From Flavobacteriales bacterium (lineage in GTDB: Bacteria; Bacteroidota; Bacteroidia; CAIKAF01), in the NCBI GenBank assembly GCA_018401695.1, contig JAGYKD010000003.1:124001-188000 (forward strand): a stretch of 64,000 bases of DNA. Reading direction: 5' to 3'. Positions 1 through 64,000 of this stretch are shown here, piece by piece (positions within the stretch are counted from its first letter, which is position 1; each line of letters opens with the position of its first letter). The position numbers and the translations under genes are program-made. The notes under the pieces are model-generated. The model was not told where the DNA came from and did no database searches. It worked only from the letters and a program-made list of their open reading frames with translations.

Positions 1-3000
1 ATGATTACCCGGTTGTCGAACAGCTGTGTTTGTAGACCAACCATTACCCGTTCGGCTCGGTTTTGTTCGCCCGCTTGGTAATCCAAATTGATGTTTACGT
101 CTTTGGTGAATTTTCCCAACCAATTGTTCAGCTGACCACTTAGCAAGCTCAGGGAGTTGCTTCCTAAACCGGAGGCGGCGAGTGCACCACCACCCAAACC
201 GCCCGAACCAATAGACTCCGGCGGCAAAAAAGAGTTGATGATAAGCAAGGAAAAAACTTGTCTATTCACCTCTTCCTCCGAGTTCATTACCGAACGTACT
301 AAAGCGCGGGTGCTTTCGTCCTCGTCGGGAAGGGAAAGGCCAAAACCAATGCGCGGGTCAATCAATCGGTCGGTCAAATTAAGTTCACAAAATATCCTGC
401 TGGCTCTGCGGTAGCGTTCGGCCTGAGCCGGATCGCTGGTAAAAGGCGACACCAAAGGATATAAGGAGGCTCTCGCCGGGTGAATGGCTGTGGCATTGAT
501 TTGTGCTTCGAGCGGATCTCCGCTCCAGGTAACAAAGCTGCCAGGTTTAATGATAAAAGGCTTGTTAACTAAATTAGAGAGGGTAAATAAGTAATCCCCT
601 TTGGAAATGGTAAAGGTACCGTCCATTTCGAAACGGTCTTTCATGTCCAAGGTAATGGCCAAATGGTTGGAAGTGCCTCTTGCGGTGAGTACGTCGCCCA
701 CGGTTTCATCAAAAATCACACGGTATTCGGCTTCGGCTGTGGTGCGCAAATGCAGTTCAATGGTAAGGTTTCCCTCATCGGTCGCCGCCGCATTGGCTTG
801 ATTTCCACCAAGTTTGCCTTTGATCTGCATGCTGTCCCGGTCTACAAAGCGTACAAAGTTGTTTTCCTGGGCAGTTGCCCCACTCGATATGGGTAGATTG
901 ATAGAGGTCCCTGCCCCTACCTCCAAATTGGCTTTGATGTACAAATCGTTGAGGGGGCCGTTGATTTCCACTGCTCTACCATTGCCTTTGGGGACCAGAT
1001 CTTGACTGGTTACCACAGCCTTGCCATAAAACTGTTCGTTGTCTTTGACTGTGGTGGCCATGGCCTGGAAATTCTTGATGCGGTCCAGGTTCAGGCGCAT
1101 TTCTAAATCGGCAAAGTTTCTATGAAACAATACGCCTATCAAGTGAGCCGACCCCTCTTTGCTATCGGTTATTCGAATGTCCGGCAAAATGATGGAATGG
1201 CTGGTAACCAAAATCGGTTCGCCTTTTAAGTCCAGCTTCATAGGGCTGTTTAAAAAGGCAAGATTCATTTGGGGGTTGGTCAAAAACAGGACACCGTTGA
1301 TTTGAGGGTCTGTACCGCTCCCTTTTACCAACAAGCGCCCGGAGGCTTTTCCCGACAAACTCTTGAATAAATCACCGGTAAAGGGCTTTAGAGCTTCTAG
1401 GGGCAAGCCCTCTATATTGGCTTCTAAATCCAACAAATTTTCCGGCTCAAAAGGCCGCACTTTACTGTTGGAAATTTTAAGCAAATCTACCCCGTCTTTT
1501 TTTAGAAACGCACTAATTTCCAGTACTTTACTCTCGGCTCCGAAGCGGCTGTCTACACTAAGCGCTCCCAAGGCCAGCCCATTCATGCTTAAATCCTCGA
1601 CCCTTAAGTTGGAAGTCATTAAGGGCATTTCTTCAGAAAATAATCGAAACAAGGACAGCGAGCCCGACAAATCTCCGGAAGGTTCTAAACCACCCCCCGG
1701 AATAAACTCACCCAGCAAAGCCACGGGAAAATCGGCGAATGATATGTCCAGCTTTTCCTTTTCGTTTAGCCCTGCTGCTCCCGAAATGCTGAGCAAAGGG
1801 AGCTTAAGCCGCTCTGATTCTACTTTAAAGTCTCGAAAGGCTAGCCGGTCGGCACTCAGCAAGACAAAAGCACCGTCTTGGAGGCCCCATAAACCATCTT
1901 GATAATACCCATAACTATTGCTGAACTCCAAGGGCAAACCCAAACTGTCGCCCAGTCGTGTGCGTCCATGCAGGCTCAGGGCGTTGAGTTTTTGGGTTTC
2001 ATTGCTAAAACCCAAATCAAATACTAAGGTGTCGCGCAACCATTGCACCCTTCCCATAAAACGGTCCACCTGCAAACTATCGTTCATGCGCACATGGGCC
2101 ACCCGTGTTTGCACGGTGAGGGAATCGTTGCGGGTATCGGCCCGTAAAGTCCAGCTATCCAGTTCCCATTGCTTCCATTGCACTTTGCCGCTGCGTATAT
2201 TTAGGCGTATGTCGCGCTCTTGGCTGTTGTATTGGCCGTAGGCTATGGAATTTGGATGAATGGACAAGCCGGGAACAAACAAATCGGTAAGCGCAGCGGT
2301 CTCTTTTAGGTGGACCGAAAAGGTGAAATTCTGTGGCAAACTATCCAAAATTTCTACCTTTTCTATACCTGAAGAGGGGTTAATGGCGGCCAATTGGTTG
2401 CCCAAATGCTGAAATAGAGGCACAAAACGGTATTGACCGTCCACATCGGCATCGATAAAGTCGGAATGCAGAGACAAAGTTTTTCCTTCGGGAAGCAACT
2501 CGGAGCTTAGGGTTAGTTCATCCATTTGGTAATGCCGGCTGCCCAAAGAAAAGCGGGTATTGTCTACCCGCAAACTTCCCATGATGTTGTCTGGTTGGTC
2601 TCCGCTGGCATTGATGTATACAATGGTAGATAAGCTGCTGCTGCTGTCCAAAGAAACCAAGTTCAACTGTCCCAAATCCACATCCCGCAAGCGGGCTATA
2701 AAGTCAAAGGTGGGCTTTTCTCGGCTAAAATCGATGCGGCCATTAAAATCGAGTTTGGCGTTGGGGTCATCCAGCATTACCCTACCGGTAAACACCCCTG
2801 GTCCGATATCGGCATTAACGACCAAGCCTTGGTATGTATATCCATTGATTTCCAGAAGGCTCACCCCTCCGTCAAAAGCGGCAAAAAAATCGTTGCCCGA
2901 AAAACCTTCGCCGCGGATTTCGCCGGAGGCGCTTACCATACCCAAACCCAATTGCTTTCCGGCCAATGCTCCGGCCTGAAACTTTTTCAAGTCTACAAAA

Positions 3001-4316
3001 CCCTCATAATAAGGAAGGCCCTTGGCCGGTTGCACCATATGTATATCCAACGAGGCACTGCCCAAACCGGTTTGAAGTTGACCAAAAGCATTAAAATCGC
3101 GCAAATAGCCATCAAAATGACCATTAAACTTAAGCACGCCTAAGCGTTTGAGTTCGGCAGGCACCTGCACATAGCGTTGTTCGGGAAATGGAGGCAAGGG
3201 AATCCGCTCCAAATCGTAGCCATTGGTCACCATGCGGTCCAAATCAATGTCCATGTAGGTATTTTGGATATCGGGCAAGCCCTTAAGGTGTAAACGCCCG
3301 TCGAGTTGGGTTACCGAACCAAACAAAATCCTCAGGCCCTCGGCCCGTAAATTGTTGAGTTGGCCCTTGATTTTACCACGAACTCTAAAGCTGCTTTCCA
3401 AGCCCTGCAACCCCGGGGCAAACCAAGCGATATCGCCCATATGCACATTGGAAAGGGCCAGTTGGGCATGCAAATCTACCTTCTCCTCAAAATTTTGAAA
3501 AGCCCTTGGATCCTCAAAATTCATGGACATAAAACCCCGGATGGTACTTCGTCCGGTGCTGAGGGAAAAGTCTTCCAAACTCAATTGATGCTTGCAATAC
3601 AAGAAATCCCCGCTCAATGCTTTTAAGTATGCCCCTCCCTTATCGCGGGCCACCAGCGAGTCCACATGCATCATAACCGTATCGTGTCGCACATGAAAAC
3701 TATGCACCGTCACCGAAATATCGCTAAGGCCGATATCGGAGGGCTGAAATGCGGCCTCGGTACCGGTAATTTCCGGATTTTGAAGGCGAAACGAAGCTCG
3801 GTTTAAGCGCACCTTGTCAAATTCTATAATCCAGGGCCGGGCCGTGGAAAGGGTATCGGGCTGTTCAGGTTTAAGGGTTGCCAAAAAGACATCGAGATTC
3901 ATGCCGGATTCCCCTGGATACTTTACCAAAAAAATACCGCCATCTTCCAACGCCACTTCGTCAATGACAATGGCGCGGCGTTCTTGTTGCACTTCGCCCA
4001 AAACCGCATGTAGATTCTCTGCAAAGATCAGCGTATCTCCATGCAAATCGCCCAAATACAGTCCCTTTAGATCGACCGCCAAGTCTAGGAAATCGATATG
4101 AAGTGCTTCTACCCGCACCTCGTGTCCCGTTTTATTGCTCAGCCAATTGGCAGCCACACTACCCAACCAAGATTGCACAAAAGGCAATTGCAGGGCAATA
4201 AGGAGGCTAAGCAAAAAGAGAAAAAAACCGAGGAAAATGCGACCGACACGCCGAAAAAACCGGCCCTTTTTTGGAGCCGCAGCAGAAGAAGGTTGCGGTG
4301 CTTCGGTCGATGTCAT
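1..4316 (-). CDS. tamB: TamB-family translocation/assembly module protein, 3' end beyond window
   Basis: Reading the minus strand from ATG at 4316 gives an open frame of about 1,438 codons that runs off the left edge without a stop. The protein starts MTSTEAPQPSS, has a basic patch, then one hydrophobic segment (about residues 24-46, core FLGFFLFLLSLLIALQLP), the usual inner-membrane anchor. It continues with very long beta-rich repeats of AsmA/TamB type. The visible C-terminal part (from about residue 1150) looks like the DUF490/TamB domain, including an LSLLSGQLNNWLGKF stretch and a DVNINLDYQAG stretch. TamB-like proteins span the periplasm and are thought to form a lipid or outer-membrane-protein conduit with a BamA-family partner; no partner gene lies in the window. 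The family and the N-terminus are clear; the length is unknown because the gene is cut. Confidence 0.9.
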   Translation of the reverse strand, partial: MTSTEAPQPSSAAAPKKGRFFRRVGRIFLGFFLFLLSLLIALQLPFVQSWLGSVAANWLSNKTGHEVRVEALHIDFLDLAVDLKGLYLGDLHGDTLIFAENLHAVLGEVQQERRAIVIDEVALEDGGIFLVKYPGESGMNLDVFLATLKPEQPDTLSTARPWIIEFDKVRLNRASFRLQNPEITGTEAAFQPSDIGLSDISVTVHSFHVRHDTVMMHVDSLVARDKGGAYLKALSGDFLYCKHQLSLEDFSLSTGRSTIRGFMSMNFEDPRAFQNFEEKVDLHAQLALSNVHMGDIAWFAPGLQGLESSFRVRGKIKGQLNNLRAEGLRILFGSVTQLDGRLHLKGLPDIQNTYMDIDLDRMVTNGYDLERIPLPPFPEQRYVQVPAELKRLGVLKFNGHFDGYLRDFNAFGQLQTGLGSASLDIHMVQPAKGLPYYEGFVDLKKFQAGALAGKQLGLGMVSASGEIRGEGFSGNDFFAAFDGGVSLLEINGYTYQGLVVNADIGPGVFTGRVMLDDPNAKLDFNGRIDFSREKPTFDFIARLRDVDLGQLNLVSLDSSSSLSTIVYINASGDQPDNIMGSLRVDNTRFSLGSRHYQMDELTLSSELLPEGKTLSLHSDFIDADVDGQYRFVPLFQHLGNQLAAINPSSGIEKVEILDSLPQNFTFSVHLKETAALTDLFVPGLSIHPNSIAYGQYNSQERDIRLNIRSGKVQWKQWELDSWTLRADTRNDSLTVQTRVAHVRMNDSLQVDRFMGRVQWLRDTLVFDLGFSNETQKLNALSLHGRTRLGDSLGLPLEFSNSYGYYQDGLWGLQDGAFVLLSADRLAFRDFKVESERLKLPLLSISGAAGLNEKEKLDISFADFPVALLGEFIPGGGLEPSGDLSGSLSLFRLFSEEMPLMTSNLRVEDLSMNGLALGALSVDSRFGAESKVLEISAFLKKDGVDLLKISNSKVRPFEPENLLDLEANIEGLPLEALKPFTGDLFKSLSGKASGRLLVKGSGTDPQINGVLFLTNPQMNLAFLNSPMKLDLKGEPILVTSHSIILPDIRITDSKEGSAHLIGVLFHRNFADLEMRLNLDRIKNFQAMATTVKDNEQFYGKAVVTSQDLVPKGNGRAVEINGPLNDLYIKANLEVGAGTSINLPISSGATAQENNFVRFVDRDSMQIKGKLGGNQANAAATDEGNLTIELHLRTTAEAEYRVIFDETVGDVLTARGTSNHLAITLDMKDRFEMDGTFTISKGDYLFTLSNLVNKPFIIKPGSFVTWSGDPLEAQINATAIHPARASLYPLVSPFTSDPAQAERYRRASRIFCELNLTDRLIDPRIGFGLSLPDEDESTRALVRSVMNSEEEVNRQVFSLLIINSFLPPESIGSGGLGGGALAASGLGSNSLSLLSGQLNNWLGKFTKDVNINLDYQAGEQNRAERVMVGLQTQLFDNRVI

Positions 4317-4632
4317 GAGGTGCCCAACGCAGATTAAGGAGTAAAAGTACGTAGAGTGTGCAAATATTGGGCCAAGGAGGGGAATGGGGCATATGGAGGA
4401 GGTAAAGGCGGGAGATTTCCCGTTGCAGCGATGATGCATGCGGGCGGCTGGGCGGAGCTATGGCGAAAATACTCCAAAAAGTGTTGAGATTAGCCCAATA
4501 TGCTTGATTCTTTTGCGAAGATCCCGGGTATACGAGAATGGATGCCTAATTCTATTTATGAAGTAAAAATATCAAAAAAAGAACGCTTTTTGCTTGCGTT
4601 TTTTTACTTTAGCTCATATTATGCTAGCTGTT
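4317..4632. other. Intergenic region between divergent tamB and lipoprotein genes
   Basis: This 316-bp stretch separates two divergent transcription units. No convincing gene is seen. A TACTTTAG sequence shortly before the lipoprotein start resembles a degenerate -7 element (TAnnTTTG). On the tamB side an AATATTTG sequence about 45 nt upstream of the ATG also misses the consensus by one base. Both promoter assignments are weak. Confidence 0.35.
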
Positions 4633-4974
4633 ATGAAAATATTCATTTCCATATTGTTCCTTTTCGCCCTCTTTTCTTGTTCCAAAGAAGCTCCGGAGGG
4701 TTGTATGGTTTGCTATGATAATTGCATTAGCGTAAACGACCCGTTTTATGATGGTCTTTGTTTGTCCGAGTTTAGAAATGGGGGGCCGGGGTCAGATACT
4801 TTTGCCTTTTTTTCGGGCTTAACTTGGACACTTTCGGCGGAACGCAAACTGGACATTGAGTATTTAGATAAAGAATTGCCGCCCGTTTGTTCTAATTCTT
4901 TTTCCGACAATGGAGCCTGGGCAGAAGCACGTGACGATTTATACCACACCTATTATTATTGCAAGGAACAATGA
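4633..4974 (+). CDS. Small Cys-rich lipoprotein, unknown function
   Basis: 113-residue protein. The ATG at 4633 is chosen because it gives a clean lipoprotein signal: MKIFISILFLFALFSC, with lipobox LFSC and the acylated Cys at position 16. In-frame starts further upstream (ATG 4621, TTG 4594) would only add residues before the signal. Right after the lipobox the mature part begins SKEAPEGCMVCYDNC, a tight Cys cluster; two more Cys lie further on and one near the C-terminus. I do not recognise the family. The stop codon overlaps the next gene's ATG by 4 bp (ATGA), so the two are very probably translated together. The downstream protein is also a small lipoprotein with an EGCxxC motif, suggesting a related pair. 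Confidence 0.75.
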   Translation: MKIFISILFLFALFSCSKEAPEGCMVCYDNCISVNDPFYDGLCLSEFRNGGPGSDTFAFFSGLTWTLSAERKLDIEYLDKELPPVCSNSFSDNGAWAEARDDLYHTYYYCKEQ

Positions 4975-5216
4975 AGTACCTAGGTTTTTTAAGCGGTTTG
5001 TTTTTGGCAACCTTTGCTTTTTGGTCCTGCGGAAGAGAGGAGGGTTGCATAGAGTGTGATGGAAATAATGGTTACCAATATTTTTGCGAAGACGAATTTG
5101 AAGAGCTAAAGGTGTATTTTGAATTGCCCGATGATTATACCTGGGAGGAATTTGAAAAGGCACTATCCGAGGGACACCAAGAACATGGCGGTTTTTGTTA
5201 CTATTGGGACGAGTAG
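4971..5216 (+). CDS. Small Cys-rich lipoprotein, second of an overlapping pair
   Basis: 81-residue protein starting at the ATG that overlaps the preceding stop (ATGA). The N-terminus MKYLGFLSGLFLATFAFWSC is a lipoprotein signal with lipobox FWSC. The mature part begins GREEGCIECDGNNGYQYFC and then becomes acidic (EDEFEELKVYFELPDD). The EGCxxC motif just after the lipidated Cys repeats the EGCMVC of the upstream protein, so the two may be diverged tandem duplicates. A TTG at 4959 would add three residues but lies inside the upstream gene. Function unknown; probably anchored in a membrane facing the periplasm or cell surface. The rest of the sequence up to recR (5217-5415) holds no supported feature. 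Confidence 0.7.
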   Translation: MKYLGFLSGLFLATFAFWSCGREEGCIECDGNNGYQYFCEDEFEELKVYFELPDDYTWEEFEKALSEGHQEHGGFCYYWDE

Positions 5217-5425
5217 GATGTCCTAGCTTAGGTTTTTGGCTCAAAGGTGGAGACCTGTGGGGTTTTTGCCAAAAGAACTCGGTGATTGCAAGTTCTAAAA
5301 CCGCAAAACTATGGTTTGTTTTGCGCCCGTTAAAAAGCTATGGAAGCCTGGGTTTCTTAGGGAAATTAAAGCAAAGTAACCGTGGTCAAGCCTGCTCAGC
5401 CGAACCAAGGCATATATGCTTTTGT

Positions 5426-5433
5426 TATCTTTG
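5426..5433 (+). promoter_or_regulatory. TAnnTTTG -7 promoter element of recR
   Basis: TATCTTTG matches the Bacteroidota -7 consensus TAnnTTTG. Its last base is only 3 nt from the ATG at 5437, so transcription would start at or next to the start codon. No good TTG -33 element is visible at the usual distance. Confidence 0.55.
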
Positions 5434-5436
5434 TGG

Positions 5437-6060
5437 ATGCACGAACCTTCCTCCTCTCGATTGTTTGACGAAGCCGTAGAGGCCTTGGCGGGCTTGCCCG
5501 GAGTGGGTCGAAAAACGGCCATGCGTTTGGCTTTGTTCGTTTTAAACCAAGACGAGGCTTGGGTACGCCAATTTAGTGCCTCCGTGTTGAAGCTAAGGGA
5601 AGAAGCGCGGTTTTGCCGCAAGTGTTTTAATTTGAGCGATGAAGCATTGTGTCGGATTTGTTCGAATCCGAGCAGAAAGCAGGAGATGGTGTGTGTGGTG
5701 GAGGATATTCGAGATGTGCTTGCCATAGAAAGTACGCACCAATACCATGGCTTGTACCATGTGTTGGGAGGACGTATTTCGCCCATGGATGGGGTAGGGC
5801 CTTCCGACTTAAATTTGGAAGCTTTGTTGGCCCGATGCCGAGAAGAGGAGTTAAAGGAGGTGATATTGGCCTTATCTCCGACCATGGAAGGGGACACTAC
5901 GGGGTTTTACATTTACAGGAAGTTGGAGCCTATGGGTCTTGAAATTAGTACCATTGCACGTGGTGTTGGCTTTGGTGATGCGCTGGAGTATGCCGATGAA
6001 CTAACTTTGGGGAGAAGCATACAATTTAGATTGCCTTTTGCGCAGACCTTAAGGACATAA
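5437..6060 (+). CDS. recR: Recombination mediator protein RecR
   Basis: 207-residue RecR, the usual family length. Domains in order: helix-hairpin-helix (LPGVGRKTA, about residues 20-28), four-cysteine zinc finger (CRKC ... CRIC, about residues 60-78), Toprim domain starting VCVVEDIRDVLAIE, and a C-terminal segment with GVGFGDALEYADE. With RecF and RecO, RecR loads RecA on gapped or SSB-coated DNA. The ATG at 5437 is preferred over the ATG at 5416 because homologues begin just before the helix-hairpin-helix and because the TAnnTTTG element lies between the two ATGs, so the upstream ATG would not be transcribed. The gene stands alone, downstream of the lipoprotein pair and upstream of an E element. 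Confidence 0.95.
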   Translation: MHEPSSSRLFDEAVEALAGLPGVGRKTAMRLALFVLNQDEAWVRQFSASVLKLREEARFCRKCFNLSDEALCRICSNPSRKQEMVCVVEDIRDVLAIESTHQYHGLYHVLGGRISPMDGVGPSDLNLEALLARCREEELKEVILALSPTMEGDTTGFYIYRKLEPMGLEISTIARGVGFGDALEYADELTLGRSIQFRLPFAQTLRT

Positions 6061-6067
6061 ATGCCCT

Positions 6068-6243
6068 ATGGAGAGGGATTTGCGCCCCGGATAGAGGCCG
6101 GGAGCGGACAGCAGACCAAGCTTAGCAGAACGTGGAGCGAGGACTTTGCAGCCTTGCGGAAAAGCCCGGAGCCCCGTTCTGCTTAGCTTGGGCCATGGCC
6201 CGAAGGCCGAAAGCCGGAAAGGCGCCCCATAAAAAGTCTCCAT
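6068..6243 (+). repeat. GC-rich structured intergenic element, family E copy 1 (+ orientation)
   Basis: Bounded by ATGGAGA (6068-6074) and its complement TCTCCAT (6237-6243). Inside are GCGCC/GGCGC, then the 5' motif GCGCCCCGGATAGAG. A long stem pairs CCAAGCTTAGCAGAACG with CGTTCTGCTTAGCTTGG (one mismatch). The apical part contains TTTGC and TTGCGGAA, and the 3' motif is CGAAGGCCGAAAGCCGG followed by AAAGGCGCC. The same layout with different stem sequences recurs at eight other sites in the window. No coding potential is apparent. Confidence 0.75.
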
Positions 6244-6264
6244 CCTAAGCATGTGGGAGAGTGC

Positions 6265-6272
6265 TATATTTG
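6265..6272 (+). promoter_or_regulatory. TAnnTTTG -7 promoter element of the GT2 fusion gene
   Basis: TATATTTG is followed by exactly 4 nt and then GTG at 6277. This spacing argues for GTG 6277 as the start rather than GTG 6253, which lies upstream of the element. Confidence 0.6.
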
Positions 6273-6276
6273 TGCT

Positions 6277-8259
6277 GTGGAGCAGCCTTATGTTTCGGTG
6301 GTGGTTGTTAATTACAACGTACGTTTTTTTCTGGAGCAGTGTTTGCGTTCGGTGGAAACGGCGGTGCAGCGGCTTGAGGGGCGTTATGGAACCGGAGCGG
6401 CGGAGGTTTGGGTGGTCGACAACCATTCGGTGGATGGTTCGGTGGAGATGGTGGCTGCGCAGTTTCCATGGGTACGCTTGCAGGCGAACAAAGAAAATTT
6501 GGGTTTTTCCAAGGCCAACAATCAGGCGATACGCGCCGGTTCGGGCAAATATGTGCTTTTGTTGAATCCGGATACGGTGGTTGAGGAGGATACGTTGGTG
6601 CGGACCGTGGAGTATTTGGAGGCGCATGAGGATGTGGGCGGTTTGGGCGTGAAAATGCTGGATGGTAAGGGGCAATTTTTGCCGGAAAGCAAACGCGGCT
6701 TGCCTACGCCTGCGGTGGCTTTTTGGAAAATATTTGGTCTATCGGCCTTATTTCCAAAATCTAAGGTCTTTGGTCGATATCATTTGGGCTATTTAAGTGC
6801 TGAGGAGACGCATGAAATTGATGTGCTGTCGGGTGCTTTTATGATGATGCGTCGTGCTGCATTGGACGAGGTGGGTTTGCTGGATGAGACCTTTTTTATG
6901 TATGGCGAGGATATAGATTTAAGCTACCGGATTCAGTTGGGCGGTTGGAAGAACGTGTATTTTTCGGGTACGCGGATTATTCATTACAAGGGAGAAAGCA
7001 CCAAAAAGCGGTCGGCGAATTACGTATTTGTGTTCTATAAGGCCATGGTGATTTTTGCCCGAAAGCACTTTTCCAAAGGTCGTGCGGGCTTGTTCAGCAG
7101 TTTGATTCATGCGGCCATATGGTTTAGAGCCGGTTTGGCCTTGCTGCGTCGGTTGGCCCAGGCCTTATGGTTGCCCTTTTTTGATGGTATATTGATTTCG
7201 GCCCTAATGTATGGGGCGGTTGTGTATTGGGAGATAAACCACAAGTATGTAGAAGGGGGGACTTATCCTCCCATTTTTACGCAGGTATTGGTTCCTTCCT
7301 ATGTTGTGCTGTGGTTGCTTGGTTTATGGTTGGGGGGAGCTTATCAGGCGCCATACCGGGCGGGGAAGGCCATGAAGGGCATTATTTGGGGTACGGTGCT
7401 GATTTTGCTGGGCTACAGTGTGCTTCCTGAGCATTTGCGCTTTAGTAGGATGCTGATATTTTTAGGAGCGGCTTCTTCGGCCTTGGCCCTGGGTTTGGGT
7501 CGGACCTTGCTTGCCTGGGCTTTGCCTTATTCGGGTTTTGGATTGCGGAGGCAGGTGGTGCGCAGGGTATTGTTGGTGGGTGGTTCAGAGGAGACCCATA
7601 GGGTGCAAAAGTTGCTGCATGAGTCGGGTTTTGCTGTTGAGGTGCAGGGATTTGTGCATCATACTGTATATAAAGATCCCTTGTTTGCCGGTTTGGTAGA
7701 GGATTTGCCCTTGCTTGCCGAGGTGCACCGAGTGGATGAAGTAATTTTTTGTGCCAAGGATCTTACGGCAGATTTGATAATGGACTGTATGACGCGGACG
7801 CGTCTGCCACATTTGGATTTTAAAATTGCTCCCCCGGAAAGTGCCTTTATTATTGGAAGCAATAGCATACATAGCACAGGCACTTGGTATATGACTCAGG
7901 TGAATGCCATTGGGAGTAGGCGAAATAGGCGCAAAAAACGGTTGTTTGATTTGGGGATGTGCCTTTTGTTGTTGGTTACGGTTCCGGCAGGTTTGTTTGT
8001 GTGGAACCTTCCTCGTTTTTTTGGTCGGTGGAGCCTTGTATTGCGGGGCAAAAGCAGTTGGGTAGGTTATGCGCGTACCGGTTCAACGGAAGGTTTACCG
8101 GCGTTACGCCCCGGGGTGCTTCACCCGGCCATGCATTTGAACGGTTTGCATGTAGACCCTGATTTTTTTCATCGAGTGAACCTGCTGTATGCCAAGGATT
8201 TTTCTTTGCAAGGCGACTGGAATATGATGTTTCAATATTGGCGGGAGTTGGGAAGATAG
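6277..8259 (+). CDS. GT2 glycosyltransferase fused to a degenerate polyprenyl-P sugar-transferase module
   Basis: About 660 residues starting at GTG 6277 (MEQPYVSVVVVNYN). Residues about 5-235 are a family 2 glycosyltransferase: VVVVNYN start, WVVDNHSVDGS, ENLGFSKANNQ, LLNPDTVV at the metal/sugar-nucleotide site, and FFMYGEDIDLSYRI near the catalytic base. After it come about four membrane segments (about residues 285-425), including an LPEHLRFSR motif, then a nucleotide-binding-like fold (RRVLLVGGSEE). Last comes KKRLFDLGMCLLLL, which resembles the start of a polyprenyl-phosphate sugar transferase (WcaJ/PglC type). The normal catalytic core (FKFRSM, DELPQ, GPRP) is absent; only WVGYA and LRPGVLHP remnants follow. 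The C-terminal half is therefore probably not catalytic. Likely role: envelope or exopolysaccharide glycan assembly at the inner membrane. Confidence 0.8.
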   Translation: MEQPYVSVVVVNYNVRFFLEQCLRSVETAVQRLEGRYGTGAAEVWVVDNHSVDGSVEMVAAQFPWVRLQANKENLGFSKANNQAIRAGSGKYVLLLNPDTVVEEDTLVRTVEYLEAHEDVGGLGVKMLDGKGQFLPESKRGLPTPAVAFWKIFGLSALFPKSKVFGRYHLGYLSAEETHEIDVLSGAFMMMRRAALDEVGLLDETFFMYGEDIDLSYRIQLGGWKNVYFSGTRIIHYKGESTKKRSANYVFVFYKAMVIFARKHFSKGRAGLFSSLIHAAIWFRAGLALLRRLAQALWLPFFDGILISALMYGAVVYWEINHKYVEGGTYPPIFTQVLVPSYVVLWLLGLWLGGAYQAPYRAGKAMKGIIWGTVLILLGYSVLPEHLRFSRMLIFLGAASSALALGLGRTLLAWALPYSGFGLRRQVVRRVLLVGGSEETHRVQKLLHESGFAVEVQGFVHHTVYKDPLFAGLVEDLPLLAEVHRVDEVIFCAKDLTADLIMDCMTRTRLPHLDFKIAPPESAFIIGSNSIHSTGTWYMTQVNAIGSRRNRRKKRLFDLGMCLLLLVTVPAGLFVWNLPRFFGRWSLVLRGKSSWVGYARTGSTEGLPALRPGVLHPAMHLNGLHVDPDFFHRVNLLYAKDFSLQGDWNMMFQYWRELGR

Positions 8260-8265
8260 CATTTA

Positions 8266-8486
8266 GAGACCGTAGACGGGAGACTATTCGGGCGGCATTC
8301 CTGTCCTGACCGAAGCGTCAGGAGTTCTTCATTTACAAGCAGTAAACTGCGGCCTGTCCTGACCGAAGCGTCAGTTTCTTGAATCCTGACCGAAGCATCA
8401 GGAGGCCTGTCGATTTGTCCGTGTCTTAAACCCCTTGGGCCTCGGTCAAGGACTTCGTTTTGAAAGCACAATAGGTCTACGGTCTC
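8266..8486 (+). repeat. Inverted-repeat-ended intergenic element, family F copy 1 (expanded)
   Basis: Starts GAGACCGTAGAC (8266-8277) and ends with the perfect inverse GTCTACGGTCTC (8475-8486). Inside are hairpins of the type CCTGACCGAAGCGTCAGG, present twice or more, and the segment CGATTTGTCCGTG shared with the other F copies. At about 221 bp it is longer than the 144-bp copies because of an internal repeat of the hairpin unit. It fills the convergent gap between the GT2 fusion and the first PKD gene. Confidence 0.7.
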
Positions 8487-8502
8487 GATACGTTGATGTT
8501 GC

Positions 8503-11500
8503 TTATCGAACCAGATTTACTTTTCCTCTGAACTCATGCCATTCTCCGTAAAAGTCCCGAACTCTTATTCGGTACACGTATACGTCTTGCTTGGCAAGTT
8601 TATCGGCATGGAATCCGTTCCACCCTTTCTCTAGGGGTTCCATATTTTCCATGTAGATGAGTTCGTCTCCCCAGCGGTTAAAGATCCACATTTCGGCTTC
8701 TACCATACCGCGGCCTTCAATTTTGAAGAAGTCGTTTAGACCGTCCTCGTTGGGTGAGAAGGAGTTGGGAATGAATACGGTGAAATCGGGATTAATGCTC
8801 AGCACATGGGTAATGGAGTCAGAACAGCCATTTTCGGTAGCTACCCATAGATAAATGTAATAAGTTCCGGTATCTGCAGGGTATACATGAGATACATTCA
8901 TGGAACTGTGGGTGGTTCCATCGCCCATGTCCCAATAGAATTGGTTGGGTCCACCCAAGCTTTGATTGAAGAACTCAATGTTTCTGTTTACAATGGTTGG
9001 TTCTTCCGGGGTAAACTTGAATTGAGCATCGGGTAGGGCATGCACTTCAATCATGTCGTTTACGGTAACGGAGGTATCGCATCCTTTGTCGGAGATGGCA
9101 TACATGCTTACGGTATAGAATCCGGGGTTCATGTACCACTGGTTTGGATCGTCTTGATTTGAGGTATTTCCATTGCCCAAATCCCAAGTAATTCCGGTTA
9201 CGGTATTGTCGCCGGGAATGGTGGTTTGGTTTTCGAAATACACCCGAAGCGGGGCACAACCTTCCACCGGATCTGCGGTAAAGTTGATGCGCGGTCTAGG
9301 GAAGATAGAAACGGGTTTGGTGATGGAGTCGATACATCCATGGTTGGATGAAGCCATTAAGGTAACTTGATAGGTACCATCGGCGGCATATTGTACCACC
9401 GGATCTACGGTGTACGATGTGGGCACGCTGTCGGATCCGAAGTTCCAGGTATATCCGGTGATGGATCCCCCTGCAATGGAAGAGCTGTTGTTAAAAATCA
9501 CAGGTTCTCTGGAGCAAACGCTCTGAGCGGAAAAGTCAGGCTCAGGCAAAGGCCAAACGGTAGTGTTTCCGGTTACGGTATCGGTACAACCATTGGAAGA
9601 GGTAACAATTAAGGTAATGGGGAATGCTCCGGGAGCACCATAGGTATGGTTAAAGGTAGCGTTGGTATAGTTTCCTCCATCGCCGGTGGTCCACTGCCAT
9701 TGGCTGATTTGATCGTTTTGCACGGTGGAGTTGTCGGTGAAAGGAGAGGGTGCTGTATGGCAAGTATTCGGCGCGGTAAAAGCAGCCACAGGCCAATGGT
9801 AATTGGTGTATGGAATAGATATGGTATCGGTACACCCTTCGTTGGAAGTAGCGATGAGGGTAACATTATAGGTACCGTTATCGGCATAGGTATGGGTGGG
9901 CGAGTTAGCCGAAGAGCTGTTTCCGTCGTCAAAATCCCAATCCCAGGTGGCAATAGAGCCAGGCGCAGGAATGGAGGATTGGTTAATGAATGGAGCAATC
10001 ATACCGCAAGAGGGGGGCAGCGCAAAGTTGGTAACCGGCTTAGGAGTAATAAGCAAGGGATTGGTAACGGTATCGGTACATCCCCCTTGACCGGTCACTA
10101 CTAGCGTAATGTTATACTGTCCATGGGTGCCATACAGGTGAGCAGGGTTTTGCTGATTCGAGCTGTTTCCGTCACCAAAGTCCCATTGCCAGTTAGCGAT
10201 GGTTGAATTAGGAATGGTAGACTGGTCAGAGAAGGGCGCGGGAGTTTCGTCGCAGGTTTGTGGTACGCTAAAGGCGGCTTGGGGAATGGACCAAGTGGTG
10301 AAAGGCTGTACGAGCGTATCGGAACACCCTTCGTTGGAAACCACAATAAGGGAGATGTTGTAGGATCCTGGATTGGTGTATTGGTGCGTAGGATTTTGTT
10401 GGTTGGAGCTTTGTCCATTACCAAAGTTCCATTGGTTGGAAGTTATGGTACCGGGCTGAGCAATGGAAGAAAGGTTAGAGAATGCATTGGTCAAACCGCA
10501 AGAATCGGGCAGAGTGAAGCCTGCAACCGGGGTAGGAGGGATGTTGATTGGATTTGCAGCGGTATCGGTACATCCACCCACGCCTGTTACCACCAGGGTG
10601 ACGTTGTATTGACCATGCTGAGGGTAGCTGTAAGCGGGGTTTTGGGTATTGCCGTTTTGTCCGTTTCCATAGCTCCAATCCCACTGGGTGATTTGGGAGT
10701 TTTGAATGGTAGAGAGGTCTTGGAATGGCACGGCATTTCCATGGCAGGTTTGCGGTCCGGAGAAGGCAGCCTGTGGAATGGCATATACAGTGAAGTTCTG
10801 TGTTGTGGTATCGGTACAGCCGTCGGCGGTGGTTACCGCATGGGTAATGGCATAAGTGCCCGGACTTTGATAATTAAAGGCAGCGTTTTGGGTATTGAGC
10901 GTTTGCCCGTTGCCCAAATCCCAATGGTAGGTATTGATGTTCCCGGGCTGAGCTACCGCACTTGTACTGAGGAAACTGTCGCTGAGTCCACAGGAATCCG
11001 GCATGGTAAAGGAAGCGGTAGGAGTAGGGGGAACCACCACCACTTGGGTAGCGGTATCGGTACATCCGCCGGGACCTGTAACTACCAGTGAGGTATTATA
11101 GGTTCCGTGTTGTGGGTAATTGTAATTGGGGCTTTGCTGATTGGAGTTTTGTCCATTGCCGTAATCCCAGTTGTATGCAAGGTTTCCACCGCCTTGAACG
11201 GAGGAGGTATTGGTAAAAGGCACGGCATTGCCGTGGCAGGTTTGGGGCGCAGTGTATTGTGCGTTTGGAATGGCGTAAACGGTAAAGTTTTGGGTTTCGG
11301 TGTCTACGCAGCCGTTGGAAGAAGTAGTGGTGAGAGTAATAGGATATGTTCCGGGAGTGGCAAAATTAAAGTTGGGGTTTTGCTGTCCGGAAGTTTGTCC
11401 ATTACCTAAGTTCCATTGATTAGAGGTAATGGTGCCCGGAGAGGCGATGGTAGAAGTATTGGTAATTTGTCCTGTTAGCCCGCAGGGAGGAGGCAATGTA

Positions 11501-13125
11501 AATGAGGCGACAGGTACCGGGTGCACGGTAACCTGTTGTGTGGCGGTATCGCTGCAATTTCCGGCTCCGGTGGCAATGAGGGTGACGGTGTAGGTGCCGG
11601 ATTGTTGGTAATTATGCCAAGGACTTTGTTGGAATGAGCTGTTTCCATTGCCAAAATCCCAGGTATAAGTCATATTTCCCCAACCGGGCAAGGTACTTTG
11701 GTTAATAAAGGGTAGGTTGTTTCCGGTACATACAGACTGGAAGGTAAATGCAGCGGTAGGTATGGCATTTACATTAATTTGCTGTGTAATGGTATCGTAG
11801 CAACCGGCATTATCGCCCACAATAAGAGAGACATTATAGCTTCCCGGTGCGGCATAGGTATGGCCTGGATTTTGTTGATTTGAGGTGTTTCCATCGCCAA
11901 AATCCCAGGCGTGAGAAACCAAGGTACCGGGGCTGGAAATAGAGGAGAGGTCGGTGAATTGCTTGTTTAGTCCGCAGAGCGTATCCATGGAGAATCCGGG
12001 TTGAATTACCGGAGGGACAGTAACGGGCAGGGTAACGGTGTCGGCACAGCCTGCGGGAGCTTCGGCAATAAGGGTTACGTTATAGGTGCCGGGTTGTTGG
12101 TACTGGTGGATAGGACTTTGTCCTGTTCCCGAGTTTCCATCGCCAAAATCCCAGGACCAATTGGAGGGCCAGGAATTGGGAATAATGGTAGAGTCGGTGA
12201 ACTGAATGGTACCGTTGCAGAGGTTGGATGTGGTGAAATGGGCTACAGGAACAATGGGTTGAATATTGGTTGAAAGGGTTGCGTTACATCCGGTTTGGGA
12301 GGTTAAGGTTACCGACCAAGGAATTACATTAAGATGTGGGTTTTGAATAGTAACTGAAGGGGTTGTAGCTCCGTTGCTCCATAAATAATTAGCAAATCCG
12401 GCTGGGGCGGTTAGGGTTGCCAGGGTGTCGCCTTGACAATAGGCTATATCGATTTGAAGAGGGCGACATTCTGCCACTAAATATCCATGACCGGAGTGGC
12501 CGCCCCAGCCGCAGTCACCCGATTGGGCTTCAATAGTAACGGTTTGACCTGAGAGCTGAGAAAGGTCAATACCGGATTTTGTCCAGTTTTTCCAAACATA
12601 TCCTGCATAGCTTCCCCAGCCCGGAAGGTTTGGATTTGCCCAAACATTTAGAAAGGTACAGGGTACTATTTGTCCGTTTTGGTTTCGAACTTGAATTTGA
12701 AATTTGGGTTGGTCAGGAACCGGGTGTCCTGCAGGGTATTGAAGAACAACGGCATATTCATAGGTAAAAAGCGTATTTTGATTGTTCACCACAAAAGAAT
12801 AGGCAAGGCGCTCAGCTTGACGTCCTCCGGAGCTGTTTCCCAAACGAGCTGACTGGTTATATCCGGGAGGCACCCGTTGGAGCATGGGCACAATATTATC
12901 CGTACCCGGAGTCATAATGGTGTGTCGCCCATTGACTATGACATTGGGAACATTGATATTGATGGTTGGACAACAAATTCCGGTTCCACCTGTCCAGTTT
13001 TGGAAGTTGCCAAAAGAGAAGTCCGCATTGGGGCAACCGAAATTCCCTTGTGCGTTAGATTTAGGGACTACACCTAGCAATAAGGCTAGAGCCAAAAGAA
13101 CAAAAGGGGGTATACGTTTAATCAT
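8503..13125 (-). CDS. Giant secreted PKD-repeat protein with T9SS type B sorting domain (paralogue 1)
   Basis: 1,540 residues. Signal peptide MIKRIPPFVLLALALLLGVV...SNAQG. Next comes an N-terminal beta-rich domain of about 200 residues (CPNADFSFGNFQNW ... CRPLQIDIAYCQGDTLATL), then 14 consecutive PKD-like domains of about 80 residues each. These carry the signature WDFGDGNSSNQQNP...HTY..PGTYNVTL and end in GC.DT. Nearly every repeat has two cysteines, one near its start and one in GC.DT, so one disulfide per domain is plausible. The last 90 residues (IPNSFSPNEDGLNDFFKI ... FNRWG ... VYVYRIRVRDFYGEW) form the gliding-motility-associated CHU_C/type B sorting domain that directs T9SS export. Expected to be a cell-surface or released adhesin. 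A close paralogue follows immediately upstream on the same strand. Confidence 0.92.
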   Translation of the reverse strand: MIKRIPPFVLLALALLLGVVPKSNAQGNFGCPNADFSFGNFQNWTGGTGICCPTININVPNVIVNGRHTIMTPGTDNIVPMLQRVPPGYNQSARLGNSSGGRQAERLAYSFVVNNQNTLFTYEYAVVLQYPAGHPVPDQPKFQIQVRNQNGQIVPCTFLNVWANPNLPGWGSYAGYVWKNWTKSGIDLSQLSGQTVTIEAQSGDCGWGGHSGHGYLVAECRPLQIDIAYCQGDTLATLTAPAGFANYLWSNGATTPSVTIQNPHLNVIPWSVTLTSQTGCNATLSTNIQPIVPVAHFTTSNLCNGTIQFTDSTIIPNSWPSNWSWDFGDGNSGTGQSPIHQYQQPGTYNVTLIAEAPAGCADTVTLPVTVPPVIQPGFSMDTLCGLNKQFTDLSSISSPGTLVSHAWDFGDGNTSNQQNPGHTYAAPGSYNVSLIVGDNAGCYDTITQQINVNAIPTAAFTFQSVCTGNNLPFINQSTLPGWGNMTYTWDFGNGNSSFQQSPWHNYQQSGTYTVTLIATGAGNCSDTATQQVTVHPVPVASFTLPPPCGLTGQITNTSTIASPGTITSNQWNLGNGQTSGQQNPNFNFATPGTYPITLTTTSSNGCVDTETQNFTVYAIPNAQYTAPQTCHGNAVPFTNTSSVQGGGNLAYNWDYGNGQNSNQQSPNYNYPQHGTYNTSLVVTGPGGCTDTATQVVVVPPTPTASFTMPDSCGLSDSFLSTSAVAQPGNINTYHWDLGNGQTLNTQNAAFNYQSPGTYAITHAVTTADGCTDTTTQNFTVYAIPQAAFSGPQTCHGNAVPFQDLSTIQNSQITQWDWSYGNGQNGNTQNPAYSYPQHGQYNVTLVVTGVGGCTDTAANPINIPPTPVAGFTLPDSCGLTNAFSNLSSIAQPGTITSNQWNFGNGQSSNQQNPTHQYTNPGSYNISLIVVSNEGCSDTLVQPFTTWSIPQAAFSVPQTCDETPAPFSDQSTIPNSTIANWQWDFGDGNSSNQQNPAHLYGTHGQYNITLVVTGQGGCTDTVTNPLLITPKPVTNFALPPSCGMIAPFINQSSIPAPGSIATWDWDFDDGNSSSANSPTHTYADNGTYNVTLIATSNEGCTDTISIPYTNYHWPVAAFTAPNTCHTAPSPFTDNSTVQNDQISQWQWTTGDGGNYTNATFNHTYGAPGAFPITLIVTSSNGCTDTVTGNTTVWPLPEPDFSAQSVCSREPVIFNNSSSIAGGSITGYTWNFGSDSVPTSYTVDPVVQYAADGTYQVTLMASSNHGCIDSITKPVSIFPRPRINFTADPVEGCAPLRVYFENQTTIPGDNTVTGITWDLGNGNTSNQDDPNQWYMNPGFYTVSMYAISDKGCDTSVTVNDMIEVHALPDAQFKFTPEEPTIVNRNIEFFNQSLGGPNQFYWDMGDGTTHSSMNVSHVYPADTGTYYIYLWVATENGCSDSITHVLSINPDFTVFIPNSFSPNEDGLNDFFKIEGRGMVEAEMWIFNRWGDELIYMENMEPLEKGWNGFHADKLAKQDVYVYRIRVRDFYGEWHEFRGKVNLVR
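8991..11253 (-). repeat. Block shared identically with the paralogous PKD gene (copy A)
   Basis: Bases 8991-11253 match 13966-16228 at a constant offset of 4,975 bp with no difference found in the stretches compared. The match continues to 11295 with one mismatch. It covers about 754 codons: several PKD repeats and the start of the last PKD domain before the sorting domain. Outside it the two genes differ by many substitutions. Confidence 0.85.
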
Positions 13126-13477
13126 AGTCTTTGTTTGCGATGACTATTATGCAAAATCCGCATCGTAAAGTTAGTAAAGAAAACTCCCCCTGGCAAAATT
13201 CTTTGAAGCGCGCCTATGTTTTGGTTGGATTTTTTTCTTAAATCCTATGGAAAATAATGCCCTGCTTTTGCTTTGCCGACGGATGTTCCGTTAGCGCATT
13301 CCATGCCCACAGAGTTATCTAGTGCATCTGCGGATATTTATTAGGTTCTATTGCCCTACCGGAGATTTTAAAAAAAAATAATATGTGGGTTAGAAGCAAT
13401 GCCTCTATACTTTGGTTGTCAAATTTGTGAAAACCGTCGTGCACAGCATGGCTTTTATTTTTTGCTTTTCGGTGATT
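13126..13477. other. Intergenic region between the two tandem PKD paralogues
   Basis: 352 bp upstream of paralogue 1 and downstream of paralogue 2. It is AT-rich, with runs of T and A, and must contain the promoter of paralogue 1 if the two are not cotranscribed. No exact minus-strand TAnnTTTG near the start, no terminator hairpin and no E or F element were found. Confidence 0.4.
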
Positions 13478-16400
13478 TTAGCGGACCAAATTTACTTTCC
13501 CTCGATACTCATACCATTCGCCGTAAAAGTCTCTAACTCTAATACGGTAAACATACACGCCTTGTTTTACCAATTCCTGGGCATAAGATCCATCCCAACC
13601 TTTGGCCAAGGGTTCTAGGTTCTTAAGGTAGGCAAGTTCTTGACCCCAGCGGTTAAAGATCCACATTTCGGCTTCTGCCATGCCTCGACCTTCAATTTTA
13701 AAGACATCGTTTAATCCATCGTCATTTGGTGAAAAGGCATTGGGAATATAAATGGTAAAATCCGGATTGATGCTTAGAGGGTGGATTATAGAATCAGAAC
13801 AGCCATGCTCATTTGCTACCCACAAATAAATGTAATAGGTGCCGGTATCTGCAGGGTATACATGAGATACATTCATGGAATTGTAGGTATTCCCATCGCC
13901 CATGTCCCAATAAAACTCCGTGGGTCCACCCAGGCTTTGGTTGAAGAATTCGATGTCTCTCTCGGCAATGGTTGGTTCTTCCGGGGTAAACTTGAATTGA
14001 GCATCGGGTAGGGCATGCACTTCAATCATGTCGTTTACGGTAACGGAGGTATCGCATCCTTTGTCGGAGATGGCATACATGCTTACGGTATAGAATCCGG
14101 GGTTCATGTACCACTGGTTTGGATCGTCTTGATTTGAGGTATTTCCATTGCCCAAATCCCAAGTAATTCCGGTTACGGTATTGTCGCCGGGAATGGTGGT
14201 TTGGTTTTCGAAATACACCCGAAGCGGGGCACAACCTTCCACCGGATCTGCGGTAAAGTTGATGCGCGGTCTAGGGAAGATAGAAACGGGTTTGGTGATG
14301 GAGTCGATACATCCATGGTTGGATGAAGCCATTAAGGTAACTTGATAGGTACCATCGGCGGCATATTGTACCACCGGATCTACGGTGTACGATGTGGGCA
14401 CGCTGTCGGATCCGAAGTTCCAGGTATATCCGGTGATGGATCCCCCTGCAATGGAAGAGCTGTTGTTAAAAATCACAGGTTCTCTGGAGCAAACGCTCTG
14501 AGCGGAAAAGTCAGGCTCAGGCAAAGGCCAAACGGTAGTGTTTCCGGTTACGGTATCGGTACAACCATTGGAAGAGGTAACAATTAAGGTAATGGGGAAT
14601 GCTCCGGGAGCACCATAGGTATGGTTAAAGGTAGCGTTGGTATAGTTTCCTCCATCGCCGGTGGTCCACTGCCATTGGCTGATTTGATCGTTTTGCACGG
14701 TGGAGTTGTCGGTGAAAGGAGAGGGTGCTGTATGGCAAGTATTCGGCGCGGTAAAAGCAGCCACAGGCCAATGGTAATTGGTGTATGGAATAGATATGGT
14801 ATCGGTACACCCTTCGTTGGAAGTAGCGATGAGGGTAACATTATAGGTACCGTTATCGGCATAGGTATGGGTGGGCGAGTTAGCCGAAGAGCTGTTTCCG
14901 TCGTCAAAATCCCAATCCCAGGTGGCAATAGAGCCAGGCGCAGGAATGGAGGATTGGTTAATGAATGGAGCAATCATACCGCAAGAGGGGGGCAGCGCAA
15001 AGTTGGTAACCGGCTTAGGAGTAATAAGCAAGGGATTGGTAACGGTATCGGTACATCCCCCTTGACCGGTCACTACTAGCGTAATGTTATACTGTCCATG
15101 GGTGCCATACAGGTGAGCAGGGTTTTGCTGATTCGAGCTGTTTCCGTCACCAAAGTCCCATTGCCAGTTAGCGATGGTTGAATTAGGAATGGTAGACTGG
15201 TCAGAGAAGGGCGCGGGAGTTTCGTCGCAGGTTTGTGGTACGCTAAAGGCGGCTTGGGGAATGGACCAAGTGGTGAAAGGCTGTACGAGCGTATCGGAAC
15301 ACCCTTCGTTGGAAACCACAATAAGGGAGATGTTGTAGGATCCTGGATTGGTGTATTGGTGCGTAGGATTTTGTTGGTTGGAGCTTTGTCCATTACCAAA
15401 GTTCCATTGGTTGGAAGTTATGGTACCGGGCTGAGCAATGGAAGAAAGGTTAGAGAATGCATTGGTCAAACCGCAAGAATCGGGCAGAGTGAAGCCTGCA
15501 ACCGGGGTAGGAGGGATGTTGATTGGATTTGCAGCGGTATCGGTACATCCACCCACGCCTGTTACCACCAGGGTGACGTTGTATTGACCATGCTGAGGGT
15601 AGCTGTAAGCGGGGTTTTGGGTATTGCCGTTTTGTCCGTTTCCATAGCTCCAATCCCACTGGGTGATTTGGGAGTTTTGAATGGTAGAGAGGTCTTGGAA
15701 TGGCACGGCATTTCCATGGCAGGTTTGCGGTCCGGAGAAGGCAGCCTGTGGAATGGCATATACAGTGAAGTTCTGTGTTGTGGTATCGGTACAGCCGTCG
15801 GCGGTGGTTACCGCATGGGTAATGGCATAAGTGCCCGGACTTTGATAATTAAAGGCAGCGTTTTGGGTATTGAGCGTTTGCCCGTTGCCCAAATCCCAAT
15901 GGTAGGTATTGATGTTCCCGGGCTGAGCTACCGCACTTGTACTGAGGAAACTGTCGCTGAGTCCACAGGAATCCGGCATGGTAAAGGAAGCGGTAGGAGT
16001 AGGGGGAACCACCACCACTTGGGTAGCGGTATCGGTACATCCGCCGGGACCTGTAACTACCAGTGAGGTATTATAGGTTCCGTGTTGTGGGTAATTGTAA
16101 TTGGGGCTTTGCTGATTGGAGTTTTGTCCATTGCCGTAATCCCAGTTGTATGCAAGGTTTCCACCGCCTTGAACGGAGGAGGTATTGGTAAAAGGCACGG
16201 CATTGCCGTGGCAGGTTTGGGGCGCAGTATATTGTGCGTTTGGAATGGCGTAAACGGTAAAGTTTTGGGTGTCGGCGTCTGCACAACCGTTGGCTGATGT
16301 CGTATTTAAAATAATGGTGTAGGTTCCGGGACTACCGTAGGTGAAGTTCGGGTTTTGCTGACCGGAAGTTTGTCCATTGCCTAGATTCCATTGATTAGAG

Positions 16401-18109
16401 GTGATGTTGCCCGGGGAGGCAATGGTAGAAGTATTCGTAATTTGTCCTGTGAGCCCACAAGGCGGTGGTAAGGTAAAAGAGGCGACAGGTAGAGGGTTGA
16501 CACTAACCTGCTGGGTAAGAGTATCGCTACAATTTCCTGTACCGGTTGCAATCAAGGTAACATTGTATGTGCCTGCTTGTTGATAGTTATGGGCAGGACT
16601 GGGTAGCGTGGAGCTATTTCCGTCTCCAAAGTCCCATTGGTAGGTCATTTGACTTCCGCCGGCTACAGTACTTGTATTAAAAAATGGCAATTGGTTTCCT
16701 TCACAAACGGCTTGGAAGGTAAAGGCCGCCGTGGGAAAGGCATTAACATTGATTTGTTGAATTAAGGTATCTGTACAATTTGAGTTATCGGTAGTTACCA
16801 GACTTACATTGTAACTGCCCGGCATGGCAAAAGTATGGTTGGGGTTTTGTTGACTGCTGGTATTGCCGTCTCCAAAGTCCCAAGCCCAATTGGTAATGGT
16901 GTTGGGCGAACCTACCGTGGTGGCATCGGTAAATTGTTTGGATAATCCACAAAGGGTATCTACCGAAAACGATGTTTGAATAACAGGAGGTGGAGTTACC
17001 GGAATGACAACAGTATCTGCACAACCTGCCGGTGCTTGAGCAATTAGAGTAACATTGTAGGTCCCCGGTTGTTGATATTGATGCACCGGATTCTGCACCG
17101 TTGAGGTATTTCCGTCACCAAAATCCCAAGACCATTGGCTAGGCCAAGAGTTAGGAATTATGGTGGAATCCGTAAATTGTACCGTGCCGTTGCATAGATT
17201 AGATGTATTGAAGTGGGCCACCGGAATAAGAGGCAACACATTCGTCGTTAACATGGCCGAGCAACCTGTTTCTGAGGTGATGGTTACGGACCAGGGTATT
17301 GGGTTTATGTGGGGATTAATTACCGTTACCGAAGGGGTGGTAGCGCCATTGCTCCATGCGTAGTTCTGAAACCCTGCAGGAGCGGTTAAGGTAGCTAAGG
17401 TGTCGCCTTGGCAATAGGCAACATCGATTTGCAAAGGACGACAACGCGCTACAATGTAACCGTAACCATAATGGCCAAAGTAGGAGCAATCTGCTGATGT
17501 GATTTCTATAGTTACCGTTTGTCCAATCAAATTTGTTAAATCAATACCAGACAAAGTCCAATCTTTCCAACGGACCGACCCCTGCGAGTTCCAGCCAGGA
17601 ATATTTGGCGCAGACGCAATGTTTACAAAAGTACAAGGCACTACCAATCCATTCTGATTACGCACCTGCACTTGAAGCCTAGGTTGGGCATTCTGAGGGT
17701 GGCCTGGATCCTGCAAAACAGCCGCCCATTGGTATTCAAATAAGGTATTTTGACCGGTGACAGGAAACGAATATGTCAAGCGCTCTGCCTCAGCTCCTGT
17801 TTGGCTGTTGCCTATCCGCGCAGAAAAAGCATAACCCGGAGGAACTGTGGTTAATGCAGGAACGATGGGGTCGATGTTGGGAAACATGATGGTGTGGCGG
17901 CCGTTTACAATGGTGTTGAACACCGTCATGTTGATGGTTCCCGTACCCGGATTGTTTCCTGTGGCACCTATCCAGTTGGTGAAATTCCCCATGGAAAAAT
18001 CCGCATTCGGACAACCTAAATTGATGCCTTGCCCATGTATGGCCGAAAACAGCAAAAATGCACCAAAAAATGACAGGAATTTTTTAAAGAACGGTAACTT
18101 TTTCCCCAT
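13478..18109 (-). CDS. Giant secreted PKD-repeat protein with T9SS type B sorting domain (paralogue 2)
   Basis: 1,543 residues from ATG 18109 (MGKKLPFFKKFLSFFGAFLL). An ATG at 18136 would add nine residues before an already good signal peptide, so the later start is preferred. Architecture is the same as its downstream neighbour: signal peptide, N-terminal domain (CPNADFSMGNFTNW ... CRPLQIDVAYCQGDTLATL), 14 PKD-like repeats and a type B sorting domain (IPNAFSPNDDGLNDVFKI ... FNRWG ... VYVYRIRVRDFYGEW). The central region is identical at DNA level to paralogue 1, while the N-terminal quarter and the sorting domain have drifted. This mosaic points to recent gene conversion rather than simple duplication. 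The paired tail and head differences could give different cell-surface specificity. Confidence 0.92.
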   Translation of the reverse strand: MGKKLPFFKKFLSFFGAFLLFSAIHGQGINLGCPNADFSMGNFTNWIGATGNNPGTGTINMTVFNTIVNGRHTIMFPNIDPIVPALTTVPPGYAFSARIGNSQTGAEAERLTYSFPVTGQNTLFEYQWAAVLQDPGHPQNAQPRLQVQVRNQNGLVVPCTFVNIASAPNIPGWNSQGSVRWKDWTLSGIDLTNLIGQTVTIEITSADCSYFGHYGYGYIVARCRPLQIDVAYCQGDTLATLTAPAGFQNYAWSNGATTPSVTVINPHINPIPWSVTITSETGCSAMLTTNVLPLIPVAHFNTSNLCNGTVQFTDSTIIPNSWPSQWSWDFGDGNTSTVQNPVHQYQQPGTYNVTLIAQAPAGCADTVVIPVTPPPVIQTSFSVDTLCGLSKQFTDATTVGSPNTITNWAWDFGDGNTSSQQNPNHTFAMPGSYNVSLVTTDNSNCTDTLIQQINVNAFPTAAFTFQAVCEGNQLPFFNTSTVAGGSQMTYQWDFGDGNSSTLPSPAHNYQQAGTYNVTLIATGTGNCSDTLTQQVSVNPLPVASFTLPPPCGLTGQITNTSTIASPGNITSNQWNLGNGQTSGQQNPNFTYGSPGTYTIILNTTSANGCADADTQNFTVYAIPNAQYTAPQTCHGNAVPFTNTSSVQGGGNLAYNWDYGNGQNSNQQSPNYNYPQHGTYNTSLVVTGPGGCTDTATQVVVVPPTPTASFTMPDSCGLSDSFLSTSAVAQPGNINTYHWDLGNGQTLNTQNAAFNYQSPGTYAITHAVTTADGCTDTTTQNFTVYAIPQAAFSGPQTCHGNAVPFQDLSTIQNSQITQWDWSYGNGQNGNTQNPAYSYPQHGQYNVTLVVTGVGGCTDTAANPINIPPTPVAGFTLPDSCGLTNAFSNLSSIAQPGTITSNQWNFGNGQSSNQQNPTHQYTNPGSYNISLIVVSNEGCSDTLVQPFTTWSIPQAAFSVPQTCDETPAPFSDQSTIPNSTIANWQWDFGDGNSSNQQNPAHLYGTHGQYNITLVVTGQGGCTDTVTNPLLITPKPVTNFALPPSCGMIAPFINQSSIPAPGSIATWDWDFDDGNSSSANSPTHTYADNGTYNVTLIATSNEGCTDTISIPYTNYHWPVAAFTAPNTCHTAPSPFTDNSTVQNDQISQWQWTTGDGGNYTNATFNHTYGAPGAFPITLIVTSSNGCTDTVTGNTTVWPLPEPDFSAQSVCSREPVIFNNSSSIAGGSITGYTWNFGSDSVPTSYTVDPVVQYAADGTYQVTLMASSNHGCIDSITKPVSIFPRPRINFTADPVEGCAPLRVYFENQTTIPGDNTVTGITWDLGNGNTSNQDDPNQWYMNPGFYTVSMYAISDKGCDTSVTVNDMIEVHALPDAQFKFTPEEPTIAERDIEFFNQSLGGPTEFYWDMGDGNTYNSMNVSHVYPADTGTYYIYLWVANEHGCSDSIIHPLSINPDFTIYIPNAFSPNDDGLNDVFKIEGRGMAEAEMWIFNRWGQELAYLKNLEPLAKGWDGSYAQELVKQGVYVYRIRVRDFYGEWYEYRGKVNLVR
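13966..16228 (-). repeat. Block shared identically with the paralogous PKD gene (copy B)
   Basis: Partner of 8991-11253. The left boundary is abrupt: sequence before 13966 differs from that before 8991. The first mismatch on the right is at 16229 (A here, G at 11254). Confidence 0.85.
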
Positions 18110-18524
18110 GTCTAGTATTAATAAGTATAAAAACACTTGTTTCTTTCATGTAAAAATACTAAACTATTTTTAATACGGCAAATAGTTTTGAAAAGTATTC
18201 CTAAAGAATGGATGTACTAATGCGATGTAAAACTCAAAGTAAATATTTGATGTTCAATTTTTAAATGCACCCCAGCCCAATGTTTAATCAGAACATCTGA
18301 GTCGAAACTTTGAATTTGTCCAGGGGGCCTTTCTTATTTTAAATCCGTGAATTTTACGTCCTGAATTTTACGCGGTGTGGTGCCTATAAATCCAATTGGC
18401 GTGATCATGAACGCATCCCTTCTCCGCCGCTGCCCTAAAAGCAAGGTTTGGGCTGTGTTGCAGCCACCCCGGAGTGTCACCACAGCTTCCCAAGCGCTGG
18501 GGCAAGGACCAATTTAATTAGTAA
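18110..18524. other. Intergenic region upstream of PKD paralogue 2
   Basis: About 415 bp. The first 200 bp are AT-rich and presumably hold the promoter of the minus-strand PKD gene. No gene, tRNA or clear hairpin-plus-T terminator was found. The remainder of the 783-bp intergenic gap is occupied by a partial F element, an E element and a terminator, listed separately. Confidence 0.4.
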
Positions 18525-18592
18525 ACTTCGGCCTGTCCTGACCAGCAGCGTCAGGAAAAATCCTTGAAAACACAACACGTCAACGGGCTTAA
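18525..18592 (+). repeat. Partial family F element (copy 2)
   Basis: Contains GGCCTGTCCTGACC, a GCGTCAGG hairpin arm and the 3' end CTTGAAAACACAACACG followed by TCAACGG, matching the right half of the F copy near 32.2 kb. The left terminal repeat and the CGATTTGTCCGTG segment are missing, so it is a truncated copy. Confidence 0.55.
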
Positions 18593-18619
18593 AATAAGCA
18601 AGAAATGATAAAGAAGTTT

Positions 18620-18766
18620 GGGCGCCTTTTCCGGTGCTTGGCTTTACTCCGCAGCTCAAGCCCTTGCTTTATGGACCTTTAGGGAGCTTGCTGCGCTCCG
18701 CTCCTAAAGGCCTCCTAAAGCATAGGGCTTGCCCTTTGCGGGGTGCCGCCGCTCCCCGGGGCGCAT
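18620..18766 (-). repeat. GC-rich structured intergenic element, family E (- orientation)
   Basis: Read on the minus strand it starts GCGCCCCGGGGAGCGG and ends GGAGTAAAGCCAAGCACCGG followed by AAAAGGCGCC, matching the E 5' and 3' motifs. The inner stem pairs a CCTTTAGGAGC arm with GCTCCCTAAAGG. GAAG/CTTC extends the outer pairing. It lies between two minus-strand PKD genes. Confidence 0.75.
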
Positions 18767-18861
18767 CTTCCAAGGGTTGTTCTTTGTTTGGATGGTGTTG
18801 TTTAAGCATATGCACCCCCTCTCACATGGGGCCTTATCCCAAACATTACCTATGCCCTCAT

Positions 18862-18888
18862 AAAAAAAAGAGGCCTAAGCCTCTTTTT
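18862..18888 (-). terminator. Rho-independent terminator of the third PKD gene
   Basis: AAAAGAGGC / GCCTCTTTT forms a stem with a 2-4 nt loop. It has an A run on the left, which is the T run on the minus strand, and sits directly after the stop at 18893. It is nearly symmetrical, so it could also work in the other direction. Confidence 0.7.
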
Positions 18889-18892
18889 AAAT

Positions 18893-21526
18893 TCATCGAA
18901 TCAAATGCAGTCTGCCATGGTATTCATACCATTCTCCAAAAATATCCCTGGCACGAACTCGATAGGTATAGGTGTCCTTTTTCAACAACTCCCCATCCTT
19001 GGTTCCATCCCATCCTTTTTTCATGGGCTCTAAATTGCCTTGGCTATGCAAAAGTTCTCCCCAGCGGTTAAAAATGTCCAGTTCAACTTCTACAACGGCT
19101 GCACCGCGCACCAAAAAGACATCGTTTAGACCGTCTCCGTCGGGAGTAAAGGCATTGGGGATATACAAGCTGTATTCAGGCAATACCGTAACCGGACGTG
19201 TGGTGGTATCCGAACAGCCGTATTGGTTGAATGATATTAAGGTAACCCAATAGGTGGCGGTATCTGCCGGATACAAAACCGTCGGATTATTTTCGGTGCT
19301 GGTTTCCCCATTACCGAAATCCCATTCGCTTGATTCTCCCATATCTGAAAGGTTGCCAAACTGTACCAATGGATTGTTGGTGGTAGGTGTTTCCGGGCTA
19401 TACTCAAAAATGGCCGTAGGCTGAGGACGAACGGTGATATATGCTGTTTTAGTAATGCTTGTGTCGCAGCCTTGGTCTGAACGGGCATACAAAGTAACGT
19501 CATAGGTTCCCGGCGCATTTGGATAACTATGGCTGGGACTTTGTTGGGTAGATGTAAAGCCATCACCAAAAGTCCACATCCAATCTACTACTTGACCGGT
19601 ATTTATAGTAGTTAGGTTATTAAACAAGGGGGCTACAGGATAACAACCATCTACCGGATCAGCATTCCAATCAATTTCGGGATTAGGCCAAACCGTCAAA
19701 CTTTTGGTTATGGAGTCTACGCATCCGTGATTACTGGAAGCTATCAGGGTTACAGGATACAGTCCATCTCCCGGATAATTTGCAGTGGGGTTGGTGGCAT
19801 TGGAGCTGCCTTGGCCGGCACCCAAATTCCAAGTGTAGTTTGGTACAGAACCGAAGGGTATGGTGGTCTGATTGGTCAATTGTGTCGTGTAACCTTCACA
19901 AACCTCCGTAAACGTAAAATCAGGAACGGGCAATGGATAAATATCAATAGACTGACTGACCGTGTCGCTGCAACCTTCGGCCGAAGTCACAATAAGCTGC
20001 ACACTATAGCTTCCATGGCTACTAAACACATGGTTGGTGGCAGCATTTCCTTGGTCGGTAGCTCCGTTGTCGTTGAAATCCCATTGCCAATCTGCAATGG
20101 TACTAAACTGCACCGTACTTTGATCGGTAAAAGTCATGGCCTGCAAGTCGCAAACCGATGGCGCAGAAAACTGTGCTGCGGGGTAGGCCCAATTGGTGTA
20201 TTGTTGCGTTGAAGTGCTTGTACAACCATTCGCAGCAGTCACCGTTAAGGTTACGTTCCACTGTCCGGGTTGTGCGTAAGTATGTGAGGGATTTTGCTGA
20301 TTGGATGTACCTCCATCACCAAAGTCCCAATTCCAGCCGGTAATTTGACCGGGGCCGCTTGGGGTTGTGGAGGTGTCCGTGAAATTGGCAGTAAGTCCGC
20401 AATCCGTGGGCAATAAAAAACCGGCCAAGGGGTCGGCATCTACTACTGTTACAGGAAAGGATATGGAGTCTTGGCAACCTGAATTAGCTGTTATAATGAG
20501 CGTTCCTGTGTAATTGCCGTAGTTTTGATAGGTATGTGATGGATTTTGTTGGTTGGAGCTGTTTCCGTCACCAAAATCCCAATTCCAGCCGGCAATTTGG
20601 TTGTTTTGGGCGTAGGAAGAAGTATCGCTGAAATTAATTAATCCCGAACAGCCCGGAACTTGACTTACGGCTCCGGCCAAATCAATCACTTGTATGCAAA
20701 GAGTATCTGAACAAGAAAATCCAGAAGTATCTGCAATGGTTACAATGATGCAAGAGTCTTGAGTTAGGTTAAATAAAGTATCGGTATTGGCATTGGCTCC
20801 CGAAAGACCGGTCGACCATTGAAACGAGGCGGAGGAACCCGAATTGATTTGAATGTCTTCCAAACCCCAGTTGTCGCAGCAAGTACCGGATGAGTTGAAT
20901 TGAATCCAACGAAACATGGTGGCTGGAGTTTGAGCGGCAGGTGGAATGGGAATGGATACCGTATTCCAAACGGTGTAGGGTGTTGGACCCATGGCAGCAT
21001 TACCAAAAGTGCCGGGGTTGGCCGGCAATTGAAATCCTCCCGGCGAAAAATAAGTAATGTCTACCCATGAAACGCCATTGTTTATAGAATATTGGAGCGA
21101 AACCCCTTCATTGGCTTGGTCGGGTCCCTCGCAAGGTTGACCTCCTCCTTGTACTGAATAAATGAAACTAAAATCAATGGTTCCACCTCCGGTAGTATTT
21201 AGGGCTGATGTAGTAATTTGAGGGGTAGTATTGCCGGCACTTGCAGCCCAGTAATAGGGAGTGCCACTGGGGCTTGGCCCACAAGGAGAGCTGAAAAAGG
21301 TGCTGCCGGTTGTGGTCCAACCTGAAGGCAGTCCACCGCTATTGAAATTAAAGTTATAGGCTCCACCGGATTGTAAAAAACCGTTGGCCGTCAGAATCAC
21401 ATCAGAACCGCTGCAAACCGGATTGTGGTTGGCGGTAACGCTAATATTACACACATTTTGTGCAAAGGATTGACTACCAAGGATAAAGAACAGGACAGGA
21501 AGAAAACGCGTAAAAGTGTTTCTCAT
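18893..21526 (-). CDS. Secreted Reelin-like/PKD-repeat protein with T9SS type B sorting domain
   Basis: 877 residues from ATG 21526 (MRNTFTRFLPVLFFILGSQSFAQ, signal peptide). Upstream in-frame codons only add a non-signal leader. Residues about 25-235 form a beta-sandwich domain resembling Reelin repeats: GLPSGWTTTG, SGTPYYWAAS, EGVSLQYSINNGVSWVDITY, and FRWIQFNSSGTCCDNWGLED. Six PKD-like domains follow (WNWDFGDGNSSNQQNPSHTY and variants), then a CHU_C/type B sorting domain (IPNAFTPDGDGLNDVFLV ... FNRWG ... TYTYRVRARDIFGEWYEY). Predicted cargo of the type IX secretion system, acting at the cell surface. The same Reelin-like N-terminus occurs in the protein encoded at 41.1-43.3 kb. It is flanked by two inverted E elements. 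Confidence 0.9.
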   Translation of the reverse strand: MRNTFTRFLPVLFFILGSQSFAQNVCNISVTANHNPVCSGSDVILTANGFLQSGGAYNFNFNSGGLPSGWTTTGSTFFSSPCGPSPSGTPYYWAASAGNTTPQITTSALNTTGGGTIDFSFIYSVQGGGQPCEGPDQANEGVSLQYSINNGVSWVDITYFSPGGFQLPANPGTFGNAAMGPTPYTVWNTVSIPIPPAAQTPATMFRWIQFNSSGTCCDNWGLEDIQINSGSSASFQWSTGLSGANANTDTLFNLTQDSCIIVTIADTSGFSCSDTLCIQVIDLAGAVSQVPGCSGLINFSDTSSYAQNNQIAGWNWDFGDGNSSNQQNPSHTYQNYGNYTGTLIITANSGCQDSISFPVTVVDADPLAGFLLPTDCGLTANFTDTSTTPSGPGQITGWNWDFGDGGTSNQQNPSHTYAQPGQWNVTLTVTAANGCTSTSTQQYTNWAYPAAQFSAPSVCDLQAMTFTDQSTVQFSTIADWQWDFNDNGATDQGNAATNHVFSSHGSYSVQLIVTSAEGCSDTVSQSIDIYPLPVPDFTFTEVCEGYTTQLTNQTTIPFGSVPNYTWNLGAGQGSSNATNPTANYPGDGLYPVTLIASSNHGCVDSITKSLTVWPNPEIDWNADPVDGCYPVAPLFNNLTTINTGQVVDWMWTFGDGFTSTQQSPSHSYPNAPGTYDVTLYARSDQGCDTSITKTAYITVRPQPTAIFEYSPETPTTNNPLVQFGNLSDMGESSEWDFGNGETSTENNPTVLYPADTATYWVTLISFNQYGCSDTTTRPVTVLPEYSLYIPNAFTPDGDGLNDVFLVRGAAVVEVELDIFNRWGELLHSQGNLEPMKKGWDGTKDGELLKKDTYTYRVRARDIFGEWYEYHGRLHLIR

Positions 21527-21651
21527 TTTTATTGGATATATATCAACCAAATATATCAAAATTGCCATTTCTTACCTAAAAATTTCCTGTAAGAAAACAA
21601 GAAATTAAGTTTTTTTAGGGCCGTATTTTGAAACTGAACATGGAATAGTAT

Positions 21652-21803
21652 GGCGCAGGGGGCGAGCCGGTAGCCGGGGCGTTTGGGTGGCTATGCCAAG
21701 CCTGGCTGCACACAGCGACCAAAGGAAGCTCGTTTGCGGCCTTGGCTTGGCAGCCACCCAAATGCCCCGCTAAAGGGGAGCACCCGACCCTTGGGGCGCC
21801 CCA
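21652..21803 (+). repeat. GC-rich structured intergenic element, family E (+ orientation)
   Basis: Bounded by GGCGC (21652) and GGGGCGCC (21793-21800). A long hairpin pairs GGGGCGTTTGGGTGGCTATG with GCAGCCACCCAAATGCCCC and continues as GCCAAGCC/GGCTTGGC. Orientation is inferred from the 5' end AGGGGGCGAGCCGG and from the apical AGCTCGTTTGCGG, which parallels AGCTTTGCGGAA in other copies. It occupies the gap between the third PKD gene and the LysM gene. Confidence 0.7.
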
Positions 21804-21829
21804 AAGGCAATTCCTTTTCCTAATGAAAA

Positions 21830-23389
21830 CTACTTTTCTGAGTATAAGCTTTTTATACGATAATGAAACTGGTCAAAAATCATGAATCGATGCATTATAT
21901 TTTGGTATTTCCCCGGTTCGTATTCCTTAAATTCAAAAGCTACCGGACCCTTTTCGGAGATAGGGCAATGCAAGGCCAAACGGCCATAGGTGCTCCATTG
22001 GTGCATCAACATTTTTGCCAACTCAAAGCCTTGTACTGCAAAGTAGTCAGGTTCCAACTCATATTGACGGCGGTAGCGGTTCCTAAATTGTTTAGTAAGG
22101 CTGTCTTGCCAAGCATGCTGGTAGGGGGCAGGCAAATGCAAATTCATGCGGTCGTAGTAGCCTACTTCCAAAATTTGAAAGTTTATCCATGCTTGTCGGC
22201 CTACCAACAGCAAGTCGTCTTTTTCTTTGAGCAATCGATTAAAACCGGTCAAAAAGTTTTTGACGTCCAGTTCGCCTGAACGTGTCAAAATTACTATTGA
22301 CTTATGCTCAGACTGCAATTCAGCATAAACCGAAGAGGGCCTAAAGGCGGGTTGCCGAATCCGAGTGCTGTCGCTGCCTAAGGTCTCAAATAGTATGCGC
22401 TTAATTTTGTTGTGGCTAAGGCTATCGCCTTTATTTTGGTTTTGAACCAGCACTACTCGGGCGGTGGGGTACCAGGTTTTAAAGTATCCGAAAAGTTCGC
22501 GCCAATGGCTGTCTTCGGTGGGAGTGAGCCGAACGGTTGCACCGGGTGCCTTGGAAATGTCCGGACTTTGACTGAAAGGAGAAATGAGGGGTCTACCTAC
22601 TGCGCTAAGTGCTTTTGCTGCGGTTAGGAATTTGTCGGTAAACAGTGGCCCAATCACCACATCGGGGGTGTCCTTGTTTACTATCCAATTTCCGGTATTT
22701 AGCCTGGATTCCCAAGAAGGGTTTTGGGTGTCAAAAATGCTTAATTGCACTTCACCTGCCATGGAACTTAAGCTGTCTAAGCCTATTTTAAAGCCTTGGT
22801 AAAATGATGCCGCCAAAGAAGCTCCAGGCTCTGCGCCGCCGCCAAAAGGAAGCATAAGGCAAATGCGAAGGGCTCGAGCCCTTTTTTCAATGATTTCGCA
22901 AGGGACAGCCTTGGAAAGCTCCAGGCGCGCCAGCCCGGCAGTGTCTTTTTGTCCTTTGTTGGCTTGGGCGGTATCCGGCACTGTTTTTACCCCGCTTTGG
23001 TACTTTTGGGATCGAATGTGTAACGATTGTCCGGCTTTGAGGCCTTGCCTTAAGGATGGGTTCCAAATCAGCATACTGTCGATGCTGACTTCATAGTGCC
23101 GGGAAAGTCCATAAAGGGTCTCTCCTTCTTTGACCAAATGAGAAATGAATCCGGGGGGAGCATCTTGCTGTGGACTTTGGCTTGATGCTATGGAGGGAAT
23201 TCGGAGCATCATGCCCGGTTGCAAGCCTTCTGCCGCCTCGGGATTCATTTGAATGAGCGTATCTACAGTGGTTTTATAGGTCTTGGAAATGCCGTACCAA
23301 GTATCTCCCGGTTGCACTTGGTATACCTGCTGCGCAGAAGCAGCAACTGCCAAGATTAAAAACAAAAAAAGCCCAAGGTATTTTTTCAT
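21830..23389 (-). CDS. LysM-domain protein with a periplasmic-binding (LpoA/ABC substrate-binding-like) domain
   Basis: 519 residues from ATG 23389 (MKKYLGLFLFLILAVAASAQ, signal peptide). A TTG at 23404 would extend it by five residues but is less likely. Two LysM modules follow: YQVQPGDTWYGISKTY...LQPGMMLRIP (about residues 20-65) and HLVKEGETLYGLSRHY...LKAGQSLHI (about residues 83-130). From about residue 165 the protein resembles type 1 periplasmic binding folds (LRICLMLPF ... AASFYQGFKIGLDSL ... DVVIGPLF). LysM binds peptidoglycan, so this is a periplasmic, wall-associated protein. A role in sensing or regulating wall synthesis is inference. It starts 18 bp after guaA and is probably cotranscribed with it. 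Confidence 0.85.
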   Translation of the reverse strand: MKKYLGLFLFLILAVAASAQQVYQVQPGDTWYGISKTYKTTVDTLIQMNPEAAEGLQPGMMLRIPSIASSQSPQQDAPPGFISHLVKEGETLYGLSRHYEVSIDSMLIWNPSLRQGLKAGQSLHIRSQKYQSGVKTVPDTAQANKGQKDTAGLARLELSKAVPCEIIEKRARALRICLMLPFGGGAEPGASLAASFYQGFKIGLDSLSSMAGEVQLSIFDTQNPSWESRLNTGNWIVNKDTPDVVIGPLFTDKFLTAAKALSAVGRPLISPFSQSPDISKAPGATVRLTPTEDSHWRELFGYFKTWYPTARVVLVQNQNKGDSLSHNKIKRILFETLGSDSTRIRQPAFRPSSVYAELQSEHKSIVILTRSGELDVKNFLTGFNRLLKEKDDLLLVGRQAWINFQILEVGYYDRMNLHLPAPYQHAWQDSLTKQFRNRYRRQYELEPDYFAVQGFELAKMLMHQWSTYGRLALHCPISEKGPVAFEFKEYEPGKYQNIMHRFMIFDQFHYRIKSLYSEK

Positions 23390-23407
23390 GATTTTTTCAT
23401 GCAATTA

Positions 23408-24946
23408 TCATTCCCATTCAATAGTGGCAGGTGGTTTAGAGCTGATGTCGTACACCACCCGGTTCACTCCCGGAACTTGGTTTATGATGCGGTTGGAAAT
23501 ATGCTGCAAAAATTCATAGGGCAAATCTACCCAATCGGCCGTCATGCCATCGGTGCTGCTAACGGCTCTAAGGGCTACCACATGTTCGTAGCTGCGTTCG
23601 TCGCCCATAACGCCCACCGATTTTACCGGTAAAAAAATGGCCCCTGCTTGCCAGATTTGATCGTATAAACCGGCAGATTTGAGTCCTTCAATAAATATAT
23701 GGTCTACTTGTTTTAGAGCTTCTACGTTTTTTTCGTCGATGGCGCCCAGCATGCGAATGGCAAGTCCCGGACCGGGAAAAGGGTGCCGTTGCAAAAAGGG
23801 CGCCGGAATGCCTAAACTTTGTCCCATTCTTCGCACTTCATCTTTAAACAAACTTCTTAAAGGCTCCAGCACCTTTAATTTCATCTGTTCTGGTAGGCCT
23901 CCCACGTTGTGGTGGCTTTTTATGGTAACCGAAGGGCCATTAACAGATACAGACTCAATCACATCCGGATAAATGGTGCCTTGGCCCAAGAAAGAAATTC
24001 CTGGTATGGCCGAGGATTCTTTATCGAACAATTCAATGAAAAGTCTGCCAATGATTTTTCGCTTTTCTTCCGGATCGCTTACTCCTTTCAGTTCCTTAAA
24101 GAATAAGTTTTTGGCGTCAATCCGCTTCACCGGAAGTTTTAGTTCGCGGTAGGCTTCCATTACTTGGTCGCCTTCGTTGAGTCGGAGCAAGCCGTGGTCC
24201 ACAAAAAAGCAATGCAGTTTGGAACCAATGGCTCGATGAATTAAAGTGGCGGCCACGGTAGAGTCAACTCCACCCGAAAGGGCCATAGCAACTTCGGCTT
24301 CGCCTACTTTTTCTTGAATGGCAGCAATGGTTTCTTCAATAAAAGCTCCGGGAGTCCAATCGCCGGTGCAGCCGCAAATATCAAACAAAAAGTTTTTGAG
24401 CAACAGGCTGCCTTGGGTGGAGTGGTAAACTTCGGGGTGGAACTGCAAGCCAAACCAAGGATTTTCTTTGTGTACATAAGCTGCCACAGGAATGTCTTCG
24501 GTTCGGGCAATTACCTCAATTTCGGGTCCCGGATCAACGATGGAATCGGCGTGCGACATCCATACTTGACTTGGGTTTTCAAAGCCATTAAACAAGGGAA
24601 TTGTTTGCTCAACCCAAACTTTGGACCGGCCGTATTCTCTGTGTTTAGATGCTTCTACTTTTCCTCCGCAGTGTTGTGCCAGCCATTGAGCGCCATAGCA
24701 AATGCCTAAAATAGGCAACCGGGTATTTAGCCAAGCTTCTTGAGGTTCGGGAGGGTTTGCTTGTCGAACACTAGCCGGGCTCCCAGAAAAAATAAGACCT
24801 TTAATGTGGGGCAAATGCTCTTTTACCTCTTCCCAAGGGGTAGAAAAAGGAAGAATTTCGCAATATACCTGATGTTCACGCAACCTTCTTGCAATGAGCT
24901 GAGTGTATTGCGAACCAAAATCTAAAATGAGCATTCGCTGATGCAT
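23408..24946 (-). CDS. guaA: GMP synthase (glutamine-hydrolysing)
   Basis: 512 residues, the normal length. Catalyses XMP + ATP + glutamine to GMP in purine synthesis. An N-terminal class I glutamine amidotransferase has LGICYGAQWLAQHCGG with the nucleophilic Cys, and the HPEVYHS catalytic His/Glu. The ATP-pyrophosphatase domain has the P-loop ALSGGVDSTVAATL. The C-terminal dimerisation part has HPFPGPGLAIR and ends PPATIEWE. ATG 24946 (MHQRMLILDFGSQYTQ) is chosen; a long in-frame extension upstream (to 25009) is not homologous to the family. Just before this ATG is AAACTTTG plus 4 nt, one base off the TAnnTTTG element seen at the same spacing in other genes. Confidence 0.96.
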   Translation of the reverse strand: MHQRMLILDFGSQYTQLIARRLREHQVYCEILPFSTPWEEVKEHLPHIKGLIFSGSPASVRQANPPEPQEAWLNTRLPILGICYGAQWLAQHCGGKVEASKHREYGRSKVWVEQTIPLFNGFENPSQVWMSHADSIVDPGPEIEVIARTEDIPVAAYVHKENPWFGLQFHPEVYHSTQGSLLLKNFLFDICGCTGDWTPGAFIEETIAAIQEKVGEAEVAMALSGGVDSTVAATLIHRAIGSKLHCFFVDHGLLRLNEGDQVMEAYRELKLPVKRIDAKNLFFKELKGVSDPEEKRKIIGRLFIELFDKESSAIPGISFLGQGTIYPDVIESVSVNGPSVTIKSHHNVGGLPEQMKLKVLEPLRSLFKDEVRRMGQSLGIPAPFLQRHPFPGPGLAIRMLGAIDEKNVEALKQVDHIFIEGLKSAGLYDQIWQAGAIFLPVKSVGVMGDERSYEHVVALRAVSSTDGMTADWVDLPYEFLQHISNRIINQVPGVNRVVYDISSKPPATIEWE

Positions 24947-25096
24947 GGTACAAAGTTTTGAAACCAAACGGTCGATGTAGGAGTATGCTTTACCTTTTAT
25001 GTTGTCCAAACCAAATTTCTAAGCATATGCAACCGTGCTTTATTTCTGAAAGGGTTTAGCTTAGGTTAAAACCATACTGCCTGTAGCGACACCCTG

Positions 25097-25104
25097 CAAA
25101 TATA
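25097..25104 (-). promoter_or_regulatory. Candidate TAnnTTTG element upstream of guaA
   Basis: Minus-strand TATATTTG, about 150 nt before the guaA start. It matches the -7 consensus exactly but no TTG -33 partner is evident, and a near-consensus element lies much closer to the gene. The rest of 25010-25216 holds nothing recognisable. Confidence 0.3.
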
Positions 25105-25216
25105 GTCAGCTTGGCTTTGCCTGCCTTTACATTTTTGCCAACACGTATTAAAACTTTAGGGGAAAAAAGGTGGCAAAGAACCATGAAAAGGCCATGCCTA
25201 GGCCATACCGCAGGCT

Positions 25217-27190
25217 TTAGTCGGCAAGAATAACAAATTCAGTGCGTCTGTTTTTGGCTCGACCTTCTTCGCTTGCATTATCGGCGACCGGTTGACTTTG
25301 TCCAAAGCCTCTGCTTTCTAAGCGCTGCTCCTCAATGCCCATGGCCATTAAAAAGGCCTTAACGGCATCGGCTCTTGCTTGTGAAAGCTCGAGGTTTTGA
25401 GCGGCTTGTCCAACGTTGTCGGTATGCCCGTGAATCCCAACCCTTAGTTTAGGTTTTTGGGCTAGCCATTCACCAAAGCCTTGAATGTTTTTAATGGCGG
25501 CCTGGTTCAATTCGGCAGAATTGGTGGCAAACACTATGTCTTGCAAGCGGTATGCGGCACCTTCTTTGATGGGCCCGGAGCTGAGTTTAACCTTGGTTTC
25601 AGCGCTTGCTTCCTTTGGTTTGATGGTGGTAGAAGCATAGGCCAAACCTTCGGACTGGACGGTGACTCTATGTTCGGCATGGACGGCCACAATTGCTACA
25701 AAGCTTCCGTCGGTGGAGTCGGCTCGAAGCCTGGTTACTTCTTGGGTAGTTTCGTTTTTTATTTCAATTACTCCACCCAGGGCATTGCCGTCGGGATCTT
25801 CCAGTGCGCCTTCGATAAGCATTACTTTTTCGGGGCGTGCAGCGGGGTGCAATTCAAAAGAAAACAAATCCAAACCACCTTTTCCCAAGCGTGTGCCATT
25901 AGGTAGACTTAATTGATTGGTTGAAAAGAACCCTGTTTTGCCGTCCAAGGAAACAAAAAAGCTAACCTCGTCGCCTTCGGTATTTATGGGGTATCCAATA
26001 TTGACCGGTTCTTTCCAGCTGCCATCGATGTTTCTTTTGGTATAGAAAATATCGTAGCCACCCAAACCTCTGTGGCCTTTTGAGGAAAAATACAAGGTTT
26101 GACTATCGCTGTGCAAAAAAGGCGTAAGTTCATTTTGCTCCGAATTAATTACCGGTCCCAGGTTTTCGGGTTTGCTCCAACGGCCGAGCGCATCGCGGGT
26201 AGATATGTACAAGTCGGTGCCTCCCAGTCCTCCACCTCTGGCTGAGGCAAAAATCATAGTATTTCCATCATAGCTTATGGTAGGTTGGGAATCCCAGGTG
26301 CTGGAATTCACCACTCCTCCCAAATTTCGCAAAGGCGCCCACCGGTATTTGTCCCAATAGCTGGTCCAAATGTCGCAGGCTTCGGCGGCATTGTTGGTAC
26401 AGACCACAAAATACATGGTTTTATTGTCCGCGGTCACTGAGGCGGCTCCGTTGGTATGTTCCATATTAAAGGGTCGTGGCATTTCTTCTCCCAATTCCCA
26501 AGCACCGTCGGCCTCTCTTTTGCTTCGGTAAAAGATTTCCACACCAATTGGTTCTGCTGAGCTTCCCGCAATTCCGCCTCTTGGTTTCCGTAGTTCTTTT
26601 CGAGTGAAATAAATGTATTTATTGTCGGGTGATAAAGAGGCAGAGTATTCGTCTTTTTCGGTGCAAATATGCGCTACGGCCTTAGGCTCAAAGGGCACCG
26701 GATTTTTCTTTAGGTCGCCTTCTTTTTTCCACAGGGGCAGGTTTTGTTTTACTTCGTCGTAGCTGGCGTCCGAAACATCGTCAAAAGTCAAAAACTTTTC
26801 CCAAGCAGCCACAGCCTCTGGGATTAATCCTAATCCATATTTCATTTTACCTAAATAAAAATAGGTATATGGACTGTATTCGGGACACCATTCAGCCACG
26901 GCTTCCAAGGCTGGCAAGCTTTCGTCAAAGCGCTCGGCCAGCCAGGTTTTTTTTGCCAGCAAAAACTGGGCTTCAACGCAGGAGGGGTCGTTTTCTACTG
27001 CCTTGCGCAAAAACATGCGTTGTTCGCCCGATATATCGGATTTCTCCACCTTTTTCAGCCATTTTTCAGCTTCTTTTGAGCAGGATTCCGGGCAGGCCTC
27101 AGGGTTCACTTTCCATAATTGGGGCAGAGCCTCTCCGCTTGTGAGCAATACCAGTGCCAAAGCCAAGCAGAAACGAGTAATCGTGTGCAT
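25217..27190 (-). CDS. PorE-like TPR/PD40 propeller/OmpA-family protein
   Basis: 657 residues from ATG 27190; an ATG one codon earlier is equally possible. Signal peptide MHTITRFCLALALVLLTSGE. Order of domains: TPR-like helices (about 35-150, AEKWLKKVEK ... EAVAAWEKFL); WD40-like PD40 repeats (about 180-430: YSASLSPDNKYIYFTRK, PTISYDGNTMIFASARGG, LTPFLHSDSQTLYFSSKG); a carboxypeptidase-regulatory-like beta domain (about 440-520, IEGALEDPDGNALGGVIEIK); and a C-terminal OmpA domain (about 545-655, IHGHTDNVGQ ... LSQARADAVKAFL ... GRAKNRRTEF) that binds peptidoglycan. This order is that of PorE, a T9SS accessory protein of Porphyromonas. Similar paralogues are common in Bacteroidota, so assignment to T9SS is plausible, not proven. 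No lipobox Cys is seen. Confidence 0.8.
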   Translation of the reverse strand: MHTITRFCLALALVLLTSGEALPQLWKVNPEACPESCSKEAEKWLKKVEKSDISGEQRMFLRKAVENDPSCVEAQFLLAKKTWLAERFDESLPALEAVAEWCPEYSPYTYFYLGKMKYGLGLIPEAVAAWEKFLTFDDVSDASYDEVKQNLPLWKKEGDLKKNPVPFEPKAVAHICTEKDEYSASLSPDNKYIYFTRKELRKPRGGIAGSSAEPIGVEIFYRSKREADGAWELGEEMPRPFNMEHTNGAASVTADNKTMYFVVCTNNAAEACDIWTSYWDKYRWAPLRNLGGVVNSSTWDSQPTISYDGNTMIFASARGGGLGGTDLYISTRDALGRWSKPENLGPVINSEQNELTPFLHSDSQTLYFSSKGHRGLGGYDIFYTKRNIDGSWKEPVNIGYPINTEGDEVSFFVSLDGKTGFFSTNQLSLPNGTRLGKGGLDLFSFELHPAARPEKVMLIEGALEDPDGNALGGVIEIKNETTQEVTRLRADSTDGSFVAIVAVHAEHRVTVQSEGLAYASTTIKPKEASAETKVKLSSGPIKEGAAYRLQDIVFATNSAELNQAAIKNIQGFGEWLAQKPKLRVGIHGHTDNVGQAAQNLELSQARADAVKAFLMAMGIEEQRLESRGFGQSQPVADNASEEGRAKNRRTEFVILAD

Positions 27191-27314
27191 CATGTGGGTA
27201 ATAACGTTTCAAAAACGATTTTGGTGCATAAAAATACGGACTCTTTAAGCAGTTTGATATTCAAGGATACAGGACTTATCAACGATTTTTTTTCTTAATT
27301 ATCTTCTATTTTGT

Positions 27315-27345
27315 TTGGCATAATCCCGATTAGCTTTTACATTTG
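27315..27345 (+). promoter_or_regulatory. Promoter of tRNA-Lys
   Basis: TTG (27315-27317) and TACATTTG (27338-27345) are separated by 20 nt, a good fit to the Bacteroidota promoter (TTG, about 20 nt, TAnnTTTG). The tRNA begins 19 nt further on. Confidence 0.7.
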
Positions 27346-27363
27346 CACTCCCAATTCGATAAC

Positions 27364-27437
27364 GAATCCTTAGCTCAGTTGGCTAGAGCACAACACTTTT
27401 AATGTTGGGGTCCTGGGTTCGAGCCCCAGAGGATTCA
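27364..27437 (+). tRNA. tRNA-Lys (anticodon UUU)
   Basis: 74 nt, CCA not encoded. Acceptor GAATCCT pairs with AGGATTC, discriminator A. D arm GCTC AGTTGGCTA GAGC. Anticodon stem CAACA/TGTTG with loop CTTTTAA, anticodon TTT. Variable region GGGTC. T arm CTGGG TTCGAGC CCCAG. All stems pair fully. Confidence 0.97.
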
Positions 27438-27445
27438 CTTTTTAA

Positions 27446-27467
27446 GGCCCCATTTTGGGGCTTTTTT
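27446..27467 (+). terminator. Rho-independent terminator of tRNA-Lys
   Basis: GCCCC ATTTT GGGGC followed by six T, starting 9 nt after the tRNA. Confidence 0.85.
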
Positions 27468-27503
27468 GTTTTTGGGCCCCTCCCTCTCTGTTATTTTGTG
27501 TTC

Positions 27504-27645
27504 CATGTCGGCCATCCCTCCAGCCTTAGGCATGGCCCAAAAGGGCTGATTGCCTTGCCGGGCGTTCCGCAAAGCTCCACACCGCCAAGGCAGCATCCCT
27601 ATTTTGGCCCAAAGCCAAAGGCGTCCGCTCTGTCCGGGGGCCATG
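27504..27645 (-). repeat. GC-rich structured intergenic element, family E (- orientation)
   Basis: On the minus strand it begins GGCCCCCGGACAGAGCGG, matching the E 5' motif. The inner stem pairs GGGCCAAAA with TTTTGGGCC, and GCTGCCTTG with CAAGGCAATCAGC. Its apex GGTGTGGAGCTTTGCGGAAC is almost the same as the E copy at 49.7 kb. It lies just past the tRNA terminator. Confidence 0.72.
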
Positions 27646-27694
27646 CTGCGAAGTTCGGCGTTTGACTTTTGTTTTTTATATCCCAGTCCCTTTT

Positions 27695-27838
27695 GAGACT
27701 GTAGATGCCTTGTGTTTTTAAGTTTTTTGAATGCCGGCCATAGCCCCGGTACGCATTTATGCGCGGGTACATTGAAAGGCCGCTGACGCTTCGGTCAGGA
27801 CAGGATCGCCGTTAGAATAGCAACGCGTCAGCAGCCCC
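27695..27838 (-). repeat. Inverted-repeat-ended intergenic element, family F (- orientation, 144 bp)
   Basis: On the minus strand it reads GCTGACGCGTTGCTATTCT ... CGATCCTGTCCTGACCGAAG ... CTTAAAAACACAAGGCATC ... GTCTC, aligned end to end with the F copy at 32.1 kb. The terminal repeats here have diverged from each other, so pairing of the ends is imperfect. The sequence from 27839 to 28012 holds no recognised feature. Confidence 0.65.
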
Positions 27839-28012
27839 ATTTTTTGTTTACTACCTAAAAAAGCCTTTCCTTTCTATTTTTTTGACAATGGTGCCTTTAT
27901 GTCTGTATTACAAGGGCTTAAACTGCTGCCTGGATAAGAAAATTGGGAGCGTAAATTTATCGTGTAAAAAAGTTTACTAACTTAAATCTGATTTTCGAAT
28001 AAATCCAAGCTT

Positions 28013-31000
28013 ATGAACCGCATGCCAATCCGAATCCTAGTAATTAGTTTAATGTGTGTAAGTGCTTCAAATCTTTGGAGCCAATCTGCTCCTACGGTTT
28101 CAGCGTCTAATTTAACGGTTTGTCCCGGGGAGTCAGTAACCTTAACTGCAAGCGGTGCTCAGGGTCCTGTTTCTTGGTTTGCCGCACAGTGCAATAGCGT
28201 AGTTATTGGTACCGGCAATTCCATTGTGGTTAATCCCACGCAAACTACCACCTACTACGCAAATTATTTATTTAATAACCAGCCTAGCCCTTGCGGAAGC
28301 ATTCAAATAACGACCAGTTCAGCTCCAACCGCTCCGCAGGCCTCCGGTGCTAGTGTTTGCGGACAAGGGTCGGTTACCCTTACAGCTTCGGGCGCCCCCA
28401 ATGGCTATGCCTGGTATACTTCGGCTACAGGAGGGGCTCCTTTTTCTACCAATAACAGCATTACCACCCCCAACCTGACCAATACTACTACCTATTATGT
28501 GGCTCAAATTGGCCAGCCCAGCCAAGGAGGAAGTCAAAGTTTTAATTTTACAGGAAGTGTCCAGAACTTTACCGTACCTGCAGGTGTAAACCAGATAACG
28601 GTAGATGCACGTGGGGCAGGTGGAGCATCGGAAAGTTCAGTGCAAGGGGGGGCAGGAGGTAGAATGGTGGCCACCATTTCTGTAACTCCCGGAGCTTCCT
28701 ATCAAGTGATTGTTGGTGGAGCAGGACAACAATCCAGCTACAACCGTTCCGCCGGTGGTGGAGGCGGTTTCTCCGGATTGCTTCAAAACGGAAACCACAT
28801 CGTATCCGCCGGAGGTGGAGGAGGAGCAGGTGGCTCTAGCGGTGGAGGAAATGGAGGTAATGGCGGTGGTGGAAACGGCAGCAACGGAGGTTGTGGTTCC
28901 GGTGGTCAAGGGGGCGTTGGTCCCCAAGGCGGCGGTGCCGGCGGCTCCGGATTTAGTAACGGCGCTTCCGGAAACTCAAACGGAGGAGGAAACGGAGGAA
29001 ATGGTGGCAGCAACTGGGCCGCTGGTGGCGGTGGCGGTGGTTTTGGAACCGCTTTTGGTAATGGGGGACAACAAGCCCAGGTTAGTGGCTCCGGCGGACG
29101 CGGCGGATTCGGTGGCGGCGGCGGCGGCGGTGGCGGCGGCTGGGGAAGCACCAATGCCCGAATTTCTGCAGGCGGCGGCGGCGGTGGCGGCCACAAAGGC
29201 GGGGCCGGTGGCAGCATTCCTTCCAATTGCGGCAACTCCGGTGGCGGAGGTGGTGGCGGAGGTTCTAATTTTGCCACAAACGGAGCCAATGTAAGTCAGA
29301 ATATTACCGGTGGGGGGGCTTCTCAAAACCAAAATGGTCAGGTGACCATCACATGGCCCGGTGCACCCGGCTGCGCAAGCCTTAGGACGCCTGTGGTGGT
29401 AACCGTAAACCAATTCCCCGATGCCAGTATTTTGGGACTTGGGGCAAATTATTGCAGCAGCGACCCTTCGGTTTTACTTAGTTCTCCAAGCTCCGGCGGA
29501 TCCTGGTCAGGGCCCGGGGTTAGTGGCAACAATACTGCCCAGTTTGATCCCACAGTAGCCGGCGTAGGAACCCATCAGATCATTCACCAGGTTTCAGTAA
29601 ACAACTGTTCTTCGGCAGATACGGCTGTTGTGCAGGTAACTCAAGGACCCGATGCCCTTATCCAGGGATCCGATACCGTTTGTGTTGGACAAAGCAATGT
29701 TCAATTTTCCGTTGGCACGCCAGGGGGAGTTTGGTCCGGAACCAACATCAACCAAAATGGGCAAATGAACTTGGTCGGGCTAAATTCCGGAAGTTTTCAA
29801 ACCACTTATTCGGTGGTTCTCAATGGTTGTTTGGGTGCAGATACCCTAATTTTGACCTTGTTGGATACACCCAATGTGAGCATATCGCTTCCAAATACGG
29901 TTTGCAGCAATCAAGGCAACCTTAATTTGCAAGCCAATTTTCCGGGTGGATCTTGGACAGGAGGAGCTATATTGGACTCAACCCTAGGTTTATTTGACCC
30001 TTCTTTAGGAGTAAATGACCCCATTGTCACCTATACCCTTAGTCAAAACGGTTGCGTAGGTCAGACCACGGCATCTGTTCAAGTGCAAACTGCGCCTCAA
30101 GCAGTCTTGGCCCCAATGACCCCGGGCTTGGTTTGCAAAGGCACAAATTTTCAATTTAATGCTTCCGGAGGTCAAAGTTTTCAATGGTTGTATGGTGGAC
30201 AGATTATTCCGAACCAAACAGGGGCAACTTTAAGTCCACAGAACTCCGGAAATTATGGTATAGTGGTAGTGGATGGATTTGGCTGTAGGGATACCATGAA
30301 TGCAGGTTATCTTACTTTATTGGAAAGCCCCCAACTAAACGCATTGTCTGCCAATACGGTTTGCGATGGAGAAACGGTGCAGTTTGCACACAGCCAACAG
30401 GTGAACAGTTCCCAAGGTGCAGTAATTACAGGCTTTAATTGGGATTTTGGAGATCAGAATATGGGGCAAGGAAATCAAACGCAACATGTATACAGTCAAC
30501 CGGGAAGTTACCAAGCGCAATTGGTGATTACCACCAATCAAGGATGTTCGGACAGCTCCACCGTGCAGGTTCAGGTAAACCCCAATCCGCAAATTTCACC
30601 CATGGTATTGCCGGATGTCTGTTTTGGAAATGCCGTATCCTTTAATCCCAATGTGAGTTTATCCAATGTTAATCAAGCCCAAATCACCGGCTACACCTGG
30701 GATTTTGGAGACAGCAATGGAAGTAGTCAATCCAATCCGCAGCACCTGTATGCAGGCCCCGGTGTTTACCAAGGTTACTTATTGGTTCAAACCAATCATG
30801 GTTGCCAAGACTCACTTGCTTTTAACCAACAAGTATTAAGTAACCCTCAATTGGATTCTTTGGTGCTTGAGTCCGGATGTGCATTGAGTCTTTTAGCTTT
30901 TCAAGCTTTTGGAAGTCCCGGAAGCGGTGGAGGTCTTTCCGGAACCTGGGATTTTGGCGATGGGAACAGTGGGCTTGGGCCCAACGTTCAACATAATTAC

Positions 31001-32113
31001 CAACAGAGCGGGAATTACCAAGTCAGCTATGTGGTTCAAGACCCCTCGGGCTGTGCAGATACCTTAAGCCAAACGGTTCAAGTACTTGAAAAGCCGGAAA
31101 TTTTAGGCCTTCCGGTTCCAGGCCTTTGCAGCCAGGTTTCATGGAATCCTCAGCCAAACATTATTTTTTCGGGTTCCGGTGGAGCGTTTTTGCAAGACTA
31201 CCGCTGGAACTTTGGCGATGGAAATCAGGCAAATGGTGCTAGCCCTACGCATAGCTATTTATCCGCCGGAACTTACCCTTTGAGTTTGATTGTAGAAAGT
31301 AATCAAGGATGCGGAGATACCCTTTTTGCAGCCATTACGGTGCATCCAACACCCACCATTAACGTCCAAGTTTCGGATCTATGCGACGGGGAGCCTGTTT
31401 CTTGGGTAAACAACAGTAGCGTAACCGGAGGCGGTCAAATCAATACGCATGCTTGGGATTTGGGCGATGGTTCAAACAGCAACTTGTCTGTTCCTCAACA
31501 TACCTATGCCGGACCCGGAATGTACACCGTTAGTTATCAAGTTAGTTCAGACCAAGGCTGCACTAGTGCGGCTCAGTGGGATATTGAAGTAAGAGACTTG
31601 CCGCCAAGTACCTTTAACGCTACTTCTCAGGGTGGCTTAACGGTAGAGTTTTTGCCCGACCAAATTGACCCGTACAATACTTATTCTTGGACATTTGGAG
31701 ACGGGACAACCTCATTACAATTAGGACCTTTAAAGACTTATGGAGCCGCTGGGGCATATACCGTTTGCCTAACGGTAGTGGATAGTTTTTGTGTATCTGA
31801 AACTTGCCAAATGGTAGATATCGGAAATACAGGATTGGACCAATCAGGTGGTGTTGAAAACCTAAAGGTATATCCCAATCCCTTTGGGGAGCACCTAAAC
31901 ATTGCCTGGAGTGCTTTGGAACCCGGTCAAATGGATTGGCTTATTGTAGACTTGCAAGGCCGGATTGTAGCCATGGGTGAGGAGGCTATTGAGGGTGCAG
32001 AAACTGCCGTTATACTTGATAAACTGCCCCATTTAGCTTCCGGAATATACACGCTTGAACTAAGGCAAGGGAAGCATAAAATAAGGCTCAAAATCAATAG
32101 AAAAAGCCCATAA
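28013..32113 (+). CDS. Giant secreted protein with ALK-like glycine-rich domain, PKD repeats and T9SS type A tail
   Basis: 1,366 residues; signal peptide MNRMPIRILVISLMCVSASN. Two Ig-like segments come first (VCPGESVTLTASGA; VCGQGSVTLTASGA). Next is FNFTGSVQNFTVPAGVNQIT, which opens a glycine-rich domain (about residues 175-455) packed with GGGGG, GGNGG and GGSG runs. This layout recalls the glycine-rich domain of animal ALK/LTK receptors, which folds into polyglycine helices. Three domains with a GGSWSG/GGVWSG motif follow (about 470-700), then six PKD-like domains (FNWDFGDQN, YTWDFGDSN, GTWDFGDGN, YRWNFGDGN, HAWDLGDGS, YSWTFGDGT). The last 85 residues (KVYPNPFGEHLNIAW ... LASGIYTLEL) are a Por/type A sorting tail, unlike the type B tails elsewhere in the window. 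Predicted T9SS-exported surface adhesin. Confidence 0.88.
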   Translation: MNRMPIRILVISLMCVSASNLWSQSAPTVSASNLTVCPGESVTLTASGAQGPVSWFAAQCNSVVIGTGNSIVVNPTQTTTYYANYLFNNQPSPCGSIQITTSSAPTAPQASGASVCGQGSVTLTASGAPNGYAWYTSATGGAPFSTNNSITTPNLTNTTTYYVAQIGQPSQGGSQSFNFTGSVQNFTVPAGVNQITVDARGAGGASESSVQGGAGGRMVATISVTPGASYQVIVGGAGQQSSYNRSAGGGGGFSGLLQNGNHIVSAGGGGGAGGSSGGGNGGNGGGGNGSNGGCGSGGQGGVGPQGGGAGGSGFSNGASGNSNGGGNGGNGGSNWAAGGGGGGFGTAFGNGGQQAQVSGSGGRGGFGGGGGGGGGGWGSTNARISAGGGGGGGHKGGAGGSIPSNCGNSGGGGGGGGSNFATNGANVSQNITGGGASQNQNGQVTITWPGAPGCASLRTPVVVTVNQFPDASILGLGANYCSSDPSVLLSSPSSGGSWSGPGVSGNNTAQFDPTVAGVGTHQIIHQVSVNNCSSADTAVVQVTQGPDALIQGSDTVCVGQSNVQFSVGTPGGVWSGTNINQNGQMNLVGLNSGSFQTTYSVVLNGCLGADTLILTLLDTPNVSISLPNTVCSNQGNLNLQANFPGGSWTGGAILDSTLGLFDPSLGVNDPIVTYTLSQNGCVGQTTASVQVQTAPQAVLAPMTPGLVCKGTNFQFNASGGQSFQWLYGGQIIPNQTGATLSPQNSGNYGIVVVDGFGCRDTMNAGYLTLLESPQLNALSANTVCDGETVQFAHSQQVNSSQGAVITGFNWDFGDQNMGQGNQTQHVYSQPGSYQAQLVITTNQGCSDSSTVQVQVNPNPQISPMVLPDVCFGNAVSFNPNVSLSNVNQAQITGYTWDFGDSNGSSQSNPQHLYAGPGVYQGYLLVQTNHGCQDSLAFNQQVLSNPQLDSLVLESGCALSLLAFQAFGSPGSGGGLSGTWDFGDGNSGLGPNVQHNYQQSGNYQVSYVVQDPSGCADTLSQTVQVLEKPEILGLPVPGLCSQVSWNPQPNIIFSGSGGAFLQDYRWNFGDGNQANGASPTHSYLSAGTYPLSLIVESNQGCGDTLFAAITVHPTPTINVQVSDLCDGEPVSWVNNSSVTGGGQINTHAWDLGDGSNSNLSVPQHTYAGPGMYTVSYQVSSDQGCTSAAQWDIEVRDLPPSTFNATSQGGLTVEFLPDQIDPYNTYSWTFGDGTTSLQLGPLKTYGAAGAYTVCLTVVDSFCVSETCQMVDIGNTGLDQSGGVENLKVYPNPFGEHLNIAWSALEPGQMDWLIVDLQGRIVAMGEEAIEGAETAVILDKLPHLASGIYTLELRQGKHKIRLKINRKSP

Positions 32114-32115
32114 TT

Positions 32116-32259
32116 AGACCGCGTTGACGCGTTGCTATTCTGGCGGCGATCCTGTCCTGACTGCCGCGTCAGCGGCCTTTCGATTTGTCCGTGCCTTAAT
32201 TTGCACCGACGCTACGGTCGGCATTAAAAAACCTTGAAAACACAACACGTCAACGGTCT
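32116..32259 (+). repeat. Inverted-repeat-ended intergenic element, family F (144 bp, best-preserved)
   Basis: Begins AGACCGCGTTGACGCG and ends ACACGTCAACGGTCT. Internal hairpins: GTCCTGACTGCCGCGTCAG and CCGACGCTACGGTCGG. It carries the shared CTATTCTGGCGGCGATCC and CGATTTGTCCGTGCC segments. Flanked on the left by CATAATT and on the right by CATAAT, a possible target duplication. It sits between convergent genes. Confidence 0.75.
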
Positions 32260-32321
32260 CATAATACTAACATGCGCGCAAGGAGGCACAAGAATATTAA
32301 CTGAAAGTATATAAATAAAGA

Positions 32322-32347
32322 TAAATCCGGTTTAAAAGCCGGATTTA
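32322..32347 (-). terminator. Probable terminator of the purB-ABC-porQ-cmk operon
   Basis: AAATCCGG and CCGGATTT form an 8-bp stem across the cmk stop codon. On the minus strand a T-rich stretch follows, but it is interrupted, so strength is uncertain. Confidence 0.55.
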
Positions 32348-33040
32348 TTGTTCAATCAAAGCATGTACTTTGTCCAAAACGAAATTCAATTGTTCTTCAG
32401 GACTCATAAAGCTGTTATCAAGAACAATGGCATCCTCGGCTTGAATTAAAGGATCTTCGGCTCTTTGCACATCGTCTTGGTCTCTTTTTCTTTGCCTTTG
32501 TTTTACTTGGTCAAGGGAGATTGGTTTTCCACGTTCTTCCAATTCTTTGAATCTTCTTAGGGCGCGCACCTCATGGTCTGCGGTCATGAAAATTTTAAGT
32601 TCTGCTTGGGGCATTACTACTGTTCCAATATCTCTACCGTCCATAATGACCCCCTTTTCCTGTACAAAAACTCTTTGGAGCACTTGGAGTTTATCGCGTA
32701 CCTGCCTCAATTTACTCACTTGACTGGCAAGGTCTGCAATTTGAATGGTGCGAATTTGGTCTCCAATGGAACGTCCATTGAGAAAAACCTTGCTTTTGTG
32801 GCTAATAGGGTCCACTCTAAACTCTACCTGTACTTGTTTGAGGTGTTCAATCAGGGCCTCGTTTACCACCTGGTCTTGTTGGTCGATCAACTGATTTTCT
32901 AGGGCATAAAGCCCAATGGCCCGGTACATGGCTCCTGTGTCGACATACCTGTACTTGAGTTTTTTTGCTAAAGACTTAGCCAAGGTGCTTTTTCCACAGG
33001 AAGAAAAGCCGTCTATGGCAATGTTTATTTTCCGCTCCAT
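32345..33040 (-). CDS. cmk: Cytidylate kinase
   Basis: 231 residues, typical length. Phosphorylates CMP/dCMP with ATP. N-terminal P-loop AIDGFSSCGKSTLAKSLA, then YVDTGAMYRAIGLYAL, the CMP-binding region, and MDGRDIGTVVMPQAELKIFMTA, all diagnostic. The RRFKELEERG and RQRKRDQDDVQRAEDPL stretches are the arginine-rich lid. It begins 44 bp after porQ on the same strand; cmk next to porQ is a recurrent arrangement in Bacteroidota. It is the last gene of a four-gene run that starts at purB. Confidence 0.96.
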   Translation of the reverse strand: MERKINIAIDGFSSCGKSTLAKSLAKKLKYRYVDTGAMYRAIGLYALENQLIDQQDQVVNEALIEHLKQVQVEFRVDPISHKSKVFLNGRSIGDQIRTIQIADLASQVSKLRQVRDKLQVLQRVFVQEKGVIMDGRDIGTVVMPQAELKIFMTADHEVRALRRFKELEERGKPISLDQVKQRQRKRDQDDVQRAEDPLIQAEDAIVLDNSFMSPEEQLNFVLDKVHALIEQ

Positions 33041-33084
33041 CCTGGGGTGTGAAAGTAATAAAAGGAGCGCTTACCCGGAAGCGT

Positions 33085-34185
33085 TCAGGGTGAATTGTCT
33101 ACGGGTTTTTTGGTTTTGGGACCGAAAAGTCCTCCCATATTTACCTGCAAGCTGAAATGGTTGGGAGAGCCAGCGGGGTGGTAATTGGCTCTGCTGTAAG
33201 AAAAGGTAAAATGCGAAATACGAATACCCAAACCAAAACTTAGGCCGGTTGCCCCTCCGGCTTGCTCCACCGCCAACTCTCCACCTCTTAGGAAATTATA
33301 ACCTAGCCTGAGGAATAAATGCTTTTTAAAGGGCATCAATTCAGCAGCAATAATAAAGTGTCGGATAAAATTTTCACCAAAGCCAATACGGTTTTCAGTG
33401 GTGTCGTTGGTTAAAGGATCTATGGTAAATCGGTTGTTGGGGTCCACATAACTAAGGTCGGGCCTTTGGAGATTGGTTGCAGTTACCATAAGTCTCAGGG
33501 GTAAATGCTCTAATTCATGAGCAAACCCTAAGGTGATTTCAAAAGGAAGGGATTCGTAAGTTCCGCTGGTGTAGGGTACAAGCATGGATCCTAAGTGGCT
33601 AAATGTAAGCGAAGTATGGGTGCGTTTGTTTTTGCTTTGGTAGGTAGCACTTAAATCTAAAGCGAGTCCGGAACTGGCATAGCTTTCGTATTGACTGAAT
33701 ATGGCTTTAAAGTTTCCGCCTAAATATAACAGGCTATCAAAAAAGGGTCTTGAATATCCAAGATAAATGGCTTGGTCGCTGGCCGAAAAGGTGCCGGTTT
33801 TCTCTCCCTGTTCATTCGCTGCGGTAAATGTTCCGTAATGGACGTATTGAATTCCGGCAAAAAAGTTGCCAATACCGGCATAAGAGCGGGCATAACCCAC
33901 GGTACCGTAACCAATCCCTGCAAAATAGCTGTTAAAGTCAACAGTAGCCTGATTATGCATAGCTTCGTTAAGCAGCGAAGGGGCCTCAAAAACCATGGCA
34001 GGGTCATTGTCGAAAACAGAAATATTGGTTCCTCCCAAGGCTTCCACACGAGCAGAAGGTGGGAGTTTTAAAAAGCTATACGCACCTGAACCTCCCAGCT
34101 GGGCATTAAGTTGCATGGCAAAGCAAAGCCATAAAAAAAGAATTCCTGGTTTAAGGAGCATGGCTCCATAACGCAAATTAGCCAT
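33085..34185 (-). CDS. porQ: Type IX secretion system protein PorQ
   Basis: 366 residues from ATG 34185 (MANLRYGAMLLKPGILFLWL...QLNAQ, signal peptide). Start codons further upstream lie inside the preceding ABC transporter gene. The mature part begins LGGSGAYSFLKLPPSARVEALGG, typical of PorQ/PorV-type outer-membrane beta-barrels. It continues with alternating beta-strand segments (FAGIGYGTVGYARSYAGIG, LFLRLGYNFLRGGELAVEQ) to an aromatic-rich end. PorQ works with PorU, PorV and PorZ in the T9SS attachment complex, which removes the sorting domain and anchors cargo to the surface. Its start overlaps the stop of the ABC gene by 8 bp, so the genes are coupled. Confidence 0.9.
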   Translation of the reverse strand: MANLRYGAMLLKPGILFLWLCFAMQLNAQLGGSGAYSFLKLPPSARVEALGGTNISVFDNDPAMVFEAPSLLNEAMHNQATVDFNSYFAGIGYGTVGYARSYAGIGNFFAGIQYVHYGTFTAANEQGEKTGTFSASDQAIYLGYSRPFFDSLLYLGGNFKAIFSQYESYASSGLALDLSATYQSKNKRTHTSLTFSHLGSMLVPYTSGTYESLPFEITLGFAHELEHLPLRLMVTATNLQRPDLSYVDPNNRFTIDPLTNDTTENRIGFGENFIRHFIIAAELMPFKKHLFLRLGYNFLRGGELAVEQAGGATGLSFGLGIRISHFTFSYSRANYHPAGSPNHFSLQVNMGGLFGPKTKKPVDNSP

Positions 34186-36013
34186 GGTTGGTATAATTTC
34201 CTGCCTTAAACTGAACATCAAAAAGTTGTCGATATTTTCCTCCCATATTCAGCAGGCTTTGGTGGTTGCCTTGTTCATGAATAATTCCGTTTTCAAGATA
34301 CACAATCTCATCGGCATGCAAAATGGTGCTTAGGCGGTGGGCAATTACCAAGCTCGTTCTGTTTTCCATAAGTTTATCCAAGGCCTGCTGGACCAATTGT
34401 TCGCTTTCGGAATCTAAAGCAGAAGTTGCCTCGTCCAAAATGAGTAAAGGGGGGTCTTTATATAGGGCGCGAGCAATGGCCAAACGTTGTTTTTGCCCAC
34501 CGCTTAAGCGGTTTCCGAGATCTCCGATGGACGTTTCATAGCCTTGCTCCAGTCCGGAAATAAAGTCGTGGGCATGTGCCATTTTTGCACATTGGATTAC
34601 CCGACCTATGTCCGGATTTGGATCTGCGTAGGCTATATTATGGGCCACAGAGTCATGAAATAAAACAGGTTGTTGTGGAACCATGCCTATGCATTTACGC
34701 AAGTCCTCCAAGGCTAAAGTCTTGATGTCGACACCATCCATTAAGACTAGTCCATTTTGTGGGTCATAAAACCTTGGTATGAGATCTGCCAAGGTAGATT
34801 TACCTCCACCGGAAGGGCCAACCAAGGCTATGGTTTTGCCTTTTTCAATGCTTAGGTTAATGTGGTTAAGTACATTCTGTTTGCCATAGGCAAAAGAAAC
34901 ATCCTTAAATTCAATTGATTTTTTGAACCCTTGAAACGGGGCGGGGTTTATTGGATTTTGAATAGGGTTTGGTTCATCCAAAACGCCCTCAATTCGATTT
35001 AAGCTGGCAACGCCCTTTTGCATATTGTAATAGGTAGTTGCAACCGCCTTAGCGGGAGAAATGACTTGAGAAAACATGGCAATGTAGGTGATAAAGGCTT
35101 TGGGGTCAAGTGCCCCATCCAACACAATATTCCCTCCAAACCACATTACTACGGCGATAACTATACTGCCAATAAACTCAGAAAGCGGTGAACTAAGGGA
35201 CCGTCGCCTAAAAATTTTATTGCCCAAGGTTAACGATTGGGCGTTTAAGGCATCGAACTTATTTTTCTGGTGTGTTTCTGCCCGAAAAGCCTTAATGATG
35301 CGTATGCCGCCCAAAGATTCCTCGGTTAAAACGTTTAAATCTGACAAAATACTTTGGCCATGAAAGGAAGCCTTTTTTAGCGTTTTGGCTACTTTCCCAA
35401 TAATTAAGGCAGAAACAGGAAGCATAGCCAGGGTAAATAAAGTGAGTTGGTAGTTCATAACGAGCATGGCTATCAAAAAAGCAAGCACGGTTATTGGGTC
35501 TTTAAGCAAAGAAACCACGGAGTTCATAATGCTCCATTCAACTTCCAAAACATCACCGGAGACTCGGGTCATAATGTCTCCTTTCTTTTGTCGTCCAAAG
35601 TAGGAGAGGGGCAGGTCCATTAAATGATGAAACGCTTGTTTTCTTAAATCATGAATTGCTCCTGAACGCAAAGGGGCAATGAGGTGAAGCGCAAAATAGT
35701 TGCATAAATTTTTAAGGAGAAACATGCCAACCAAACCCACACAAATGGTGGCCAAAAGTCCTGTTTTGGTAACGGTACCCAAGGAGGTGCCTAATTTAAA
35801 GTAAAGAATATCCAACAGGGTATTCATTTCCCAGGCAAATTCGGGTTGCGTTTGTGGGGGAGATACCTGGTCGAACAATATTTGCAAAAAGGGGATAACC
35901 ATGGTTAATGAAAGCACACTAAACAAGGTTCCCAGAAGGGTGAGAAAGGTAAAGCCAACCAAATAAGGCCAATAGGGTCGAATGTATTTAAAAAGCCGCG
36001 AAAAACCCTTCAT
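34178..36013 (-). CDS. ABC exporter (MsbA-like), transmembrane and ATPase domains in one chain
   Basis: 611 residues. An N-terminal six-helix ABC membrane domain (about residues 15-330) is followed by an ATPase domain: Walker A ALVGPSGGGKSTLADL, Q-loop MVPQQPV, signature RLSGGQKQRLAIARAL, Walker B LLILDEATSALD, and switch His in VIAHRLST. It functions as a homodimer. MsbA-type exporters flip lipid A or other amphipathic molecules across the inner membrane, but the substrate cannot be read from the sequence. Its ATG overlaps the purB stop (ATGA) and its stop overlaps porQ, so it is embedded in an operon. Confidence 0.92.
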   Translation of the reverse strand: MKGFSRLFKYIRPYWPYLVGFTFLTLLGTLFSVLSLTMVIPFLQILFDQVSPPQTQPEFAWEMNTLLDILYFKLGTSLGTVTKTGLLATICVGLVGMFLLKNLCNYFALHLIAPLRSGAIHDLRKQAFHHLMDLPLSYFGRQKKGDIMTRVSGDVLEVEWSIMNSVVSLLKDPITVLAFLIAMLVMNYQLTLFTLAMLPVSALIIGKVAKTLKKASFHGQSILSDLNVLTEESLGGIRIIKAFRAETHQKNKFDALNAQSLTLGNKIFRRRSLSSPLSEFIGSIVIAVVMWFGGNIVLDGALDPKAFITYIAMFSQVISPAKAVATTYYNMQKGVASLNRIEGVLDEPNPIQNPINPAPFQGFKKSIEFKDVSFAYGKQNVLNHINLSIEKGKTIALVGPSGGGKSTLADLIPRFYDPQNGLVLMDGVDIKTLALEDLRKCIGMVPQQPVLFHDSVAHNIAYADPNPDIGRVIQCAKMAHAHDFISGLEQGYETSIGDLGNRLSGGQKQRLAIARALYKDPPLLILDEATSALDSESEQLVQQALDKLMENRTSLVIAHRLSTILHADEIVYLENGIIHEQGNHQSLLNMGGKYRQLFDVQFKAGNYTNHG

Positions 36014-37374
36014 GGTTCCATAAGGTTCAGGCCGGTATAGTCTTTAGGTTCGAGTGCTAAGAGCCATTCCTTAGTTTCCGGGGTTAAAGGACACGCTGCG
36101 ATAAAACTCCTGAGCTTATTCAAGTCTAGCCCGCTTCCTGTGCGCGAAAAGGCTTTGAGTCTTTCGTATCCGTCGTATATACCCTCTCTCCTGAGTATGG
36201 TTTGAACCGCTTCTGCCAAAACTTCTGCATGCAATGCCAGATCCGCTCCTATTTTTTCTTCGTTGGCTTTAATTTTATTAAGTCCTTTTTGAAGGGACGA
36301 AAAGGCAATAAGCAAATGGGCGAAAGGCATGCCTAAGTTCCTAAGCACTGTACTGTCGGTTAAATCGCGTTGGAGACGGCTAATGGGAAGCTTTTGCGGA
36401 AAAAACTCCAACATTTGAATGGCCCATAAAAGGTTCCCTTCGGCATTTTCGAAATCTATTGGGTTTACTTTGTGAGGCATGGCCGAGGAGCCTACCTCTC
36501 CTTCTACTACTTGTTGTTTAAAGTAATCCATGGAAATATACTGCCAAACATCTCGGGCAAAATCCACAAGAATGACGGCAATTCGTTTCCACGCATCACA
36601 AAAAGCTGCCAACATATCGTAATGCTCGATTTGTGTAGTGAATTGCTGCCTATTTAAACCTAAGTCTTTGAGGCAGAATTGATTCATTTCTTTATCCCAA
36701 GCAATTTGGGGATACGCAATATGGTGGGCATTCAGATTGCCTGTGGCTCCGCCTAGCTTGCACTGGAAGGGAATGGTTTTTAGCAATACCCATTGGTCTT
36801 GCAATCGTTCTACAAATACCATCCATTCTTTTCCCAAACGCGTAGGACTGGCTGCTTGGCCGTGGGTACGGGCCAACATGGGAATGTTTTTCAGCGCAAA
36901 AGCTTGGGCTTGCAGGGTTTTTAAAAGCGCTTCAAAGCGTGGGCTAAGTTCTTGAAGAAAGAAGTCTTTTAAAGCCAAAGGTACTGCCGTATTGTTGATG
37001 TCTTGGGAAGTAAGCCCAAAGTGAATGAATGCCAATTGTTGCTCTTGGAAACCTAAGTCTTGTAAAACTTCCCGCATAAAATATTCCACGGCTTTTACAT
37101 CGTGGTTGGTTGTTTTTTCTAAGTGCTTTACTCTTAGGCAATCCTCTTGTGAAATAGACAACAGTCGTTGTTTAATTTTTTGTAGATCCAGGGGAGAAAA
37201 GGAGGGGCCCTTGGGCAGTTGCAATTGGTTTAAATGCAACAAATACAACGTTTCTACCTTAATTCGATACCGAATAAGTGCAGCTTCAGAAAAATAAGCA
37301 GCAGCAGCTTGGGTGGTAGATGCATATCGACCATCGACCGGAGAAATGGCATGCAAGGCGTGTAGCTCATTCAT
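36010..37374 (-). CDS. purB: Adenylosuccinate lyase
   Basis: 454 residues, the longer (E. coli-like) form of the family. Catalyses two steps of purine synthesis (SAICAR to AICAR; adenylosuccinate to AMP). Starts MNELHALHAISPVDGRYAS. Family hallmarks include TSQDINNTA, MLARTHGQAASPTRLGKE and the fumarase/lyase signature GSSAMPHKVNPIDFENAEGN. First gene of the minus-strand run purB - ABC exporter - porQ - cmk, with 4-bp and 8-bp overlaps between the first three. Together with guaA and pyrG the window carries several nucleotide-synthesis genes, but not as a pathway cluster. Confidence 0.96.
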   Translation of the reverse strand: MNELHALHAISPVDGRYASTTQAAAAYFSEAALIRYRIKVETLYLLHLNQLQLPKGPSFSPLDLQKIKQRLLSISQEDCLRVKHLEKTTNHDVKAVEYFMREVLQDLGFQEQQLAFIHFGLTSQDINNTAVPLALKDFFLQELSPRFEALLKTLQAQAFALKNIPMLARTHGQAASPTRLGKEWMVFVERLQDQWVLLKTIPFQCKLGGATGNLNAHHIAYPQIAWDKEMNQFCLKDLGLNRQQFTTQIEHYDMLAAFCDAWKRIAVILVDFARDVWQYISMDYFKQQVVEGEVGSSAMPHKVNPIDFENAEGNLLWAIQMLEFFPQKLPISRLQRDLTDSTVLRNLGMPFAHLLIAFSSLQKGLNKIKANEEKIGADLALHAEVLAEAVQTILRREGIYDGYERLKAFSRTGSGLDLNKLRSFIAACPLTPETKEWLLALEPKDYTGLNLMEP

Positions 37375-37496
37375 GGACTTAACGGTATGCGGGCGAAGTT
37401 ACGCAAGATTATGCAAGGTTGTTTGATTTAAGCGCATAAAGCCATGCTAAATAAGGGCTAGAAAAGGGGAGACAGATGTTCATTGGAAGGTGATAT

Positions 37497-37641
37497 GCCG
37501 CCCGGATGGAGTGGGGTAGCCTAACGAAGCCGAAGGGTTGGCGACTGCCGAGCTGAGGATGCGGCGCGCAGCAAGCACCCGGAAGCCGGCAAGCGCCCCC
37601 TGAGGTGAGTTAGCTACCCGCGAGAGCCGGAAATGCGGCCC
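37497..37641 (+). repeat. GC-rich structured intergenic element, family E (+ orientation)
   Basis: Outer stem GCCGC/GCGGC instead of GCGCC/GGCGC, a compensatory change. 5' motif CCCGGATGGAG, inner stem GGGTAGCCTAAC with GTTAGCTACCC, apex GAGCTGAGGATGCGGCG, and 3' motif GAGAGCCGGAAATGCGGC. It lies in the divergent purB-uvrA gap (37375-37768). Confidence 0.78.
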
Positions 37642-37707
37642 AAAACCATGCCTTAAAACAAAGTACACCAAAATGAGTTTCCTTAGCGTAAACACATTTA
37701 ACCGAGG

Positions 37708-37715
37708 TATCTTTG
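37708..37715 (+). promoter_or_regulatory. TAnnTTTG -7 element of uvrA
   Basis: TATCTTTG, 53 nt before ATG 37769. A GTG at 37721 is in frame and only 5 nt after the element, so a leaderless, 16-residue-longer UvrA is possible. Confidence 0.6.
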
Positions 37716-37768
37716 CATTTGTGAGCAGTCAGTTGAAAGAAATAAATGGTTTGGTGGACCTGAAGTCC

Positions 37769-40543
37769 ATGGATCCTAAGTCGTTTATATTGGTGAAAGG
37801 GGCGCGTGTGCATAACCTGAAGTCGATAGATGTAGCCATTCCGCGCGATAAGTTTGTAGTAATCACCGGTTTGTCAGGCTCTGGGAAGTCCAGTTTGGCT
37901 TTTGAAACCTTGTATGCCGAGGGGCAACGGCGCTATGTAGAAAGTTTGTCCTCCTATGCGCGTCAGTTTTTGGGGCGCTTTGAAAAGCCGGATGTGGACT
38001 GGATTCAAGGGATATCGCCTGCGGTAGCGATTGAACAGAAAGTGAATACCCGAAACCCTAGGTCAACGGTGGGCACCAGCACAGAAATTTACGACTATTT
38101 AAAGTTGTTGTTTGCCCGTATAGGTCGTACTTTTTCACCGGTAAGCGGATCGGAAGTAAAGCGCCATAGTGTTGAGGATGTGGTGGATTGGCTTGGACAG
38201 CAAGGAAATGGAAAAGAGTTTGTGGTCGCTGCTCCGATGGTTAAGGATGGAAAGCGAAATTTAGAAGAGGTGTTGCAAATTAGGCAGCAACAAGGGTTTA
38301 GCCGAATTTGGGTAGATGGGGAAGCAAAACGTATGGAAGGCTATGAGGGCAAACCTAAGTCCCCCTGGCCTGACTTGGTGATAGGACGATTGAAGTTGGA
38401 AGGCGATGATTGGCCAAGTGTTGCCGCAGACTATGTGCAAACCGCTTTTTATGAGGGTGGGGGTATAGTCCATCTTTTGCCCATGGGAATCAGGGAGCCT
38501 GCTCCGGTGGTTTTTTCAAATAGCTTCGAGGCCGATGGAATTTTCTTTGAGCCACCCAGTACTGCCTTGTTCAGTTTTAATAATCCTTTTGGGGCCTGCA
38601 AGACCTGCGAAGGATTTGGCAAAGTGTTGGGGATAGATGAGGACCTGGTCATTCCCAACCGAAGTTTATCGGTTTATGAGGGGGCCGTGGCTTGCTGGAA
38701 GGGAGAAACCTTGTCGAGTTGGCAAGAAGCCTTTATGCGCGTGGCGCCGGATTATGGATTTCCTATTCATACGGCTTACGAAGACCTAACGGAGGTGCAA
38801 AAAAAAGTGCTTTGGGACGGGGCCAAAGAAATAAATGGCATTTGGGATTTCTTCTCGTTTGTCGAGGAGAATATGTACAAAATTCAATACCGTGTGCTGA
38901 TGAGTCGGTACCGAGGTCAAACTACCTGTGGGGATTGCAAGGGGACCCGGCTTAGAAAGGATGCCAGCTATGTAATGGTAGGGGGAAAGTCCATTATGGA
39001 TTTGGTGTTAATGACCATAGTGGACGTTGCTCATTTCTTTGAGCATTTGGAGCTTAGGGAGCATGAGGAAAAAACGGCACGCCGCTTATTGAGAGAAATT
39101 AGGGACAGACTTCATTTTTTAAAGGAAGTAGGCTTAGGTTACCTTACCTTGAACAGGCTTTCCGGTAGTTTGTCCGGAGGAGAAAGTCAGCGTATTAATT
39201 TGGCAACCTCTTTAGGAAGCAGTTTGGTGGGGTCCATGTATATATTGGATGAGCCAAGCATAGGTTTGCATCCACGGGATACGGAGCGCCTCATTGGTGT
39301 TGTGGAGCGGCTTAGGGAAGAGGGCAATACGGTGCTGGTGGTTGAGCACGATGAGGCATTTATGCGCAGAGCGGACCATTTGTTGGATTTGGGGCCTGAG
39401 GCAGGTAGCGAGGGAGGGTATTTGGTGGCTTCGGGAAGTCCCAAGGAAGTAATGGAAGCGGGCAAAGGCTACACGGCGGCTTACTTAAATGGAACCATGC
39501 AATTGGCCATTCCAAGCTCTAAGCGTAATTGGAAACAGCGGGTTGTTGTTGAGCGGGCTTCAGAGCACAATTTAAAGGACTTAACGGTGGAGTTTCCTTT
39601 GGGTATAATGACTGTAGTGGCAGGCGTGAGTGGGTCAGGTAAAACCACTTTGGTAAAACGCATATTGTACCCGGCGCTAAAGAAGTATTATGGAGGACAT
39701 GCGGGTGCTACCGGTAAGTTTGGGAAATTGAGTGGGGATTTAGATGGGCTAAGCGATGTAGAGTTGGTGGATCAAAACCCTATAGGAAAGTCGAGCAGAT
39801 CTAACCCGGTTACCTACATAAAGGCCTATGATGAAATTCGGAACTTATATGCCGGATTGAGCCTTTCCAAAAGCCGAGGGTACAAACCGGCCCATTTTAG
39901 TTTTAACGTGGCCGGAGGTCGTTGTGAAATGTGCGAAGGAGAAGGGATAGTGCGGGTTGAGATGCAATTCATGGCGGATTTAGAGTTGGAATGTGAGGCT
40001 TGCAAAGGAAAAAGGTTTAAAGAAGAATTGTTGGAAGTAAGCTATGAAGGCAAACATATAAGTGATGTGTTGGAAATGACCATTGACGAAGCCTTAATAT
40101 TTTTTCAGAAGGAAGGCAAAGCAAGTCCATTGGACAAGAGGATAATAAAAAAGCTGTTGCCCCTTCAGGAAGTAGGTTTAGGATATGTAAAAATGGGCCA
40201 GAGCAGCAGCACCTTAAGCGGTGGAGAAGCGCAGCGGGTTAAATTGGCCTTTTTTTTGAGCAAAGGCCAACAAGAGGGGAAAAAGCTGTTTTTGTTTGAT
40301 GAGCCCACAACCGGGCTTCATACGCATGATGTAGGTAGGTTGTTGAAAGCCTTTGATGCGTTGGTGAACCAAGGGCATAGCCTGCTTGTAATTGAGCACA
40401 ACATATCGGTAATGAATTATGCAGACTGGCTTATTGAGTTGGGTCCAGAGGGTGGCCCGGAGGGCGGATATCTGCTTTTTAGTGGGCCTCCCGAAGCGTT
40501 AAAGACAGGGCCCATGGGCTCTGTGACCTCTAAATACCTATGA
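37769..40543 (+). CDS. uvrA: Excinuclease ABC subunit A
   Basis: 924 residues from ATG 37769 ([18 protein letters not shown]), the usual UvrA beginning. The damage-recognition ATPase of nucleotide-excision repair. Two ABC ATPase modules: Walker [19 protein letters not shown] and [18 protein letters not shown]; signatures [12 protein letters not shown] and [13 protein letters not shown]; Walker [15 protein letters not shown] and [11 protein letters not shown]. Zinc-binding cysteines occur as [17 protein letters not shown], and CEMCEGEG with CEACKGKRF. Monocistronic by layout; purB is divergent and the next gene follows after 86 bp with its own weak promoter-like TATTTTAG. Confidence 0.97.
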
Positions 40544-40629
40544 TGTTAACCTTTTGTGAAAAGATAAATATGGGCTTGTGATTGGTTTTGAAGTAGCTTT
40601 TTAGTATTTTAGCACAAAAGTAGGTTTCG

Positions 40630-41079
40630 ATGAAAAATATCTATTCAAACATGATTTCGAAAGGAGTAGCACTCCTGTCGTTCTTTTTGGTTGTTGGTGG
40701 AGCGAATGCTCAAAACAATCAATGGAATTTGGTGCAAAGCACGCCCAGTGTGGACATTTTTGAGCAGACGGATGTCGTATGCAACATAAGCGCAGCGAAT
40801 GTTGATATGATGTACACGTTCTTAAGAATGAAAAATAAAACGGCGAGCGATGTACAAGTTTCTTTCCTAATGGCGATTTATTACGACAACCAATGCCGTA
40901 CTTGCGCCAATAATGAGTACGAGTTTACCGTAAACATCCCGGCCGGACAAACCATTACCGGAGATTGCGCATTTGACACTGCCGAAAAAGGGATGCTAAG
41001 TATCTTCCAAAAGAACATTAGCCAACCAAACTATAGCGATTATACACGCTATGAATTGCAAAACCTTGTAATTCAATAA
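40630..41079 (+). CDS. Small secreted protein, unknown function
   Basis: 149 residues. Signal peptide MKNIYSNMISKGVALLSFFL...GANAQ, cleaved near residue 28. The mature part is about 120 residues and beta-rich with four cysteines (VVCNISAANVD, NQCRTCANNEYEF, GDCAFD), and ends YELQNLVIQ. It resembles no family I can name. It lies 25 bp upstream of the Reelin-like/PKD protein and is probably cotranscribed, so it may be a partner, chaperone or co-secreted subunit of that protein; this is inference from proximity only. Confidence 0.7.
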   Translation: MKNIYSNMISKGVALLSFFLVVGGANAQNNQWNLVQSTPSVDIFEQTDVVCNISAANVDMMYTFLRMKNKTASDVQVSFLMAIYYDNQCRTCANNEYEFTVNIPAGQTITGDCAFDTAEKGMLSIFQKNISQPNYSDYTRYELQNLVIQ

Positions 41080-41104
41080 ACGGTTTATAAAATTTCTGCT
41101 CACG

Positions 41105-43333
41105 ATGGTCAAGCACAATAACATCATCTGGGTAGTGGCTATGCTTATGGGTTCGAGCTTTCTTCATGTGAAAGCTCAAACTTGCAACATTAGTGTTACT
41201 ACTGCCCAAAACCCGGTATGTAAAGGTACGGACGTCATTGTAAACGCAACCGGAGCTATACAAAATGCCGGTTCTTACAACTTTGACTTTAACACAGGTA
41301 GCCTTCCCCCCGGATGGGGAACTAGTGGTACTAGCTTTTTCAATGCTCCCTGTCTTCCGAGTCCAGATGGCACACCTTATTATTGGGCAGGTTCCGCGGG
41401 AACCTTAACTCCACAGCTTGAAACGGCGGATTTGGACGTTTCCGGAGGAGGAAGCATCGACTTCGAATTCGTTATGGAGCAACAAGGCGGCGCACCACCC
41501 TGTGAAGGCCCCGACTTATCTACAGAAGGTTTTTCTGTTCAGTATTCGACCAATGCCGGAGCTACGTGGGTCGATATTACTTACTTTTCACCGGGAGGAT
41601 TTCAGTTGCCGGCCAATCCCGGACTTCCGGCAACCGGCGTAGCTAATGGACCTACTCCTTACACGGTGTGGAATACGGTTTCCCTTCCTATCCCTCCTGC
41701 TGCACAAACACCAAGCACAAGATTCCGTTGGATTCAAATTTACTCCTCCGGATCTTGTTGCGATAACTGGGGGCTTGACAATATCGTAATTAATGCAGGG
41801 TCGCTTTCTAACATGTCTTGGTCTACCGGTCTAACAGGAACCCCTGGACAGGCAGGTACCGATACCTTGTTTGCTCTTCAAAACGATAGTTGTGTAATTG
41901 TTACCATAGCCGATACCTCCGGATTGACGTGCACAGATACGCTCTGCATTCAAGTGGTTGACCTGCCGACGGCATTAGCCAATTACCAAAATCCTAGCTG
42001 CGCCGGCGATGCAGTAACCATTCAGGGATCCATTTCTACCCCTGTAGGTAGTGTAGTGAATTGGGAATACGACTTCGATAATAACGGCACCTACGAAACC
42101 AACAGCACTACGGGCGATGTGCCTTTCCCAAATCCTATTCCGGGTACGTACAATGTGCCTATGCGCATTACCAACAGCGGTGGATGCGAGCACGATACGG
42201 TTTTGGTGCTTACACGGAACCCTCGACCCAACATTAATCTCAATGCGAATCCTCTGAACATCTGTCAAGGGCAACCTTTGGATTTGATTGCTACGGCAGG
42301 GATTAATAATCCGCCCGGATTTAATACCACCGTGGACTCTTTGATTTGGGACTTTACTAATGATGGAGCTATTGATTCGAACACCTTGGTACTAGACACC
42401 CTGAATTATTCCTTTAGCGTTAGTGGTGCTATTACTGTTAAAGTTACCGCTATTTCTAGTGAAGGCTGCCGCAGAGACGACTCCATTGAGGTTACTGTTC
42501 GTCCTGGACCAACTGCTGATTTTACCGTACAAGACGTATGTATTGGCGACCCACTTCAACTCACCAATAACTCGGTTATTGATACCGGTGGGACCATTGA
42601 ATTGGCTAATTGGACTTCGGATGGTCCAAGCGGTAACCAAAGCGGTACAGGAACTAGTCCTAATTTTATTTTTGATGCCTCAGGACAGCATACGATGTTT
42701 CTGTTTTTAGAGTCATCAACAGGTTGTTCCGATTCTATTGAAGTACCATTCGAGGTGTATCCTGAACTGCAAGCAGATTTCGAAAGTACTCCTATTTGTT
42801 ACAATGAGGTTCTCTTTGCTGATGCCTCCTTTGGAGGTGAAGGAGACTACAATTATACATGGACTATGGTTGGAAGCGATAACCAAGACACGGTTTATAC
42901 CAACACAGATAGTTTTGTCCATATTTTCCCTAGCGATAAAGACACGCTAGTTACCTTGCTGGTTGAAGACGCAAATGGTTGTAGATCGGATACCACAAAA
43001 TTGGTGAATGTGGTGGGTGAAATTCCATTGCCAAATATGCCAAATGCCTTGGTATTGAACCCACAATTCGATGGTAACGACAAACTGGATTTCACCAGTT
43101 TTGCACCGGGTTTCAATCAATGTTACGACTACGAGCTTACCATCTATAATCGTTGGGGAGTTTCAGTTTACGTTGCAGAGAATGTTGCCTCTGCTCCGGA
43201 TTTAGATTGCGCAGACTGTTTTAAAGGCCTTACAGAAGGCGAAACGCAACTTTCCAAAGGAACATATTATTGGACCATTACCGGCAATAGAGGGCTGGAA
43301 GCCAATGGAACGATTACCATTTTTGAGCGTTGA
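41105..43333 (+). CDS. Secreted Reelin-like/PKD protein with divergent T9SS type B sorting domain
   Basis: 742 residues; signal peptide MVKHNNIIWVVAMLMGSSFLHVKAQ. The N-terminal about 210 residues are closely similar to the 18.9-21.5 kb protein: GSLPPGWGTSGTSFFNAPC, DGTPYYWAGSAG, FSVQYSTNAGATWVDITYF, FRWIQIYSSGSCCDNWGLD. Four PKD-like domains follow (about 285-640), less regular than in the other proteins. The C-terminus has the type B core (YELTIYNRWGVSVYVAENV ... KGTYYWTITGNRG) but with LVLNPQFDGNDKLDFTSF instead of the usual SPNGDGxND entry, so the sorting signal is divergent. Followed by a strong terminator. Predicted T9SS cargo at the cell surface. Confidence 0.87.
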   Translation: MVKHNNIIWVVAMLMGSSFLHVKAQTCNISVTTAQNPVCKGTDVIVNATGAIQNAGSYNFDFNTGSLPPGWGTSGTSFFNAPCLPSPDGTPYYWAGSAGTLTPQLETADLDVSGGGSIDFEFVMEQQGGAPPCEGPDLSTEGFSVQYSTNAGATWVDITYFSPGGFQLPANPGLPATGVANGPTPYTVWNTVSLPIPPAAQTPSTRFRWIQIYSSGSCCDNWGLDNIVINAGSLSNMSWSTGLTGTPGQAGTDTLFALQNDSCVIVTIADTSGLTCTDTLCIQVVDLPTALANYQNPSCAGDAVTIQGSISTPVGSVVNWEYDFDNNGTYETNSTTGDVPFPNPIPGTYNVPMRITNSGGCEHDTVLVLTRNPRPNINLNANPLNICQGQPLDLIATAGINNPPGFNTTVDSLIWDFTNDGAIDSNTLVLDTLNYSFSVSGAITVKVTAISSEGCRRDDSIEVTVRPGPTADFTVQDVCIGDPLQLTNNSVIDTGGTIELANWTSDGPSGNQSGTGTSPNFIFDASGQHTMFLFLESSTGCSDSIEVPFEVYPELQADFESTPICYNEVLFADASFGGEGDYNYTWTMVGSDNQDTVYTNTDSFVHIFPSDKDTLVTLLVEDANGCRSDTTKLVNVVGEIPLPNMPNALVLNPQFDGNDKLDFTSFAPGFNQCYDYELTIYNRWGVSVYVAENVASAPDLDCADCFKGLTEGETQLSKGTYYWTITGNRGLEANGTITIFER

Positions 43334-43355
43334 TTTCAAAATGCCCAAATCATTT

Positions 43356-43386
43356 AAGGCCGACCTTTGTGTCGGCCTTTTTTTTG
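43356..43386 (+). terminator. Rho-independent terminator after the PKD protein
   Basis: AAGGCCGAC CTTTGT GTCGGCCTT followed by a long T run; 23 bp after the stop codon. Confidence 0.92.
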
Positions 43387-43415
43387 GCTTAGTTGGGTGT
43401 TTGGCACGGGAAATT

Positions 43416-43620
43416 GATACCGTTGACGCACGGCGATTCTGTGGGCCATCCTGCTCTTTCGCTTCGATTAGGGTTCAAGAATCCTGATTGGAAGGTCAGG
43501 GGTTGGTTAGGGCCAAATCTCAAGCATCTTTCCTTACCGCAGCGTCAGTAGGCCTGTCGATTTGCCGGTGCCCTAATGCGTACCTACGCTGCGTCCTGAC
43601 GCTGCGGTCAGCATCTTGGA
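43416..43620 (+). repeat. Degenerate family F element
   Basis: Starts GATACCGTTGACGCACGG and contains GGCCTGTCGATTTGCCGGTG and the hairpin CTGACGCTGCGGTCAG. The right terminal repeat is not recognisable. First of two tandem F copies in the 735-bp convergent gap 43334-44068. Confidence 0.5.
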
Positions 43621-43716
43621 GTCGTTATATAGGCCCCTGACCAAAGCGTCGGGGGGCAATTATATGGGTGAACTCCGTGCTTTTCATTTGCTTGGGCCTT
43701 CCTTTGAGGGCAGATT

Positions 43717-43859
43717 GAGACCGTTGATGCTGTGCTATTCTGGCGGCGATCCTGTCCTGACCGAAGCGTTAGGAGACTTTCCATTTGTCCGTGCCTTAAT
43801 TCGCCCCTGACGCCTTGGTCAGGCTTATACACTTGAAAACACAACGAGTCAGCGGACTC
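43717..43859 (+). repeat. Inverted-repeat-ended intergenic element, family F (143 bp)
   Basis: Begins GAGACCGTTGATGCTGTG and ends AACACAACGAGTCAGCGG then ACTC. Shares CTATTCTGGCGGCGATCC and CATTTGTCCGTGCC with the 32.1-kb copy, and has hairpins CCTGACCGAAGCGTTAGG and CCTGACGCCTTGGTCAGG. Degenerate F-like sequence continues to about 43960. Confidence 0.7.
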
Positions 43860-44054
43860 CCCTTGTGCCAAACCTTTATCGACGCTTTGGCCGGAATTTA
43901 AGGATACGGACGCCTCGGATTTGACCAAGCCTTAAAGCGCTGTGGCTCATCGGTCTTATTTAGCCAATAGACACTAAATCCTTCCGGCTTTCTGAGATTA
44001 TAGGTGTTAGCTTGGGTTGAGCAATAGAGCAAAATTCCAAAGTAAAAGGTAAGG

Positions 44055-44078
44055 TGCGGCTTGGCTTACTAAGCCGCA
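44055..44078 (-). terminator. Possible terminator at the end of the small membrane-protein gene
   Basis: TGCGGCTT and AAGCCGCA form an 8-bp stem overlapping the last codons and stop at 44069. On the minus strand only a moderately T-rich stretch follows. Confidence 0.4.
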
Positions 44079-44635
44079 TAGGCCTTTTTTATCAATTGAA
44101 TCAGGTTACGGCCTGCATGCTTGTCCAATAGAATGGTTATCCTTATTTTCTTTTGTTCCTTTGAAATAAAAATTCGCCTTCCCGAATCAGGAATAATTTT
44201 TGGTCCGTTTAGGATAGGTTTTATTTCGGGTTTAAGTGCAATAGATAAATTGCCTTGCAGATTTTTACAAAACAGAACATAGCGTTTGTCTTGGATTTGA
44301 AGTGCAGCAGCGTAGGTCATTCTATTCTTTTCCATAGTGATGGTTTCTACGCCATATCTGTTGGAAATGCAACGCATGAGGTTTGCGATAATTAATAAAG
44401 CCCACAAACTAACGCCCAAAATGGCGGCCCATTGGGTATTCCATCTGTAGGAATAAATCAAGGCAGGAAGCAGAGGCAGACCAAGGCTGAGTATAAAAAA
44501 GAGCTGGTGCCATTCTCTTTTCAATTTATTTTTGTCGCCGCGGTAAAAGGTTCTAATGTGCACGCGAATCACGGTTCCATATTGGGTAAAGTGAACTCTT
44601 TCCCCCAGTGTTTGAGTACACGTAGGTAGTGGCAT
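44069..44635 (-). CDS. Small membrane protein of unknown function
   Basis: 188 residues from ATG 44635. Basic N-terminal part (RTFYRGDKNKLKREWHQ), then two adjacent hydrophobic helices (about residues 47-63, LFFILSLGLPLLPALIY; about 70-88, AAILGVSLWALLIIANLM). A soluble, beta-rich C-terminal half follows with TITMEKNRMTYAAALQI and RRIFISKEQKKIRITILL. The layout, a helical hairpin followed by a PH-like beta domain, is common in Bacteroidota membrane proteins, but no family can be named. It is isolated, with F repeats downstream and a TACATTTG promoter 31 nt upstream. Confidence 0.7.
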   Translation of the reverse strand: MPLPTCTQTLGERVHFTQYGTVIRVHIRTFYRGDKNKLKREWHQLFFILSLGLPLLPALIYSYRWNTQWAAILGVSLWALLIIANLMRCISNRYGVETITMEKNRMTYAAALQIQDKRYVLFCKNLQGNLSIALKPEIKPILNGPKIIPDSGRRIFISKEQKKIRITILLDKHAGRNLIQLIKKAYAA

Positions 44636-44666
44636 AAACTAACTTTAGTTGTCTAACTTGGTAGTA

Positions 44667-44674
44667 CAAATGTA
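44667..44674 (-). promoter_or_regulatory. TAnnTTTG element of the small membrane-protein gene
   Basis: Minus-strand TACATTTG, 31 nt upstream of the ATG at 44635. It is part of a short palindrome (AGTACAAATGTACTT). Confidence 0.5.
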
Positions 44675-45010
44675 CTTAATATTTCGAAAATTTAGCCTAT
44701 TTGTTTATTTTTTTTGACCTTTTTGTCTATATTATGGAAATTGTTCGTCGTTCGGGATTTTACTATTCTTGATTCGGTTTCTTAAAATGGCATTTAAATA
44801 TTATATAATCAAGCTTTTATTTTTTAGTTGATGGTTTTGGAGGCCTTTAGTTCATGATTTTTAGATTAAGCCCAAAGAGACATTGACGCGCCTCTTAGTT
44901 TGCATTTAAAATATATTCCTGTGTATAAAATAATTTTATAGTTTAAAAAAAGACGGATGCATGAATTTTATAATAGGCGTTTGTTTTCTCTGCATACCCC
45001 CGGAAAAATC
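44675..45010. other. AT-rich intergenic region between divergent genes
   Basis: About 335 bp, strongly AT-rich, between the minus-strand membrane protein and smpB. No gene, tRNA-like fold or E/F element was found. A tmRNA gene was looked for because smpB follows; none is visible. Confidence 0.4.
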
Positions 45011-45018
45011 TAATTTTG
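45011..45018 (+). promoter_or_regulatory. TAnnTTTG element directly before smpB
   Basis: TAATTTTG, then TGGT, then ATG at 45023: exactly 4 nt between element and start codon, predicting a leaderless mRNA. Confidence 0.6.
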
Positions 45019-45022
45019 TGGT

Positions 45023-45478
45023 ATGAGTTTGGTTAAACTGGATGTTAGGAACAAAAAAGCCTTTTTTAATTTCGAAATTGTTGATCAGTTGACTGCAGGA
45101 ATTGTGCTTCGAGGCACTGAAATTAAGGCGCTTAAAGAGGGTAAGGGGAGTCTGTCGGAAGCCTTTTGCGTGGTAGATGAGGATGAGCTTTGGCTAAGAA
45201 ATATGTTTGTAGGTGCCTATACTTTAGGGACCGATGCAAACCATAGTCCACGCCGGCAACGAAAATTGCTGGTGCATAGACACGAACTAAAGAAATGGCA
45301 TCAGAGAGTTAAGGAAAAGGGATATACAATTGTTCCACTAAAGCTATACTTAAGCGATAAAGGCTTAGTTAAATTGGATATTGGTTTGGCTAAAGGAAAA
45401 AAGAGCCACGACAAACGCGATAGTATTAAGCAACGCGACGCCAAAAGAGAGATAGACCGAGCAAAAAAACAGTTTTAA
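45023..45478 (+). CDS. smpB: SsrA-binding protein
   Basis: 151 residues, normal length. Starts with conserved NKKAFFNFEI and contains TAGIVLRGTEIKALKEGKGSL, the OB-fold core, and VPLKLYLSDKGLVKLDIGLAKGKK. The basic tail HDKRDSIKQRDAKREIDRA becomes helical in the ribosomal A site. SmpB partners tmRNA to rescue stalled ribosomes. The stop overlaps the convergent pcm stop region (45475-45478). No tmRNA gene is visible nearby. Confidence 0.96.
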   Translation: MSLVKLDVRNKKAFFNFEIVDQLTAGIVLRGTEIKALKEGKGSLSEAFCVVDEDELWLRNMFVGAYTLGTDANHSPRRQRKLLVHRHELKKWHQRVKEKGYTIVPLKLYLSDKGLVKLDIGLAKGKKSHDKRDSIKQRDAKREIDRAKKQF

Positions 45479-46128
45479 TTATCTGTTGCTCTTTCCGGGA
45501 GCATGGGCACAAAGCGAAAGCTGCCAAAAGATTCTTTCTGAAAGCTTCCCTCTTGTGTTTTGCTTATGCGAAGCATTTCTTGGGTCTCACCTGCACCTAC
45601 TGGAATTACAAGAATTCCTCCTGGAGCCAATTGATTCAGCAAACTTTCGGGAATTTCAGGCGCACCACAGGTAACCAAAATCCGGTCAAAAGGAGCATAC
45701 GCTTTTTTGCCTGCGTACCCATCTCCGTAAAAAAGCCGCAATTTGTAAGGAAACTTTCGTAATAGGATTTTGCTTCGGTCATACAACAAGCGCTGCCGCT
45801 CCACCGAAAACACCTGCATTTTAAGAGCCGCCAATACACAGGTTTGGTACCCGGAGCCGGTGCCAATTTCCAATACCTTAAGGCCGGGTTCGGGCTTAAG
45901 TAATGCGCTTTGGAAAGCTACCGTGTAGGGTTGTGAAATGGTTTGGCCTGCCCCAATCTTAAAGGCGGTATCTTGATAAGCAAATCGGTCAAATTGTGAA
46001 TCCAAAAATAGATGTCTTGGTATGGTTCCAATAGCTTCCAAAACTCCTTCATGCCCGATTCCTTTTAGCCTGAGCTGTTCAACCAACTGCTTTCTTTGCC
46101 CTTTATACTTGTAGGAGTCACCTTCCAT
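45475..46128 (-). CDS. pcm: Protein-L-isoaspartate O-methyltransferase
   Basis: 217 residues. Repairs isoaspartyl residues in aged proteins using SAM. Conserved FAYQDTAFKIGAGQTISQP precedes the SAM-binding motif VLEIGTGSGYQTCVLA, then VFSVER, YGDGYAG, DRILVTCGAPEIP and LAPGGILVIPVG, all typical. The C-terminal FVPMLP is present. It overlaps smpB tail to tail by 4 bp. Its ATG is preceded by TATTTTTG and exactly 4 nt, so the transcript is probably leaderless. Divergent from the Gfo/Idh/MocA gene. Confidence 0.95.
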   Translation of the reverse strand: MEGDSYKYKGQRKQLVEQLRLKGIGHEGVLEAIGTIPRHLFLDSQFDRFAYQDTAFKIGAGQTISQPYTVAFQSALLKPEPGLKVLEIGTGSGYQTCVLAALKMQVFSVERQRLLYDRSKILLRKFPYKLRLFYGDGYAGKKAYAPFDRILVTCGAPEIPESLLNQLAPGGILVIPVGAGETQEMLRISKTQEGSFQKESFGSFRFVPMLPERATDN

Positions 46129-46132
46129 TCCA

Positions 46133-46140
46133 CAAAAATA
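46133..46140 (-). promoter_or_regulatory. TAnnTTTG element directly before pcm
   Basis: Minus-strand TATTTTTG, then TGGA, then ATG at 46128: 4-nt spacing. Confidence 0.55.
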
Positions 46141-46165
46141 GGGAATGGCGAATATATTTTAATAG

Positions 46166-46173
46166 TACATTTG
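46166..46173 (+). promoter_or_regulatory. TAnnTTTG element of the Gfo/Idh/MocA gene
   Basis: TACATTTG, 14 nt before ATG 46188. It shares the 59-bp divergent spacer with the pcm promoter. Confidence 0.5.
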
Positions 46174-46187
46174 CCAAAAGCCAATGG

Positions 46188-47108
46188 ATGAAGCGGATTA
46201 AGATTGGTGTGCTTGGTGCCGGACAAATGGGAAGCATCCACGGAAGACTGATACGGCAACTGAAGGACTCTTTTGAATTGGTAGGAGTCTATGATGTACT
46301 TCATGACCGAGCTCTTCAGTTTTCTGAAGCCTTTGATATACCTGCTTTTGATTCTCCCGAAGGGTTGTTTGATGCCTCTGAGGCCGTAGATATTGCTGCA
46401 TCTACTCCTGCCCATTTTCAATTGGCTATGCAAGCCATGGACTTGGGAAAACATTGTTTTATTGAAAAGCCTTTAACCGCAACGGCCCATGAGTCCCAAC
46501 AACTTATGGAAGTAGCAAACCGGACCGACTTGGTGCTTATGGTAGGCCATGTGGAGCGGTTCAATCCTGCGTTTATTGCCGCTCGTGATCAAATGAAACG
46601 TCCCAAGCTCATAGAGGCTGTTCGACTTACCGGACCGGGCTCACGCGGATTGGATGTGCCCGTGGTAATGGACATGATGATTCATGATTTGGATTTAATT
46701 TTGTCCCTCCATTCCAAAGAAGTTACTCAGGTTCGGGCTTTTGGGCAACAAGTGTTTACCGATTTTCACGACACTGTTTTTGCTGAATTGACCTTTGAAG
46801 ATGGGGTAGTCGCCCGTTTAACTGCTTCTAGAGCCCACCACAGAAAGACAAGGTTACTCTCTTGGTACCAGGCCAAAGAAACTATAGAAATCGATATGTT
46901 GGAAAAAAAGGCTTGGAGCCAGGTTTGGTCGTCCAACGGCAGCAGCGAAACCCGACCCTTTTACGTACACCCCAACAACGCCATACTCGAAGAATTCCGA
47001 TGCTTTGCTCAATCCATCCTGGAAAATACTCCTCCGCCCGTAACCGCAGCTCACGGGTTCCGAAATGTTGCTATGGCCCAGCGTATTGTTGAGGCTTTGC
47101 AGCACTAA
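46188..47108 (+). CDS. Gfo/Idh/MocA-family NAD(P)-dependent oxidoreductase
   Basis: 306 residues. N-terminal Rossmann fold with IGVLGAGQMGSIHGRLI, VGVYD and VDIAASTPAHFQLAM. The family motif FIEKPLTAT carries the catalytic Lys, followed by VGHVERFNPA and DMMIHDLDLIL. These are features of sugar-dehydrogenase members acting on nucleotide sugars or inositols. The substrate cannot be told from the sequence. Downstream are a lipoprotein and a sugar transferase, which fits a role in envelope sugar metabolism, but the lipoprotein gene has its own promoter. Confidence 0.88.
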   Translation: MKRIKIGVLGAGQMGSIHGRLIRQLKDSFELVGVYDVLHDRALQFSEAFDIPAFDSPEGLFDASEAVDIAASTPAHFQLAMQAMDLGKHCFIEKPLTATAHESQQLMEVANRTDLVLMVGHVERFNPAFIAARDQMKRPKLIEAVRLTGPGSRGLDVPVVMDMMIHDLDLILSLHSKEVTQVRAFGQQVFTDFHDTVFAELTFEDGVVARLTASRAHHRKTRLLSWYQAKETIEIDMLEKKAWSQVWSSNGSSETRPFYVHPNNAILEEFRCFAQSILENTPPPVTAAHGFRNVAMAQRIVEALQH

Positions 47109-47136
47109 AGCGTATATTTTGACGGCAGGGTTTCCT

Positions 47137-47144
47137 TATCTTTG
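47137..47144 (+). promoter_or_regulatory. TAnnTTTG element directly before the lipoprotein gene
   Basis: TATCTTTG, then CCTT, then ATG at 47149: 4-nt spacing again. A TTG lies at 47119-47121, 15 nt upstream, somewhat close for a -33 element. Confidence 0.6.
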
Positions 47145-47148
47145 CCTT

Positions 47149-48030
47149 ATGCGTTGCAGAACTGTTTTTTTGAAACTAGCCACCTTTTTTCCTAGCGTTT
47201 GGATTTTGCTGGCTTTGGTACCTAGCTCTTGCGATACCTCAGAAGCCGAACGCCCTGCTTTTGTCCGTATCGATACCATTGCGGTGGATAGCACTTCGTT
47301 CGATTCTACAGGCTCCGTATCTCATGCCATTCGATTTGCTTGGCTTTATGTCGACGACAACCTCATTGGCGTTCACGAACTACCGGCAGTTGTTCCCGTT
47401 TTGGCCGAAGGTAACCAACAAATTACCGTCTTTGCAGGCGTTTCCGAAAATGGAATCGGAACCCAAGCTTCTCGATACCCTTTTTATGCCTTTTGGCAGC
47501 AAAACCTTACCCTGGTTAAGGAGGATACATTAGTATTGCAACCTAGAGTTCGGTACCAAAAAGGACTTAAAATTCCTCTTAACCTTACCTTCGACAATGC
47601 TCAAGTCCCCGAAATTTCGCTCGCTGTAGTCGATGGAACCGGTTTTTACAACATTGATCTTAACCCTCAAGAGGCTTTTGAGGGAAGTGGCTCTCTGGAA
47701 CTTTATTTACCTCCGGGAGCAAGCCACATGGTGTTGGAAACCAGTTCGATTCCCGTGCCCACCGGACAGGCAGGGTATTTTATTGAGTTAAACTACCGAA
47801 ACAACTGCGATTTTCTCATTGGACTTAGAGCCGGGGGAACCAATCAGACTACTTCCTTAATTGGCATTCGACCTCGGCAGGTATACAATAAAATTTACGT
47901 AAATATCACTCAACCTGTGGATCAATTGAGTGGCCTGAGCGAATCCGTACATATTTACTTTAGAATAGACCAAGACACTTCTGTTCAGGACCAAATTGTG
48001 CGTATCGATAACCTGAAAGTGCTGTATTGA
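47149..48030 (+). CDS. Lipoprotein of unknown function, cotranscribed with a sugar transferase
   Basis: 293 residues from ATG 47149. Signal MRCRTVFLKLATFFPSVWIL followed by lipobox PSSC with the acylated Cys near residue 26. The mature protein is beta-rich and has no domain I recognise. Features include DNLIGVHELPAVVPVLAEG, ITVFAGVSENG, and a C-terminal jelly-roll-like part ending VRIDNLKVLY. The start is chosen for the lipoprotein signal and for the promoter 4 nt upstream; a longer frame starting at 47065 lies inside the preceding gene. Its stop overlaps the ATG of the sugar transferase (TGATG), so the two are translationally coupled and may act together in surface-glycan export. Confidence 0.78.
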   Translation: MRCRTVFLKLATFFPSVWILLALVPSSCDTSEAERPAFVRIDTIAVDSTSFDSTGSVSHAIRFAWLYVDDNLIGVHELPAVVPVLAEGNQQITVFAGVSENGIGTQASRYPFYAFWQQNLTLVKEDTLVLQPRVRYQKGLKIPLNLTFDNAQVPEISLAVVDGTGFYNIDLNPQEAFEGSGSLELYLPPGASHMVLETSSIPVPTGQAGYFIELNYRNNCDFLIGLRAGGTNQTTSLIGIRPRQVYNKIYVNITQPVDQLSGLSESVHIYFRIDQDTSVQDQIVRIDNLKVLY

Positions 48031-49460
48031 TGCCCCAACCTTACTTTAGAGTTCGAAATGCGCGCCGCCGATGGAAGTACATGGCTCACGATGCCCTGGC
48101 TGCCGCTTTTAGCTGGCTGCTTTTTTACGGTTACCGAAAACTCTTCCCCGAACGTGTTTTTATGGGCTGGGACGCTCCCGTGGAGGTAGACCTCAATTTC
48201 TATTTTGGCCTGTTTGCTTTGCCCCTCTTTTGGCTCTTAGCCCACAACTTTAGTGGTTACTACCGCGACATGGAGCGAAAAAGCAGACTCGCCGAACTTT
48301 CGACCACAATTTTTACTACCCTCTTTGGCACCGTGGTGCTGTTTTTTGCTTTGTTTTTGGATGATGTTGTAAATAACTATAAGGACTACTACATCAATGT
48401 CTTGGTTTATATCGCTTGTCAGTTTTTTCTTACCTGGCTTCCACGGCTTGTCCATACCACCCTCATGCATAGGCGCATTCGAAGCGGAAAACTTCGTTTT
48501 CCTGCGCTCTTGATTGGAGACCACAATGGCATGCAGGAACTTTTTAGAACCATGCATCCCAACAGATACCTTTCCGGCAATCACTTGGTGGGCTATCTGG
48601 CCCCTAATCCTATTTCCGGCCTGGAAGAGAATTTGCCCTACTGGGGAAATTCCACCGAAATTTCTAAGATTTTGAAGGAGAGGGAGCTTGAAGACGTCGT
48701 AATTTCCATGAAGGAAACCGATCACCAGGCCATGCAAAAACTCATTACCGACCTGCATATTGCCGGCTTGCGCATCCGTATACATCCCAATATGTACGAT
48801 ATAGTCTCCGGTACCGTCCGTTTCTCCAATTTGTTCGAAACTCCGCTTATTGAGGTCCACGCCCTAAAAATGCCCGACTGGCAGCAAACCACCAAAAGAT
48901 TGTTCGATGTGCTGGTGGCCGCTACCATGCTCCTTCTTTTGGCTCCCCTCTTTTTGGTGGTGGCACTGCTTGTTTCTTTGGACAGCAGGGGAGGTGTGTT
49001 CTACAGCCATGAACGTATTGGACTGCACGGCAAGCCTTTTCAAATTTTTAAATTCCGTTCCATGGTGGCTCATGCCGAGGCCAAAGGGCCCGCTCTTAGC
49101 AAAGACGGCGACCGCCGAATTACCCGAATAGGAAGGTGGATGCGCAAATACAGAGTCGACGAACTGCCCCAATTTTACAATGTCTTAAAGGGCGATATGT
49201 CCCTCGTTGGTCCAAGACCCGAACGGCAATACTTTATTGACCAGATTGTTGAAATTGCACCCCAATACGTCTTGCTTCATCGGGTAAGACCCGGAATAAC
49301 CTCTTGGGGACAAGTGAAATACGGATATGCAGAGAACGTTTCCGAAATGGTAGACCGCCTTACCTTCGATTTACTTTACTTACAGAATGTAAATCTACTC
49401 TTAGATATAAAAATTCTTGCCTTTACCGTAATTACCGTCTTGCGGGCAGAAGGGAAATGA
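48030..49460 (+). CDS. Undecaprenyl-phosphate sugar transferase (exopolysaccharide-type)
   Basis: 476 residues. Four to five membrane helices in the N-terminal 150 residues, a nucleotide-binding-like middle (LPALLIGDHNGMQELFRTM), and a complete C-terminal transferase. The transferase has KRLFDVLVAATMLLLLAPLF, the hairpin helix region, GKPFQIFKFRSMVAHAE, RITRIGRWMRKYRVDELPQ with the catalytic Asp-Glu pair, and LKGDMSLVGPRPERQYFI. It transfers a sugar-1-phosphate from a nucleotide sugar to undecaprenyl phosphate, the first step of exopolysaccharide or surface-glycan assembly. This gene has all the motifs missing from the GT2-fusion gene at 6.3 kb. Confidence 0.92.
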   Translation: MPQPYFRVRNARRRWKYMAHDALAAAFSWLLFYGYRKLFPERVFMGWDAPVEVDLNFYFGLFALPLFWLLAHNFSGYYRDMERKSRLAELSTTIFTTLFGTVVLFFALFLDDVVNNYKDYYINVLVYIACQFFLTWLPRLVHTTLMHRRIRSGKLRFPALLIGDHNGMQELFRTMHPNRYLSGNHLVGYLAPNPISGLEENLPYWGNSTEISKILKERELEDVVISMKETDHQAMQKLITDLHIAGLRIRIHPNMYDIVSGTVRFSNLFETPLIEVHALKMPDWQQTTKRLFDVLVAATMLLLLAPLFLVVALLVSLDSRGGVFYSHERIGLHGKPFQIFKFRSMVAHAEAKGPALSKDGDRRITRIGRWMRKYRVDELPQFYNVLKGDMSLVGPRPERQYFIDQIVEIAPQYVLLHRVRPGITSWGQVKYGYAENVSEMVDRLTFDLLYLQNVNLLLDIKILAFTVITVLRAEGK

Positions 49461-49593
49461 TTATTCTACGGTCGTTTTTATTTATTAATGTTAAATATCT
49501 CATGAGAATTTTGCGTTTTTTAAAAAGGCTTTTTACTTTTACATCACAAAGAGAACTGATATGGTTTTCTTTAGTTAGGGTTGGTTTAAGGAG
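49461..49593 (+). other. Short intergenic stretch with a possible 42-codon frame
   Basis: Between the sugar transferase and a strong hairpin terminator. A frame beginning ATGAGAATTTTGCG (MRILRFLKRLF, very basic and hydrophobic) reads through the terminator to a TGA. It could be a small peptide, a small RNA or just the 3' untranslated region; the evidence is weak. Confidence 0.25.
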
Positions 49594-49625
49594 AGCGTCC
49601 TCGCCTGAGGGCGCTTTTCTTTTTT
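49594..49625 (+). terminator. Rho-independent terminator after the sugar transferase operon
   Basis: AGCGTCCTC GCCT GAGGGCGCT (one G-T pair) followed by a T-rich run, about 130 nt after the stop. Confidence 0.85.
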
Positions 49626-49630
49626 GACCT

Positions 49631-49782
49631 TTTTGGCCTTTTCCGGCCCTCCCTCCAACTCCGGTGCCGATCGGTCTTCCGCTGCCGGCCGCAAAGGGGT
49701 TCCGCAAAGCTACACCGCTTGCCGGCGCGTGGCGGAATAGACCGACCGGCATCCGGGGTTTCCGTACCGGTCCGGGGCAGCG
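49631..49782 (-). repeat. GC-rich structured intergenic element, family E (- orientation)
   Basis: Minus-strand 5' end GCTGCCCCGGACCGG, stem GCCGGTCGGTCTATTCCGC with GCGGAAGACCGATCGGC. Apex GCGGTGTAGCTTTGCGGAAC matches the 27.5-kb copy, and the 3' end is GGAGGGAGGGCCGGAAAAGG. Confidence 0.75.
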
Positions 49783-49844
49783 ATTCTCCGGCACTTCCTT
49801 TCCCCTTTTATCTCTCTTTCTTGCTTGGCTGGGCTCTTCCTATG

Positions 49845-49852
49845 TATCTTTG
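49845..49852 (+). promoter_or_regulatory. TAnnTTTG element of the hydroxyacyl-CoA dehydrogenase gene
   Basis: TATCTTTG, 20 nt before ATG 49873. Two TTG candidates lie 17 and 21 nt upstream (49825-49827 and 49821-49823). Confidence 0.65.
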
Positions 49853-49872
49853 AGCAACGAAATTTTAGACCT

Positions 49873-50760
49873 ATGAAACATATTAGCGTTATTGGAGCAG
49901 GAACCATGGGCAACGGTATTGCCCATGTATTTGCCATGAATCAGCATAAGGTAGAGTTAATCGATGTTTCCGAACCCGCTTTGGAAAAAGCAAAAGCAAC
50001 GATCGGCAAAAACCTCGACCGCATGGTGGCCAAAGGCATCTTAAGCGAAGAGGGAAAAGCCGAAACTTTGGCCCATTTGAACTTTACAACCGACATCCCA
50101 ACAGGGGTTGCACAAGCAGAGTTGGTGGTAGAAGCCGCCACCGAACGCGAAGATTTAAAACTCGACATTTTTAAGCAACTCGATGCCCATGCTCCCCAAG
50201 GATGCATTTTAGCCTCCAATACCAGCTCCATTTCCATTACTCGAATCGCCAGTGTTACCAATCGCCCCGAAAAAGTGATAGGGATGCACTTTATGAACCC
50301 GGTGCCGGTAATGAAACTGGTTGAAATCATAAATGGCTACGCGACCGATGCCGCCGTTACCGAGATTATTCGGAAAAAGTCGGAGGCTTTATCCAAAGTG
50401 CCTGTGGTGGTCAACGATTATCCGGGCTTTGTGGCCAACCGTATTCTTATGCCCATGATAAACGAGGCCATCATTAGTCTTTTTGAAGGAGTAGCCGGAG
50501 TTGAGGAAATCGATACCGTAATGAAATTGGGCATGGCACATCCCATGGGACCGCTCCAATTGGCCGATTTTATTGGTTTAGATGTTTGCCTCAGTATTTT
50601 ACGGGTATTGCATCAAGGCTTGGGTAATCCTAAGTATGCGCCTTGTCCCCTGTTGGTCAATATGGTGCAAGCAGGAAGGCTTGGGGTTAAATCCGGTGAA
50701 GGGTTTTACACCTACACACCGGGTAGCAAAGCATTGGTGGTTGCTCCATCCTTTAAGTAA
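49873..50760 (+). CDS. 3-hydroxybutyryl-CoA dehydrogenase
   Basis: 295 residues from ATG 49873 (MKHISVIGAGTMGNGIAHVF), an NAD-binding Rossmann start. Family hallmarks: EAATEREDLKLDIFKQLD, SNTSSISITRIA, GMHFMNPVPVMKLVEII with the catalytic His, and VVVNDYPGFVANRILMPMINEA. The C-terminal helical domain has AHPMGPLQLADFIGLD and SGEGFYTY. Oxidises (S)-3-hydroxyacyl-CoA, preferably short chain by its size. An ATG 48 bp upstream is rejected because it precedes the promoter and adds unrelated residues. Stands alone between two inverted E elements. Confidence 0.94.
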   Translation: MKHISVIGAGTMGNGIAHVFAMNQHKVELIDVSEPALEKAKATIGKNLDRMVAKGILSEEGKAETLAHLNFTTDIPTGVAQAELVVEAATEREDLKLDIFKQLDAHAPQGCILASNTSSISITRIASVTNRPEKVIGMHFMNPVPVMKLVEIINGYATDAAVTEIIRKKSEALSKVPVVVNDYPGFVANRILMPMINEAIISLFEGVAGVEEIDTVMKLGMAHPMGPLQLADFIGLDVCLSILRVLHQGLGNPKYAPCPLLVNMVQAGRLGVKSGEGFYTYTPGSKALVVAPSFK

Positions 50761-50762
50761 AC

Positions 50763-50914
50763 CCGCGCCCCTGATTGAAGGCGGGAGCGCCCGCAGCCAA
50801 AAACCTGCAGCCAGCTAGGCGAGGAGATTTACGGCCACAGCCGGAAAGCCCCACAGCCTTGGTGGCTGCTGTTTTTGGCAAGGGCCGGAGCCTGAAAGCA
50901 GGTTAAGGCGCCCA
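50763..50914 (+). repeat. GC-rich structured intergenic element, family E (+ orientation)
   Basis: Outer GCGCC/GGCGC, 5' GCGCCCCTGATTGAAGG, and stem GCCAAAAACCTGCAGCCA with TGGCTGCTGTTTTTGGC. The 3' end is GCCGGAGCCTGAAAGC then AGGTTAAGGCGCCC. It fills the hbd-pyrG gap. Confidence 0.75.
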
Positions 50915-50959
50915 AAAAATCATCTGCCTTTTTTAGACCAGAGCTGCACCGAACTTGGT

Positions 50960-50967
50960 ATCTTTGC
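50960..50967 (+). promoter_or_regulatory. TAnnTTTG element of pyrG
   Basis: TATCTTTG, 26 nt before ATG 50994. No attenuator-like hairpin lies between the element and the start codon. Confidence 0.6.
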
Positions 50968-50990
50968 GGGCATAGTGCTTTAAATTTTAG

Positions 50991-52604
<1,614 letters not shown>

Positions 52605-52605
52605 A

Positions 52606-55131
52606 TCAACGAAGCAGTTCGTTGAAACGGGTGCTCAAACCCACCAAAAGAGTTGGGGATAACACGCCCGTTTGGTTTACCTGCATGGCCACATCGAACC
52701 TGAAATTAAACCACTCCATGCTTGGAATGGCGCCCAAGAGGTTGTCAAAACCTACGTATACTTCCGTGTAAGGCGTTACACTTTGGTTAAACATCACCAA
52801 GAAGTTAATGCCTCCGTAATAATTCCATTTCAGATGCTTTAGTACGGGAATTCGGTTCAGTAGAAAGCCGTGAAAATCGTGCTGGTAGTGTCCTTCTACA
52901 TAACTGTTTCGTGTGGAGTAGCGGTAATAATCCAAAGCCCTGAACTGGTCCAGATAAGTGGCATTGGCCGCCGAACCCAAAAAATAGGTTTGCTCGCCCA
53001 AAAAATGCACAAAATCCAAATAGGTCATTTCGCGGGCATTGATAAAGATGCCGGTACGTAAAATAAAGGCAGTTTCTCCCACTGCACCAAAGGAAACCCG
53101 ATCCGAGGCCGAAAGTTCTAACAGGTTGTAATCTACTTTACTCCCCAGCAATCCAGGCACTCCGCTCTGTAGGAACAAGGAAAATACCGGGTAGTCCGAC
53201 TCCAATACTTCTTTATTTCCCAAATGCCTGAGAAATTGCTGGCCGGGTTTTAGGGTAAGACCGAGCCGAAACCAAGTGCCTTGATGGCCATACAGTCTAT
53301 GATTTTCAGATAGGGTGCTGTTTGGATTGTTGGGGGTAAAGCCATTGCCCAAGGAAAAAAACGAAAAGTCGGCGCTGTTTTCCACCGTAGTTCGTTTGGC
53401 CCATTCCATTCCTGCGGAAAGGTAAAGCCCGTTTACAACCTCTCGTTCATAATTGAACTTAATATACTCTTTTCGGTATAATTTCATAAAATTTTGCCGA
53501 AAAACGAGGGAGTAAAATGTATTAATTATGGAATTGATGGGTTCTGAGTTGTTGATTTGAAACATGTAGCTGCCGCCTTCTACATTGAAAGACTGTAGAC
53601 TACTTTCAGACCAAAGGCGGGTGCTCAACCTGCCTTTGAGCCTTTGGTCCGAAAACCCATAACGTAAGATAGGTTCCACTTCCAGGTGCCATAGGCTGGG
53701 CCAGCTTTTGGTGTATTTTACCGATTGTTTCATAACAAACCCTTCTACCGTATTGTATTCGAGCTTGTCGTTCAATAGTCCGTCAAAATACAGGCTACTT
53801 CGCTTTTTTCGGTTTTGAAAGGTATGACCCAATAGGGTGGCGTACCACCGGAAGGGGCTTATTCGGGTGCGGTTTAGACTATCGTACACCTCACGGCTGG
53901 TGTAGGGCAGGTTTAGCAAACTGTCCTCGGCACAAAGGCTTGCGTTTTCTTCAGGACTTAAACAGGTAAAATGCTCCCAAAAGGCTTCGTCGTAGTTCAA
54001 CGCTTGCTCGGGTAGGCGATACCCTTTTCTGGCTATTCCTTTGGGAAAACTGTCTATGGTTTGGTAATTATGATAGCTGGCCTGGATATCGTATTGCAAT
54101 AGGGCCCCGTATGCTTTTTTCCAGGCTTGGATTTCTAAGCTGGAGGGTAGCCAACCCAATTGGGTTAGTGTGCTTTCTATTTGAAGATGTAGGCTATCTA
54201 CTCGGTATAAGCCAGTAGATTTTAAGGCTTTTAGGTCGGCACGGGTGATTTGCCAACTGCCCTCTTCCAAAACCAAAGTCCCGGTCCATAAGGGCTGAAA
54301 TGGGTTTTTGGGTTCCACCGCCAAATGCACCATTCTTCTGCCGTTTCTGTAGAAATAGCCAATAAGTGTATAATTGTAGTTTACCATGGCTCCCCAACCA
54401 ATGGGGGATTGATAAGGGATATCCGAAAATCCGGGGAGGGCAGAGCGGCTGTCGTACAGACTAAATTGGTGCCAAGCCCTTGCCTGTCTGGAAAAGCTCT
54501 TTTCCAAGCCGCGGTATCTATAGCCTTCTAGGTGTTCTGCATATGTTCTGGGCTGGTGGCCAAAATAGAGCGAGCTAAGGGATTGACTTAAATAATTGGT
54601 GCCGGATTCGGTACTGTCAGGTATAACTTCCCAAAGCCAAAAGCGCGGGTAGGGTCTGGCGGAGGGAACTCCCACCCGCAAAATGGTTTCGGCGCGACTT
54701 TGGTAATTGCCGGGTGCGGTTAGGTTCCAAACTCTGCGTCTCATGGCCTCACGAATGGCAAACAACTCAGGCTTCTCGGTGGCTTGAATTTCCGGCCAAG
54801 AAAGAGCTTCGCTCTGTTTTTTGGTCAATAGTAGTCGAATATCTGAGCTTAGGCTATCGGTTTTAATTTTTGTAAGTATTGCTGAAAACCTGGGGTCTTT
54901 TAGATAAACCAAGATTTTTTGATGTTCTGGTAACTTTAAACGAAAAGCTCCCTCAAAGTCGGTAATTAGCGCATGGTTAAAGGCTCGCCCTTTAAATTCT
55001 AAGGCAACAAAGGCAACCGGCTGTCCTTTTGGATCCAGAAGTTGTCCCTTTATATCTAAAACTTGTTGAGCATGCACCAAGGCCTGCAAGCATAGACATA
55101 TCCCCAAAAATCCCCTTAGGAGCAACTTCAT
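52606..55131 (-). CDS. DUF5686 / carboxypeptidase-regulatory-like outer-membrane protein
   Basis: 841 residues from ATG 55131 (MKLLLRGFLGICLCLQALVHAQ, signal peptide). Residues about 25-110 are a CarboxypepD_reg-like beta domain (IKGQLLDPKGQPVAFVALEFKG ... ITDFEGAFRLKLP), as in many Bacteroidota surface proteins and TonB-dependent receptors. The rest matches the layout of DUF5686 proteins: a middle domain (YRYRGLEKSFSRQ, YFYRNGRRMVHLAVEPKNP) and a C-terminal beta-barrel of alternating aromatic strands ending FNFRFDVAMQ ... STRFNELLR. Probably an outer-membrane protein; the biochemical role of DUF5686 is unknown. TATCTTTA lies 5 nt upstream of the ATG, one base off the TAnnTTTG element. Confidence 0.85.
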   Translation of the reverse strand: MKLLLRGFLGICLCLQALVHAQQVLDIKGQLLDPKGQPVAFVALEFKGRAFNHALITDFEGAFRLKLPEHQKILVYLKDPRFSAILTKIKTDSLSSDIRLLLTKKQSEALSWPEIQATEKPELFAIREAMRRRVWNLTAPGNYQSRAETILRVGVPSARPYPRFWLWEVIPDSTESGTNYLSQSLSSLYFGHQPRTYAEHLEGYRYRGLEKSFSRQARAWHQFSLYDSRSALPGFSDIPYQSPIGWGAMVNYNYTLIGYFYRNGRRMVHLAVEPKNPFQPLWTGTLVLEEGSWQITRADLKALKSTGLYRVDSLHLQIESTLTQLGWLPSSLEIQAWKKAYGALLQYDIQASYHNYQTIDSFPKGIARKGYRLPEQALNYDEAFWEHFTCLSPEENASLCAEDSLLNLPYTSREVYDSLNRTRISPFRWYATLLGHTFQNRKKRSSLYFDGLLNDKLEYNTVEGFVMKQSVKYTKSWPSLWHLEVEPILRYGFSDQRLKGRLSTRLWSESSLQSFNVEGGSYMFQINNSEPINSIINTFYSLVFRQNFMKLYRKEYIKFNYEREVVNGLYLSAGMEWAKRTTVENSADFSFFSLGNGFTPNNPNSTLSENHRLYGHQGTWFRLGLTLKPGQQFLRHLGNKEVLESDYPVFSLFLQSGVPGLLGSKVDYNLLELSASDRVSFGAVGETAFILRTGIFINAREMTYLDFVHFLGEQTYFLGSAANATYLDQFRALDYYRYSTRNSYVEGHYQHDFHGFLLNRIPVLKHLKWNYYGGINFLVMFNQSVTPYTEVYVGFDNLLGAIPSMEWFNFRFDVAMQVNQTGVLSPTLLVGLSTRFNELLR

Positions 55132-55180
55132 CGTTCTAAAGATACGGCTTGGCCAAGCCGAGGCCAAGCCTTAGGATTCT

Positions 55181-55188
55181 TATTTTTG
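55181..55188 (+). promoter_or_regulatory. TAnnTTTG element directly before hutI
   Basis: TATTTTTG, then ATGC, then ATG at 55193: 4-nt spacing. Upstream (about 55147-55160) is a perfect palindrome GGCTTGGCCAAGCC between the divergent genes. Confidence 0.55.
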
Positions 55189-55192
55189 ATGC

Positions 55193-56431
55193 ATGAGCAA
55201 ATGGTATACCAATATTGGCAAATTGTGGATGCACCAAGACGGTGCATCTCCCATAAAAGGAAAGGCAATGCAGAAACCCGGTTTTTTGGACCGGGCCTGG
55301 ATGCAGGTAGACGATGCGGGGTTTATTCAGTCCATTGGTACCGGAGAAGCCCCGGTAACACCCGCCGATGCGCAGTATAATTTGGAAGGAAGCTGGGTTT
55401 TTCCCACCTTTTGCGATAGCCATACCCATTTGGTTTTTCCGGAGTGGAGGCCCGAGGAGTTTTTGTACAAAATTCGGGGCATGTCCTATGCAGAAATCGC
55501 CCAAAAAGGGGGCGGTATTTTAAATTCCGCTCAAAAAATGGAAATGGCCGAGGAAGATTATTTGTTTGCCGCAGCCCTGAGCCGTTGCCAGGAATGCATG
55601 GCCTTTGGTACAGGAGCACTCGAAATTAAATCGGGTTATGGACTGAGCTTGGAGTCCGAACTTAAAATGCTGCGGGTCATTGCCCGACTAAAAGAAGCAT
55701 TGCCTATTCCCATTAAGGCTACGCTGCTTGGGGCGCATGCCTTGCCTCCCAAATACAAGGAGCGCCGCCAGGATTTCATAGATATGATTGTGCACCAACT
55801 TATTCCAGCTGCCGCTGCCGATGGTCTAGCCGACTATGTAGATGTGTTTTGCGATACCGGCTTTTTTACTCCGGAAGAAACAGAACGTATGTTAGAAACC
55901 GGCGCCCGTTTTGGGCTACGAGGAAAAATTCATGCCAACGAACTCGGCAACACCGGAGGTATTCAGGCAGGAGTGGCGCATCAGGCCCTTAGCGTAGATC
56001 ATTTAGAACATACCGGGCCGGAGGAAATTCAAAGCCTGTTGAATTCCCATACCATTCCCACGCTTCTGCCGGGTACGGCCTTTTTTCTTAAAATGGACTA
56101 TCCACCGGCACGCACCATGGTCGATGCCGGCTTACCGGTGTGCTTAGCAACCGATTACAATCCGGGCTCTTGCCCGTCCGGGAATCCCTGGTTTATTTGG
56201 TCTTTGGCTTCTATTTATATGGGTTTGGAACCCGAAGAGGCCCTCAGCGCCTTAAGCTTAAACGGTGCTCATGCCATGGAACTGCAACACAGCCATGGTA
56301 GCCTGTGGCCCGGCAAAGTAGCTTCCTTTATTTCCATGGAGCCTTTGGAAACCCTTGCCATGGTTCCCTACCGTTTTGGTAGCGGCCTAAACTACCGGGT
56401 TTTCATTCAAGGAAAGGAATACAACCCATGA
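55193..56431 (+). CDS. hutI: Imidazolonepropionase
   Basis: 412 residues, normal length. Opens the imidazolone ring in histidine degradation, giving N-formimidoyl-glutamate. Amidohydrolase features: FCDSHTHLVFPEWRPEEF with the metal-binding His pair, GTGALEIKSGYGLSLESELK, KIHANELGNTGGIQ with a metal-binding His, HLEHTG, and ATDYNPGSCPSGNPWF with the metal Asp. The N-terminus begins MSKWYTNIGKLWM. The other hut genes (hutH, hutU, formimidoylglutamase) are not in the window, so histidine catabolism genes are scattered in this genome or partly elsewhere. Confidence 0.96.
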   Translation: MSKWYTNIGKLWMHQDGASPIKGKAMQKPGFLDRAWMQVDDAGFIQSIGTGEAPVTPADAQYNLEGSWVFPTFCDSHTHLVFPEWRPEEFLYKIRGMSYAEIAQKGGGILNSAQKMEMAEEDYLFAAALSRCQECMAFGTGALEIKSGYGLSLESELKMLRVIARLKEALPIPIKATLLGAHALPPKYKERRQDFIDMIVHQLIPAAAADGLADYVDVFCDTGFFTPEETERMLETGARFGLRGKIHANELGNTGGIQAGVAHQALSVDHLEHTGPEEIQSLLNSHTIPTLLPGTAFFLKMDYPPARTMVDAGLPVCLATDYNPGSCPSGNPWFIWSLASIYMGLEPEEALSALSLNGAHAMELQHSHGSLWPGKVASFISMEPLETLAMVPYRFGSGLNYRVFIQGKEYNP

Positions 56432-56446
56432 GCCGGGAAATCCGTC

Positions 56447-56454
56447 TATATTTG
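56447..56454 (+). promoter_or_regulatory. TAnnTTTG element of the PD40 lipoprotein gene
   Basis: TATATTTG, 23 nt before ATG 56478 and 15 nt after the hutI stop. Confidence 0.55.
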
Positions 56455-56477
56455 TACGGAATATAATATTGCTGCTT

Positions 56478-57479
56478 ATGCGCTTGTCTTTTACCCATAT
56501 TGTTCTTAGCCTTGCCATTGCCGCGGGTAGCTTTTCGTGCAGCGGAGAAGACCCCATTGATGTAAATTCCTATTTCCAAGGAAAAAACCTGTTGTTTTGC
56601 GGAGATAGAGAAGGCAAGTTTCAAATTTTTCGTTGGACTCCCGATTCGCTTAAATTGGTTACCACCGATTTGGAATACCACCACTGGTTGCCGGAACCTC
56701 ATCCTGACGGAAAAAAGTTCATTTGCTTTAAAGGGCCCATTATGAACGGTTTTAATACCAGTGAACTTTGGCGCTATAATTTGGACGGCTCTAAAGCCGA
56801 ACGCCTCGTTAGCCTTCAAGAGAACAACTGGCTCTCTATGCACCATGCCAAGTATTCTCCCGATGGCCGATGGATTATCTTAAACGTAGAAATGCTCGAC
56901 GATGAAACCGGCGAAAATCGCTGGAAGATTTTCGTGTGCGATAGCTTGGGTAAAAACCCTCGGAATGTCTCCGAAGACGGCAGAATGTATTACGAACCCT
57001 CCTTTAATCCCGGAGGTGGCCTTGAAATTGTATACGCCGCTTGGCCTCAAGGAGAAACTCAGCCTTTTACCTACAATGCCCGCTGGTCACTCGAAGTCCA
57101 TACCGGCAAAATCGATACCTCCAATTGGACCATTGTAGACGAAACTCGATTGACCGATGACGACTACTGGAATGCCGGACCGACCATTACTTCCAATGGC
57201 CAGCGCATCGCCTTTACAGAGGTAGAAGATCAACTCTATCCGAACCAATCCGCCAATTTGTTTTCTGTTTGGAACAATGGAGAAGAATTAACGGAGTTAT
57301 TAAGAGATGGAAGGGCAAACTATTATCCGAGGTGGACCTCCGACGATCAGCAATTGCTGTTTCACCGTTTGGAGTATCAACGGTACGGCATTTACACCGT
57401 AAGCTCCACAGGTGGAGGTTTGGTGCGCGTTGTTCCGGACGAAGATAACAGCTACCTGTACCCGGTAATGGTGCCCTAA
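56478..57479 (+). CDS. PD40 beta-propeller lipoprotein (TolB-like)
   Basis: 333 residues from ATG 56478. Signal MRLSFTHIVLSLAIAAGSFSC with lipobox SFSC. The mature part is built of WD40-like PD40 blades: FQIFRWTPDSLKLVT, HHWLPEPHPDGKKFICF, MHHAKYSPDGRWIILNV, YYEPSFNPGGGLEIVYA, AGPTITSNGQRIAFTE, YYPRWTSDDQQLLFHR. These match the propeller part of TolB. A periplasmic or outer-membrane-anchored binding protein is likely; no enzymatic residues are evident. The DUF5723 gene follows after 22 bp and is probably in the same operon. Confidence 0.85.
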   Translation: MRLSFTHIVLSLAIAAGSFSCSGEDPIDVNSYFQGKNLLFCGDREGKFQIFRWTPDSLKLVTTDLEYHHWLPEPHPDGKKFICFKGPIMNGFNTSELWRYNLDGSKAERLVSLQENNWLSMHHAKYSPDGRWIILNVEMLDDETGENRWKIFVCDSLGKNPRNVSEDGRMYYEPSFNPGGGLEIVYAAWPQGETQPFTYNARWSLEVHTGKIDTSNWTIVDETRLTDDDYWNAGPTITSNGQRIAFTEVEDQLYPNQSANLFSVWNNGEELTELLRDGRANYYPRWTSDDQQLLFHRLEYQRYGIYTVSSTGGGLVRVVPDEDNSYLYPVMVP

Positions 57480-57501
57480 GGCAAACGCTAAGGGTATACC
57501 T

Positions 57502-58989
57502 ATGCATTATTTTCTTCGGTCATGTGCACCGATTTTATGGGTTCTTCTCTCTTGGTCCGGTCTTGTTGCTCAAGATTGGCTGGGCTACCACACGTCCAAT
57601 TATGCCGGTATTCATGCCGTAGGCTACAACCCTGCTTTCCTGGCCGGCAATAACTACAAACTCGATGTAAGTCTGTTGGCCATGCACGCCAGGGTGCAAA
57701 ACAATTATGTAAACCTCGATATTCAAACCCTCTTTAATCCTGAGGAAACGTTCAGCGAGCCAAACTTCGATGATCGGTACATGTACTATAGCGATCACAA
57801 GGAGTTTTACGATGCCTATGTAAACCTCCATGTGCAGGCTCCGGCCTTTATGTTCCAACTCAACGAAAGAACCTCCTTTGGTTTTGCTCCCGCCATACGC
57901 AGTTTCACCAACGTAAACAGGGTGGACGAAAACCTGGCCAGACTTATTAGCGAAGGCCTCGATTACCCGCCTTTGTTTAACCAGGAATTTGGCAACCGAT
58001 GGACCCAAGGCAGCATCAACTTATGGGCACAATACAGCTTTACCGGGGCTAGAACGCTCTACGATAATGGCATGGTCCGTCTTAAGGGAGGACTTAGCTT
58101 GCACCTGCTTCAAGGCTTAGGTGCAGGCGTGCTCTACGGCAATGGCTACAATTATATTTTTCACAACCAAGATACCCTCACCATGAGGCGCCTTCAAGGC
58201 GAATTGGTACTTTCTCCTGCCTTGGCCAATCAAAACTTTGGTTTTGGTTTCGATGGAGGACCCGGTTTTGGGTTGGATGCCGGACTAATTTTAGAAATTG
58301 TTCCCGGCACCTTCGAACGCGATGGACTCATTCGCCCCAAACGCTACCAAGAGCACTGGGGACTGCGCACCGAAGACGAAACCGATTATGCCGTTCGCTT
58401 AGGCATTAGTTTTGGCGATATAGGTTTTATCCCTTATCCGGTACATCCCAGCTCCGCTAGTTTTGAGGTAAGCCTAGATTCTATCCCTCTTTCCATTTTT
58501 GATGGTGTAGAGGGCCCGGCCGACCTAGGGGAAATGTTGGAAGATAATTTCCAAGGAATCAACCCAAACGATTCCACGGTACTTATGTGGCTGCCCGGCC
58601 GTATCGATGCTTTTGTCGATTTTAAACTCAATTACAATTTAGGACTCCACTTCGGTGGACGATTTGCCCTCTGGACCGGTGCGTCTAATGCCTTCAAAAG
58701 CCATTATTTGCATCAATTTACAGTAACTCCCCGCTGGGAAATCAAATGGTTTGGGGCATATAGTCCGCTGTCCTTCGACCATATGGGCCTCATCAACTGG
58801 GGACTTTCTCTAAGGGCAGGACCTGTGGTTATTGGTTCGGGCGATTTGCTCAGCAATCTGCTCAAAACCCGCTATTCCGGCATTAGTTTTCATTTTGGTA
58901 TTCGTTTGTTGTTCCCCAACATCAACATCAGCTCCAGAAACCCGGGCTGCGACAGCTTTGACCGATCCTACCTAAAAGGAAGACCCTAG
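57502..58989 (+). CDS. DUF5723-family outer-membrane protein
   Basis: 495 residues. Signal peptide MHYFLRSCAPILWVLLSWSGLVAQ. The mature start GYHTSNYAGIHAVGYNPAFLAG (here split: GYHTSNYAGIHAVGYNP then AFLAG) is the usual entry of DUF5723 proteins. The remainder is a run of beta-strands with alternating aromatics (FGFAPAIRSFTNVNR, LKGGLSLHLLQGLGAG, YNLGLHFGGRFALW), ending in ISFHFGIRLLFPNINI. It is probably an outer-membrane beta-barrel; function unknown. It lies 22 bp after the PD40 lipoprotein and 1 bp before the CYTH protein, so a three-gene transcript is likely. Confidence 0.82.
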   Translation: MHYFLRSCAPILWVLLSWSGLVAQDWLGYHTSNYAGIHAVGYNPAFLAGNNYKLDVSLLAMHARVQNNYVNLDIQTLFNPEETFSEPNFDDRYMYYSDHKEFYDAYVNLHVQAPAFMFQLNERTSFGFAPAIRSFTNVNRVDENLARLISEGLDYPPLFNQEFGNRWTQGSINLWAQYSFTGARTLYDNGMVRLKGGLSLHLLQGLGAGVLYGNGYNYIFHNQDTLTMRRLQGELVLSPALANQNFGFGFDGGPGFGLDAGLILEIVPGTFERDGLIRPKRYQEHWGLRTEDETDYAVRLGISFGDIGFIPYPVHPSSASFEVSLDSIPLSIFDGVEGPADLGEMLEDNFQGINPNDSTVLMWLPGRIDAFVDFKLNYNLGLHFGGRFALWTGASNAFKSHYLHQFTVTPRWEIKWFGAYSPLSFDHMGLINWGLSLRAGPVVIGSGDLLSNLLKTRYSGISFHFGIRLLFPNINISSRNPGCDSFDRSYLKGRP

Positions 58990-58990
58990 T

Positions 58991-59521
58991 ATGGCACATC
59001 TTAACATCGAAATAAAGGCACGCACCCAAAAAAGCCATAAGCAATACCAAACCTTACTGGATTTAGGAGCCAAAGATTTGGGTGTCGATCACCAAACCGA
59101 TACCTATTTTAAAGTGCCTAAGGGGCGGCTTAAATTACGCCAAGGAAACATCGAAAACAGCCTTATTTTTTATGAGCGCCAAAACAGCGAAGGGCCCAAA
59201 GCCTCGGATGTGCATTTGAGCCGCTTGCCTGCCGACACCGACCTCAGGCCCGTACTGCTGGCGGCGCTAGGCGAAAAAATCACGGTCCGAAAATCCCGAC
59301 GGATTTTATTCATAGATCATGTGAAGTTTCACTTAGACCAAGTGGAGGGACTCGGCGATTTTATTGAAATTGAAGTCATTGATAAGGACAAGTCTATGGC
59401 TACAAAGGAGTTGCAGCGTCAATGCAACCATTACATGCAGGTGTTAGAAATCGATGCCAAGGATTTGGTGGCCGAATCTTACAGCGATTTATTGGCGTTG
59501 GGAGGCCCGGCCGCTAAGTAA
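58991..59521 (+). CDS. CYTH-domain protein (class IV adenylate cyclase / triphosphatase-like)
   Basis: 176 residues. CYTH tunnel fold: N-terminal LNIEIKAR, then DTYFKVPKGRLKLRQG with basic substrate-binding residues, SLIFYERQN, RRILFIDHVKFHLDQVEGLG and FIEIEVIDKD with metal-binding glutamates. The family signature ExExK reads NIEIK here, so the first Glu is Asn; the same NIEIKAR form is, to my knowledge, frequent in class IV cyclase-like members. It could make cAMP or hydrolyse inorganic triphosphate or thiamine triphosphate; the sequence does not decide. It starts 1 bp after the DUF5723 stop. Confidence 0.85.
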   Translation: MAHLNIEIKARTQKSHKQYQTLLDLGAKDLGVDHQTDTYFKVPKGRLKLRQGNIENSLIFYERQNSEGPKASDVHLSRLPADTDLRPVLLAALGEKITVRKSRRILFIDHVKFHLDQVEGLGDFIEIEVIDKDKSMATKELQRQCNHYMQVLEIDAKDLVAESYSDLLALGGPAAK

Positions 59522-59549
59522 ATACTGCTCCACAATACGGCGTATTCAA

Positions 59550-59695
59550 GCGGCCGCCGGGCCCTTGGCTTTACTCCCCCTCAGGTAGGCAGGCCAAAAA
59601 GGCAGCTGCGGGGCTTCCTGAGGTCGCCGCGCTCCTGCTCTTTTTGGCGGCTGCCTCCCTTAGGCGGGGTGCCGCCGCGGTCCCTGGCCCGGTGC
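59550..59695 (-). repeat. GC-rich structured intergenic element, family E (- orientation)
   Basis: Minus-strand 5' part GCACCGGGCC...GCGGCGGCACCCCGC and 3' part GGAGTAAAGCCAAGGGCCCG, both nearly identical to the 18.7-kb copy. The inner stem pairs GGCAGCCGCCAAAAAG with CTTTTTGGCCTGCC-like sequence. It lies between the CYTH gene and nhaD. Confidence 0.72.
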
Positions 59696-59760
59696 TTTTT
59701 TTTACATTTTCTCCTAATGGAATAGCCAATCCATTATCTTAGCGCTCAAATTTGGCAATT

Positions 59761-61074
59761 ATGATGACCACACTAGCCATTATCATTTTTATCCTCGGGT
59801 ATGCAGCCATTACCCTGGAACATCCTTTGCGTGTAAATAAAACCGCGCCGGCTTTGCTCACTGCCGGGCTTATTTGGACGGTATACATGCTCATGGGCCC
59901 CGGAGGTGAAGATTTTCAGCATGGGGTTATTCACCACCTTAGAGAGCATTTGGGCGAAACCGCCGAAATCCTATTTTTCTTATTGGGGGCCATGACTATT
60001 GTGGAAATCATTGATGCCCACCAAGGCTTTAAAATCATTACCAACCGCATCAAGACCAAGGATCAAAAAAAATTGCTTTTGATTTTGTGCATGGTTACTT
60101 TCTTTATGTCGGCAACCTTAGACAACCTTACCACGGCCATTGTTATGGTGTCCTTGTTGCGCCGTCTTATTCACGACAAAACCCAACGTATGTTTTTCTT
60201 GGGTATGATTGTGATTGCTGCCAATGCCGGTGGCGCTTGGTCGCCCATTGGCGACGTTACCACCACCATGCTTTGGATTAAAGGACAAATCACCGATGTA
60301 AACATCATCAAAACCCTAATTATTCCCAGCTTTGTTTGCATGATTGTACCCGTTGGTGTGGCTATGATGATGCTCAAGGGAGATGTGATACGTGCCGATT
60401 ACGACTACGACGAAGCCAGCAAAGCAGAGCGAATAAAAGGCTCCCGTTTGATGTTTTTCTTAGGGGTGGGCGGTTTGCTTTTTGTGCCTGTGTTTAAAGT
60501 ATACACCCACCTTCCTCCTTATTTGGGCATGCTCATTTCGCTTTCCATCATTTGGGCGGTTTCGGAGTTGCTTCACCTGGATAAGGAAGAAGAAGAACGT
60601 AAGGAATATACCGCCATTCATGCCCTCACCAAAGTAGATGTACCCTCGGTATTGTTCTTTTTGGGCATTTTGTTGGCCATTGGCGGCTTAGGTGCCATGG
60701 GCTTGTTGAATCAGTTTGCCGCCTGGATGGATCAGGTGTTGCCCGACAAAGGTGCGGTGGCCTTGGCCATTGGTGCAGGTTCTGCCATTATTGACAACGT
60801 GCCTTTGGTGGCCGCAGCTCAGGGCATGTATCCTATGGATGACGTTGCCGGAGGTATTATGGGTCGAGACGGCTATTTCTGGGAGTTTTTGGCCTATGCT
60901 GCGGGTACCGGAGGTTCTATGTTAATTATCGGCTCTGCGGCCGGTGTAGCGGTTATGGGCATGGAAAAAATTGATTTTTTCTGGTACGTTAAAAAAATTT
61001 CTTGGTTGGCGCTTTTAGGTTATTTGGCAGGAGCCGGCACCTATATATTGGTGCAACCTTGGTTTGCGCACTAG
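59761..61074 (+). CDS. nhaD: NhaD-type sodium:proton antiporter
   Basis: 437 residues from ATG 59761; the TTG at 59752 is less likely and ATG 59764 is an alternative. About 11-12 membrane helices. Family motifs: LGYAAITLEHPLRVNKTAPAL (read as ITLEHPLRVNKTAPALL), FLLGAMTIVEIIDAHQGF, FFMSATLDNLTTAIVM, AANAGGAWSPIGDVTTTMLW with conserved acidic residues in the transport path, SAIIDNVPLVAAAQGMY and AGTGGSMLIIGSAAGVA. Exports Na+ or Li+ in exchange for H+, which fits a marine or saline habitat. A TATCTTAG, one base off the promoter consensus, lies upstream. Flanked by inverted E elements and followed by a strong terminator. Confidence 0.94.
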   Translation: MMTTLAIIIFILGYAAITLEHPLRVNKTAPALLTAGLIWTVYMLMGPGGEDFQHGVIHHLREHLGETAEILFFLLGAMTIVEIIDAHQGFKIITNRIKTKDQKKLLLILCMVTFFMSATLDNLTTAIVMVSLLRRLIHDKTQRMFFLGMIVIAANAGGAWSPIGDVTTTMLWIKGQITDVNIIKTLIIPSFVCMIVPVGVAMMMLKGDVIRADYDYDEASKAERIKGSRLMFFLGVGGLLFVPVFKVYTHLPPYLGMLISLSIIWAVSELLHLDKEEEERKEYTAIHALTKVDVPSVLFFLGILLAIGGLGAMGLLNQFAAWMDQVLPDKGAVALAIGAGSAIIDNVPLVAAAQGMYPMDDVAGGIMGRDGYFWEFLAYAAGTGGSMLIIGSAAGVAVMGMEKIDFFWYVKKISWLALLGYLAGAGTYILVQPWFAH

Positions 61075-61096
61075 AATCAAAGAACAAATGCATGCA

Positions 61097-61124
61097 AAAT
61101 CCCCGAAATTTGGGGATTTTTTTT
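61097..61124 (+). terminator. Rho-independent terminator after nhaD
   Basis: AAATCCCC and GGGGATTT form an 8-bp stem followed by a T run, 22 bp after the stop codon. Confidence 0.9.
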
Positions 61125-61125
61125 T

Positions 61126-61292
61126 GCGCTAGGGATTGAGCCCGGGAGCGGGCTTGAGTTTTTGGCCGTATCGGCGTGGCTTTTGGCGGCGGCGCTTTGC
61201 AAGCCCCCAAAAGCCCGTCCGTGCGTGCCAAAAACCAGGCCCCGAAGGGCGAAAGCCCGGTGCCCCGGCCCATTAGGACGGGGCAAGCGCCC
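61126..61292 (+). repeat. GC-rich structured intergenic element, family E (+ orientation)
   Basis: Outer stem GCGCT/AGCGC, a compensatory variant. 5' motif AGGGATTGAGCCCGGGAGCG; stems GTTTTTGGC with GCCAAAAAC and GGCTTTTGG with CCAAAAGCC; apex GGCGCTTTGCAAGC; 3' motif CGAAGGGCGAAAGCCCGG. It starts immediately after the nhaD terminator. Confidence 0.78.
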
Positions 61293-61322
61293 TAAAAAAA
61301 CAAAAAAAAGAAACTACGGCAC

Positions 61323-61330
61323 TAAATTTG
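61323..61330 (+). promoter_or_regulatory. TAnnTTTG element of the outer-membrane protein gene
   Basis: TAAATTTG, 17 nt before ATG 61348. This supports the internal start over a frame opening inside the E element. Confidence 0.55.
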
Positions 61331-61347
61331 CGTTTGTATTAATAGCT

Positions 61348-62664
61348 ATGTCCTATTTTTACTCCATGTGGCGTTATGTGTTGATGGTTTGGCTTGTTTC
61401 CGGATTGGGTATGGCTAGGGCGCAAAACGATGAAATGATACCGGGAACGCTGTATCTGACCAATGGCGACGTGATGCCCGGTTTTTTTGACCCGTTTAAG
61501 GAAGAGCGTTTGAGTCGTTCGGTGAAGTTTACACCCAACATGGACACTTATCCTCAGCGATACAATGCCCGCGAAGTAAAGGCTTTTGAATTGGACGAGC
61601 GCCGTTTTGAATCGCATGAGGTAGACGAACGGGACCAGTTTATTAAAGTAGAGCAAGGTGGGGAGCTGGTGTTGTATAGCCTTAAGGATAGGATTAAAAA
61701 GCGTGGCGATTATATAACCATTGTGCGTTATTTTGTCCGTCGAGAAGGCTCAGATAAAATCCACGAGGTCACCGACAGGAATTTCAGAAAGGAAATACCC
61801 ATACACATTGCCGACCATACCGAATTGGCTGCGCAAGTGCGTGATAAATTTTATGAATTTGCAGACTTACAGGCTTTGGTAGAGGCCTACAATACTTGGG
61901 TGGATAAGGGGCGCCCAGCCAGTTCTTGGACCAAAGAAAACGGCAATTATACCATTGATGTGAGTCATGAACCGGAAGTAAAGGAGAGGCCGGAAAAGGA
62001 TTTGCCCACAGGGCGCTTTGCGGTGGAAGCCACCGCAGGGCTTTCGCTGAATATTATGGAATTTGATGAGTATGCCTACAACAATATTTTGGGCTATGCT
62101 TTTACGACTCCAGGACCGGGGTATCAATTAAGTTTAGGGCTGCGCTACCGGATAAGCGAACATTTTAGTGTACGGGGCGGTGTTTCTCATTTCAATAAGT
62201 CTTTTCGGGTGGAGTACCCGGGAACCGACATTAGCACCGGGGAGCAATTTAGGATTACAGAGACCTGGAGTAACCGTTTTTTTAGCGGCTATGCTATAGC
62301 GGAGTATCAATCGCAAGATTTCTTTTTTGGTGGGGGCTTTGATTTAACCTTTGCACAAACCAGCAGTCAAAGTTTTCGAGCAGCATCTTTGGCCAATGGA
62401 GACGAGTTCGATCTTAATGGGTCGCTTTTGATTGCTCAGGTGGAGCCCCAATTTGATTTTGTGATGAATATGGGCTTCAATTTTTCGACGGACGACAGGA
62501 AGTGGCGTTTTAGGCCACACATTAGCTACTACATACCTTTAAACCGGCTGTTTACCTTTAGAGAAGACCTCACCGGTGGCCTGGGGCAAGAATTGAACGG
62601 TGCCTATCCGGTGTCTCAGTTCAATTTCCGGATTGGGTTGATAGTAGAGTACGGCTTGAATTAA
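61348..62664 (+). CDS. Outer-membrane beta-barrel protein of unknown function
   Basis: 438 residues from ATG 61348; signal peptide MSYFYSMWRYVLMVWLVSGL then GMARAQ. A longer frame from 61162 would run through the E element and is rejected. Residues about 25-150 form a charged beta-rich domain (GTLYLTNGDVMPGFFDPF, YNAREVKAFELDERRFE). The middle is helical. From about residue 225 there is an outer-membrane barrel (FAVEATAGLSLNIMEFDEY, YQLSLGLRYRISEHFSVRGG, FFFGGGFDLTFAQTS, FNFRIGLIVEYGLN) ending in an aromatic/hydrophobic strand typical of barrel insertion signals. It resembles porin-family-like Bacteroidota proteins but cannot be named. Confidence 0.78.
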   Translation: MSYFYSMWRYVLMVWLVSGLGMARAQNDEMIPGTLYLTNGDVMPGFFDPFKEERLSRSVKFTPNMDTYPQRYNAREVKAFELDERRFESHEVDERDQFIKVEQGGELVLYSLKDRIKKRGDYITIVRYFVRREGSDKIHEVTDRNFRKEIPIHIADHTELAAQVRDKFYEFADLQALVEAYNTWVDKGRPASSWTKENGNYTIDVSHEPEVKERPEKDLPTGRFAVEATAGLSLNIMEFDEYAYNNILGYAFTTPGPGYQLSLGLRYRISEHFSVRGGVSHFNKSFRVEYPGTDISTGEQFRITETWSNRFFSGYAIAEYQSQDFFFGGGFDLTFAQTSSQSFRAASLANGDEFDLNGSLLIAQVEPQFDFVMNMGFNFSTDDRKWRFRPHISYYIPLNRLFTFREDLTGGLGQELNGAYPVSQFNFRIGLIVEYGLN

Positions 62665-62697
62665 AAAAAGCCGGCTTGTACAACAAGGCCGGCTTTT
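62665..62697. terminator. Bidirectional terminator between the outer-membrane protein gene and gyrB
   Basis: AAAGCCGGCTTGT and ACAAGGCCGGCTTT form a stem with a 3-nt loop and one bulged G, with an A run before and T run after. It lies between convergent stops, so it can serve both genes. Confidence 0.85.
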
Positions 62698-62717
62698 ACT
62701 ATTTGATATTCACGGGA

Positions 62718-64000
<1,283 letters not shown>

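Follow-up and report, generated by a model that had tools for sequence, protein, structure and literature searches.

Segmental identity between neighboring surface-protein genes has been described in Leptospira, where the tandem Big-domain genes ligA and ligB are near-identical up to coding-region position +1890; gene conversion was inferred there and described as favored by the tandem arrangement (PMC7821625). Within the Bacteroidota, the adhesin regions of Porphyromonas gingivalis kgp, rgpA, and hagA carry identical repeats across genes that break short-read assemblies (PMC5266723). A survey of long-lasting concerted evolution in prokaryotes by Wang and Chen found 26 genes, mostly complex or pathway genes, with full-length homogenization for which recurrent gene conversion was held responsible; the authors name partial-gene concerted evolution as future work (PMC6053082).

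Here we analyzed a stretch of 64,000 nucleotides from a Flavobacteriales genome (the window), which contains two tandem genes, g1 and g2, that share an internal segment of 2.3 kb. Like ligA/ligB, they are tandem surface genes built of Ig-fold repeats, nearly identical in one segment and diverged elsewhere. The lig genes, however, share their 5' part together with the promoter region and differ in the C-terminal part alone, whereas g1 and g2 share an internal segment and differ at both ends. The two systems also differ in phylum, domain family, and secretion route. We regard ligA/ligB as the closest precedent, a pair that probably works alike but does not, on present evidence, appear to be a homologous gene family. 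Like kgp, rgpA, and hagA, the pair encodes surface proteins of the Bacteroidota whose C-terminal domain is conserved and whose genes have identical repeat sequence in common. The P. gingivalis domains, though, undergo combinatorial rearrangement and swapping from strain to strain and are not PKD stalks in tandem arrays, whereas g1 and g2 keep domain order and number and appear to exchange sequence in register. As in the cases of Wang and Chen, paralogs are closer to each other than to orthologs, synonymous sites included, and the copies are syntenic; unlike those cases, homogenization is segmental, lies in surface proteins, and spans one species split only. Our literature searches found no account of PKD arrays evolving in concert. 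Gene conversion of this kind is already known, and g1/g2 and their sister arrays add a further case: a clear-cut natural instance of bacterial concerted evolution confined to part of a gene, with three arrays in one genome, testable together, two of which are also found in a second species.

The tract shared by g1 and g2

Both genes encode proteins of the same architecture, in which a hydrophobic, signal-like N-terminus is followed by a head, 14 PKD_4 domains, and a CHU_C/T9SS type B sorting domain. The C-termini of g1 and g2 score 48.4 and 54.7 bits against Pfam CHU_C (curated cut-off 27), and 46.7 and 51.1 bits against NCBIfam TIGR04131 (curated cut-off 35). From these matches, we predict that both products are T9SS-type surface proteins with a diverged head, a stalk of 14 PKD domains, and a type B sorting domain. 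In g2, an ATG lies 9 codons downstream of the GTG start. A Pfam search gave no match for the head of the g1/g2 type. An AlphaFold model of the head (pLDDT 48) had its best Z scores, about 8–9.7, to immune inhibitor A2, MAM, and CBM-type domains, which suggests, with low confidence, a beta-sandwich of the MAM/carbohydrate-binding type. The shorter gene of array A is about 38% identical to g1/g2 at the amino acid level and lies outside the homogenization.

Table 1. Positions of the genes, gene segments, and arrays discussed; coordinates are those of the window unless a contig is named.
Feature	Position	Strand	Description	Evidence
g1	8503..13125	minus	PKD-array surface protein gene, 1540 aa	ORF; Pfam PKD_4 and CHU_C; NCBIfam TIGR04131
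g2	13478..18136	minus	tandem paralog of g1, 1552 aa counted from GTG	ORF; Pfam, NCBIfam
third, shorter PKD gene of array A	18893..21568	minus	891 aa; adjoins g2	
g1 head	11296..13125	minus	signal-like N-terminus, head domain, PKD domains 1–4	
g2 head	16271..18136	minus	diverged from g1, orthologous to h2	
g1 tail	8503..8990	minus	PKD domain 14 and sorting domain	
g2 tail	13478..13965	minus	PKD domain 14 and sorting domain; orthologous to h2	
homogenized tract in g1	8991..11295	minus	2305 bp; aa about 611–1379	
homogenized tract in g2	13966..16270	minus	2305 bp; aa about 623–1391	
array B genes	G000:C14 4812–8474 and 8713–12420		with a 291-aa remnant	
array C	G000:C12		four tandem genes of about 2250 aa	

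The original prediction, made from the window alone, held that positions 8991–11253 and 13966–16228 are identical, synonymous sites included, with sharp boundaries and differing ends. Alignment of all 2263 bp (offset 4975) gave 0 mismatches. Beyond this exact run there is a single mismatch at 11254, followed by 41 bp that match up to 11295/16270. That mismatch, the sole difference in the tract, is synonymous and lies outside the run originally claimed. Directly outside the tract, identity between g1 and g2 drops to about 73–85%, and it is lower still toward the N-terminus. Accordingly, dS between the two genes is 0.002 in the tract, 1.7 in the tails, and saturated in the heads. A GENECONV-type test had been proposed as a check, and in a GENECONV-style permutation of the polymorphic sites the longest run of g1–g2 identity was 786 sites, compared with a maximum of 30 in 10,000 permutations. 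These parts of the prediction were thus borne out.

The tract covers PKD domains 5–13 and extends a few codons into domains 4 and 14. We found no further near-identical copies of the 2.3-kb tract across the assembled genome, and each gene holds a single in-register copy. At the DNA level, the PKD units of g1 have only about 40–66% identity to one another, so homogenization runs in register between genes; the same values rule out intragenic repeat slippage. The two tract borders are about 20 and 37 bp away from the junctions between PKD domains. We considered the idea that borders are set at domain junctions but did not retain it, as a PKD period of about 250 bp makes these distances weak evidence.

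Comparison with a related species

We compared array A, which is known from two species, with its counterpart in G002, a relative in the same genus represented by a metagenome-assembled genome (MAG) with SPAdes-style contig names. The neighbors of array A and its gene order are common to both genomes: G002 carries orthologs h1 and h2, ordered as g1 and g2, plus a paralog, h3, and an ortholog of the 891-aa gene. Amino acid identity between g1 and h1 is 95% in the head and 98% in the tail, and between g2 and h2 it is 87% and 93%, compared with 71% and 80% between g1 and g2. For the tract, nucleotide identity is 100% between g1 and g2 and 97.2% between h1 and h2 (703 bp assembled), compared with about 90% between species, and dS is 0.10 between h1 and h2 versus about 0.55 between species. 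The homogeneity of h1 and h2 was seen at both tract ends, the middle of h2 (about 1.6 kb) being absent from the G002 assembly.

Quartet sites separated the segments of the genes in the same way. Within the tract, sites grouping paralogs and sites grouping orthologs stood at 58:0. The heads had 251 sites grouping orthologs, 25 grouping paralogs, and 30 with an exchanged pattern, and the tails had 47, 7, and 2, respectively. The middle is thus homogenized and the ends are left different, as originally predicted. The switch between grouping by genome and grouping by ortholog occurs at identical alignment columns in both species. Because the tract groups by genome and the flanks by ortholog, the tract has been re-homogenized separately in the two lineages since the species parted. 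The orthology of the flanks and the conserved synteny indicate that the g1/g2 duplication predates that split, and hence that there were no independent duplications. With paralogs closer than orthologs in the tract, even at synonymous sites, the pattern is, as judged from these comparisons, one of concerted evolution.

The last homogenization in this genome appears to be young: the single synonymous difference in the tract dates it to less than about 2% of the between-species divergence (95% upper bound). As to donor direction, 12 of the 20 informative sites favor the h1-like state versus 6, a split that would be compatible with either gene as donor. We also considered the lower between-species divergence of the tract as a sign of biased conversion, but did not retain this reading because dS between g1 and h1 declines gradually, without a step at the border. 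In a comparison of window 8503–21568 with L040/L041, between-species dS of the PKD surface genes outside the tract is 0.93–1.16, about twice that of neighboring non-PKD genes (0.32–0.56), and along g1 it falls in a gradient from the N- to the C-terminus.

The additional paralog h3 (L041 2636–7297, on G002:C34) is a long gene lying between h2 and the 891-aa gene. It is diverged from h1/h2, without homogenization, which fits a similarity threshold. This genome is missing h3 but retains some of the flanking intergenic sequence on both sides of the site. Its origin would fall after the split from G003 and G004, in which the long gene is single.

Probable recurrent exchange and its alternatives

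We consider it very probable that the central 2.3 kb of g1 and g2 is under segmental concerted evolution, by recurrent in-register recombination between borders of lost homology. Homologous recombination would copy the middle of one gene onto its neighbor, in register, either by non-reciprocal gene conversion or by gain and loss of copies in the tandem array, to the same effect. Conversion would require long near-identical stretches and would halt at head and tail sequence that has already diverged. This would keep the borders in place, since a conversion tract stops once homology is lost, with or without selection for specialized heads and tails. Heads and tails follow the species tree, while the middle has been equalized anew within each genome.

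Identity of this kind could also have been produced by an assembler or polisher that copied one tract onto the other, given that exact repeats of the tract's length are hard for short reads and that one contig of this assembly terminates within another PKD gene. We judge this unlikely, as the independent G002 assembly has the same tract and borders with its own sequence, the tract sits within a 521-kb contig, and isolated mismatches have survived between the long identical blocks of arrays B and C, so there was no general erasure. The start of G002 contig C34 is identical to h1 over exactly 127 bp, and G002 contigs C9 and C18 likewise have an overlap of exactly 127 bp, as expected of a k-mer assembler at a true shared repeat. 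At the readable contig ends of this assembly, in which most small contigs read as N, there were no k-mer overlaps, and an Rfam search of the small contigs gave no matches. A few real differences between the g1 and g2 tracts could have been erased in this assembly. If this genome is taken alone, one recent partial duplication, in which the middle of one gene was made once from the other with no recurrent exchange, would suffice for the exact identity. It becomes highly improbable in light of G002, where heads and tails are orthologous and yet the tract is homogenized on its own, with all 58 sites grouping by genome. Such a count in a tract with orthologous flanks implies at least one homogenizing event per lineage, or one in each on top of the original duplication. 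Thus, of the "recent gene conversion or partial duplication" first proposed, conversion stands, in recurrent form, and a single partial duplication does not.

The original prediction also likened the pair to a system for shuffling adhesin ends, here a dedicated one acting around a constant middle. A 2.3-kb direct repeat at a distance of 4975 bp would be a crossover substrate for head2–tail1 chimeras, and the extra family gene in G002, h3, indicates that copy number changes. Nevertheless, both species have the pairings head 1–tail 1 and head 2–tail 2. No chimera was present in either, exchanged-pattern sites are outnumbered 251 to 30 in the heads and 47 to 2 in the tails, and the assembled genome has no additional silent copy of the tract. 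With head–tail linkage unchanged between this genome and G002, where alternative chimeras might have appeared, we find dedicated shuffling very hard to credit.

Recurrent segmental exchange might further be backed by selection, such that tandem T9SS PKD proteins form "same stalk, different head and anchor" sets maintained by gene conversion, possibly because the stalks must pack or work together. We regard this extension as doubtful. If it were true, segmental concerted evolution would be a general organizing mode for surface proteins in these Bacteroidia, hidden so far because short-read assemblies break in identical tracts. More generally, segments within one gene have different histories, and this can make gene trees, dN/dS scans, and short-read assemblies misleading for large surface proteins of the Bacteroidota.

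Further PKD arrays and dispersed repeats

Homogenization is seen in at least three tandem PKD arrays of this genome (G000) and, for two of them, also in the related species. The two array B genes have an exact 1864-bp tract in common and saturated heads, and their G002 counterparts, c1/c2, are homogenized over part of the tract. Between the two middle genes of array C there are islands with dS of 0.01–0.15 between saturated or strongly diverged blocks; the outer two genes are without homogenization. Permutation tests were concordant for arrays A, B, and C, and near-identical copies are confined to their own array. Array C of G001 and G005 shows weaker traces, with exact stretches of 67–111 bp. 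Among 78 loci of other genomes, internal long exact repeats were present in L088 and L110 only, in a survey of short-read MAGs that are biased against such repeats, so that absence is uninformative.

The 291-aa remnant of a third array B PKD gene (L138, G000:C14 12761–13633) has a tail near-identical to those of its neighbors. At the corresponding position G002 has the full-length c1, of 1243 aa, which suggests that most of the third gene has been lost here.

Several contigs end within PKD genes, namely at the end of G000:C1 (L175), the end of G002:C3 (L047), and the starts of G003:C13 and C19 (L185 and L184). The two G003 contig starts have 265 bp in common, with one mismatch. More homogenized tracts are probably hidden at PKD-gene contig breaks of this genus.

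Finally, the short palindrome CTGACCGAAGCGTCAG occurs in the window at 8304–8323, 8359–8374, 8387–8401, and 27783–27797. With 40 exact copies in the genome, compared with 0 for the reversed control, it looks like a REP-type dispersed repeat.
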